A program made the position numbers and the translations under genes. From positions 1 to 33,519 of the IMG/VR virus record IMGVR_UViG_3300025543_000111: a stretch of DNA of 33,519 nucleotides, one strand, 5' to 3'. The stretch is from a virus. Positions 1 to 33,519 of this stretch are shown here, piece by piece (position 1 is the first letter of the stretch; every line of letters begins with the position of its first letter). The notes under the pieces are model-generated. The model did not search any database and had not been told where the DNA came from. It worked only from the letters and a program-made list of their open reading frames with translations.

Positions 1-288
1 CCTGACAAGGGCAACGACTACATACTGTCAGTATCACAGTCAGATGAAGATTATCTTGAGGTATGCCTGATGGTTTACATACCAAACAAGAAGGGCTATG
101 CACTAGAGGGTAACAGGCTACAGGTCTATGACATTCACGAACTGTTTGAGATTATCTATGAGGCCATTGAACATGACGAGTTGTCTATCTTTCTTAATCA
201 TTACGAGATAGAACTTGACAGCAGTAACGATAACGTGCTAAGTCTGGTGGTAGATAATGACTGGCCTGTTGATAGGGCAGATGACTGA
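1..288 (+). CDS. hypothetical protein, 5'-truncated by the window edge
   Basis: The frame is open from the first base to the TGA at 286-288, so the gene probably begins upstream of the window. An ATG at 70 with a GAGG nine bases upstream is an alternative true start and would give a 72-residue protein. The protein is acidic, with a central stretch rich in Ile, Phe, Glu and Tyr (VYDIHELFEIIYEAIEHDE) that looks helical. I recognise no domain. It sits in the early, pre-polymerase region where T7-like phages carry small host-takeover proteins, but no function can be assigned. Confidence 0.55.
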   Translation, partial: PDKGNDYILSVSQSDEDYLEVCLMVYIPNKKGYALEGNRLQVYDIHELFEIIYEAIEHDELSIFLNHYEIELDSSNDNVLSLVVDNDWPVDRADD

Positions 289-342
289 TGAAGATAACAC
301 CAGTACATAAAGCAATCATGCAATCAAGAAGGAAGCAAAGCA

Positions 343-594
343 ATGACCGATCATATGAAAGAGTATCACAAGCGCGAAGCAGCACGAAAGAAAGCAAAGA
401 AGGACTTGCTAAAGGCACTCAATGCAGACCAGCAGCAAGCACTAAAGGACATGAATGAGATTGTTGGGGATGTACTACAGACTTTGACTGAGTGTCAGGA
501 TGTGTGGCTATCTCAAGTGGGTAAGCTAGAGACTGCTTACTATCGGGTAAACAATCTAGTATGGAGTAAGGACGATGGAAGAACTACCACTTGA
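343..594 (+). CDS. small hypothetical early protein
   Basis: 83 residues. AAGGA lies about nine bases before the ATG. The N-terminal third is very basic (KREAARKKAKKDLLK), followed by a long probable helix with Leu/Val spacing (residues 25-65). The composition suggests an all-helical, possibly nucleic-acid-binding or coiled-coil protein. There is no recognisable family. A second in-frame ATG at 355 is possible. The end overlaps the start of the next small gene by 20 bases. Function unknown. Confidence 0.55.
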   Translation: MTDHMKEYHKREAARKKAKKDLLKALNADQQQALKDMNEIVGDVLQTLTECQDVWLSQVGKLETAYYRVNNLVWSKDDGRTTT

Positions 595-745
595 CCATGA
601 GCCTAGCCTTGACCATTGGGCTAAATGTTTAGCTGATGATGACATAGCTACAGGCTACCATACTAATTGGGATTATGCCTATGAACAGGCATGGCATCAG
701 CTTGATGCTGAGTATAATTACAACTACGAATATCAATGGTATTAG
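575..745 (+). CDS. small acidic hypothetical protein (56 aa)
   Basis: A 56-residue frame starting inside the end of the previous gene (AAGG just before the ATG, spacing short) and ending with TAG at 743-745, directly before the next gene. The protein is acidic and rich in His, Trp and Tyr, with a C-terminal run of Tyr/Asn (EYNYNYEYQWY). No family is recognised. The tight packing between two other small genes and the absence of any other good frame here support it being real, but it is short. Confidence 0.45.
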   Translation: MEELPLDHEPSLDHWAKCLADDDIATGYHTNWDYAYEQAWHQLDAEYNYNYEYQWY

Positions 746-763
746 ATGAAGGGGGTAACTACG

Positions 764-958
764 ATGCCTAACTACAAGCACCAGCTAACACGCAACAAGT
801 ACGATGATGCCTATGTCATGGGATATCACAACGGCTATCACGCTGTGAAGTACGACAACCAGTATGATAAGGATACCTTAGCTGAGTATCACATCAAGTT
901 TAAGCATGGGTATATAGCAGGTAAACTACTAAGAGTTAAAGAAGAGGCAGGGGTATGA
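764..958 (+). CDS. small hypothetical early protein (64 aa)
   Basis: An in-frame ATG exists at 746, but the ATG at 764 is preceded by AGGGGG at a normal distance, so 764 is chosen. The protein is rich in Tyr, His, Lys and Asp, with paired GYHNGYH and FKHGYIAGK stretches, suggesting a small helical repeat of the kind seen in phage early proteins. The stop overlaps the next start (ATGA at 955). No function can be named. Confidence 0.55.
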   Translation: MPNYKHQLTRNKYDDAYVMGYHNGYHAVKYDNQYDKDTLAEYHIKFKHGYIAGKLLRVKEEAGV

Positions 959-1128
959 GCATGGGGTTCAAGCGTTGTCCATACTGTAACAACTGTGAGG
1001 CTGAAGCCTTGTATGCAGTGGATGGATTGATTGAGTGGTTCTGTCTTAGCTGTCTGGCTGAGTGGACAGAAGAACCAGAAGTAGACAGTAGGCCTGACTA
1101 TGATGACAATGAACAACGGTACTTATAG
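955..1128 (+). CDS. small zinc-ribbon protein (57 aa)
   Basis: 57 residues. Cysteines at 8, 11 and 14 (CPYCNNC) and at 30 and 33 (CLSC) form a clear zinc-ribbon pattern, followed by an acidic tail. The start overlaps the previous stop as ATGA, and GGCAGGGG immediately upstream serves as ribosome binding site. Small zinc-ribbon proteins in phage early regions often bind nucleic acid or host transcription proteins, but nothing here fixes the target. An in-frame ATG two codons later is an alternative start. Confidence 0.6.
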   Translation: MSMGFKRCPYCNNCEAEALYAVDGLIEWFCLSCLAEWTEEPEVDSRPDYDDNEQRYL

Positions 1129-1278
1129 ATGGATGTATTTATTGGGGTGATGATTGCCTTGATGTTAGGTGCAGGTGTAATGCAAAGTGTAAGTAACAAT
1201 GGCATGTATCCAGCAGTTCATTTCATCTTTATGATGATAACAGTAGTAGGCATACCGATACTACACATAGTTAGTTAA
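1129..1278 (+). CDS. small membrane protein (49 aa)
   Basis: 49 residues, almost entirely hydrophobic: one membrane segment at about residues 3-22 and a second at about 28-47, joined by a short polar turn (SNNGMYP). The ATG directly follows the TAG of the zinc-ribbon gene with no Shine-Dalgarno sequence, so translation would depend on coupling. It precedes the RNA polymerase gene. Function unknown; an early membrane protein could act in exclusion or modify the host envelope, but that is only a guess. Confidence 0.45.
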   Translation: MDVFIGVMIALMLGAGVMQSVSNNGMYPAVHFIFMMITVVGIPILHIVS

Positions 1279-1306
1279 GTTAATAGATGTGAAAGGGGGT
1301 CTTCCT

Positions 1307-2080
1307 TTGGGGTACACTTTAGAGAATCAACTAGCCTTAGAGATGGAGATGCTCAACGCTGGTGTTGACAGGTTCAACAAGGAAAAGGATAAGGGTATAG
1401 ACAAGGGGCGTGAGTCCACCACACTACACGGCAGGACTATCATTGCTACAGTGGTAGCAGGTACAGCGCAGGGTGTGGAAAGACTACAGACTACACCGAC
1501 TAGCAACAGAGACATAGCCTATAAGAAACTGTCAGGCATGGATGCACAGAAGGTAGCATACCTAGCACTAGTGTCTATGGTTGATGGTATCAGCAAGGCT
1601 AACACGCTAATGAATGTAGCAAAGTCTATCGGTGCTAACGTAGAGATGCAGGACAGGCTAGAGAAGTGGATCAAGTTAGAGGGTAGTGTTGCTCGTAACA
1701 CAATCAAGAAGGCTAATGAGAAGGGTGCTGTTGCTAGACGCTACGGCCTCACACACAAGATGAACAAGGATGGCTATGGTGACCTAGCTTGGAGTAAGGA
1801 AGAGCGTATCCATGTAGGCCTGAGGCTCGTTGACTGCATCATCCAGAACACAGGCATCGTTAGGTTAGAGAAGCAGCATACAAGTAGGAACAAAACGACT
1901 ACGTTCCTGAGGGCTACACCTATCACTGAGGAGTGGGTATCTGCCTTCAATGACCACATGTCTACCACTCGTCCACGTTGGTCTCCATGTATCATAGTAC
2001 CTAAGGACTGGACAGATGTTGAGGGTGGTGGATACTATGGAGAGTTCTTGGATAAACTACCAATCGTAAGAAGGGGATAA
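1307..2080 (+). CDS. T7-type RNA polymerase, N-terminal part (first of two frames)
   Basis: 257 residues that line up along their length with the T7 RNA polymerase N-terminal region, including an IHVGLR segment (T7 IHVGVR), the NTGIVRL segment and the GGGYY/LPIVR segment. I chose TTG at 1307 because AAAGGGGG lies seven bases upstream; GTG at 1289 keeps the same frame but has no such signal. The frame stops at TAA 2078-2080, ahead of the template-binding R-x-R motif and all catalytic residues, and the next frame begins one base later. Alone it could not catalyse transcription. Either it pairs with the downstream protein as a two-subunit enzyme or the two are one gene interrupted by a frameshift. 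Confidence 0.85.
   Translation: MGYTLENQLALEMEMLNAGVDRFNKEKDKGIDKGRESTTLHGRTIIATVVAGTAQGVERLQTTPTSNRDIAYKKLSGMDAQKVAYLALVSMVDGISKANTLMNVAKSIGANVEMQDRLEKWIKLEGSVARNTIKKANEKGAVARRYGLTHKMNKDGYGDLAWSKEERIHVGLRLVDCIIQNTGIVRLEKQHTSRNKTTTFLRATPITEEWVSAFNDHMSTTRPRWSPCIIVPKDWTDVEGGGYYGEFLDKLPIVRRG
1311..1323 (-). promoter_or_regulatory. inverted copy of the candidate phage promoter core
   Basis: Read on the minus strand this is TCTAAAGTGTACC, identical over 13 bases to the motif at 3733 and 12450. It lies in the first codons of the RNA polymerase gene and would direct transcription leftward, antisense to the early genes. An exact 13-base match in 33.5 kb on two strands is unlikely by chance (about one in a thousand), but coding sequence can carry such a match without function. 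Confidence 0.3.
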
Positions 2081-2081
2081 G
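2071..2081 (+). promoter_or_regulatory. ribosome binding site and one-base frame change between RNA polymerase halves
   Basis: AAGGGG (2071-2076) lies five bases before the ATG at 2082, so the second half could be translated independently or by coupling to the TAA at 2078-2080. The same four-G run is the point where the frame changes: with three Gs the two frames would read through as R-D-K-M-I-H-H with no stop. Confidence 0.6.
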
Positions 2082-3731
2082 ATGATACACCACATGAACA
2101 AGCTGCGAAAGCAGGACTTATCTCAAGAGTTTGCTTGTCTTAACACACTGCAACACACACCGTGGCAGATCAACCAGCCTGTGTTAAGCATTGTTAGACA
2201 GGTGTGGGATAGTGGACAGGAGTGGGCAGGTCTACCAGCTAGGACAGACAGACCACTACTAGCCTACCCATTCAGCAAGGAACCAGCAGAGATGAACGAT
2301 GCTGAACGTGCAGAGTTTAAGAACTGGTCAAGGAAGCGTAACGAAACCTATGCCTACAACAACAAGACAGTAAGCAAGCGCATCCAGATTGAGCGTACAC
2401 TACAGACAGCAGAACGATACGCAAGGTATGATGAGTTCTACTATGTATGGCAGAATGATTTCAGGTCACGCAAGTATGCTAACAGTACGTTCATGTCACC
2501 TCAGTCTGCTGATTGGAGCAAGGGACTGTTGACATTCAAGCGAGGCAAGGCTATCAACAACTGGCATGACGCACGTTGGTTGTGTATCCATGGTGCTAAC
2601 CTGTATGGTAACGACAAGATCACACTAGACCAGCGCGAGGGCTGGGCGTGGGACAATGCAGATGAAGTCAAACGTGTAGCAGATAACCCATATGATAATA
2701 CATGGTGGCTGGACGCTGACAAGCCATGGCAATTCCTTGGCTGGTGTATAGAGTTTGCTGGCCTAGTCAAGCAGGGCTGGGGGTATGTGTCACACCTGCC
2801 TACGTCTGCTGATGGTAGCTGCAATGGACTGCAACACCTGTCTGCTATCCTTCAGGATGCTAAGGGTGGTAAGGCTACCAACCTGATACCTGCTGACCTG
2901 CCTCAAGATATCTATACTGAGGTAGCAGAGGGAGCATCACAGTCTATTGGTAGGCTGGCTAATGAGGGTGACATTTTAGCCAAAAAAATTATGGAGTTTG
3001 GTATCAATCGCACACTCACCAAAAGACCAGTGATGATTGTCCCATACTCAGGCACACTACACGCATGTAAGGGCTACATCCATGAGGCTATACAGGATAG
3101 GGTAGAGAAGGGAGAGCCTAACATCTTTGGTGATGACATGTTCAAGGCTAGTGTCATGCTGTCTATCCATGTATGGGATGCTATCAATGGTGTCATTGAG
3201 TCAGCAAGGCAGGTGATGGACTACGTTAAGGATGTTGGTGCTGTCTATGCACAACACAACAAGCACATGCAGTGGGTCACACCTACTAACTGGCTGGTCA
3301 TGCAGAACTACCATGACGTAGACAAGAAGCGTATCAAGACACACATCAATGGCAACCTGTTGCAGTTAGTATTCAACAGTGACGTTGAGAACACAGTGAG
3401 TAAGAAGCGTACTGCATCAGGGGCTAGCCCTAACTTCATACACTCTATGGATGCAGCAGCTATGACTAAGACTATCAACAGTAGTAAGAGGGAAGGCATC
3501 AATGACTTTGCCATGGTGCATGACAGCTACGGCACACACAGTACTGACATGCCACGCCTGTCTCAGATACTACGCGAAGAGTTTGTAAAGATGTATACAG
3601 AACATGATGTGTTGACAGAGTTAAGACAACATGCTACTGTTGTACTAGGTACTGAAGATGTACCGCAACCACCAGCGAAGGGTACGCTAGACCTGAATAA
3701 GATACTGAACTCACAGTACTTTTTCGCATAG
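2082..3731 (+). CDS. T7-type RNA polymerase, catalytic part (second of two frames)
   Basis: 549 residues matching the C-terminal two thirds of single-subunit phage RNA polymerases. Visible landmarks: DFRSR near residue 130 (T7 DWRGR), the ADGSCNGLQH motif with catalytic Asp244 (T7 Asp537), RTLTKRPVM with Lys314 and Tyr322 (T7 Lys631, Tyr639), ASPNFIHSMD, and VHDSYGT with catalytic Asp481 (T7 Asp812). It ends in YFFA, like the FAFA end of T7. Together with the upstream frame it gives about 806 residues, against 883 in T7, with no residues missing at the join. All catalytic residues are present, so the enzyme is probably active and transcribes the middle and late genes. Confidence 0.9.
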   Translation: MIHHMNKLRKQDLSQEFACLNTLQHTPWQINQPVLSIVRQVWDSGQEWAGLPARTDRPLLAYPFSKEPAEMNDAERAEFKNWSRKRNETYAYNNKTVSKRIQIERTLQTAERYARYDEFYYVWQNDFRSRKYANSTFMSPQSADWSKGLLTFKRGKAINNWHDARWLCIHGANLYGNDKITLDQREGWAWDNADEVKRVADNPYDNTWWLDADKPWQFLGWCIEFAGLVKQGWGYVSHLPTSADGSCNGLQHLSAILQDAKGGKATNLIPADLPQDIYTEVAEGASQSIGRLANEGDILAKKIMEFGINRTLTKRPVMIVPYSGTLHACKGYIHEAIQDRVEKGEPNIFGDDMFKASVMLSIHVWDAINGVIESARQVMDYVKDVGAVYAQHNKHMQWVTPTNWLVMQNYHDVDKKRIKTHINGNLLQLVFNSDVENTVSKKRTASGASPNFIHSMDAAAMTKTINSSKREGINDFAMVHDSYGTHSTDMPRLSQILREEFVKMYTEHDVLTELRQHATVVLGTEDVPQPPAKGTLDLNKILNSQYFFA

Positions 3732-3732
3732 T

Positions 3733-3748
3733 TCTAAAGTGTACCTCT
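3733..3748 (+). promoter_or_regulatory. candidate phage RNA polymerase promoter before the SSB gene
   Basis: TCTAAAGTGTACCTCT, starting two bases after the RNA polymerase stop and ending 30 bases before the SSB start. An identical 16-base copy lies at 12450, just before the structural block. Identical motifs in two intergenic positions ahead of major transcription blocks are what one expects of promoters for the phage-encoded polymerase. The transcription start base cannot be read from sequence alone. Confidence 0.6.
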
Positions 3749-3778
3749 AGCCTAACTAACCATCGTAAGGAGTACGAT

Positions 3779-4396
3779 ATGATTATTAAAGGAACAGCAA
3801 TGTGGGCTAAGGTCTTTGAACCAGACACTCGCTTTGTACCAGAAGGTGAATACTCAGCACAGGTTATTGTACCTGAGGCAGAAGCAGCAGAAGTTTGTGA
3901 ACAGCTAGAGAAACTCATTGAGGTTGAGTTCGCCAAGGCTGTCAAGGAGAAGCCAGCACTCAAGGCTACCCTGTCCAAGCGTCCAGTTGTAGAGCCACAG
4001 CTTGATGATGCCGGTGATCCAACAGGTAACGTGATCTTCAAGACTAAGCTGAAGGCACGGATCAAGACTAAGGCTGGCGTCACTAAAGAACAGAAGGTCT
4101 TTGTCTATGATGCTAAGAAGAACCTGATGCCTAGCTCAGTAGCAGTAGGTAATGGGTCAGTCATCAAGGTAGCAGTTGAACCATTCCCTTATGTGATGCA
4201 GTCAACCAAGCAGGTTGGTGTGTCACTACGCCTAAAGGGTGTGCAGGTCATTGACTTGGTAGAGTATGGCAACCCTGCTGCCTCTATGTTTGACGAAGAG
4301 GATGGCTATGTAGCCACAGCAGTAGCTAAGGATGACATGGCTGACAGCTTTGAAGATGATGTGGTGGTAGATGACGATGACCAAGGGGACTTTTGA
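3779..4396 (+). CDS. single-stranded DNA-binding protein (T7 gp2.5-like)
   Basis: 205 residues (T7 gp2.5 is 232). It would coat single-stranded DNA at the replication fork and contact the polymerase and helicase through its tail. The N-terminal 175 residues look like an OB-fold with alternating hydrophobic and charged strands. The C-terminus is strongly acidic (about residues 183-205) and ends in Asp-Phe, the aromatic terminus typical of gp2.5. AAGGAG lies shortly upstream of the ATG. It is the first gene after a candidate phage promoter and overlaps the endonuclease gene by 26 bases. The family call rests on the acidic aromatic tail and gene order more than on one motif. Confidence 0.8.
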   Translation: MIIKGTAMWAKVFEPDTRFVPEGEYSAQVIVPEAEAAEVCEQLEKLIEVEFAKAVKEKPALKATLSKRPVVEPQLDDAGDPTGNVIFKTKLKARIKTKAGVTKEQKVFVYDAKKNLMPSSVAVGNGSVIKVAVEPFPYVMQSTKQVGVSLRLKGVQVIDLVEYGNPAASMFDEEDGYVATAVAKDDMADSFEDDVVVDDDDQGDF

Positions 4397-4736
4397 GGCA
4401 CGTGTCATCTCAGACTTAAATGAACGTGGCGTTCCATATGTATACGAGCCAGAGAAACTGGCCTACCATGTGGAGCGTCACTACATCCCTGACTTAGCTA
4501 TCGGTAGTATGATTGTAGAACTCAAGGGTTATCTTAGACAGGATAGCCAGCGTAAGATGAAGGCAGTGAAGGCACAGTATCCAGAGTTGGATGTACGCTT
4601 TGTCTTTCAGAACGCTAGTGCTACAATACAGGGTGCTAAGAAAAGAAAGGATGGGTCTAAGATGACATGCGGAGAGTGGGCAGACCGACAAGGGTTTGTC
4701 TGGGCAGAAGGAACTATACCTAAGGAGTGGTTATGA
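4371..4736 (+). CDS. endonuclease I, Holliday-junction resolvase (T7 gp3-like)
   Basis: 121 residues (T7 gp3 is 149). It cuts branched DNA and helps break down host DNA and resolve replication intermediates. The nuclease residues are visible in order: Glu9 (FEARV), Asp41 (YIPDL), Glu50 and Lys52 (VELKG), matching T7 Glu20, Asp55, Glu65 and Lys67. The PELDVRFVF segment matches T7 PELDIRIVF, and the end (IPKEWL) matches IPAEWI. ATGs at 4371 and 4377 are both possible. The start lies inside the SSB tail codons and the stop overlaps the next start (ATGA). T7 gp3 is a dimer with swapped domains, and this is probably the same. Confidence 0.9.
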   Translation: MTMTKGTFEARVISDLNERGVPYVYEPEKLAYHVERHYIPDLAIGSMIVELKGYLRQDSQRKMKAVKAQYPELDVRFVFQNASATIQGAKKRKDGSKMTCGEWADRQGFVWAEGTIPKEWL

Positions 4737-4954
4737 AAAAGTTTACAGTAGTATATAACGACGTATATTATCTTAAAGGTATCAAGAACAAACACATGAT
4801 AGTTGAGTGGGTTGAGGGTAAGGACATGCACGATGCTATGCATACTCATTATCAATCAATTCTTGATGAAGGCATGGAAGTAGAAGATGTCATCTACTTT
4901 GAGGGTGAACTAAATTATGACACACCAGAAGAAGTCAGTGAGGTAGCAGCATGA
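4733..4954 (+). CDS. hypothetical protein (73 aa)
   Basis: 73 residues. I chose ATG 4733, in an ATGA overlap with the endonuclease stop and with AAGGAG five bases upstream, rather than the GTG two codons earlier. The N-terminus is basic and aromatic (KKFTVVYNDVYYLKG), the C-terminal half very acidic. The alternating hydrophobic pattern suggests a small alpha/beta fold. No family is recognised. It overlaps the next gene by four bases, so it is part of the replication operon. Confidence 0.6.
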   Translation: MKKFTVVYNDVYYLKGIKNKHMIVEWVEGKDMHDAMHTHYQSILDEGMEVEDVIYFEGELNYDTPEEVSEVAA

Positions 4955-5202
4955 GTGTCATTGACATCAAAGAAGAATGGGTATCCGAAGTAGATATGAA
5001 CGCTGAGTTTGGTGCATATGGTTTGAGTGTATCAGTCTATCTAGATCAACATGAACTAGCAGAGTCTGTTAGTTATCAAGACATGGCACATGCTATGCTA
5101 TCCGATGACATCAAGTATGATGATGATCTAATCTTAGAGATAGCTAACGGACTAGAGAACACTGCACAAACCTTGAGGAATGGGCTAGGTGGAAGAGAGT
5201 AG
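4951..5202 (+). CDS. hypothetical acidic protein (83 aa)
   Basis: 83 residues, acidic, starting in the ATGA overlap with the previous stop. A likely helix spans about residues 32-50 (HELAESVSYQDMAHAML) and a second lies near the C-terminus (ILEIANGLENTAQTLRNGL). It overlaps the primase-helicase start by 14 bases. No domain is recognised; the position suggests an accessory replication or host-interaction role, which is only inference. Confidence 0.55.
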   Translation: MSVIDIKEEWVSEVDMNAEFGAYGLSVSVYLDQHELAESVSYQDMAHAMLSDDIKYDDDLILEIANGLENTAQTLRNGLGGRE

Positions 5203-6796
5203 CGAACTCATTGGGCATGAAGCCTGTTTGAAATGTGGCAGTAGTGATGCCAATGCTTTCTATACTGACGGTCATCACTACTGTTTCTCTTGCAACACTT
5301 ACACCCCACCAGAAGGAGAAGAGATGCAGACAGTAGTTAAGATGTTTAACTATGGCAATGACTTCTTAACACCAGAAGTTACTGACCTACCCAAGCGTAG
5401 GATCAACGAGAAGACTGCTAGGCATTGGGGTTATGGAGTGGCTGAGTACCATGGTAAGAAGGTACAGGTAGCCAGCTACTACAACAAGGAGGGCGAGGTG
5501 GTAGCACAGAAGCTACGCTTTGCTAACAAAGACTTCAGTGTTATAGGTAGCCTAAAGGATGCTGGCCTGTATGGTCAACACCTATGCCGTGACAGTGGTA
5601 AGATGATTACTATTGTAGAGGGTGAGCTTGATGCGCTAAGTGTTAGTCAAGTTTTTGACAACAAGTATAGTGTGGTATCCCTACCCTCAGGTGCAGCCGG
5701 AGCAAAGAAAGCAATAGCCAAACAGATTGAATGGCTATGTGGATACGACAGCATTGTCCTAATGTTTGACAATGATGCAGTGGGTCAGGCTGCTGCACTA
5801 GAGTGTGCTAAGATACTACCACCTGACAAATGTAAGATCGCCAAGCTACCCCTCAAGGATGCTAGCGAGATGTTACAGGATGGTAGGACTGCTGAACTGA
5901 TTGACGCAGTGTGGTCTGCTAAGACATACAGACCTGATGGTATCCTAGCTGGTACTGATGTGTGGGATATAATTATTGCTAACGATGATAAGGATTCGGT
6001 AGCCTACCCATACGCAGGACTACAAGAGAAGACAGGTGGTTGTCGTAAGGGCGAGATCGTTACGGTGACAGCAGGTAGTGGTATCGGTAAGAGCCAGTTG
6101 GCTAGAGAGTTTGCACATAGCTTCCTCAGTCATGGTCACACCATTGGATACATAGCACTAGAAGAGAACGTCAAGCGTACCTCACTAGGTCTGATGTCCA
6201 TTGAACTTAACAAGCCACTACACCTACGCAACCATGACGTACCAGAAGAAGAACTACGCCGTGCCTTTGATGCAACAGTGGGATCAGGTAGAGTATACTT
6301 GTATGACCATTGGGGTAGCACTGACAGTGAGAACCTACTGTCTAAGATTAGATACTTGGTTCGCAGTTGTGAGTGTGACTACATCATCCTTGACCACCTG
6401 AGTATTATTGTCTCAGGTCTAGAGGGTGGAGATGAACGCCGTATCATTGACAATACCATGACAGCCTTACGCTCACTGGTAGAGGAACTCAACTGTGGTA
6501 TGGTACTAGTGTCTCACCTCAAGCGTCCGTCTGGTGACAGGGGACATGAGGATGGCGCACAGACTAGCATGTCACAACTACGTGGCAGTGCTGCTATCGG
6601 TCAGCTAAGTGACATGGTGATAGGCATGGAAAGGAACCAACAGGATACTGACAGACCTAACGTCAGTAACATCAGGGTCTTGAAGAACAGATGGTCAGGC
6701 GATACAGGCATAGCGTGTAGTCTTGAATACATTTCAGATACTGGACGTATGAATGAGATAGCATGGCAAGAAGAAGAAATAGAAATAGAATTTTAA
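5189..6796 (+). CDS. bifunctional primase-helicase (T7 gp4-like)
   Basis: 535 residues (T7 gp4A is 566). It unwinds the fork and makes RNA primers. In order: a zinc-binding module with Cys13, Cys16, Cys32 and Cys35; a TOPRIM primase domain with VEGELD (Glu144) and Asp194/Asp196 in FDNDAVG; and a RecA-like hexameric helicase with Walker A GSGIGKS near residues 295-301 and a Walker B strand YIILDH with Asp402. The start is GTG at 5189, with GAGGA about ten bases upstream, inside the end of the previous gene. An in-frame ATG at 5324 (Met46) has its own strong ribosome binding site and would give a helicase-only short form. Confidence 0.93.
   Translation: MEESSELIGHEACLKCGSSDANAFYTDGHHYCFSCNTYTPPEGEEMQTVVKMFNYGNDFLTPEVTDLPKRRINEKTARHWGYGVAEYHGKKVQVASYYNKEGEVVAQKLRFANKDFSVIGSLKDAGLYGQHLCRDSGKMITIVEGELDALSVSQVFDNKYSVVSLPSGAAGAKKAIAKQIEWLCGYDSIVLMFDNDAVGQAAALECAKILPPDKCKIAKLPLKDASEMLQDGRTAELIDAVWSAKTYRPDGILAGTDVWDIIIANDDKDSVAYPYAGLQEKTGGCRKGEIVTVTAGSGIGKSQLAREFAHSFLSHGHTIGYIALEENVKRTSLGLMSIELNKPLHLRNHDVPEEELRRAFDATVGSGRVYLYDHWGSTDSENLLSKIRYLVRSCECDYIILDHLSIIVSGLEGGDERRIIDNTMTALRSLVEELNCGMVLVSHLKRPSGDRGHEDGAQTSMSQLRGSAAIGQLSDMVIGMERNQQDTDRPNVSNIRVLKNRWSGDTGIACSLEYISDTGRMNEIAWQEEEIEIEF
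5311..5326 (+). promoter_or_regulatory. internal ribosome binding site for short form of primase-helicase
   Basis: AGAAGGAG at 5311-5318, then five bases, then an in-frame ATG at 5324 (Met46), immediately after the zinc-binding module. T7 gene 4 is known to produce 4A and a zinc-less 4B from such an internal start (Met64). The signal here is better than that of the full-length GTG start. Confidence 0.65.
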
Positions 6797-6812
6797 TAGT
6801 GCGGAGACACAA

Positions 6813-8519
6813 ATGAAATACATATGGGACTTAGAAGCAGACAACTTACTTGATGAAGTAACTCAGGTATGGTGCCATGTCTTCAGAGATGTTGACACTG
6901 ATGAGGTACACACCTTTGACCCAACACAGACGCAGGAAGCCTTAGCCTTTATGGATAAAGCAGAGACACTTATTGGTCATAATGTTTTTGACTATGACCT
7001 GCGTGTGATGAATAAGTTATATGATTACACCTACAAGGGTGAGGTCATTGACACGTTGGTATACTCTAGAACAATCTGGCCTCACCTCAAGGAGTTAGAC
7101 TTCACATCATACAAGAAGAATAACTTCCCTTCTAAGATGATAGGCAGTCACTCACTCAAGGCATGGGGCATTAGACTAGGAGAATTAAAAGGTGATTTCA
7201 ATAGTGGCAGCGAGAGCTTTGCAACATACACCCCTGAGATGCTGGACTATTGCATCCAAGATACCCAAGTCACTGCTAAGTTGTACGCCAAAATCCTTGC
7301 AAAAAATTTTAGCAAAGAAGCTTTGGACTTAGAGACTAGGGTACACACACTGCTGCTAAAGCAGGAACAAACAGGCTTTGACTTTGACCTGAAGAAAGCA
7401 CAGTCCCTTTACGCTGAGATAGCAGGACGTAAGGCTACCATTGAGCAACAGCTAGTGGATACCTTTGAGCCTACTATCGTGGAGCTAAAGACTAAGACAA
7501 AGACTATCCCCTTCAACCCTGCATCACGACAGCAGATTGCTGACCGACTGATGAAGCGTGGATGGAAACCAGAAGCCTTTACTGAAACAGGTGAGCCTAA
7601 GGTAGATGAGACTGTCTTGTCTGGTATTGATATACCAGAAGCCAAGCTGCTCAGTGAATACCTGATGCTTAATAAGCGCATAGGCCAGCTAGCTACAGGT
7701 AAGCAAGCATGGCTCAAGCTAGAGAAGAAGGGTAAGATACATGGTAGAGTCAATCACATGGGTGCTGTTACCTCTCGTTGTACTCATTCCAATCCTAACA
7801 CAGCACAGATACCAAGCGTGGGTGCGCCGTATGGCAAGGAGTGTAGAGAATTATTCATCTCTCCTCGCGGGTATAGTCTACTTGGTGCTGATGCTAGTGG
7901 TCTTGAGCTACGTTGTCTTGCTCATTATATGGCTGCTTATGATGACGGAGCCTACGCTGATGTGGTATTGAATGGTGACATTCATACTGCTAACCAACAG
8001 GCTGCTGGTCTTGAGTCACGTAACCAAGCCAAGACATTTATCTATGGATTCTTGTATGGTTCAGGTGATGAGAAGACAGGCAAGATCATAGGCAAGGGTG
8101 CTAAAGAAGGTAAGGCAATCAAGAAGAAGTTCTTGAAGAAACTACCAGCACTCAAGCTACTGAAGGATGCAGTATCCAAGGCAGCAGATGAGCGTGGGTT
8201 TGTTAAGGGATTGGATGGACGTATCATTCCAGTACGACATAGCCATGCCTCACTCAACACACTACTACAAAGTTCAGGCGCATTAGTCTGTAAGATGTGG
8301 TATGTCTTTGTAGCTGACGCATTAAAGAAGGCAGAACTAGACGCTAAGATCGTAGCGTTTGTACATGATGAAGTTCAAGTAGTAGTAAAGGAAGGACAAG
8401 AAGATGCAGCAGGGAGACTTATTCTTCAGTGTATGCGGGACGTTGAAAGACACTTCAACTTCCGATGCAGACTTGATAGTGAGTACAAGTACGGACGCAA
8501 CTGGGCAGACACACACTGA
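6813..8519 (+). CDS. family A DNA polymerase with 3'-5' exonuclease (T7 gp5-like)
   Basis: 568 residues (T7 gp5 is 704). The exonuclease domain has Asp6/Glu8 (WDLEAD), Asp62 (HNVFDYD) and Asp150 (YCIQD). The polymerase domain has the O-helix segment KTFIYGFLYG, Asp360 in ADASGLELR and Asp519 in VHDEVQ. All metal-binding residues are present. The C-terminal segment FNFRCRLDSE matches T7. Between about residues 215 and 236 the protein goes straight from VDTFEP to IPFNPASR, where T7 carries its long thioredoxin-binding insert, so that insert is missing. CGGAG precedes the ATG by a good distance. Confidence 0.95.
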   Translation: MKYIWDLEADNLLDEVTQVWCHVFRDVDTDEVHTFDPTQTQEALAFMDKAETLIGHNVFDYDLRVMNKLYDYTYKGEVIDTLVYSRTIWPHLKELDFTSYKKNNFPSKMIGSHSLKAWGIRLGELKGDFNSGSESFATYTPEMLDYCIQDTQVTAKLYAKILAKNFSKEALDLETRVHTLLLKQEQTGFDFDLKKAQSLYAEIAGRKATIEQQLVDTFEPTIVELKTKTKTIPFNPASRQQIADRLMKRGWKPEAFTETGEPKVDETVLSGIDIPEAKLLSEYLMLNKRIGQLATGKQAWLKLEKKGKIHGRVNHMGAVTSRCTHSNPNTAQIPSVGAPYGKECRELFISPRGYSLLGADASGLELRCLAHYMAAYDDGAYADVVLNGDIHTANQQAAGLESRNQAKTFIYGFLYGSGDEKTGKIIGKGAKEGKAIKKKFLKKLPALKLLKDAVSKAADERGFVKGLDGRIIPVRHSHASLNTLLQSSGALVCKMWYVFVADALKKAELDAKIVAFVHDEVQVVVKEGQEDAAGRLILQCMRDVERHFNFRCRLDSEYKYGRNWADTH

Positions 8520-8895
8520 TGCTTATGAGTGTCGCACTTGTGGTATTGTTCAGCCTATCTGGAACTTCCCTACTCATCATGCAGACAGGAAGAGTATGTG
8601 CAAGTCGTGTACTAATGGACACAGGAAAGACATAGCTCAGCTACGTGCAGAGAATGACTACCCTGATGATGACTACACTTGCCCCATCTGTGCCAAAGAC
8701 ATAGAGGAACTAGGTAAGTATGACCAACCAATGATGAAGACATGGGTGTTAGATCACTGTCATACTACTAAGACTTTTAGAGGTTGGCTATGCAGACTAT
8801 GTAATGATGGACTAGGCAGGTTCAAGGATTCAAAAGAACTAGTCAATAAAGCTTATACTTATTTACAGGAGCATGATAATAAAAATGGACTTTGA
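8404..8895 (+). CDS. endonuclease VII-like HNH nuclease
   Basis: 163 residues from ATG 8404. Four cysteine pairs are visible: Cys43/46 with Cys66/69, and Cys93/96 with Cys130/133. The core is LDHCH (Asp117-His120) followed by FRGWLCRLCN and GLGRFKD, the hallmark of the recombination endonuclease VII family, which resolves branched DNA or acts as a homing nuclease. T7 also carries an HNH gene (5.3) directly after its polymerase gene. The start is uncertain: ATG 8404 has GGAAGG upstream but overlaps the polymerase by 116 bases and gives an unusual Ser/Thr-rich leader; GTG 8479 would begin nearer the conserved domain. Confidence 0.8.
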   Translation: MQQGDLFFSVCGTLKDTSTSDADLIVSTSTDATGQTHTDAYECRTCGIVQPIWNFPTHHADRKSMCKSCTNGHRKDIAQLRAENDYPDDDYTCPICAKDIEELGKYDQPMMKTWVLDHCHTTKTFRGWLCRLCNDGLGRFKDSKELVNKAYTYLQEHDNKNGL

Positions 8896-9067
8896 TTTTA
8901 TATGGAAGCTAATACTAACCTGCTCCTTCTTGAGTGTTAGTATTTGTCTTAGTGTTAAGTGGATCGTTGAGTCATACCTAGACTACATTCAGGTACACAC
9001 AGGACTACGTATCCTAAGGAAACATGAGAAACAAGAGGAGATAGATGATGACCCTACTGCTTATTGA
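8885..9067 (+). CDS. small single-pass membrane protein
   Basis: 60 residues from ATG 8885 (an in-frame ATG at 8873 lies too close to the GGAG to use it well). A hydrophobic segment at about residues 5-28 (IWKLILTCSFLSVSICL) is followed by a charged, probably helical tail ending in acidic residues. It overlaps the nuclease gene before it and the exonuclease gene after it. No family is recognised. The single membrane segment plus charged tail could fit an accessory membrane anchor; the role is unknown. Confidence 0.5.
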   Translation: MDFDFIWKLILTCSFLSVSICLSVKWIVESYLDYIQVHTGLRILRKHEKQEEIDDDPTAY

Positions 9068-9758
9068 TGGTGACATCATTGCTTACAAGGCAGCAGCATC
9101 TGCTGAGGTAGCTACCAATTGGGGTGATGGACAGTGGACATTGCACTCCTTTGAACCAGATGTAGAAGTACGCATTGAGGATCAGATAACTAAACTTATG
9201 GAAGCACCAGTGCAGGACTGCGTGATTGCTTTCACTGACAAGCATAACTTCCGTAAGGATGTAGCATCATACTACAAGGCTAATCGTAAAGAGACACGTA
9301 AGCCTATGCTGCTTGGGTATGCTAAAGAATATATGTCTAAACAATACAACACAATTATGTACAGAAACTTGGAGGCTGATGATGTCTTGGGGATATTGGG
9401 TAATAAGAATCCAGATACTATTATATGGTCTGAAGATAAAGACCTGCTTACTATACCAGCGAAGCACTGGATCAATGGCGAGGTGGTTACAATCAGTGAA
9501 GCAGAAGCTGACTACCAGTTCTTCTATCAAACATTGGTGGGTGACAACACTGACAACTATAAAGGCTGTCCCTCAGTGGGTGGTGTCACAGCTAACAAGC
9601 TGCTATCGTCTGGTTGTACGTGGGACACAGTGGTTGCTGCGTTTAAGAGTAAAGGTTTATCTGAAGAAGTAGCACTAGAGAACGCAAGGCTAGCACGTAT
9701 CCTACGTGATGGTGAGTACAACACAGAGACTGGTGAGGTAAAGCTATGGACACCCTAA
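9048..9758 (+). CDS. 5'-3' exonuclease (T7 gp6-like, FEN family)
   Basis: 236 residues (T7 gp6 is 300). It removes RNA primers and degrades host DNA from 5' ends. Metal-binding acidic clusters are visible: LIDGDIIAY (Asp7, Asp9), NLEADDVLG, WSEDKDLL and GDNTDNYKG, followed by the helix-hairpin-helix segment with PSVGGVTANKLL. AGGAG lies seven bases before ATG 9048 and four before ATG 9045, so 9048 is preferred. It overlaps the next gene by 13 bases. Its position after the polymerase is as in T7 and cyanophage podoviruses. Confidence 0.9.
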   Translation: MTLLLIDGDIIAYKAAASAEVATNWGDGQWTLHSFEPDVEVRIEDQITKLMEAPVQDCVIAFTDKHNFRKDVASYYKANRKETRKPMLLGYAKEYMSKQYNTIMYRNLEADDVLGILGNKNPDTIIWSEDKDLLTIPAKHWINGEVVTISEAEADYQFFYQTLVGDNTDNYKGCPSVGGVTANKLLSSGCTWDTVVAAFKSKGLSEEVALENARLARILRDGEYNTETGEVKLWTP

Positions 9759-10018
9759 GGCATGAGGAATACATGAAGCAACAGGACATGGTGAACAGCC
9801 CTGCCCACTACGCAGATAGTGGCATTGAAACTATTGACTACATCGTTGACGTACTAGGTGATTGGGAAGCCATCAGCTACTGTCATGGTAACGTCATTAA
9901 GTATACAGGCTCACGCTTGTTCAAGAAGGGCAACCCTATTCAGGATGCAGAGAAAGCTATCTGGTATCTCAAGAAGATGGTAGAGCTTATGGAAAAAACT
10001 AAAGGAGTAAACTGGTAA
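9746..10018 (+). CDS. DUF3310 protein (domain shared with T7 gp1.7 nucleotide kinase)
   Basis: 90 residues. It carries the DUF3310 pattern: NSPAHYADSGIETIDYI near the start, then GNVIKYTGR-type sequence (HGNVIKYTGSRLFKKG) and DAEKAIWYLKKM. In T7 this domain is part of gp1.7, a kinase of thymidine and guanosine nucleotides, but the isolated domain is found in many phages without a proven activity. GAGGT lies upstream of the ATG, inside the exonuclease end. It stands next to MazG and ribonucleotide reductase, which fits a role in nucleotide supply. Confidence 0.8.
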   Translation: MDTLRHEEYMKQQDMVNSPAHYADSGIETIDYIVDVLGDWEAISYCHGNVIKYTGSRLFKKGNPIQDAEKAIWYLKKMVELMEKTKGVNW

Positions 10019-10236
10019 TGAGTAATGAGATTCATCCTGACATTGTACGATACTCATCTGAAACATTTGATGAGGAAGGGAACACAACAAGTTCCTCAAC
10101 AGTAATGTTTACTACTGATGGTAGTCTACAAGATCATCTCTATAATTTTAAATCCTTTCTACAAGGGGCAGGGTTTAACTATGTAACAAACGTGTACGCT
10201 ATTAAGAGTGATGGCTCTGAGGTGGGTGAGGAATGA
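10018..10236 (+). CDS. hypothetical protein (72 aa)
   Basis: 72 residues, acidic, with a Ser/Thr-rich strand region (GNTTSSSTVMFTTDG) and a helix-like segment (QDHLYNFKSFLQGAGF). The start overlaps the previous stop (TAATG), with AAGGAG nine bases upstream, and the stop overlaps the MazG start (ATGA). No family is recognised. It is co-transcribed with nucleotide-metabolism genes. Confidence 0.6.
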   Translation: MSNEIHPDIVRYSSETFDEEGNTTSSSTVMFTTDGSLQDHLYNFKSFLQGAGFNYVTNVYAIKSDGSEVGEE

Positions 10237-10559
10237 GCATGGACTTTAATGACTACCAACAACGAGCCAACGAGACTGCTATCTATCCAGAAGAGTACAA
10301 GCTTACCTATCCTACCCTTGGCCTAGCTGGTGAAGCAGGTGAGGTAGCAGAGAAGGTAAAGAAGATTGTACGAGATGGTAAAGATATTAAAGCTGAGGCA
10401 CATGAGATTGCCAAGGAACTAGGCGATGTGCTATGGTATATAGCAGCAGTAGCTAGGGATATTAACTATAGTCTACAAGTTATAGCTGCCATGAACATAC
10501 AAAAACTAGAGAGCCGCAAGGAACGTGGCGTACTACAAGGGAACGGAGACAATAGATGA
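10233..10559 (+). CDS. MazG-like nucleotide pyrophosphohydrolase
   Basis: 108 residues, the length of a single MazG domain. The metal-binding acidic pattern is visible: GLAGEAGEVAEKVKK (Glu34, Glu37, Glu40) and KELGDVLWY (Glu62, Asp65). Such enzymes hydrolyse (d)NTPs to the monophosphate and pyrophosphate; phage versions may recycle host nucleotides or clear non-canonical ones. ATG 10233 overlaps the previous stop; ATG 10239, seven bases after GAGGA, is an alternative start. It overlaps the reductase gene by four bases. Confidence 0.88.
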   Translation: MSMDFNDYQQRANETAIYPEEYKLTYPTLGLAGEAGEVAEKVKKIVRDGKDIKAEAHEIAKELGDVLWYIAAVARDINYSLQVIAAMNIQKLESRKERGVLQGNGDNR

Positions 10560-12454
10560 GTAGCAATTACCTACCAACAGACTACCAAACATTCATTGCT
10601 ACTAGCAGATATGCACGATGGCTAGAAGAAGAGAACAGGCGAGAGACTTGGCCTGAGACAGTGCAGCGATACATCAACTACATTGCTACTACTGGTCTTC
10701 CAGTTAAAGACCTAGAAGATATTGAGGAAGCTATCATCAACCTTGAGGTGATGCCTAGCATGAGAGCCTTGATGACAGCAGGGGTAGCAGCAGACCGTGA
10801 CAACACCTGCATCTACAACTGTAGCTACCTACCAGTGGATCACATCCGTGCCTTTGATGAGGCTATGTTTATCCTACTGTGTGGCACTGGTGTTGGCTTC
10901 AGTGTGGAGCGTCAGTCTATTGTTAAGCTACCTGATGTACCTGATGCACTAGACATGAGTGATGATATCATTGCAGTTAAGGACAGCAAGGAAGGTTGGG
11001 CTAGGGCTTTGCATAAGCTACTATCACACCTATACTCAGGTGACATTCCTAAGTGGGACTTGTCTAAGATCAGACCAGCAGGTGCTAGGCTCAAGACCTT
11101 TGGTGGTAGAGCCAGTGGACCTGAGCCACTTGATGACTTGTTCAAGTTTGTTGTGGCTAAGTTCAAGGCAGCAGCAGGACGTAAGCTGACTAGTATTGAG
11201 TGTCACGATATCATGTGTAAGATCGGTGAGGTTGTAGTAGTGGGTGGTGTACGCCGTTCAGCTATGATTAGCTTATCTAACCTAAGTGACGGACGCATGG
11301 CTCACGCCAAGTCAGGTAGCTGGTGGGAGAACGAAGGTCAACGTGCGTTGGCTAACAACTCAGTAGCCTACACAGACAAGCCTGACATGGAAGGGTTCAT
11401 GCGTGAGTGGCTATCCCTAGTGGAGAGTAAGTCAGGTGAGCGTGGCATCTTCTCACGTGTAGCAGCAGACAATCACGTTAAGATGAATGGACGCAGAGAG
11501 ACAGGACATGAGTGGGGTACTAACCCATGCTCTGAGATCATCCTACGCCCATACCAGTTCTGTAATCTAACAGAGGTAGTGGTACGTGAGAGTGATGATC
11601 TTGAAAGTCTACGCCGTAAGGTACGACTAGCTACTATCCTTGGTACTGCACAGTCTACCTTTACTAAGATGCCATACTTGCGTAAGATTTGGCAGAAGAA
11701 TACTGAAGAAGAGCGTCTACTTGGTGTCTCATTGACAGGCATCATGGACAATCCTGTACTATCTAAGACTGTTGATAGCCCTCGCTGGTTACAAGAGTTG
11801 AAGGTACAGGCTATTGATGTCAACCGTGTCTATGCTGACAAGCTAGGTGTTACTGCTTCTACTGCTATCACCTGTGTCAAACCATCTGGTACTGTATCGC
11901 AGCTTACTGATACAGCTTCTGGTATTCATGCACGGCACAGCGAGTACTACATCCGTACTGTACGTGGAGATAACAAAGACCCACTGACACAGTTTATGAA
12001 GGACAGTGGTATCCCTTCTGAACCATGTGTGATGAAGCCAGACTCTACTACAGTGTTCAGCTTCCCTACTAAGTCACCAACAGGTGCTGTTACTCGTAAC
12101 GATATGACTGCACTACAGCAGCTAGAACTGTGGAAGAACTATGCCCTTAACTTTTGTGAACACAAACCATCTGTGACTATCACAGTCAAGGATGCAGAGT
12201 GGATGGCAGTAGGTGCGTGGGTGTATGAGAACTTTGACATATGTTCAGGCATCTCATTCCTACCACACAGTGACCATTCATACGCACAGGCTCCATATCA
12301 AGACATTGATAAGGAAACTTACGACAAGCTTAAGGAACAAATGCCAGCCTCAATTGATTGGGCAGCGTTGTCCTTGTATGAGAAGGAAGATACTACATCA
12401 GGCAGTCAGACATTAGCCTGTACAGCAGGTGCTTGTGAGTTAGTAGATATCTAA
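10556..12454 (+). CDS. class II (adenosylcobalamin-dependent) ribonucleotide reductase
   Basis: 632 residues, monomeric type resembling the Lactobacillus leichmannii ribonucleoside triphosphate reductase. It converts ribonucleotides to deoxyribonucleotides for phage DNA synthesis. Key cysteines: Cys85 or Cys89 (NTCIYNC) in the N-terminal half; Cys325 with Glu327 in NPCSEI; Cys336 in YQFCNL, exactly 11 residues later as in the Lactobacillus enzyme (408/419); and a C-terminal redox pair Cys622/Cys627 (CTAGACE), spaced five as in 731/736. No intron or intein is apparent. CGGAG precedes the ATG. Its stop codon overlaps the candidate promoter at 12450. Because it needs B12, it works only in a host that makes or imports cobalamin. 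Confidence 0.93.
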   Translation: MSSNYLPTDYQTFIATSRYARWLEEENRRETWPETVQRYINYIATTGLPVKDLEDIEEAIINLEVMPSMRALMTAGVAADRDNTCIYNCSYLPVDHIRAFDEAMFILLCGTGVGFSVERQSIVKLPDVPDALDMSDDIIAVKDSKEGWARALHKLLSHLYSGDIPKWDLSKIRPAGARLKTFGGRASGPEPLDDLFKFVVAKFKAAAGRKLTSIECHDIMCKIGEVVVVGGVRRSAMISLSNLSDGRMAHAKSGSWWENEGQRALANNSVAYTDKPDMEGFMREWLSLVESKSGERGIFSRVAADNHVKMNGRRETGHEWGTNPCSEIILRPYQFCNLTEVVVRESDDLESLRRKVRLATILGTAQSTFTKMPYLRKIWQKNTEEERLLGVSLTGIMDNPVLSKTVDSPRWLQELKVQAIDVNRVYADKLGVTASTAITCVKPSGTVSQLTDTASGIHARHSEYYIRTVRGDNKDPLTQFMKDSGIPSEPCVMKPDSTTVFSFPTKSPTGAVTRNDMTALQQLELWKNYALNFCEHKPSVTITVKDAEWMAVGAWVYENFDICSGISFLPHSDHSYAQAPYQDIDKETYDKLKEQMPASIDWAALSLYEKEDTTSGSQTLACTAGACELVDI

Positions 12455-12465
12455 AGTGTACCTCT
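12450..12465 (+). promoter_or_regulatory. candidate phage RNA polymerase promoter before the structural block
   Basis: TCTAAAGTGTACCTCT, identical over all 16 bases to 3733-3748; the bases after it (TAGC here, AGC there) are also similar. It overlaps the reductase stop codon (TAA 12452-12454) and ends 20 bases before the next gene. The position, at the change from metabolism to structural genes, is where T7-like phages place a promoter for the phage polymerase. Confidence 0.6.
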
Positions 12466-12484
12466 TAGCGAAAGTGAACTTACT

Positions 12485-12667
12485 ATGGTGAATGTATTAG
12501 GATATTCATTGAACATTACTACTGCTTTACTAAACGCTTTACAGGAACTTTATCCCGATAAGCTTCCGCACGAACAAATCACCTCTGAGGAATTAGCTTT
12601 TCTCAGAGGCCAACAGTCAGTAGTAAAAAAACTAACAGATATTTACAACGAAGATTATGGGGAATAA
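12485..12667 (+). CDS. hypothetical protein (60 aa)
   Basis: 60 residues, probably helical (ITTALLNALQELYPDKL, then ELAFLRGQQSVVKKLTDIY), acidic at the end. It is the first gene after the candidate promoter. The ribosome binding site is weak (GAAAGTG). No family is recognised. Small genes at this position in T7-like phages precede the portal gene and some are virion or host-range proteins, but nothing in the sequence decides this. Confidence 0.55.
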   Translation: MVNVLGYSLNITTALLNALQELYPDKLPHEQITSEELAFLRGQQSVVKKLTDIYNEDYGE

Positions 12668-12670
12668 ATT

Positions 12671-12904
12671 ATGGGTGGATTATTAGGGGGCGGTAGCGCA
12701 CCACGGCCTATGCCAGCACCTGCTCGTCCAGTAACTGCTGTCGCTAAGACACCAGACATTGAGCTAGCAGATCAGGGTTTAGAAGCAGATCAAATTCAAA
12801 AGAAAAAAGGCAAGCGTAAGCTACGTGTTGATACCGTAGATACTGCTATGCAGACAGGTAGTTCTGGTTCTGGCTTGCAAATTCCAACGACAACGGTGGT
12901 GTAA
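12671..12904 (+). CDS. small pre-portal protein A (paralogue of the next gene)
   Basis: 77 residues. It has a Gly-rich start (GGLLGGGSAP), a Pro/Ala stretch, an acidic middle, a basic patch (KKKGKRKLR) and a C-terminal GSGLQIP. The same order of basic patch, linker and GSGL-x-IP occurs in the following gene, so the two look like diverged duplicates. Low complexity suggests a flexible protein, perhaps a minor virion component. The function is not known. Confidence 0.6.
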   Translation: MGGLLGGGSAPRPMPAPARPVTAVAKTPDIELADQGLEADQIQKKKGKRKLRVDTVDTAMQTGSSGSGLQIPTTTVV

Positions 12905-12905
12905 C

Positions 12906-13163
12906 ATGGGCGCAATAAGAACAATAGGACAGGCCACAGGTCTAATGAAGAAACAAGCAAAACCTGCCTTAGCTAAAGCTTCATCTACTGCACCAGCAAC
13001 GGCTGCTGGTAGAGATCAGAATGAAGAAGCTGAAGCCGCTGTAGAAACAGAAGGCACAGGTATGGAGAAAAGACGTAGAGGCAAGAAAGCCTTAGTCATT
13101 CAGACTGCTGCTGCTAACGTAGGTGGTGAGGGTGGCTCAGGGTTGAACATCCCTGTAGTATAG
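12906..13163 (+). CDS. small pre-portal protein B (paralogue of the previous gene)
   Basis: 85 residues. The start has a helical basic segment (GLMKKQAKPALAKA), then an Ala/Glu-rich middle, a basic patch (KRRRGKKAL) and the C-terminal GSGLNIPVV. The C-terminal 30 residues align with those of the previous protein. It starts two bases after the previous stop. It is Ala/Gly-rich and probably disordered. Unknown role, likely linked to head assembly by position. Confidence 0.6.
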   Translation: MGAIRTIGQATGLMKKQAKPALAKASSTAPATAAGRDQNEEAEAAVETEGTGMEKRRRGKKALVIQTAAANVGGEGGSGLNIPVV

Positions 13164-13172
13164 GAGATTAGT

Positions 13173-13349
13173 ATGGGTGCTTTAACATGGAACACAGGCG
13201 AAGCAAAGAAACTCACAGGCAGAGATGCTGACGATGAGGAAGAAATGCTAGCCGAACCTACTGACATGATGCCTGATACTGAATCATCTGCACCTCTCAT
13301 TGAACAGAGTGAGCGTATGAAAAAGTATAAGAGCAAGATTATTGTATAA
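13173..13349 (+). CDS. small acidic pre-portal protein (58 aa)
   Basis: 58 residues with a good ribosome binding site (TAGGAG, then ATTAGT and ATG). An acidic middle with several Met residues (DDEEEMLAEP) and a basic end (MKKYKSKIIV). It shares no clear motif with the two genes before it. It lies ten bases before the portal start. Unknown function. Confidence 0.55.
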   Translation: MGALTWNTGEAKKLTGRDADDEEEMLAEPTDMMPDTESSAPLIEQSERMKKYKSKIIV

Positions 13350-13359
13350 GGAATAACAC

Positions 13360-14892
13360 ATGGAACAAGACGTAGGTACAGTAGCTAAACGCTACAGCCA
13401 ACTAGAAAGTGAACGAGACACGTTCCTAGAACGAGGGCGAGAAGCAGCAAGGCTTACTATTCCTACTCTTTTACCAGAGGAAGGTCATAGTAGTTCTTCT
13501 ATCTATGCCACACCTTATCAGGGTATTGGAGCAAGAGGTGTAAATAACCTAGCATCAAAGCTATTGCTTGCCCTGCTACCACCAAACAGTCCATTCTTTC
13601 GGCTGACCATTGATGACTTTGACCTGCAACAACTAGCAGGTGAGAACCGTGGTCAGGTAGAAGAAGGACTTGCACGTATTGAACGTGCTGCTATGTCAGA
13701 GATTGAAGGTAAGTCTATTCGTGTTCCTACCTTTGAGGCACTAAAGCTACTTATTGTTACTGGTAATGCTCTTGTCTACATGCCCAAAGAAGGTGGAATG
13801 AAAGTATTCCGGCCTGACCGTTACTGCGCCAAGCGTGACACTATGGGTAACGTACTAGAGATTATTACCAAGGAGTCTATGGCTCCATCTACACTGCCTG
13901 ATGAAGTGAAGGACATGATCCCACCATCAGACACACCTGTAAAGAGCTACGACTTGTACACATGCTTGAAGCGTGTGGATAACAGGTATGAAGTAGTACA
14001 GGAAGTAGCTGGTATTACTATTGAGAAGACTAGGGGTAAGTTTAAGCTAGACCAAAGCCCCTTTATCCCTCTACGGTTCATCCGTATTGATGGTGAAGAC
14101 TATGGGCGTGGCTTTATTGAGGAATACATTGGTGATCTACGCAGTCTTGAGGCTTTAACTAAAGCTATTGTACAGGGCAGCGCAGCATCAGCTAAGGTAT
14201 TGTTCCTTGTACGGCCTAATGGTACTACAAAGACTAAAGACCTAGCTGCTGCACCTAATGGTGCGTTCCTACAGGGTGACAGTAACGATGTGTCTACCCT
14301 ACAGGTAGCCAAAGGTGGTGACTTCCGTGTTGCACTAGAGACTATGCGTATGATTAACGATAGACTTGGTGCTGCCTTCCTGCTTAACTCCTCTGTACAA
14401 CGATCAGCAGAGCGTGTGACAGCAGAAGAAGTACGCTTCATGGCTCAGGAACTAGAGACAGCCCTTGGTGGTGTGTACTCTATTCTATCTCAGGAGTTCC
14501 AGCTACCACTAATTAACCTACTGCTTGAGTCATTAACTAAGCAGGGTAAGATGCCACGTATGCCTAAGGATAGTGTCAAGCCTACTGTTGTTACAGGTAT
14601 TGAGGCACTAGGCCGTGGACAGGACTTGAATAAACTAGCATCTTTCTTACAATATCTTCAACCGCTGGGGCCAGAAGTTATTCAGAGTGAGATGAACTTG
14701 GGTGATTACATTGATCGCCTAGCTGCATCACTTGGTATTGATACCTCAGGACTTATTAAGTCACCTGAGCAAAAACAACAAGAGCAGATGATGCAACAAC
14801 AAGCGCAACAAGAACAGATGGAAGCTCAAGCAGCTATGCAGATGGCACAGAGTGCTGCTCCGCAACTAGCTAAAGGGGCTGTAGAAGGTTAG
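13360..14892 (+). CDS. portal / head-tail connector (T7 gp8-like)
   Basis: 510 residues (T7 gp8 is 536). It would form the twelve-subunit ring at the capsid vertex through which DNA enters and leaves. Typical gp8 features: an early ERGREAARLTIPTLLP segment, then GARGVNNLASKLLLALLPP and FFRLTIDD near residues 60-90, and a late LLNSSVQRSAERVTAEEVR segment with AQELETALGGVYS. The C-terminal 43 residues are very rich in Gln and Met, probably flexible. It is followed nine bases later by the scaffold gene. The length and order leave little doubt. Confidence 0.93.
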   Translation: MEQDVGTVAKRYSQLESERDTFLERGREAARLTIPTLLPEEGHSSSSIYATPYQGIGARGVNNLASKLLLALLPPNSPFFRLTIDDFDLQQLAGENRGQVEEGLARIERAAMSEIEGKSIRVPTFEALKLLIVTGNALVYMPKEGGMKVFRPDRYCAKRDTMGNVLEIITKESMAPSTLPDEVKDMIPPSDTPVKSYDLYTCLKRVDNRYEVVQEVAGITIEKTRGKFKLDQSPFIPLRFIRIDGEDYGRGFIEEYIGDLRSLEALTKAIVQGSAASAKVLFLVRPNGTTKTKDLAAAPNGAFLQGDSNDVSTLQVAKGGDFRVALETMRMINDRLGAAFLLNSSVQRSAERVTAEEVRFMAQELETALGGVYSILSQEFQLPLINLLLESLTKQGKMPRMPKDSVKPTVVTGIEALGRGQDLNKLASFLQYLQPLGPEVIQSEMNLGDYIDRLAASLGIDTSGLIKSPEQKQQEQMMQQQAQQEQMEAQAAMQMAQSAAPQLAKGAVEG

Positions 14893-14901
14893 GAAAAATA
14901 C

Positions 14902-15663
14902 ATGGCAGACAGTATTAACACTTATCAAGAAGAACCTGCTGAGTCACAAGAGCATGTAGATGCTATGCTGGCGAAAGTAGAAGGTAGTCAACAAGACCCT
15001 GAACGTCCTGAGTGGCTACCTGAAAAGTTTAATTCAATTGAGGATATGGCTAAGGCATACTCTGCATTAGAGAGTAAGCTAGGCCAGCCTCAACAGGAAA
15101 AACAAGAGGCAGTTTCAGAAGAACAGGCAGCAGAAGCTACACCTTCTGACATTGCTGATGCACTAGATGCAAACGGCCTAGACTTTGATGCGTTCCAGCA
15201 GGAATACGAAGAGCTAGGCGGACTAACTGAAGATGCCTACGCAGCACTAGCTGAGGCTGGTTTCTCACAGGCAGTAGTTGACTCATGGATTGACGGACAG
15301 AACGCTTTGTCTGAACAAGTCCAGTCTAGTATGTACAACCTAGTAGGTGGTGCAGAACAGTATCAAGGACTCGTACAGTGGGCAGCAGATAATCTACCCG
15401 CTGACGAGATTGATGCGTTTAACTCAACAATGGGATCGCGCGACACTAACATGATTAAGTTGGCGATCCAAGGTCTTAATGCTCGTTATCGTTCTGAGGC
15501 AGAGCCTAGTCTCCTTAGGGGACAGACAGGTTCTGTGTCCTCTGGCGGGAAGTTTGATAGCAATGCAGAATTAACTGCTGCTATGCGTGACCCCAGATAC
15601 GACAAAGACCCCGCCTACAGACAGCAGGTTGCTGATAAGCTAGCCAAGTCTAGTCTGTTCTAA
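14902..15663 (+). CDS. capsid assembly scaffolding protein (T7 gp9-like)
   Basis: 253 residues, acidic and rich in Gln, Glu and Ala, mostly helical. The N-terminal RPEWLPEKFNSIEDMAKAY, continuing into ALESKLG, is characteristic of podovirus scaffold proteins. It guides capsid assembly and then leaves the prohead. The C-terminal region (ELTAAMRDPRYDKDPAYRQQ, then KLAKSSLF) is the likely capsid-binding end. It lies between portal and capsid as in T7. A structured non-coding leader follows it. Confidence 0.9.
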   Translation: MADSINTYQEEPAESQEHVDAMLAKVEGSQQDPERPEWLPEKFNSIEDMAKAYSALESKLGQPQQEKQEAVSEEQAAEATPSDIADALDANGLDFDAFQQEYEELGGLTEDAYAALAEAGFSQAVVDSWIDGQNALSEQVQSSMYNLVGGAEQYQGLVQWAADNLPADEIDAFNSTMGSRDTNMIKLAIQGLNARYRSEAEPSLLRGQTGSVSSGGKFDSNAELTAAMRDPRYDKDPAYRQQVADKLAKSSLF

Positions 15664-15680
15664 CATTGTTGCATGGGGTT

Positions 15681-15711
15681 GGGGGATTGTATAAGAGTCC
15701 CCCTTCCTTCT
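15681..15711 (+). terminator. terminator-like hairpin after the scaffold gene
   Basis: GGGGGATT (15681-15688) pairs with AGTCCCCC (15696-15703) with one T-G wobble, a 7-base loop, then a pyrimidine tail TTCCTTCT. The tail is not a pure T-run, so termination may be partial. The tail bases are also the left arm of the long-range stem beginning at 15704, so the two structures may influence each other. Confidence 0.5.
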
Positions 15712-15850
15712 AAATACACGAATACACCACCGAAGTTACGTCATACGTGCAGAAGATTCGCTACCTTAGGACGTTATATACGGCTGCTTGGGCAGGTGTC
15801 AGGCTAGGAAACAGGTAATGCTGTCCTAGCCCTTGTGTATTTAGAAGGGA
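15704..15850 (+). ncRNA. candidate structured RNA domain in the capsid leader
   Basis: Bases 15704-15721 pair with 15833-15850 as an 18-pair stem with two G-T wobbles and a 14-pair perfect core (15706-15719 with 15835-15848). Inside, GGCTAGG (15802-15808) pairs with CCTAGCC (15825-15831), topped by ACAG/CTGT, and ACACC (15724-15728) can pair with GGTGT (15795-15799). This is more pairing than expected by chance and suggests a folded RNA: an RNase III processing site, a stability element, or a riboswitch-like structure. It is not a tRNA. No known RNA family was recognised. Confidence 0.5.
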
Positions 15851-15937
15851 TCACATCCCTAACACGAAGCTAAACATAACAAACGATTACCCCTGACCCC
15901 TTGCGAGGGACAATCTTGGAGAAAGGATGTAGTGTAA

Positions 15938-15953
15938 TGCAGAGTGTATTTCA
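15938..15953 (+). promoter_or_regulatory. diverged promoter-like motif before the capsid gene
   Basis: TGCAGAGTGTATTTCA matches 10 of 16 bases of TCTAAAGTGTACCTCT, with three of the differences in the block AGTGTAC-C-TC being transitions. It ends 33 bases before the capsid ATG, comparable with 30 and 20 bases at the two exact copies. T7-like phages normally have a strong promoter here. The match alone would not be convincing; the position helps. Confidence 0.35.
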
Positions 15954-15986
15954 ACTCACATTATACTCACTAAGGAGTAATTTAAA

Positions 15987-17102
15987 ATGGCACAAGCTGC
16001 TTCAAATCCGGCCTATAGCGTAAGCTTCCAAGGCCAAAATAACCTAACAGGTGACGTTCGTGACCTGTTCCTCAAGCTGTATGCTGGCGAAGTCCTAACA
16101 GCCTATGAGGAAAAGAAAGTCCTTATGGATAAAGTGCGTACTCGCACAATCTCAAAAGGTAAGTCTGCTTCATTCCCAATGACAGGCCGTGCAACTGCTG
16201 AGTACTTGACCCCCGGAAATGAGATCACAGGTGGCTCAATCCGTGCAGGTGAGCGTATCGTCACAATTGATGACTTGCTTATCTCAAGCCAGTTCATTGC
16301 TAACATTGATGAAGCTATCAACCACTATGATGTACGTTCAATCTACTCAAAGGAAGCTGGTATTGCACTAGCTAACGAAGCAGATCGGAACGTAGCTCGT
16401 ATGCTTGTTAAAGCTGCACTGTCAACTAATGCGACAGCCGCTGCTGGTCTTATCCAAAACTACAAAGACTTTGCTGAAGAAGACTTCACTTCTAATGTCA
16501 ACATTGGTACAGCTACTGCTGACTCTCTTGATCCTGCAAAGCTAGCTAAAGCTGTCTTTGATGCCAAGAAAACCATGGACATTGCTAACGTACCATCAGA
16601 CAACGCTGTAGTTGTCCTTCCGCCAGCACAGTACTATGCACTGATGGATGTAACTGATGGATCAAAGCTGACATACATGAACCAAGACTTTGGTGGTAAC
16701 GGTTCAATTGCTTCAGGTATGGTTCCGTCAATTGCAGGTATTCCTGTAATCATGTCAAACCATGCTGACGTTACTAATCTGTACAAGAGTCTTGTCACTG
16801 CTAACGCAAACGAAGGTGAGACTATTGACAACCAGCCACTAGCAAACACTGCTGGTTCAGGCCGCACTACTCACTATGACCTTCCAACTACTAACGTAGA
16901 CGGACGCGACATGGTTGCAGAAGCTGCTAAGTTCCGTGGCTTTGTCTTCACACCAGAAGCTGTTGCTACTGTCAAGTTGCTTGACTTGGGCATGGAGTCT
17001 GAGTACCAGATCAACCGTCAAGGCACACTCATGGTTGCTAAGTACGCAATGGGCCATAACGTCCTGCGTCCTGCATCATGTATCGGTCTTGTAGAGGTCT
17101 AA
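15987..17102 (+). CDS. major capsid protein (T7 gp10-like)
   Basis: 371 residues (T7 gp10A is 345). It forms the icosahedral shell. The N-terminus includes a GDVRDLFLKLYAGEVLTAYE segment, then FPMTGRATAEYLTPG and ITIDDLLISSQFIANIDE-type sequence, all typical of T7-like capsids; the later part has VVVLPPAQYYALMD. A strong ribosome binding site (AAGGAG) precedes the ATG. It has its own structured leader and is followed within eight bases by a strong terminator. There is no sign of a T7-type 10A/10B frameshift extension: the terminator begins eight bases after the stop. Confidence 0.95.
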   Translation: MAQAASNPAYSVSFQGQNNLTGDVRDLFLKLYAGEVLTAYEEKKVLMDKVRTRTISKGKSASFPMTGRATAEYLTPGNEITGGSIRAGERIVTIDDLLISSQFIANIDEAINHYDVRSIYSKEAGIALANEADRNVARMLVKAALSTNATAAAGLIQNYKDFAEEDFTSNVNIGTATADSLDPAKLAKAVFDAKKTMDIANVPSDNAVVVLPPAQYYALMDVTDGSKLTYMNQDFGGNGSIASGMVPSIAGIPVIMSNHADVTNLYKSLVTANANEGETIDNQPLANTAGSGRTTHYDLPTTNVDGRDMVAEAAKFRGFVFTPEAVATVKLLDLGMESEYQINRQGTLMVAKYAMGHNVLRPASCIGLVEV

Positions 17103-17109
17103 GAATATT

Positions 17110-17139
17110 GGGGGTAGCTTAACGGCTACTCCCTTTTTT
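17110..17139 (+). terminator. strong intrinsic terminator after the capsid gene
   Basis: GGGGGTAGC (17110-17118) pairs with GCTACTCCC (17125-17133): nine pairs with one G-T wobble, a 6-base loop TTAACG, then six Ts (17134-17139). T7 has its main terminator at the same place, after gene 10. Confidence 0.9.
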
Positions 17140-17154
17140 ACTTTGGAGTATGAT

Positions 17155-17310
17155 ATGCCAGAAGTAGCAGGTAAAGAATACAAGTATACTAAAGAAGGCA
17201 TTGCTAAGGCTAAGGCTGCGTCTAAGAAGACAGGCAAGAAGATGTCCTTTGGTGGTAAGCCACAGAAGCAGGTAGCTGCTATCATGGCTAAGTACGGAAA
17301 GAAAAAGTAA
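17155..17310 (+). CDS. small basic protein (51 aa)
   Basis: 51 residues, 16 of them Lys. The order is an acidic-start GKEYKYTKEGIAKAKAA helix, a KKTGKKMSFGGKPQKQ loop and an AAIMAKYGKKK end. GGAG lies seven bases before the ATG. It lies directly after the capsid terminator and overlaps the next start by one base (TAATG). The charge suggests DNA or capsid-interior binding, but no family is recognised. Confidence 0.6.
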   Translation: MPEVAGKEYKYTKEGIAKAKAASKKTGKKMSFGGKPQKQVAAIMAKYGKKK

Positions 17311-17561
17311 TGACTATTACACACGCAGGAGAAACCTTTAAGGGTTTGCGGATACCTAAAAGAACGCCAAATGCCTCTAAGTCTCATGCGGTGTTAATAG
17401 GTACTAAAGATAAGCCTAAGGTTATACGCTTTGGTCAACAAGGTGTAACAGGTGATAGGCAACCAACAGCAAGACAGGAATCCTTTAAGGCTAGACATGC
17501 CAAGAATATTAAAAAGGGTGAAACCTCTGCTGCTTATTGGGCTAACAAGGTTAAATGGTAA
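17310..17561 (+). CDS. conserved-looking small basic phage protein (83 aa)
   Basis: 83 residues, basic. The segment VIRFGQQGVTGDRQPT, then SFKARHAKNIKKGETSAAYW and ANKVKW at the end resembles a small protein I have seen in marine and cyanophage genomes, with an unknown role. No ribosome binding site of note; translation probably couples to the previous stop. It lies between capsid and tail tube A, so a minor virion role is possible. Confidence 0.6.
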   Translation: MTITHAGETFKGLRIPKRTPNASKSHAVLIGTKDKPKVIRFGQQGVTGDRQPTARQESFKARHAKNIKKGETSAAYWANKVKW

Positions 17562-17570
17562 GGAGCTATC

Positions 17571-18155
17571 ATGGCTGGAACAAGTAAACTAGATGCAGTC
17601 AATACGATGCTTTCTTCTATTGGTGAAGCACCAGTAAGTAGTTTATCCTCAGGATTGATTGAGGCTGAGATTGCAGAAAGTATTTTAAATACTATTGACA
17701 GAGAAGTACAGTCTATGGGCTGGCACTTCAACACAGAATTAAACAAAAGTTTCGCTCAGACACCAGCAGGTGAGATACTACTCCCCGCTGATATTCTTAG
17801 AGCAGATGCTACGCTAAAGGCCAATGCGCCTAATCTTGTACAGCGTGGCTTAAAAATGTACGACAGAGTTAATCACACTTTCATCGTTGGCACAAACGCT
17901 GCCCTTGATGTAGTAGTGCAGTTAGTCTTTGATGACATACCAGAAGTAGCAAAGCGTTACATTGTACTACGTGCTACTCGTATCTTCCAAGATCGTGTGG
18001 TAGGTTCTAACACACTACATGATTTCCAAGAGAGAGATGAACAACAGGCTTTAGTCCAGCTTAAAGATTTTGATAAGGCTGCTGATGACCATAACATCTT
18101 TGACAACTATGATACCTTTAGCATTATTGATAGGCAGGGACGGAGAACAATCTAA
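17571..18155 (+). CDS. tail tubular protein A (T7 gp11-like)
   Basis: 194 residues (T7 gp11 is 196). It forms the ring below the portal (gatekeeper) and connects to tube protein B. The start SKLDAVNTMLSSIGEAPVSS and the later EVQSMGWHFNTE are typical of this family, as are RRYIVLRATRIFQDRVVGS-type residues (KRYIVLRATRIFQDR). GGAG precedes the ATG. The stop overlaps the gp12-like start (TAATG). Residues near the end (DNYDTFSIIDR) also fit. Confidence 0.92.
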   Translation: MAGTSKLDAVNTMLSSIGEAPVSSLSSGLIEAEIAESILNTIDREVQSMGWHFNTELNKSFAQTPAGEILLPADILRADATLKANAPNLVQRGLKMYDRVNHTFIVGTNAALDVVVQLVFDDIPEVAKRYIVLRATRIFQDRVVGSNTLHDFQERDEQQALVQLKDFDKAADDHNIFDNYDTFSIIDRQGRRTI

Positions 18156-20494
18156 TGGCACTCATCAGTCAATCTATCCCTAACCTTATTAACGGTGTAT
18201 CACAACAGCCACCATCACTACGTCTGGCTACACAGGCAGAGGTTCAAGAGAACGCTCTGTCAAGTGTGGTAACAGGACTGTCTAAGCGTCCTAGCTCTGA
18301 GCATATTGCTGATCTAGGTACTATTGCTAATCTGGATAAGGCTTTCATTCATACTATCCGTAGGGATGAGAATGAGTTTTACTCTATGGCGGTAGATACG
18401 GCTGGCACTATCAGGGTGTTTGACAAGGATGGTGTCTCTAAGACTGTCACCAATAACGCTGCTAGTTATCTGACAGGATTGACTGACCCTAGCTTAGAGT
18501 TGGCTGCTGTATCCATTGCAGATGTAACCTTTATTGTAAATAAGAATAAGGTAGTAGCCCAAGGCACTACCACAAGTCCTACACGTAACCCTGAGGCACT
18601 AGTATATGTACGACAGGCTGACTATGCCTCTACATATCGCTTAAAGCTCACTAAGGGTGGAAGCACAAGTACTGTAGAATTTGCTACAAAGTCCTCAACA
18701 CAGGACAGTACTAGTGCTACACAAGCAGCAGAGCGTGGTGCATCTACTGACTTGATTGCTGAGAACTTAAATACATTCTCAGGTACTGGTGTTAATGGTA
18801 CTTATTACGAAAGTATCACCAACGCTAGTGCTGTTACTGGTTTAACACTAACACGCTATGGCTCAGTAATTCACATTCAGTCTACTGACAGCACAAACTT
18901 CCAAGTAGAAGTAGGTGACTCTCATGGTAACGAACACTTGTTTGTGTTCAAGGATGAGACACCAGACTTTAAGAAGCTACCTGTTGAGGGACCAAATGAC
19001 TTTGTTATTGGTGTATCTGGTGATAACCAGAAGGCACAGGATGACTACTATGTTAAATTCAGTAATGGTGTGTGGAAAGAAACAGTAGAGCCTAACGTCC
19101 TTATTGACTTAGACAATGCTACCCTTCCCCATAAATTATCAAAGTTACCTAGTGGTGACTTTCAGTTTGATGAGATTAATTACGCTGAACGTAGGGTAGG
19201 CAACGATGATACAAACCCCTTCCCCTCTTTTGTAGGCTATACAATTGCTGATATCTTCTTTCATCGTAACAGGCTAGGCTTGCTTGCTGATGAGAATGTT
19301 ATCTTTGCTAGGTCAGGTGAGTTTACAGAGTTTGACTTCTTCCGTAAGTCAGTACTAGCAATTGTAGATAGTGACCCTATTGACGTAGCAGTGTCTTCTA
19401 ACAAGGTAAGTATCCTTAAACATGCTGTACCTTTTAACGAGTCACTACTGCTGTTCTCTGAACTAACGCAGTTTAAAGTTACTGCTGATCCTATCCTTAC
19501 ACCTGAGACTATTAACGTAGCTAATACTACTGAGTTTGAGGCTAGTCTTGTAGCCAAGCCAGCACAGGCTGGTAAGTATGTATACTTTGCTACTAAACGT
19601 GGGGCATGGTCAGGCATGTGGGAGTACTTTGTAGATACTGACACTGATGTCAACGATGCTACAGAGACTACAGCGCATGTACCAGAGTACCTTAGGGGTG
19701 TTATAACAAACATTCAGGCATCGTCTAACGAGGACATGCTTATTGCTCAGGCTGCTGATGATCCTACAGCTATCTATGTATATCGTTACTATTGGAGTGG
19801 TAGAGAAAAGCTACAGTCTTCATGGTCACGTTGGGTATTTGATGGTGATGTAGTAGGTGTATCATTTAACCTATCTGATATCTACGTTCTAATTAAACGT
19901 AGTAACAACCTATTCCTAGAAAAGATTAACTTGTCTGTAGATGATGCCACAGTGTATACTACAGGTAACTTCTCTATTCACTTGGATAGAAGGGTAATGT
20001 TAGAAACAGGTGGACTTACTGCTATACCTTATGTAGACTCTAATGTGGTGTATGTAGACCAAACAGGTAAGCTTATTCCTCTTAGTGCTGTAGCTACAAA
20101 GCTAGCTAACTCTGAGAAAGTCTTTGCTGGTATTCCATTTACATTTAAATACCAATTCTCTGAGCCTGTACTAAAGCAGGATAACAAACCTATTACTACT
20201 GGACAACTACACTTAAGAAACTATGCTGTTGTGTATAACAAGACAGCCTTCTTTACTGTTACTGTAACACCTCTTAAACGTGCGCCTTATGTGCGTACCT
20301 TTACAGGCCGTGTGGTAGGCAGTGGTGCTAACATACTTAGTGCTGCTGCTATTGAGTCTGGTACTTACCGTTTTGGTGTGTTAGGCCATGCTGGTGCAGT
20401 AGACATTGTATTAGAAAGTGATAACCACCTACCCTGCATCTTCCAATCAGCAGAGTGGGAAGGGTTCTTTGTCCTACGTTCAAGGAGAATGTAA
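18155..20494 (+). CDS. tail tubular protein B (T7 gp12-like)
   Basis: 779 residues (T7 gp12 is 794). It forms the tail nozzle. It begins ALISQSIPNLINGVSQQPPS, the hallmark start of this family, continues with SLRLATQAEVQENALSS and contains FHRNRLGLLADENVIFARSG in the middle and EATSLVAKP-type sequence (FEASLVAKPAQAGKYVYF). Beta-rich throughout. It starts on the gp11 stop and ends on the start of the next gene, so it is part of one tail operon. Confidence 0.95.
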   Translation: MALISQSIPNLINGVSQQPPSLRLATQAEVQENALSSVVTGLSKRPSSEHIADLGTIANLDKAFIHTIRRDENEFYSMAVDTAGTIRVFDKDGVSKTVTNNAASYLTGLTDPSLELAAVSIADVTFIVNKNKVVAQGTTTSPTRNPEALVYVRQADYASTYRLKLTKGGSTSTVEFATKSSTQDSTSATQAAERGASTDLIAENLNTFSGTGVNGTYYESITNASAVTGLTLTRYGSVIHIQSTDSTNFQVEVGDSHGNEHLFVFKDETPDFKKLPVEGPNDFVIGVSGDNQKAQDDYYVKFSNGVWKETVEPNVLIDLDNATLPHKLSKLPSGDFQFDEINYAERRVGNDDTNPFPSFVGYTIADIFFHRNRLGLLADENVIFARSGEFTEFDFFRKSVLAIVDSDPIDVAVSSNKVSILKHAVPFNESLLLFSELTQFKVTADPILTPETINVANTTEFEASLVAKPAQAGKYVYFATKRGAWSGMWEYFVDTDTDVNDATETTAHVPEYLRGVITNIQASSNEDMLIAQAADDPTAIYVYRYYWSGREKLQSSWSRWVFDGDVVGVSFNLSDIYVLIKRSNNLFLEKINLSVDDATVYTTGNFSIHLDRRVMLETGGLTAIPYVDSNVVYVDQTGKLIPLSAVATKLANSEKVFAGIPFTFKYQFSEPVLKQDNKPITTGQLHLRNYAVVYNKTAFFTVTVTPLKRAPYVRTFTGRVVGSGANILSAAAIESGTYRFGVLGHAGAVDIVLESDNHLPCIFQSAEWEGFFVLRSRRM

Positions 20495-20949
20495 TGAAAC
20501 TGCATGTGAGAGCAAGTACTCAAGCTGATGTAGATCATCTGGCAACAAACCTAAGACCAGAAGACACACAGGAAGTACTAGCCTCACATGGCAGTGTCAA
20601 GGTAGCACTGCAAGAAGGCTTTGACGTATCTGAAGAGTGTTGGACTATTGTAGTAACAGAGACAGGCGAACTAGCTGGTATGTATGGTGTAGTTGGTCTA
20701 GATGATATGACAGGTATACCATGGCTACTTACAGCCCCTCCACTAAAGAAAGTTTGGCGGCAATTTATGCGTGACTCTCTGACATGGATTAACAAAGTAA
20801 ACAAGAAGTATCCAGTACTAACCAATGCATGTGACGCTGAGTATACAGTAGCACTCAATTGGTTAAAGTATATAGGATGCGTATTCATTAAGAGACATGA
20901 CACATGGGGTGTTGGCAACAAACCCTTTTTAGAATTTGTGAGGATATAA
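20494..20949 (+). CDS. GNAT-fold protein, T7 gp13-like
   Basis: 151 residues from ATG 20494 (AAGGAG seven bases upstream; an in-frame ATG at 20455 lies inside gp12 without signal). It looks like a GNAT acetyltransferase-type fold: HVRASTQADVDHLATNL, then ELAGMYGVVGLDD, then ALNWLKYIGCVFIKRHDTWG. T7 gp13 has the same size (138), place and outline and is needed for virion morphogenesis though not clearly an enzyme. The acetyl-CoA-binding loop is not obvious, so catalysis is doubtful. Confidence 0.8.
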   Translation: MKLHVRASTQADVDHLATNLRPEDTQEVLASHGSVKVALQEGFDVSEECWTIVVTETGELAGMYGVVGLDDMTGIPWLLTAPPLKKVWRQFMRDSLTWINKVNKKYPVLTNACDAEYTVALNWLKYIGCVFIKRHDTWGVGNKPFLEFVRI

Positions 20950-20950
20950 A

Positions 20951-21592
20951 ATGGATCCGATGACCATGATGGCTATTGGTAATACTTTTGTAGATTTCTT
21001 TAGTGCTAGTAAAAAAGCAAAAGAAGATGAAGCTAAGTATCAACAAAACCGTATCAATGCTGCTCAAGCTAGAGACTTAAAGATTAGTTCTCTTAACACA
21101 CGAATGATACAAGAGCAAGAAGCAGCGGCAGGGCAAAAAGAACAGTTGGCTATTGCCTCCTTAGTAAAAGCAGAAACAGCTAAAGTAGCAGCAGATGAGT
21201 CAGGTTTTAAGGGTGGCAGCTCTATTGATAATGCTATAGACCAGTTTGAAACTGCTAGACTGCGTACTACAACTACAATTAATCAACAAACAAAAGCACT
21301 ACGCAATCAAATTCAATTAGAAAAGATGGGTGCTAGTGCTGAGGCACAGGCACGTATTGAGTCTATGCCACGTGGTCAGGAACCTTCTATGTTTGCAGCG
21401 GTAGCTACAGCAGGTTTACAAGCCTATAGTGGAATGAAAGCTGCTGAGGCTTCTTCTGTTGAGGCAGTAGCCAAAAGACAGTTAGATGTTCAGGATGAAG
21501 TAAACTCGTTACTAGAACAACGTAAAAGTGTTTCTGTTGATTCTAGTATGTATAAAAGATTAGGTAATTCTAATACAATATTTATTGAGTAA
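20951..21592 (+). CDS. internal virion protein B (T7 gp14-like)
   Basis: 213 residues (T7 gp14 is 196). It is ejected into the cell and thought to form the outer-membrane part of the DNA channel. A hydrophobic start (MMAIGNTFVDFF) is followed by long helical, Gln/Ala-rich stretches (YQQNRINAAQARDLKISSLN) and GFKGGSSIDNAIDQFETARL, as in gp14 homologues. It starts one base after the previous stop. Confidence 0.85.
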   Translation: MDPMTMMAIGNTFVDFFSASKKAKEDEAKYQQNRINAAQARDLKISSLNTRMIQEQEAAAGQKEQLAIASLVKAETAKVAADESGFKGGSSIDNAIDQFETARLRTTTTINQQTKALRNQIQLEKMGASAEAQARIESMPRGQEPSMFAAVATAGLQAYSGMKAAEASSVEAVAKRQLDVQDEVNSLLEQRKSVSVDSSMYKRLGNSNTIFIE

Positions 21593-21601
21593 GGAAACCA
21601 C

Positions 21602-24193
21602 ATGGCTAAGAAAAGATTAGTAGTTTCTCCCATGGATACTAGTAAATCTATTGTTCAACCTGTGGCACGTGCAGTTGAAACTTATACTAGACCAGCAGAA
21701 GAACGTACACAAAACCAACTAGCAACCTTTATGGAAGGTATTACACCTGTCCTAAAACAACAATCTGCTCAACAGGAACAACAAATAGCTGAAAGAAATA
21801 ACGCTATTAAAAGTGGAGTTATAGCAAGACAAGCACAAGAAGCACGTGTTGCTACTTATGATCTTTTAACTACCGCTGGACTTGAGTTTGAAAAGAACTC
21901 AGAAGAGTACCTAGAGGCAGGGGCAGATGCCCTTACAGCAGATAGACAGGCTTTCTTTGATAGTCACTTTCAAAAGATGGAAGAGGCTGGTATTGACTCA
22001 GAAGTTATTGCCTCTGTTAAACGTGATGTGCAGTATGGTAACTTAAAGTTTTTCCAAGAAGGTTTTCTACCTGCTAAACAAACACATGAGAATAACAAGT
22101 CTCTTAATATTCTTTCTAAAGATTTGCTTATTACTGCTAATGCCAATAATCTGTCTCCTGAAGCTGCCTTAGCAGAAGTACAAAAGAAAACTAAAGACTT
22201 TGTAGCTACACATCCTAGTATTACGTGGACAAATGTTAATAAACTAGTACGTGAGTCAGAGGCTGTACTCGCAGCTACTTTATCTGAAGATGGGCTGCCA
22301 CGTGGTTCAACCGTGCTATCTGATTGGCTAGTTGAAAACAAGCAAACCACTACCAAAGATGATATGGCTAGTTGGGCTAATATTACAAATGCTAATGCAA
22401 GGCGTGAAGTAGGTTTAAAAAAAGTAAAAGCCAAAGCTGTTGATGGAGCCATTAAAACCTCTACTAGTTTAGTATCTGATATGATTATGGCTACAATTGA
22501 AGGTAATTCTGAGACTTTGTATAAAGACTCTGAAGCATTAGACAATCTTCTAGCCACTGCACAAGAACAGGCTGTAGCAGAGTTTGCAAAAACAAACAAC
22601 GAAGCAGATACAGCAAGGTATAAAGCAGAGTTAGCTAATGAGGTTGTATCAAAATATACTAAGCAACACATGGCTAAGATTATAAATGCTGAACAAAAAG
22701 ACCTAGTTGATACTATGACTACGGCTGCTAGCCTCCAAGCTACCCCTCAAGCTACTGTAGCATATTTAAATGAGACTGAGAACCTAACTAATAAAGATGA
22801 TCTTATTGAATCACTTTTAAAAAATGAAGATAATAGGGCAGAAGAGTTTGGTGCTAATCAGGGTGTAATGACTTGGTTAGCAAATCAAGGAGCTTTAACA
22901 GATTCTAAGTACTCTAAGACAGTCGCGTCTATTGCTAAGAAAAACAAGGCTCATGTAGTAAAACTAGAGAAAAAAACTTTTATTACTAAGGTTGTAGAAG
23001 CAGATGTAAAAAATGGTACTCAGGTTTACACAGGTGCGCCTACTTCTTTTACAAATTCTGCGGGTGATACTGTTACCGTTACTGTGAAGGACGCTACTAC
23101 TCAGTATGAAAAAACTTATGGTGGTAAACCTTTAAATGAAAAGGTTGCTGAGTGGTATGGCCCACGTGGTCTTGTGCCAGCAGAGTCACTAGGTATTATT
23201 AACAGTGGCAAACCTTTCTTTACTGATGCAGCACGAACCCCTACTCAGGATCAGATGCTTATTGCTTCTGAATCTTTGAATCAAATTCAAATGTTAGTAG
23301 CTGCTGGTGTACCCTTAGAAAAGATTATTACTGACGCTGACGAAAGAAAACGCTACGAGATTGCTAAGTTCTATACTCAAAGTGTAGATATGCCAGCTAC
23401 TATTGAAGTCAAAGATGCTGCTGGTAATACAGTGTATGAACCAGTAGTTACAGATTTTGATGAAGCAAAGCCTGTAATGGCAAGGGATATTACCTCAGCA
23501 TTACAAGCGGCATCTAAGGCTAACTTTAAACTTAAAGCTAGTTCTACTGACTTAAACAAAGCTGTTATTGAAAGAGTAGAGAATAACAAGTGGGGAATTG
23601 ATGATGTTTCTGAAGCCAGTAATCAAATTGAGATTATTGAAACTATTAAGAGGCACACAGAAATCTTAATACAGGGTGGAGCTACTCTTGAAGAGGCTGC
23701 TGATTTTGCTTATGCAGAATACTCTAAGGATTCTAAACTTATTACAGATAGTCTAGGAAATATAACTACCCTACGCATCTACAACACTGACACATCTAAA
23801 TCACCTATGGGTGTTAAAAATCTTCAAGACCTTGGAGAAGAAATAACACAGTCTAAACAGTGGAAAGATACCCTTAAAGATATAACAGGTGGTACTACTA
23901 CAAAGTTTGGGATTAGGTGGCGTAATAACCGTGATGATCCTTCTATGTTAGACATGCTTATTGTTACTGACTCTGGTCCAGCAATTGATATTGGTACAGT
24001 CGGTATGGCAGATGCCTTAAATAACACAGATCGCGTTAGAAAAATGGCATCGCAAAGACTACTAGAGGCTAACTTAAAAGGTGCAATGGCAACTGATACT
24101 ATGTCAATCCAAGAATACGATGACTTCCTAGCAGCCCAAAGTGATCTTATGGGTACAGATGCATTGCAGTTACCTCTAGGTATGCTGCGTTAA
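21602..24193 (+). CDS. internal virion protein C (T7 gp15-like)
   Basis: 863 residues (T7 gp15 is 747). It is an internal core protein that is ejected and lines the periplasmic channel with gp16. Mostly helical and rich in Ala, Glu, Lys and Thr; residues 1-60 include RPAEERTQNQLATFMEGITP and further Gln-rich helix. Family assignment rests on size, composition and position between gp14- and gp16-like genes. No lytic domain is visible. Confidence 0.85.
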   Translation: MAKKRLVVSPMDTSKSIVQPVARAVETYTRPAEERTQNQLATFMEGITPVLKQQSAQQEQQIAERNNAIKSGVIARQAQEARVATYDLLTTAGLEFEKNSEEYLEAGADALTADRQAFFDSHFQKMEEAGIDSEVIASVKRDVQYGNLKFFQEGFLPAKQTHENNKSLNILSKDLLITANANNLSPEAALAEVQKKTKDFVATHPSITWTNVNKLVRESEAVLAATLSEDGLPRGSTVLSDWLVENKQTTTKDDMASWANITNANARREVGLKKVKAKAVDGAIKTSTSLVSDMIMATIEGNSETLYKDSEALDNLLATAQEQAVAEFAKTNNEADTARYKAELANEVVSKYTKQHMAKIINAEQKDLVDTMTTAASLQATPQATVAYLNETENLTNKDDLIESLLKNEDNRAEEFGANQGVMTWLANQGALTDSKYSKTVASIAKKNKAHVVKLEKKTFITKVVEADVKNGTQVYTGAPTSFTNSAGDTVTVTVKDATTQYEKTYGGKPLNEKVAEWYGPRGLVPAESLGIINSGKPFFTDAARTPTQDQMLIASESLNQIQMLVAAGVPLEKIITDADERKRYEIAKFYTQSVDMPATIEVKDAAGNTVYEPVVTDFDEAKPVMARDITSALQAASKANFKLKASSTDLNKAVIERVENNKWGIDDVSEASNQIEIIETIKRHTEILIQGGATLEEAADFAYAEYSKDSKLITDSLGNITTLRIYNTDTSKSPMGVKNLQDLGEEITQSKQWKDTLKDITGGTTTKFGIRWRNNRDDPSMLDMLIVTDSGPAIDIGTVGMADALNNTDRVRKMASQRLLEANLKGAMATDTMSIQEYDDFLAAQSDLMGTDALQLPLGMLR

Positions 24194-24210
24194 TTATAAG
24201 GAATATTTAA

Positions 24211-27200
24211 ATGGCGGAAACTAGTCAAGAACTCTTAAAAGGTTTAGGGTTTGTAACAGACCCAACAAAGGCCGAACCTGCTCAGTTAGTAGGTGAGGGT
24301 GATCTGGCAAGGGGAAGGCAAGAAGTAAAGCAGAGGGGCTTCTTTGAAAGTATAGTCCCTGCTATTAAGCAAGACTCTGTTATTGCTATGGGGGTGCAGG
24401 GTTTAACTACATCCCAGCCGCCTATTCCTGCTGAGGAGGGTGTATCAGAGTTTACTGATGAGTGGTTAGAAAAATATGTAAACCCTTTGAATGATAAACG
24501 AGCCTATGAAGAAGTTATGCAGGTTGCTATTGATAGTGGATTACCTAGAGCAGAAGCAGTAGCTACTCGTTATCAAGTTGAACAAGAGCGTCTTAAAGAA
24601 CTAGGTGAAGCTGGCTGGAAGGGTGTAACAGCACAGGTAATGGTACAACTAACAGAAGAAGTAGCAGCTGTTGCAGCTACCTCTGCTGCTGTATCTACAC
24701 TAACCGGACCTGCTGCCCCTGCTACAGCTACTGTGCTTACGGTAGCTCAGGCTATTCCTAAAGTTACAAAAGCTTACAGCAAGCTAAGAGCTTTTGGTAC
24801 AGGTGCTGCGATTGGTAGCTTAGAAGCTGGTGCATTTGAATACGCAAGAGCCTTGAACCGTTATGACTATACTGGTCAAGATGTACTACTAGCTATGGGT
24901 CTTGGAACTGTTATAGGTGGGTCTATGACAACAGCCTCTATTGCTTTTGCAAAGAGAAGTAAGGCTGCTGAACTTTCTGTTAAGGTAGGTAACAACCAGA
25001 AGCTAACAGTTGAAGAGCAAGCCTTCTATGATGTCTTTAACAACGATGCAACTACTATGCGTATGATTAAAAAGGAACTAGACACTTCTACTTCTTTGTC
25101 TAATCTAAATGCAGAAGGAGTGCAGGTAAGACAATCGCTTGGTAAACAATTAGAAACAGGTGAGGCTTTTGTTCCTCAGTTAGCTGGACAAAATGTAGTT
25201 ACAGAAAAGACTGGCTTAGACTTCCTACGTAGAATAATCTCTACAAACTTTAAGAATGGTACTTCTAAACTAGATACTGTACGCGGTGCTAACGCTGCAC
25301 TAGTAATGAATAGTGCTGGCTTTAAAACACTGCCAGACGGTACACGTGTAGCTACAAAAACTTCTGCATCTGAACATCAGGAGATTATCTCTGCTCAGTT
25401 TAAAAGTCCTTACATGGTAATGTTTTATAACACTGCTACAGCATGGAAAAAGCGTACAGGTGGAACTCTACAAGAGTTTCAAGAGAAAGTCTCTAGGTCT
25501 GCACGTGGTATTGGAGATGAGATTGATCCAGAAGTAAAACAACTAGCAGAGTTAGTTGTGAAGCAGCAGGATGAATTAGCTAGAATGGCTATTAAAGATG
25601 ATGCTGCTGGATTTACTCAGGAAATACTAGGTACGCATGGTAACTATCTTCCTCGTATCTTTAACGATGTCAAACTAGCTAACATGAGAAAACGCTTTGG
25701 TACTAGCACCCCAGATGTTGTAGCTAAACTTGTTGAAACAGCTATCCGTAAAGCACAGCCTAACATTGAGGCTAATGTAAGACAGGCTTTAGCTAACAAG
25801 GGTAGGAAAAAGATTACTGATGCTGAGGTTAAAGCTAAAGTTACTGCCTATGCTAAAGGCTACGCAAACGGTGTCTTAGACCCTAGTAAACGAGCTAATG
25901 GACGTAGTGCTTCTGAGATGGAGCTTGAAGAACTAAGAAAAGTCATGGGTGAAGTGGGTAAAGATATTGATGAGGATACCCTTGATGATATTATTGAAGC
26001 TTTCTCAGCTAAAGCAAAGGTAAAGGGACATCCACGTTCCAAGCCTCGCTTACTCTTAGATGAGAATACTACTATCCAAGTAAAGAATGAAGCTACAGGT
26101 GACTTTGAAACCATAGGGTTTAGTGATATCTTAGAAGAAAACATAACAGCCTTGCACAACCAATACATCTTTCAATTAGGTGGTGCAATCGGACTAGCTC
26201 GTAGAGGTATTGATACTAATCAGGTAAACTCTGGCTTTGATACAGTTAAAAAAGCTATTGAAGAAGAAGGTGCACTTAAAGGTTTAACAAGTGATGAGAT
26301 ATCAGATTCTTTAAGAGGCATTGAGTTTGCTTACGATGGTATTAAGGGTAGGCTAGCTAAGAACCAAGACGTTAGTAACAAAACGGCTGAGTTTAACATG
26401 GCTCTAAGAGCTTTTAGTTTCTCAGTTAATATGGGTATGGCTGGTATGTCAGCCCTAATGGAGTTATCTAACGCTTTGTTTGAAACTGGTACTATGGTCA
26501 TGCTAAGGTCTATGCCAGCCTACAAAGACCTTATGACAAAGGCAGCTAGTGGTGACTTACCTGATAATGTAGTACAGGAACTTGTAGAAGCCTTGGGATT
26601 AGGTAATGAAGTAGCTATGGGTAGATTTAATAACTTCCACCGCTATGAAAACTCTAACCTTGAGGGTGTTATTGAACCTAATCAAGACAGGTTTGGTAAG
26701 TTTGCCGGAGAAGCTCAACAAAAAGTAGCTTACTGGTCTGGCCTACAGGGTGTAACACAAACCCTACGTAGGTTGTCTATGCTTCAGTATACTAACGCAT
26801 GGGGTGAGGCTATTAAGAAGGGTAAGATGCCTTTCCATGAAGCCAAGCTAGAACAACTAGGCTTAGATAAAGATAGCATTGATGCTCTTATGAGGGATAT
26901 GAAAGAACACTCTACTATCTCTGATAGTGGTAAAGTGTCTAAGCTTAACATCTCAGCATGGAGTCCTGAGGGCAGAGAAGCCTTCCAAGCATCCGGCTTT
27001 AAGGAAGCTCGTCAAAGCGTTCAGGAGATGAACATAGGCTCTAGCAACGCTTTCTTACGTGGTGAGGTAGGCAAGACTTACTTTCAGTTTCTTAGTTTTC
27101 CTCTTGCCGCTATGGAACAACAGGCAGCACGTTTAGCTGTTAGAGGTGCTAGGGGTGATGTTAGTGCTGCAAAGATTGTGTTAGCGGCTGGCTTACAGGG

Positions 27201-27582
27201 TTCACTTTTATACACAACAAGAGTATATATGAACGCCGCAGGGCGTAGTGATCGTAAGGAATATATTAAACGACAAATGGCACCAGATAGATTTCTCGCA
27301 GGAGCCTTAGGTCAAATAGGAGCGTTTGGATTGTTTAGTGTAATCTATGGTACTGCAACATCCATCGGTAGTGGTCAAAACTCAGGAGGAGTAATGACAC
27401 CTGCTGTTGTAAGTATAGGCGAAAGCGCTGCTAGAACAGGATATAACGTATTTGATCGTGTTTTTAACGGCGAAGAGTGGACTGAGAATGATTGGCGTAA
27501 GTTCTTACGTCTTGCACCAGCCCAATCGTTATACGGTGTTAGGCAGTTATTTAACTATGCTTCTAATAAATTTGCTAATTAA
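24211..27582 (+). CDS. internal virion protein D (T7 gp16-like), no visible transglycosylase domain
   Basis: 1123 residues (T7 gp16 is 1318). It forms the inner-membrane end of the DNA ejection channel. There are long hydrophobic/Ala-rich stretches near residues 140-185 and 230-250. A C-terminal region with SNAFLRGEVGKTYFQFLSFP and MEQQAARLAVRGARGD resembles the conserved end of gp16-type proteins. T7 gp16 begins with a lytic transglycosylase domain, but the N-terminus here (QELLKGLGFVTDPTKAEPAQ) shows no such catalytic Glu motif. The protein is shorter by about that domain. Confidence 0.85.
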   Translation: MAETSQELLKGLGFVTDPTKAEPAQLVGEGDLARGRQEVKQRGFFESIVPAIKQDSVIAMGVQGLTTSQPPIPAEEGVSEFTDEWLEKYVNPLNDKRAYEEVMQVAIDSGLPRAEAVATRYQVEQERLKELGEAGWKGVTAQVMVQLTEEVAAVAATSAAVSTLTGPAAPATATVLTVAQAIPKVTKAYSKLRAFGTGAAIGSLEAGAFEYARALNRYDYTGQDVLLAMGLGTVIGGSMTTASIAFAKRSKAAELSVKVGNNQKLTVEEQAFYDVFNNDATTMRMIKKELDTSTSLSNLNAEGVQVRQSLGKQLETGEAFVPQLAGQNVVTEKTGLDFLRRIISTNFKNGTSKLDTVRGANAALVMNSAGFKTLPDGTRVATKTSASEHQEIISAQFKSPYMVMFYNTATAWKKRTGGTLQEFQEKVSRSARGIGDEIDPEVKQLAELVVKQQDELARMAIKDDAAGFTQEILGTHGNYLPRIFNDVKLANMRKRFGTSTPDVVAKLVETAIRKAQPNIEANVRQALANKGRKKITDAEVKAKVTAYAKGYANGVLDPSKRANGRSASEMELEELRKVMGEVGKDIDEDTLDDIIEAFSAKAKVKGHPRSKPRLLLDENTTIQVKNEATGDFETIGFSDILEENITALHNQYIFQLGGAIGLARRGIDTNQVNSGFDTVKKAIEEEGALKGLTSDEISDSLRGIEFAYDGIKGRLAKNQDVSNKTAEFNMALRAFSFSVNMGMAGMSALMELSNALFETGTMVMLRSMPAYKDLMTKAASGDLPDNVVQELVEALGLGNEVAMGRFNNFHRYENSNLEGVIEPNQDRFGKFAGEAQQKVAYWSGLQGVTQTLRRLSMLQYTNAWGEAIKKGKMPFHEAKLEQLGLDKDSIDALMRDMKEHSTISDSGKVSKLNISAWSPEGREAFQASGFKEARQSVQEMNIGSSNAFLRGEVGKTYFQFLSFPLAAMEQQAARLAVRGARGDVSAAKIVLAAGLQGSLLYTTRVYMNAAGRSDRKEYIKRQMAPDRFLAGALGQIGAFGLFSVIYGTATSIGSGQNSGGVMTPAVVSIGESAARTGYNVFDRVFNGEEWTENDWRKFLRLAPAQSLYGVRQLFNYASNKFAN

Positions 27583-27591
27583 GGAAAACAA

Positions 27592-28953
27592 ATGGCTTTT
27601 TCATATCAAAACTATACAGGGGATAATGCAACTACGCAGTTCTCTATTCCCTTTACATATCAGGACACTGCTGAAATCAGTGTAACAGTAAATGGTGTGG
27701 CTGAGACAGGTCTAACTTTTCCTTCTAGCTCCACTGTACTATTAACAAGCCCACCAGCTACCGGAACTCTGGTACAGGTGCGGCGTACTACAGCCCTAGC
27801 TTCACGTGCAGTGGACTTTGCGTCTGGCTCTGTGTTGACTGAAGAAGACTTGGATGATAGTAACATTCAGGTCTTCCACGCAGCACAGGAAGCTATTGAC
27901 ATTGCTGGTGACTCTATCTTCCTTGACACTGATGACAAGTGGGAAGCTAATAACAAGGTAATCAAGAACGTAGGCACACCTATTGCTAACACTGATGCAG
28001 CTACTAAGGCTTACGCTGACGGTATCTCATCAGCAGCAGCTAGTGCAGCGGTGACAGCAGCTAACGCAGCCGTTACAGCGGCTACAGGGGCTATTATCCC
28101 TGATGCTACTAAGATTGTATTACACCCTATTAACACGCAGTACACTCTTAGTGACGGTATTACTACTGACTTCTCAGCTAAACACTATGCTAACCTAGCC
28201 TCAACCAATGCTGGACTAACAGCAGCAGACTTAGTGCTTACTAATGCAGATGTAGTATCAGCTAACGCAGCAGTTACAGCAGCGGAAAACGCACGTGATG
28301 TTACACTAGCAGCCTACGATAACTTTGATGATCGTTACTTGGGTGTCTTTACGACTGCCTTAGAGCCTGTAGTAGACAACGATGGCAACGCTCTTGTAGC
28401 TGGTAGCCTGTACTTCAACAGCACTGACGGTGCTATGAAGGTCTACACAGGTTCACTGTGGGTAGCGGCCTATGTATCAGGTGCTGGTTTCTTAGCAACT
28501 GCTAGTAACTTGTCAGATGTAGCAAATGTAGCAACAGCTAGAACTAATCTAGGACTAGGTACAGCAGCTACCGCTGACATTGGTACAACTGTACAAGCCT
28601 TTGACGCTGATACAGCTAAATTAGATGTAGCACAGTCTTTTACAATCTCTCAACGTGGTACAGTTACCACAGATAACGATATGTCGTTTGACATGGATGT
28701 TACAAACAACTTCAAAGCAACCCCAACTGGTGCGCCAGTCTTAACTTTTACAAACATTGCAGCAGGACAGTCTGGTAATATTTATGTAGATAATGCAGCA
28801 GGTGCTGTCATATCTGCGGCAGCTACTACGTACATATCTGCTGATGACTTAACTACAATAAGCACTGCGGGTACTTATTGGTTATCTTATTACTCTGATG
28901 GGACTAATGTGCTGTGTTCTGTGACACCAGCTTTGACTTCAACAGGAGCTTAA
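27592..28953 (+). CDS. tail fibre protein with T7 gp17-type N-terminal domain
   Basis: 453 residues (T7 gp17 is 553). Residues 1-150 are the T7 fibre attachment domain: YQNYTGDNATTQFSIPFTYQ, VRRTTALASRAVDFASGSVL, LTEEDLDDSNIQVFHAAQEA. Then come Ala-rich helical segments (SAAASAAVTAANAAVTAA), a LYFNSTDGAMKVYTGSLWV repeat-like strand segment, and NLSDVANVATARTNLGLGTA, common in marine phage fibres. It ends in a beta-rich domain of about 110 residues. It anchors to the tail, and the next gene probably provides the receptor-binding part. Confidence 0.9.
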   Translation: MAFSYQNYTGDNATTQFSIPFTYQDTAEISVTVNGVAETGLTFPSSSTVLLTSPPATGTLVQVRRTTALASRAVDFASGSVLTEEDLDDSNIQVFHAAQEAIDIAGDSIFLDTDDKWEANNKVIKNVGTPIANTDAATKAYADGISSAAASAAVTAANAAVTAATGAIIPDATKIVLHPINTQYTLSDGITTDFSAKHYANLASTNAGLTAADLVLTNADVVSANAAVTAAENARDVTLAAYDNFDDRYLGVFTTALEPVVDNDGNALVAGSLYFNSTDGAMKVYTGSLWVAAYVSGAGFLATASNLSDVANVATARTNLGLGTAATADIGTTVQAFDADTAKLDVAQSFTISQRGTVTTDNDMSFDMDVTNNFKATPTGAPVLTFTNIAAGQSGNIYVDNAAGAVISAAATTYISADDLTTISTAGTYWLSYYSDGTNVLCSVTPALTSTGA

Positions 28954-28954
28954 C

Positions 28955-31420
28955 ATGGCAGTTATTCAAGGTAACGCCCATAAACCTAGTGTTGGTGGAG
29001 CAGGCAGCTTTTACCCTGTTACAATTGACGATAGCTTGCGTTGGCCTGCTTCAGGCTGTCAACTGTTTAGAACTGTAGGTACTCCTACAGACGCCAAAAA
29101 ACATACTCACGCTTTTTGGGTAAAGGTAAACCCTATTGGCACGGCGCAAACCTTAAACAGCGTCTATGGAAATGCTTCAGGTTACTATTCTAATAGTGGT
29201 ATAAACCATGACGGTAGGATTATTTATGCGGCAGATTATGCTAGGTATTACTACTCAACTATGAAATTAAGAGACCCTTCTGCTTGGGTTCATATTTTGC
29301 AGGTACTAGACAGCACGGAGGCTTCTAACTCTGACCGCATGAAACTATACGTCAACGGAGTGAGGCAAACCAGCTTTACAAACTTTGCAACTGTACCGCT
29401 TAACTGGACTGGCTCATACCATGCCACAAACGGATTGGGATTAAGAATAGGCAGAACCTATACTGGCGCAGGTTTTAATAGTTCTTTGCTTTCTTACACT
29501 TCAGAATATATATTTGTAGATGGTCAGGCTCTTGACCCAACTGACTTTGGACAGTTTCAAGACGGTGTTTGGATTCCTGATACCTATGCTGGAACATATG
29601 GAAATAATGGATACAAGTTAGACTTTTCAAACCCATCTAATATTGGTGAAGATTCATCTGGCAATGGTAATGATTTTAGTGTGACAGTCTTGGCTGCACA
29701 TGACGCAATGCCTGATAGCCCTACGAATAACTTTTGTACGCTTAATCCTTTGGCAAAAGGGTCTGGCACTATAACCTTTAGTGAAGGCAATCTAAAGTCT
29801 AGTACCAGTGCATCAGTCGCAGCGGCAGAACACGGCGCAACATTTACAATCCCGAAATCCGGCAAGTGGTATTGGGAAGCTGCGTACACTGGGGCGAGCA
29901 CAGGCGGCGCGGTTGCCGCTTTGATGGGTATTATGGACATTGACACTCAGACTGTTGGTTTAAGTGGAAATCATTTAACAACCACAACTGGTGATTACAT
30001 TACATACTACACACACAATAGCAGTATTTATGAAAACAACGTACTTGATTCAAGTTTTAGTGGGAACGAAGCAGCGGCTACTGTTGGTTTTGCTTTAGAT
30101 ATGGACAATGGGTACTTGTTTGTACATCTCAATGGCACTTACATTGGCGGCACACCAAACTTTAGCACTGGTGCTAATCATGCGGCTGAACCCAATACAA
30201 CTAGAACGTGGCTTCCATTTTTTGGTGCAAATGGTGGAACAACAATTACTTGGACAGCCAACTTCGGCCAAGACAGCACTTTTGCTGGCGCAACCACCGC
30301 TGGCGGCAATACAGATAAAAACGGCAAGGGTGACTTCAAGTATGCAGTACCGTCAGGCTTCCTTGCGCTTTGTACCGCAAACCTTCCAACGCCTGCGATT
30401 GTAAATGGTTCTGAGCATTTTGTGCCTTATCTATACACAGCAGATAACACATCGCCTAAGTCAAGAACAGGTATGGGCTTTAGCCCCGATTTCTTATGGT
30501 TCAAAGATCGGACAACTGCGTTCTCACATGGTTTGTATGATACGGTGCGTGGCATACCTTACCAGTTGCAAGCAAATAATACGAGTGCTGAAAACAGTTA
30601 CAATCTATTAGATTCATTTGATGCTGATGGTTTTACGACAACTTCAGATGGAACTGCTGGTAATGTTTTAAACTATAATACAGATAACTATGTAACTTGG
30701 GCGTGGAAAGCTGGCGGCACAGCAGTCAGCAATACATCAGGTAGTACAACTTCAAACGTGTCTGCTAACACTGATGCAGGGTTTTCAATAGTGACTTGGT
30801 TTGCCAATGCTGCCACAGGCACCGTTGGACACGGCCTAAACAGCGCACCAGAACTTGTTATAGCCAAGCCGCGAGATGACAGTGGCACAAACTGGTATGT
30901 GATGCACACAGGCGCATTAACAGCAAGTCAGGTGTTCAACTTAGATGTAACTGGTGCCGCATATACCCCTGGAATTGCACACTTTAATAGCACATATCCA
31001 ACTAGCAGTGTCATAAGCTACGGCGGATTTTTGGGTAATGCTTTAACCTACAACAATAAGGTGGCCTATTGCTTCCACAGCGTTGAAGGCTACAGCAAGG
31101 TCGGCAAATATTTCGGCAACGGTTCCGCAGATGGCCCGTTTGTCTACACAGGCTTCCGGCCTTCATTTATCCTTATTAAAAAGTCATCCGCAGCAGGCGA
31201 CAACTGGACGATTTATGATACCGCTAGAGACCCTTACAATGTTGCCCGCGAATACTTAATCCCTAACTCATCGCAAACGGCAGCTAGCACTGATACATAC
31301 GACATTTTAAGTAATGGATTTAAGATTCGTACCTCAGGGGCTTGGGTTAATACTAGCGGCGCTACATACGCCTACCTTGCCTTTGCCGAAACCCCATTCA
31401 AATACGCTAACGCCAGATAA
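28955..31420 (+). CDS. large fibre / receptor-binding protein with LamG- and SPRY-like domains
   Basis: 821 residues, beta-rich. Residues 30-240 look like a concanavalin/LamG fold (HTHAFWVKVNPIG, MKLYVNGVRQT, EYIFVDGQALDPTDFGQF). Residues 290-450 look like a SPRY-type domain (SGKWYWEAAYTG, ATVGFALDMDNGYLFVHLNG). Residues 480-821 hold three related units, each with a G-x-x-P start, FLWFKDR-, LVIAKPR- or FILIKKS-type strand, and W/YDT or WYVMHTG sequence. It ends FAETPFKYANAR. It would bind sugars on the host surface. Base composition looks more GC-rich than the genes around, notably after 29,750, suggesting exchange between phages. Confidence 0.8.
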   Translation: MAVIQGNAHKPSVGGAGSFYPVTIDDSLRWPASGCQLFRTVGTPTDAKKHTHAFWVKVNPIGTAQTLNSVYGNASGYYSNSGINHDGRIIYAADYARYYYSTMKLRDPSAWVHILQVLDSTEASNSDRMKLYVNGVRQTSFTNFATVPLNWTGSYHATNGLGLRIGRTYTGAGFNSSLLSYTSEYIFVDGQALDPTDFGQFQDGVWIPDTYAGTYGNNGYKLDFSNPSNIGEDSSGNGNDFSVTVLAAHDAMPDSPTNNFCTLNPLAKGSGTITFSEGNLKSSTSASVAAAEHGATFTIPKSGKWYWEAAYTGASTGGAVAALMGIMDIDTQTVGLSGNHLTTTTGDYITYYTHNSSIYENNVLDSSFSGNEAAATVGFALDMDNGYLFVHLNGTYIGGTPNFSTGANHAAEPNTTRTWLPFFGANGGTTITWTANFGQDSTFAGATTAGGNTDKNGKGDFKYAVPSGFLALCTANLPTPAIVNGSEHFVPYLYTADNTSPKSRTGMGFSPDFLWFKDRTTAFSHGLYDTVRGIPYQLQANNTSAENSYNLLDSFDADGFTTTSDGTAGNVLNYNTDNYVTWAWKAGGTAVSNTSGSTTSNVSANTDAGFSIVTWFANAATGTVGHGLNSAPELVIAKPRDDSGTNWYVMHTGALTASQVFNLDVTGAAYTPGIAHFNSTYPTSSVISYGGFLGNALTYNNKVAYCFHSVEGYSKVGKYFGNGSADGPFVYTGFRPSFILIKKSSAAGDNWTIYDTARDPYNVAREYLIPNSSQTAASTDTYDILSNGFKIRTSGAWVNTSGATYAYLAFAETPFKYANAR

Positions 31421-31432
31421 CGGAGATTTACA

Positions 31433-31972
31433 ATGGCATATAAATATAGTGGAAGAATAATCCGTGCTGGCAAAAGCTGGGTGGATAATGACGGTATCAC
31501 TCATCCCCGAAACTGGATGGTGTGGTCAGCAGAAACCAAAGCAGCCAAGGGTCTAGTCTGGGAAGATGACCCAGCCAGCTTTGATGGGCGGTTTTATTGG
31601 TCAGCCGGTGTGGCACGTTCCCTTGACGATGTGAACGAAGTTGATGCCGATGGCAACGCCATTATGGAAGATGGCAATCAGCTAGTCACAAAGGGTTTGA
31701 AGTCCAACGCTATTGCTACTGTTAAACAGCAAGCAGCAGGGCTTCTTACCTCCTCTGACTGGTACGTTACACGTAAAGCAGAAACAGATGCTGAAATCCC
31801 TTCAGATATCTTAACATACCGTCAATCCGTCAGGACAGCCTCAGGAGCGATTGAAGCAGCTATTAGCGGTGTTACTACCCTAGAAGCCTTTATCGCGCTG
31901 TACGAGGCTCCTGTGGACGCTGAGGGCAATGTAACAGGTAATGCACCTATTAACGATTGGCCTGACGCATGA
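31433..31972 (+). CDS. fibre-associated protein, tail fibre chaperone-like C-terminus
   Basis: 179 residues. The first half (MVWSAETKAAKGLVWEDD) is of no known family. The second half, LLTSSDWYVTRKAETDAEIP then YRQSVRTASGAIEAAI, resembles the chaperone domain of phage tail fibre assembly proteins, which has a D-W/Y-x-x-x-R then Y-R-x-x-R pattern. It follows the fibre directly (CGGAG before the ATG), so a folding helper or fibre component is likely. The higher-GC composition of the fibre continues through it. Confidence 0.65.
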   Translation: MAYKYSGRIIRAGKSWVDNDGITHPRNWMVWSAETKAAKGLVWEDDPASFDGRFYWSAGVARSLDDVNEVDADGNAIMEDGNQLVTKGLKSNAIATVKQQAAGLLTSSDWYVTRKAETDAEIPSDILTYRQSVRTASGAIEAAISGVTTLEAFIALYEAPVDAEGNVTGNAPINDWPDA

Positions 31973-32172
31973 AACTGGAACAGTCAGTCACACCCGAATT
32001 GAGGGTAGCTTTAGAATTGGAAGCTCACGAAAAAGAATGTGCAGTTCGCTATGCTAGTGTTGAAAACCAACTAGCTATGTTGGACAAGCGCATGTGGCGT
32101 TTAGAAGCAATGATCATGGGGTCAACGGTTGTTATCGTTGGCCTCGCCGCATCTCTACTTATGAAGGTATAA
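31969..32172 (+). CDS. coiled-coil protein with C-terminal membrane segment
   Basis: 67 residues. Residues 9-47 form an amphipathic helix (ALELEAHEKECAVRYASVEN and on) and residues 48-65 a membrane segment (IMGSTVVIVGLAASLLM). Such proteins occur beside lysis genes (XhlA-like) and could act as a holin or a helper. The start overlaps the previous stop (ATGA). Assignment to lysis is inference from architecture and place. Confidence 0.6.
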   Translation: MKLEQSVTPELRVALELEAHEKECAVRYASVENQLAMLDKRMWRLEAMIMGSTVVIVGLAASLLMKV

Positions 32173-32174
32173 TT

Positions 32175-32426
32175 ATGGGAAAGAATATAGTTGGAGTAGA
32201 TAAGGACGAGGGTACGCTAGACAAGATTAGCAGACAGCTAGGCATGGGAGCTACTAAGGTACACACAGGTACTAAGGGTACTGGCGTGAAACCTCAGAAG
32301 GTTGTTAAGTCTTCTAAGACATATACTAAAACACCTATAGCTAAGAAGACTTACACAAAGCAGTACGATACTAAAAAGAAAAAAGACGATGGCCTACTAG
32401 GTAATATTACAAAGTATTTCAAATAG
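32175..32426 (+). CDS. small Lys/Thr-rich basic protein (83 aa)
   Basis: 83 residues from ATG 32175 (AAGG upstream). It has a short folded-looking start (GVDKDEGTLDKISRQLGMGA) and a long low-complexity, very basic middle with repeated KTYTK units and KKKKDD, then LLGNITKYFK. It is probably disordered. It could bind DNA or membrane. No known family; its position among lysis-like genes is the only context. Confidence 0.6.
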   Translation: MGKNIVGVDKDEGTLDKISRQLGMGATKVHTGTKGTGVKPQKVVKSSKTYTKTPIAKKTYTKQYDTKKKKDDGLLGNITKYFK

Positions 32427-32435
32427 GGGAACCAT

Positions 32436-32936
32436 ATGGAACCGATCAGTACTGCCCTAGCTGGGATTGCACTTGTTAAACAGAGTGTAGACTTTATCAA
32501 GACACACATTAACACTGTTCAAGATATTGGACAAATAGCAAGCCAGATTGACAACCTGTTCACAGGCGAAAAGCAAGTACAACAAGCCCGAAACAAGAAG
32601 GCTGGTGGTGGACTTGGGGATCAATTTGGGGTAGATACTGTAGCTAAAGAGATGATAGATGCTAAACTCGCAGCAGAGAAGTTGCAGGAAGTAGCTACTA
32701 TGGTTGACATGCGTTTTGGTCATGGTACTTGGAAGGGTATCTTGACTGAACGTGCTAAACGGTTACAAGAACAACGAGAAGCTGAAGCTAAGGCTAGGCG
32801 TGAACTAGTACGCAAGGCTAAGGAATTTGAAGATACTATGAAAACTGTTGGGCTAGTTACGGCTATCCTAGCGGTAGCTATAGGTCTTCTTATAACAGTT
32901 ATGGTTTCCGTAGCAAAGGCGGCTAATTATGTTTAA
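32436..32936 (+). CDS. coiled-coil protein with C-terminal membrane segment (166 aa)
   Basis: 166 residues. A weakly hydrophobic start (ISTALAGIALVKQSVDFIKT), a long charged helix in the middle (LTERAKRLQEQREAEAKARR) and a membrane segment at about residues 138-158 (VGLVTAILAVAIGLLITVMV). MVDMRFGHGTWKGIL resembles sequences I associate with marine phage proteins of unknown function. GGGG precedes the ATG. It overlaps the next gene by 8 bases. Its function is unknown; a membrane role, perhaps in lysis, is likely. Confidence 0.6.
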   Translation: MEPISTALAGIALVKQSVDFIKTHINTVQDIGQIASQIDNLFTGEKQVQQARNKKAGGGLGDQFGVDTVAKEMIDAKLAAEKLQEVATMVDMRFGHGTWKGILTERAKRLQEQREAEAKARRELVRKAKEFEDTMKTVGLVTAILAVAIGLLITVMVSVAKAANYV

Positions 32937-33132
32937 GACACTAGTACTAGCTTGCAGCTTGTCTGTACCTACAGACTGTTGGGAGTTTAATGATACACGT
33001 GGACCTTATAAGACATACGATCAGTGTGTCTCTAGGGCTTACGAGATGGGTAACAACATCATGGAGATGAAGGGCTACGACTTGAAGCCTAGAAACTTTC
33101 GTTGTATTCAGCTAAAGGGTCAGGAGTTATAA
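32929..33132 (+). CDS. small cysteine-containing, possibly secreted protein (67 aa)
   Basis: 67 residues with a short hydrophobic start (FKTLVLACSLSV) and four cysteines (9, 17, 33, 59) that could form disulphides, suggesting export to the periplasm. There is no classical long signal peptide, so export is uncertain. It starts within the previous gene end, and the holin gene follows its stop directly. Unknown function. Confidence 0.55.
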   Translation: MFKTLVLACSLSVPTDCWEFNDTRGPYKTYDQCVSRAYEMGNNIMEMKGYDLKPRNFRCIQLKGQEL

Positions 33133-33519
33133 ATGTTACAAGCACTAATAGGACCAGTTACAGGTCTACTGGATAAGTTTATCCCTGATGCTGGTGAGAA
33201 GGCAAAGCTTGCACATGAGATTGCAACTATGTCTGAGCGTCATGCTCAGGAGTTAGCTAAGGGTCAGCTTGAAATCAATAAGGCAGAAGCCTCACACAAG
33301 TCTATCTTTGTGGCGGGATGGCGTCCATTTCTTGGCTGGATACTAGCCAGTGCGATGGGTTGGCATTTCATCTTTGCCCCTGTTACAATGTTTGTATGCG
33401 CTTACTTAGGCATAGAGATACCAGAGTTACCTGCGTTTGACATGGATAGCCTGATGACTGTACTACTAGGTATGCTTGGTCTTGGTGGCCTACGTACTGC
33501 TGAGAAGATTAAGGGAGTT
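33133..33519 (+). CDS. 3-TM holin of the gene-transfer-agent type, 3' end cut by the window
   Basis: 129 residues visible, no stop before the window ends. It has an amphipathic start (residues 20-55), the characteristic GWRPFLGWILAS at 62-73 and three membrane segments: about 57-80, 83-96 and 106-121. This is the pattern of the GTA_holin_3TM family, found in alphaproteobacterial gene transfer agents and many marine phages. It would permeabilise the inner membrane to start lysis. Given the usual size of the family, only a few residues are probably missing. Confidence 0.8.
   Translation, partial: MLQALIGPVTGLLDKFIPDAGEKAKLAHEIATMSERHAQELAKGQLEINKAEASHKSIFVAGWRPFLGWILASAMGWHFIFAPVTMFVCAYLGIEIPELPAFDMDSLMTVLLGMLGLGGLRTAEKIKGV

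Follow-up and report, generated by a model that had tools for sequence, protein, structure and literature searches.

PeSL, which PMC4177764 cites, are mobile regulatory cassettes of T4-type phages: structured and intergenic, they lie at varying positions in the genome, contain promoters and are present repeatedly in one genome. The element analyzed here is likewise a structured intergenic cassette found at varying positions in phage genomes, but it nearly always occupies a single site in a given record, and its transcript strand showed no sigma-70-type promoter. It also resembles the c4 RNA of phages P1 and P7 (described in PMC12197685) and the plasmid RNA CopA, which are small structured RNAs encoded by mobile elements with complementary sequence in their loops. 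Those RNAs target an mRNA or a plasmid RNA, whereas the present element is complementary to 23S rRNA; a 2025 review of phage small RNAs (PMC12197685) makes no mention of rRNA. Separate rRNA-antisense segments, some of them over H69, are found in the C/D box and H/ACA guide RNAs of archaea and eukaryotes, and one C/D snoRNA is known from Epstein-Barr virus (PMC2718842). Unlike the C/D box guides, the present element has no box C (RUGAUGA) or box D (CUGA) that could be noticed by eye. Bacteria are not known to have the C/D or H/ACA guide machinery. Finally, synthetic PNAs have been directed against H69 and H68, in the same part of 23S rRNA; they are man-made, 10-14 bases long and unstructured, unlike the present element. 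Oligomers antisense to these two helices inhibit both the growth of E. coli and translation in vitro, which indicates that the target site is reachable and that pairing there is inhibitory (PMC7038079, PMC9040758).

The window, i.e. the whole stretch of 33,519 nucleotides under analysis, is a fragment of a T7-like phage carrying genes for RNA polymerase, primase-helicase, DNA polymerase, ribonucleotide reductase, head-tail adaptor, scaffold and capsid, read on the plus strand. Among the best matches listed for its capsid in cultured phages, identity does not exceed 44%. The T7-type RNA polymerase is represented by two adjacent ORFs (1289-2080 and 2082-3731), which match consecutive stretches of one PHROG profile (phrog_414: 5-266 and 272-816), with GGGGATAAGATG at their junction; either the polymerase really has two parts, or the gene is broken or wrongly assembled. 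A long stem lies in the spacer between the scaffold gene (14902-15663) and the capsid gene (15987-17102), the latter having its own AAGGAG. At 15885-15925, ACCCCTGACCCCTTGCGAGGGACAATCT, with a small CCCU/AGGG hairpin inside, is near-invariant across the capsid leaders of all relatives and present in a single copy in the window. The conserved downstream CCCTTGCGAGGGACAAT was considered as a recurring phage promoter and rejected because it occurs only once in the window. The features of the spacer are given below; E. coli 23S positions were converted from Salmonella 23S positions with an offset of 41 and are approximate.

15681-15703, plus strand: terminator-like hairpin immediately 5' of the element, kept in relatives; context, outside the element
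15704-15721, plus strand: outer stem, 5' arm, 18 pairs; fold prediction, compensatory changes in relatives
15722-15832, plus strand: inner domain (type I element), present in about 1/7 of related T7-like loci and absent from the rest
15724-15728, plus strand: inner closing helix, 5' arm ACACC; predicted fold, CACC/GGUG invariant in 15 homologues
15735-15751, plus strand: S4, GUUACGUCAUACGUGCA, antisense to 23S at about 1963-1979; 15/17 in the window, 17/17 in L213 (against SAR86)
15757-15772, plus strand: S1, UUCGCUACCUUAGGAC, antisense to 23S at about 1922-1937, 16/16
15773-15787, plus strand: S2/S3, GUUAUAUACGGCUGC, antisense with gaps to H69 and its 5' neighbour (about 1903-1920); small CGU/ACG hairpin
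15790-15801, plus strand: S5, GGGCAGGUGUCA, antisense to 23S at about 1827-1838, 11/12; suggestive only
15795-15799, plus strand: inner closing helix, 3' arm GGUGU; predicted fold, CACC/GGUG invariant in 15 homologues
15802-15831, plus strand: apical hairpin GGCUAGGA..UCCUAGCC, variable and covarying
15833-15850, plus strand: outer stem, 3' arm, 18 pairs; fold prediction, compensatory changes in relatives

The sequence-only reading had proposed here a structured RNA of no known family, closed by an 18-pair stem with 14 pairs in a row and enclosing a hairpin and a possible short helix. The computed fold bears this out. Both the MFE and the centroid structure of 15704-15850 join 15704-15721 to 15833-15850 by 18 uninterrupted pairs, G-U counted, so that the figure of 14 was conservative. 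The MFE is -58.9 kcal/mol, compared to a mean of -36.0 for 200 dinucleotide shuffles, none of which did as well (0/200, z -6.79). The inner helix (15724-15728 with 15795-15799) and the hairpin within 15802-15831 (arms 15802-15809 and 15824-15831) are both present in the predicted fold. Among 15 homologues the outer stem and the apical hairpin covary through compensatory changes, and the CACC/GGUG helix shows no sequence change, i.e. it is conserved without covariation; over the type I alignment, compensatory changes are found at 9 of 39 pairs. No Rfam 15 family reached the gathering threshold in the window or in the type I and type II loci (type II is described below), a permissive Rfam search gave chance-level matches only (one for the window at E<=5), and ARAGORN gave no tRNA or tmRNA match. 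These negatives led us to reject a known riboswitch, ribozyme, tRNA or tmRNA and, together with the covariation in both architectures, agree with the assignment to no known family.

The scaffold-capsid spacers of over 100 relatives, taken from IMG/VR, were compared. The spacer measures mostly 190-215 nt without the inner domain and about 320 nt with it. The domain is present in 16 scored loci, the window included, and absent in 101, both counts containing duplicate pieces of the same contigs. In 15 distinct domain-less spacers a short hairpin, CCTTCTAA...TTAGAAGG or variants, occupies the same place; in the alignment, a comparable hairpin can be seen at most of the other domain-less loci; L037 has lost it. 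The long stem is thus this short hairpin with a domain of about 110 nt in its loop. The domain is gained or lost quickly, since L002 carries it and L001 and L003 do not, although their capsids are 95-96% identical. Four relatives (L019, L021, L023 and L026) have another insert of about 60 nt, with its own hairpin (CCTTACA..TGTAGGG), just 3' of the short hairpin; because this second insert is at nearly the same spot, the spacer seems to take different RNA cassettes.

The core of the inner domain is almost certainly a condensed antisense copy of domain IV of bacterial 23S rRNA (H67-H71), with H69 and the linker CUAAGGUAGCGAA at its centre. A blastn search of 15722-15833 against 5,426 E. coli genomes (E<=10) hit 23S rRNA genes only, in antisense. 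In the phage collection, annotated matches were mostly 23S, in rRNA-holding records; among named or cultured phages and plasmids no element was found, the matches being 23S-bearing records or one chance match. Against the complete Salmonella 23S, 15757-15772 of the window is antisense at 16/16 positions (1978-1963). The second segment is antisense at 16/16 positions in L213 (2019-2004), where the window matches 15/17; in L213 this segment is also antisense to the SAR86 23S at 17/17. The segments at about 1963-1979 and 1903-1937 and the weaker one at 1827-1838 (E. coli numbering) keep collinearity with 23S while skipping H68 and H71. Between them they span H67, H69 and the linker from H69 to H71, on the face of the 50S subunit turned towards 30S. 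An rRNA gene or contamination was rejected: the rRNA-like sequence is not continuous, its segments being separated by large deletions and lying inside phage contigs.

This complementarity exceeds that of the controls. In local alignments with five 23S rRNAs from different phyla, antisense scores of type I were 24.6-34.0, compared to at most 22.7 for dinucleotide shuffles and at most 16.9 for the sense strand. Duplex energies with 23S, compared to the best of 500 shuffles, were -39.5 against -21.9 kcal/mol for S1, -24.7 against -20.3 kcal/mol for S4 of the window, and -30.0 against -19.2 kcal/mol for S4 of L213; the first loop of type II gave -29.3 against -24.0 kcal/mol. Covariance models of type I and of type II each found, weakly, the antisense strand of 5/5 23S at this site. 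In the predicted fold S1 is partly masked (mean unpaired 0.62) and S4 has a value of 0.37. A one-base deletion relative to 23S (GAC-GUUA) is common to all members; this deletion and the drift of S4 to 15/17 in the window indicate that perfect complementarity is not kept.

Comparison of elements and their surroundings shows that three or more phage groups unrelated to one another carry related elements, in two architectures. The family was found by scans with exact core anchors, the 16-base core serving as search anchor, so that the invariance of CUACCUUAGGACGUUA is partly imposed. Beside the T7-like phages, type I elements are found in SU10-like phages, right after the terminase gene in L145 and L148, where portal and capsid match SU10 families, and in another spacer in L146. 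Type II, which consists of three hairpins, is represented by at least 53 distinct sequences in dozens of phage contigs of up to 288 kb. The loop of its hairpin 1, CUACCUUAGGACGUUAU(n)CGUUAC, is complementary to 23S 1910-1933 except for one bulged G and the variable position. That variable position faces U1915, which in E. coli is m3-pseudouridine; we take this as suggestive only. Loop 2 (GGCUGCU) and loop 3 (AGUCGUGC) are like S3 and S4 of type I, in permuted order; loop 1 alone is significant by itself against 23S, loops 2 and 3 are not. Two conserved type II stretches are without a sure partner: AGUCGUGC in the third loop (alignment columns 72-79) and GUGAGC in the 3' tail, the latter having also served to delimit the set. 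Compensatory changes occur at 14 of 18 type II pairs, with pairing in 96% of cells; a covariation score of 0.481 compares to 0.138 when shuffled, and covariation is abolished when partner columns are slid. The type II covariance model recovers type I elements weakly. On the minus strand of L277 (4114-4147), a loop-1-like S1 hairpin is found by itself with a different partner, followed by an unrelated strong hairpin; this is a possible third architecture. Outside phages, one pattern searched for bacterial homologues gave unrelated chance matches only, and the type II model found nothing in 399 genomes of one phylum, a search without positive control.

The direction of the substitutions identifies the strand that folds. 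Single-sided pair changes amount to 100 G-U versus 4 A-C in type II (the misaligned pair 8/36 being left out) and to 59 G-U versus 4 A-C in the type I inner domain. Such an excess of G-U on the transcript strand shows that this strand, which also bears the 23S complement, is the one that folds, and that the rRNA-like minus strand is not. The element was found at a single site in 15 of the 16 records searched, which led us to reject a repeated mobile cassette; the sixteenth, G013, holds one extra one-mismatch match on the other strand. At 76 of 78 sites the nearest long ORF upstream lies on the same strand; the nearest one downstream is an opposite-strand ORF at 12 of 77. The genes adjoining the elements belong to many different families. 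A nearly single-copy RNA placed after varied genes points to action in trans. Beside type II elements of large aquatic phage contigs (e.g. L216, L228, L221 and L273), several genes have a host-type metabolic look: IscU/IscA-like, glutamine amidotransferase, TerC-like, isocitrate lyase-like and PstS-like, the amidotransferase alone being Pfam-confirmed.

We give an even chance to the interpretation that the element is a trans-acting phage non-coding RNA, housed in the loop of an intergenic hairpin that predates it, whose own loops would pair with H69-H71 of 50S subunits that are free or still maturing. The RNA would be carried on phage transcripts or cut from them; RNase III would be suited by the outer stem in the T7-like phages. 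Through its open loops the RNA would pair with H69-H71 on the 30S-facing surface and interfere with the joining of subunits or the maturation of 50S, which would restrict translation in the host or the synthesis of ribosomes; alternatively, 50S subunits may be tethered to phage RNA. A point against trans action is that the phage itself needs ribosomes. The sequence-only reading had presented the element as a capsid-leader feature that could set the processing, stability or read-through of capsid mRNA. As the main role this is not supported, and the feature is not confined to the capsid leader: the inner domain is absent from most close relatives, which retain just the short outer hairpin, it adjoins unrelated genes in other phages, with the next gene sometimes on the opposite strand, and what is conserved in its core is the complement of 23S rRNA. 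The outer hairpin by itself could still have a role in mRNA processing. More generally, the elements may act in cis on the processing, stability or next-gene translation start of their own transcript, perhaps by recruiting 50S subunits in the manner of an internal ribosome entry. Their location in spacers, for type II often 10-20 nt 5' of the next start codon, and the resemblance of the outer stem, kept in relatives, to a processing hairpin speak for this. We consider it rather improbable, given the wide differences between neighbour genes, the varying distances, the opposite-strand downstream ORFs, the fact that most capsid loci do without the element, and the capsid gene's own AAGGAG.

The likeness to 23S might also be ancestry only, the element being a structured RNA derived from an inverted rDNA capture and now working by its own fold through protein or ligand binding. 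The one-base deletion common to all members, the drift of S4 in the window group, and the strong conservation of loops and tail (AGUCGUGC, GUGAGC) outside the clear 23S match are what such a relic could leave; nevertheless, conservation is highest in the 23S-complementary stretch, for both architectures as well as for L277, and the segment order differs in type II. We regard this reading as unlikely. Since the minus strand is 23S sense over three segments, it could in principle act as a domain IV mimic, a decoy for ribosomal proteins or rRNA-acting enzymes. This is very improbable, because what is G-U on the plus strand would turn into A-C mismatches if the minus strand were the one to fold, and the gene set is on the plus strand. 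A DNA-level site, such as a homing endonuclease target in 23S genes, is suggested by the overlap of the core with the well-known I-CeuI recognition region. RNA-type covariation with G-U pairs makes such a site, and plain rRNA contamination with it, scarcely credible; moreover, only separated segments are present, lacking H68 and H71, among phage genes and in many contigs.

Returning to the trans-acting RNA, we propose, tentatively and at slightly less than even confidence, that a previously undescribed phage RNA family, found in T7-like and SU10-like phages as well as in very large ones, pairs with H69-H71 of host 23S rRNA and thereby controls or seizes ribosomes. In the open-access literature searched we found no phage RNA directed against 23S and no natural phage RNA base-pairing with bacterial rRNA. 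If the proposal is true, the compact and conserved RNA described here would constitute a new RNA family and a natural antisense RNA against the rRNA of bacteria, would reveal a new route of host takeover through the intersubunit bridge region, and would offer a natural scaffold against a site already targeted by synthetic antisense compounds.
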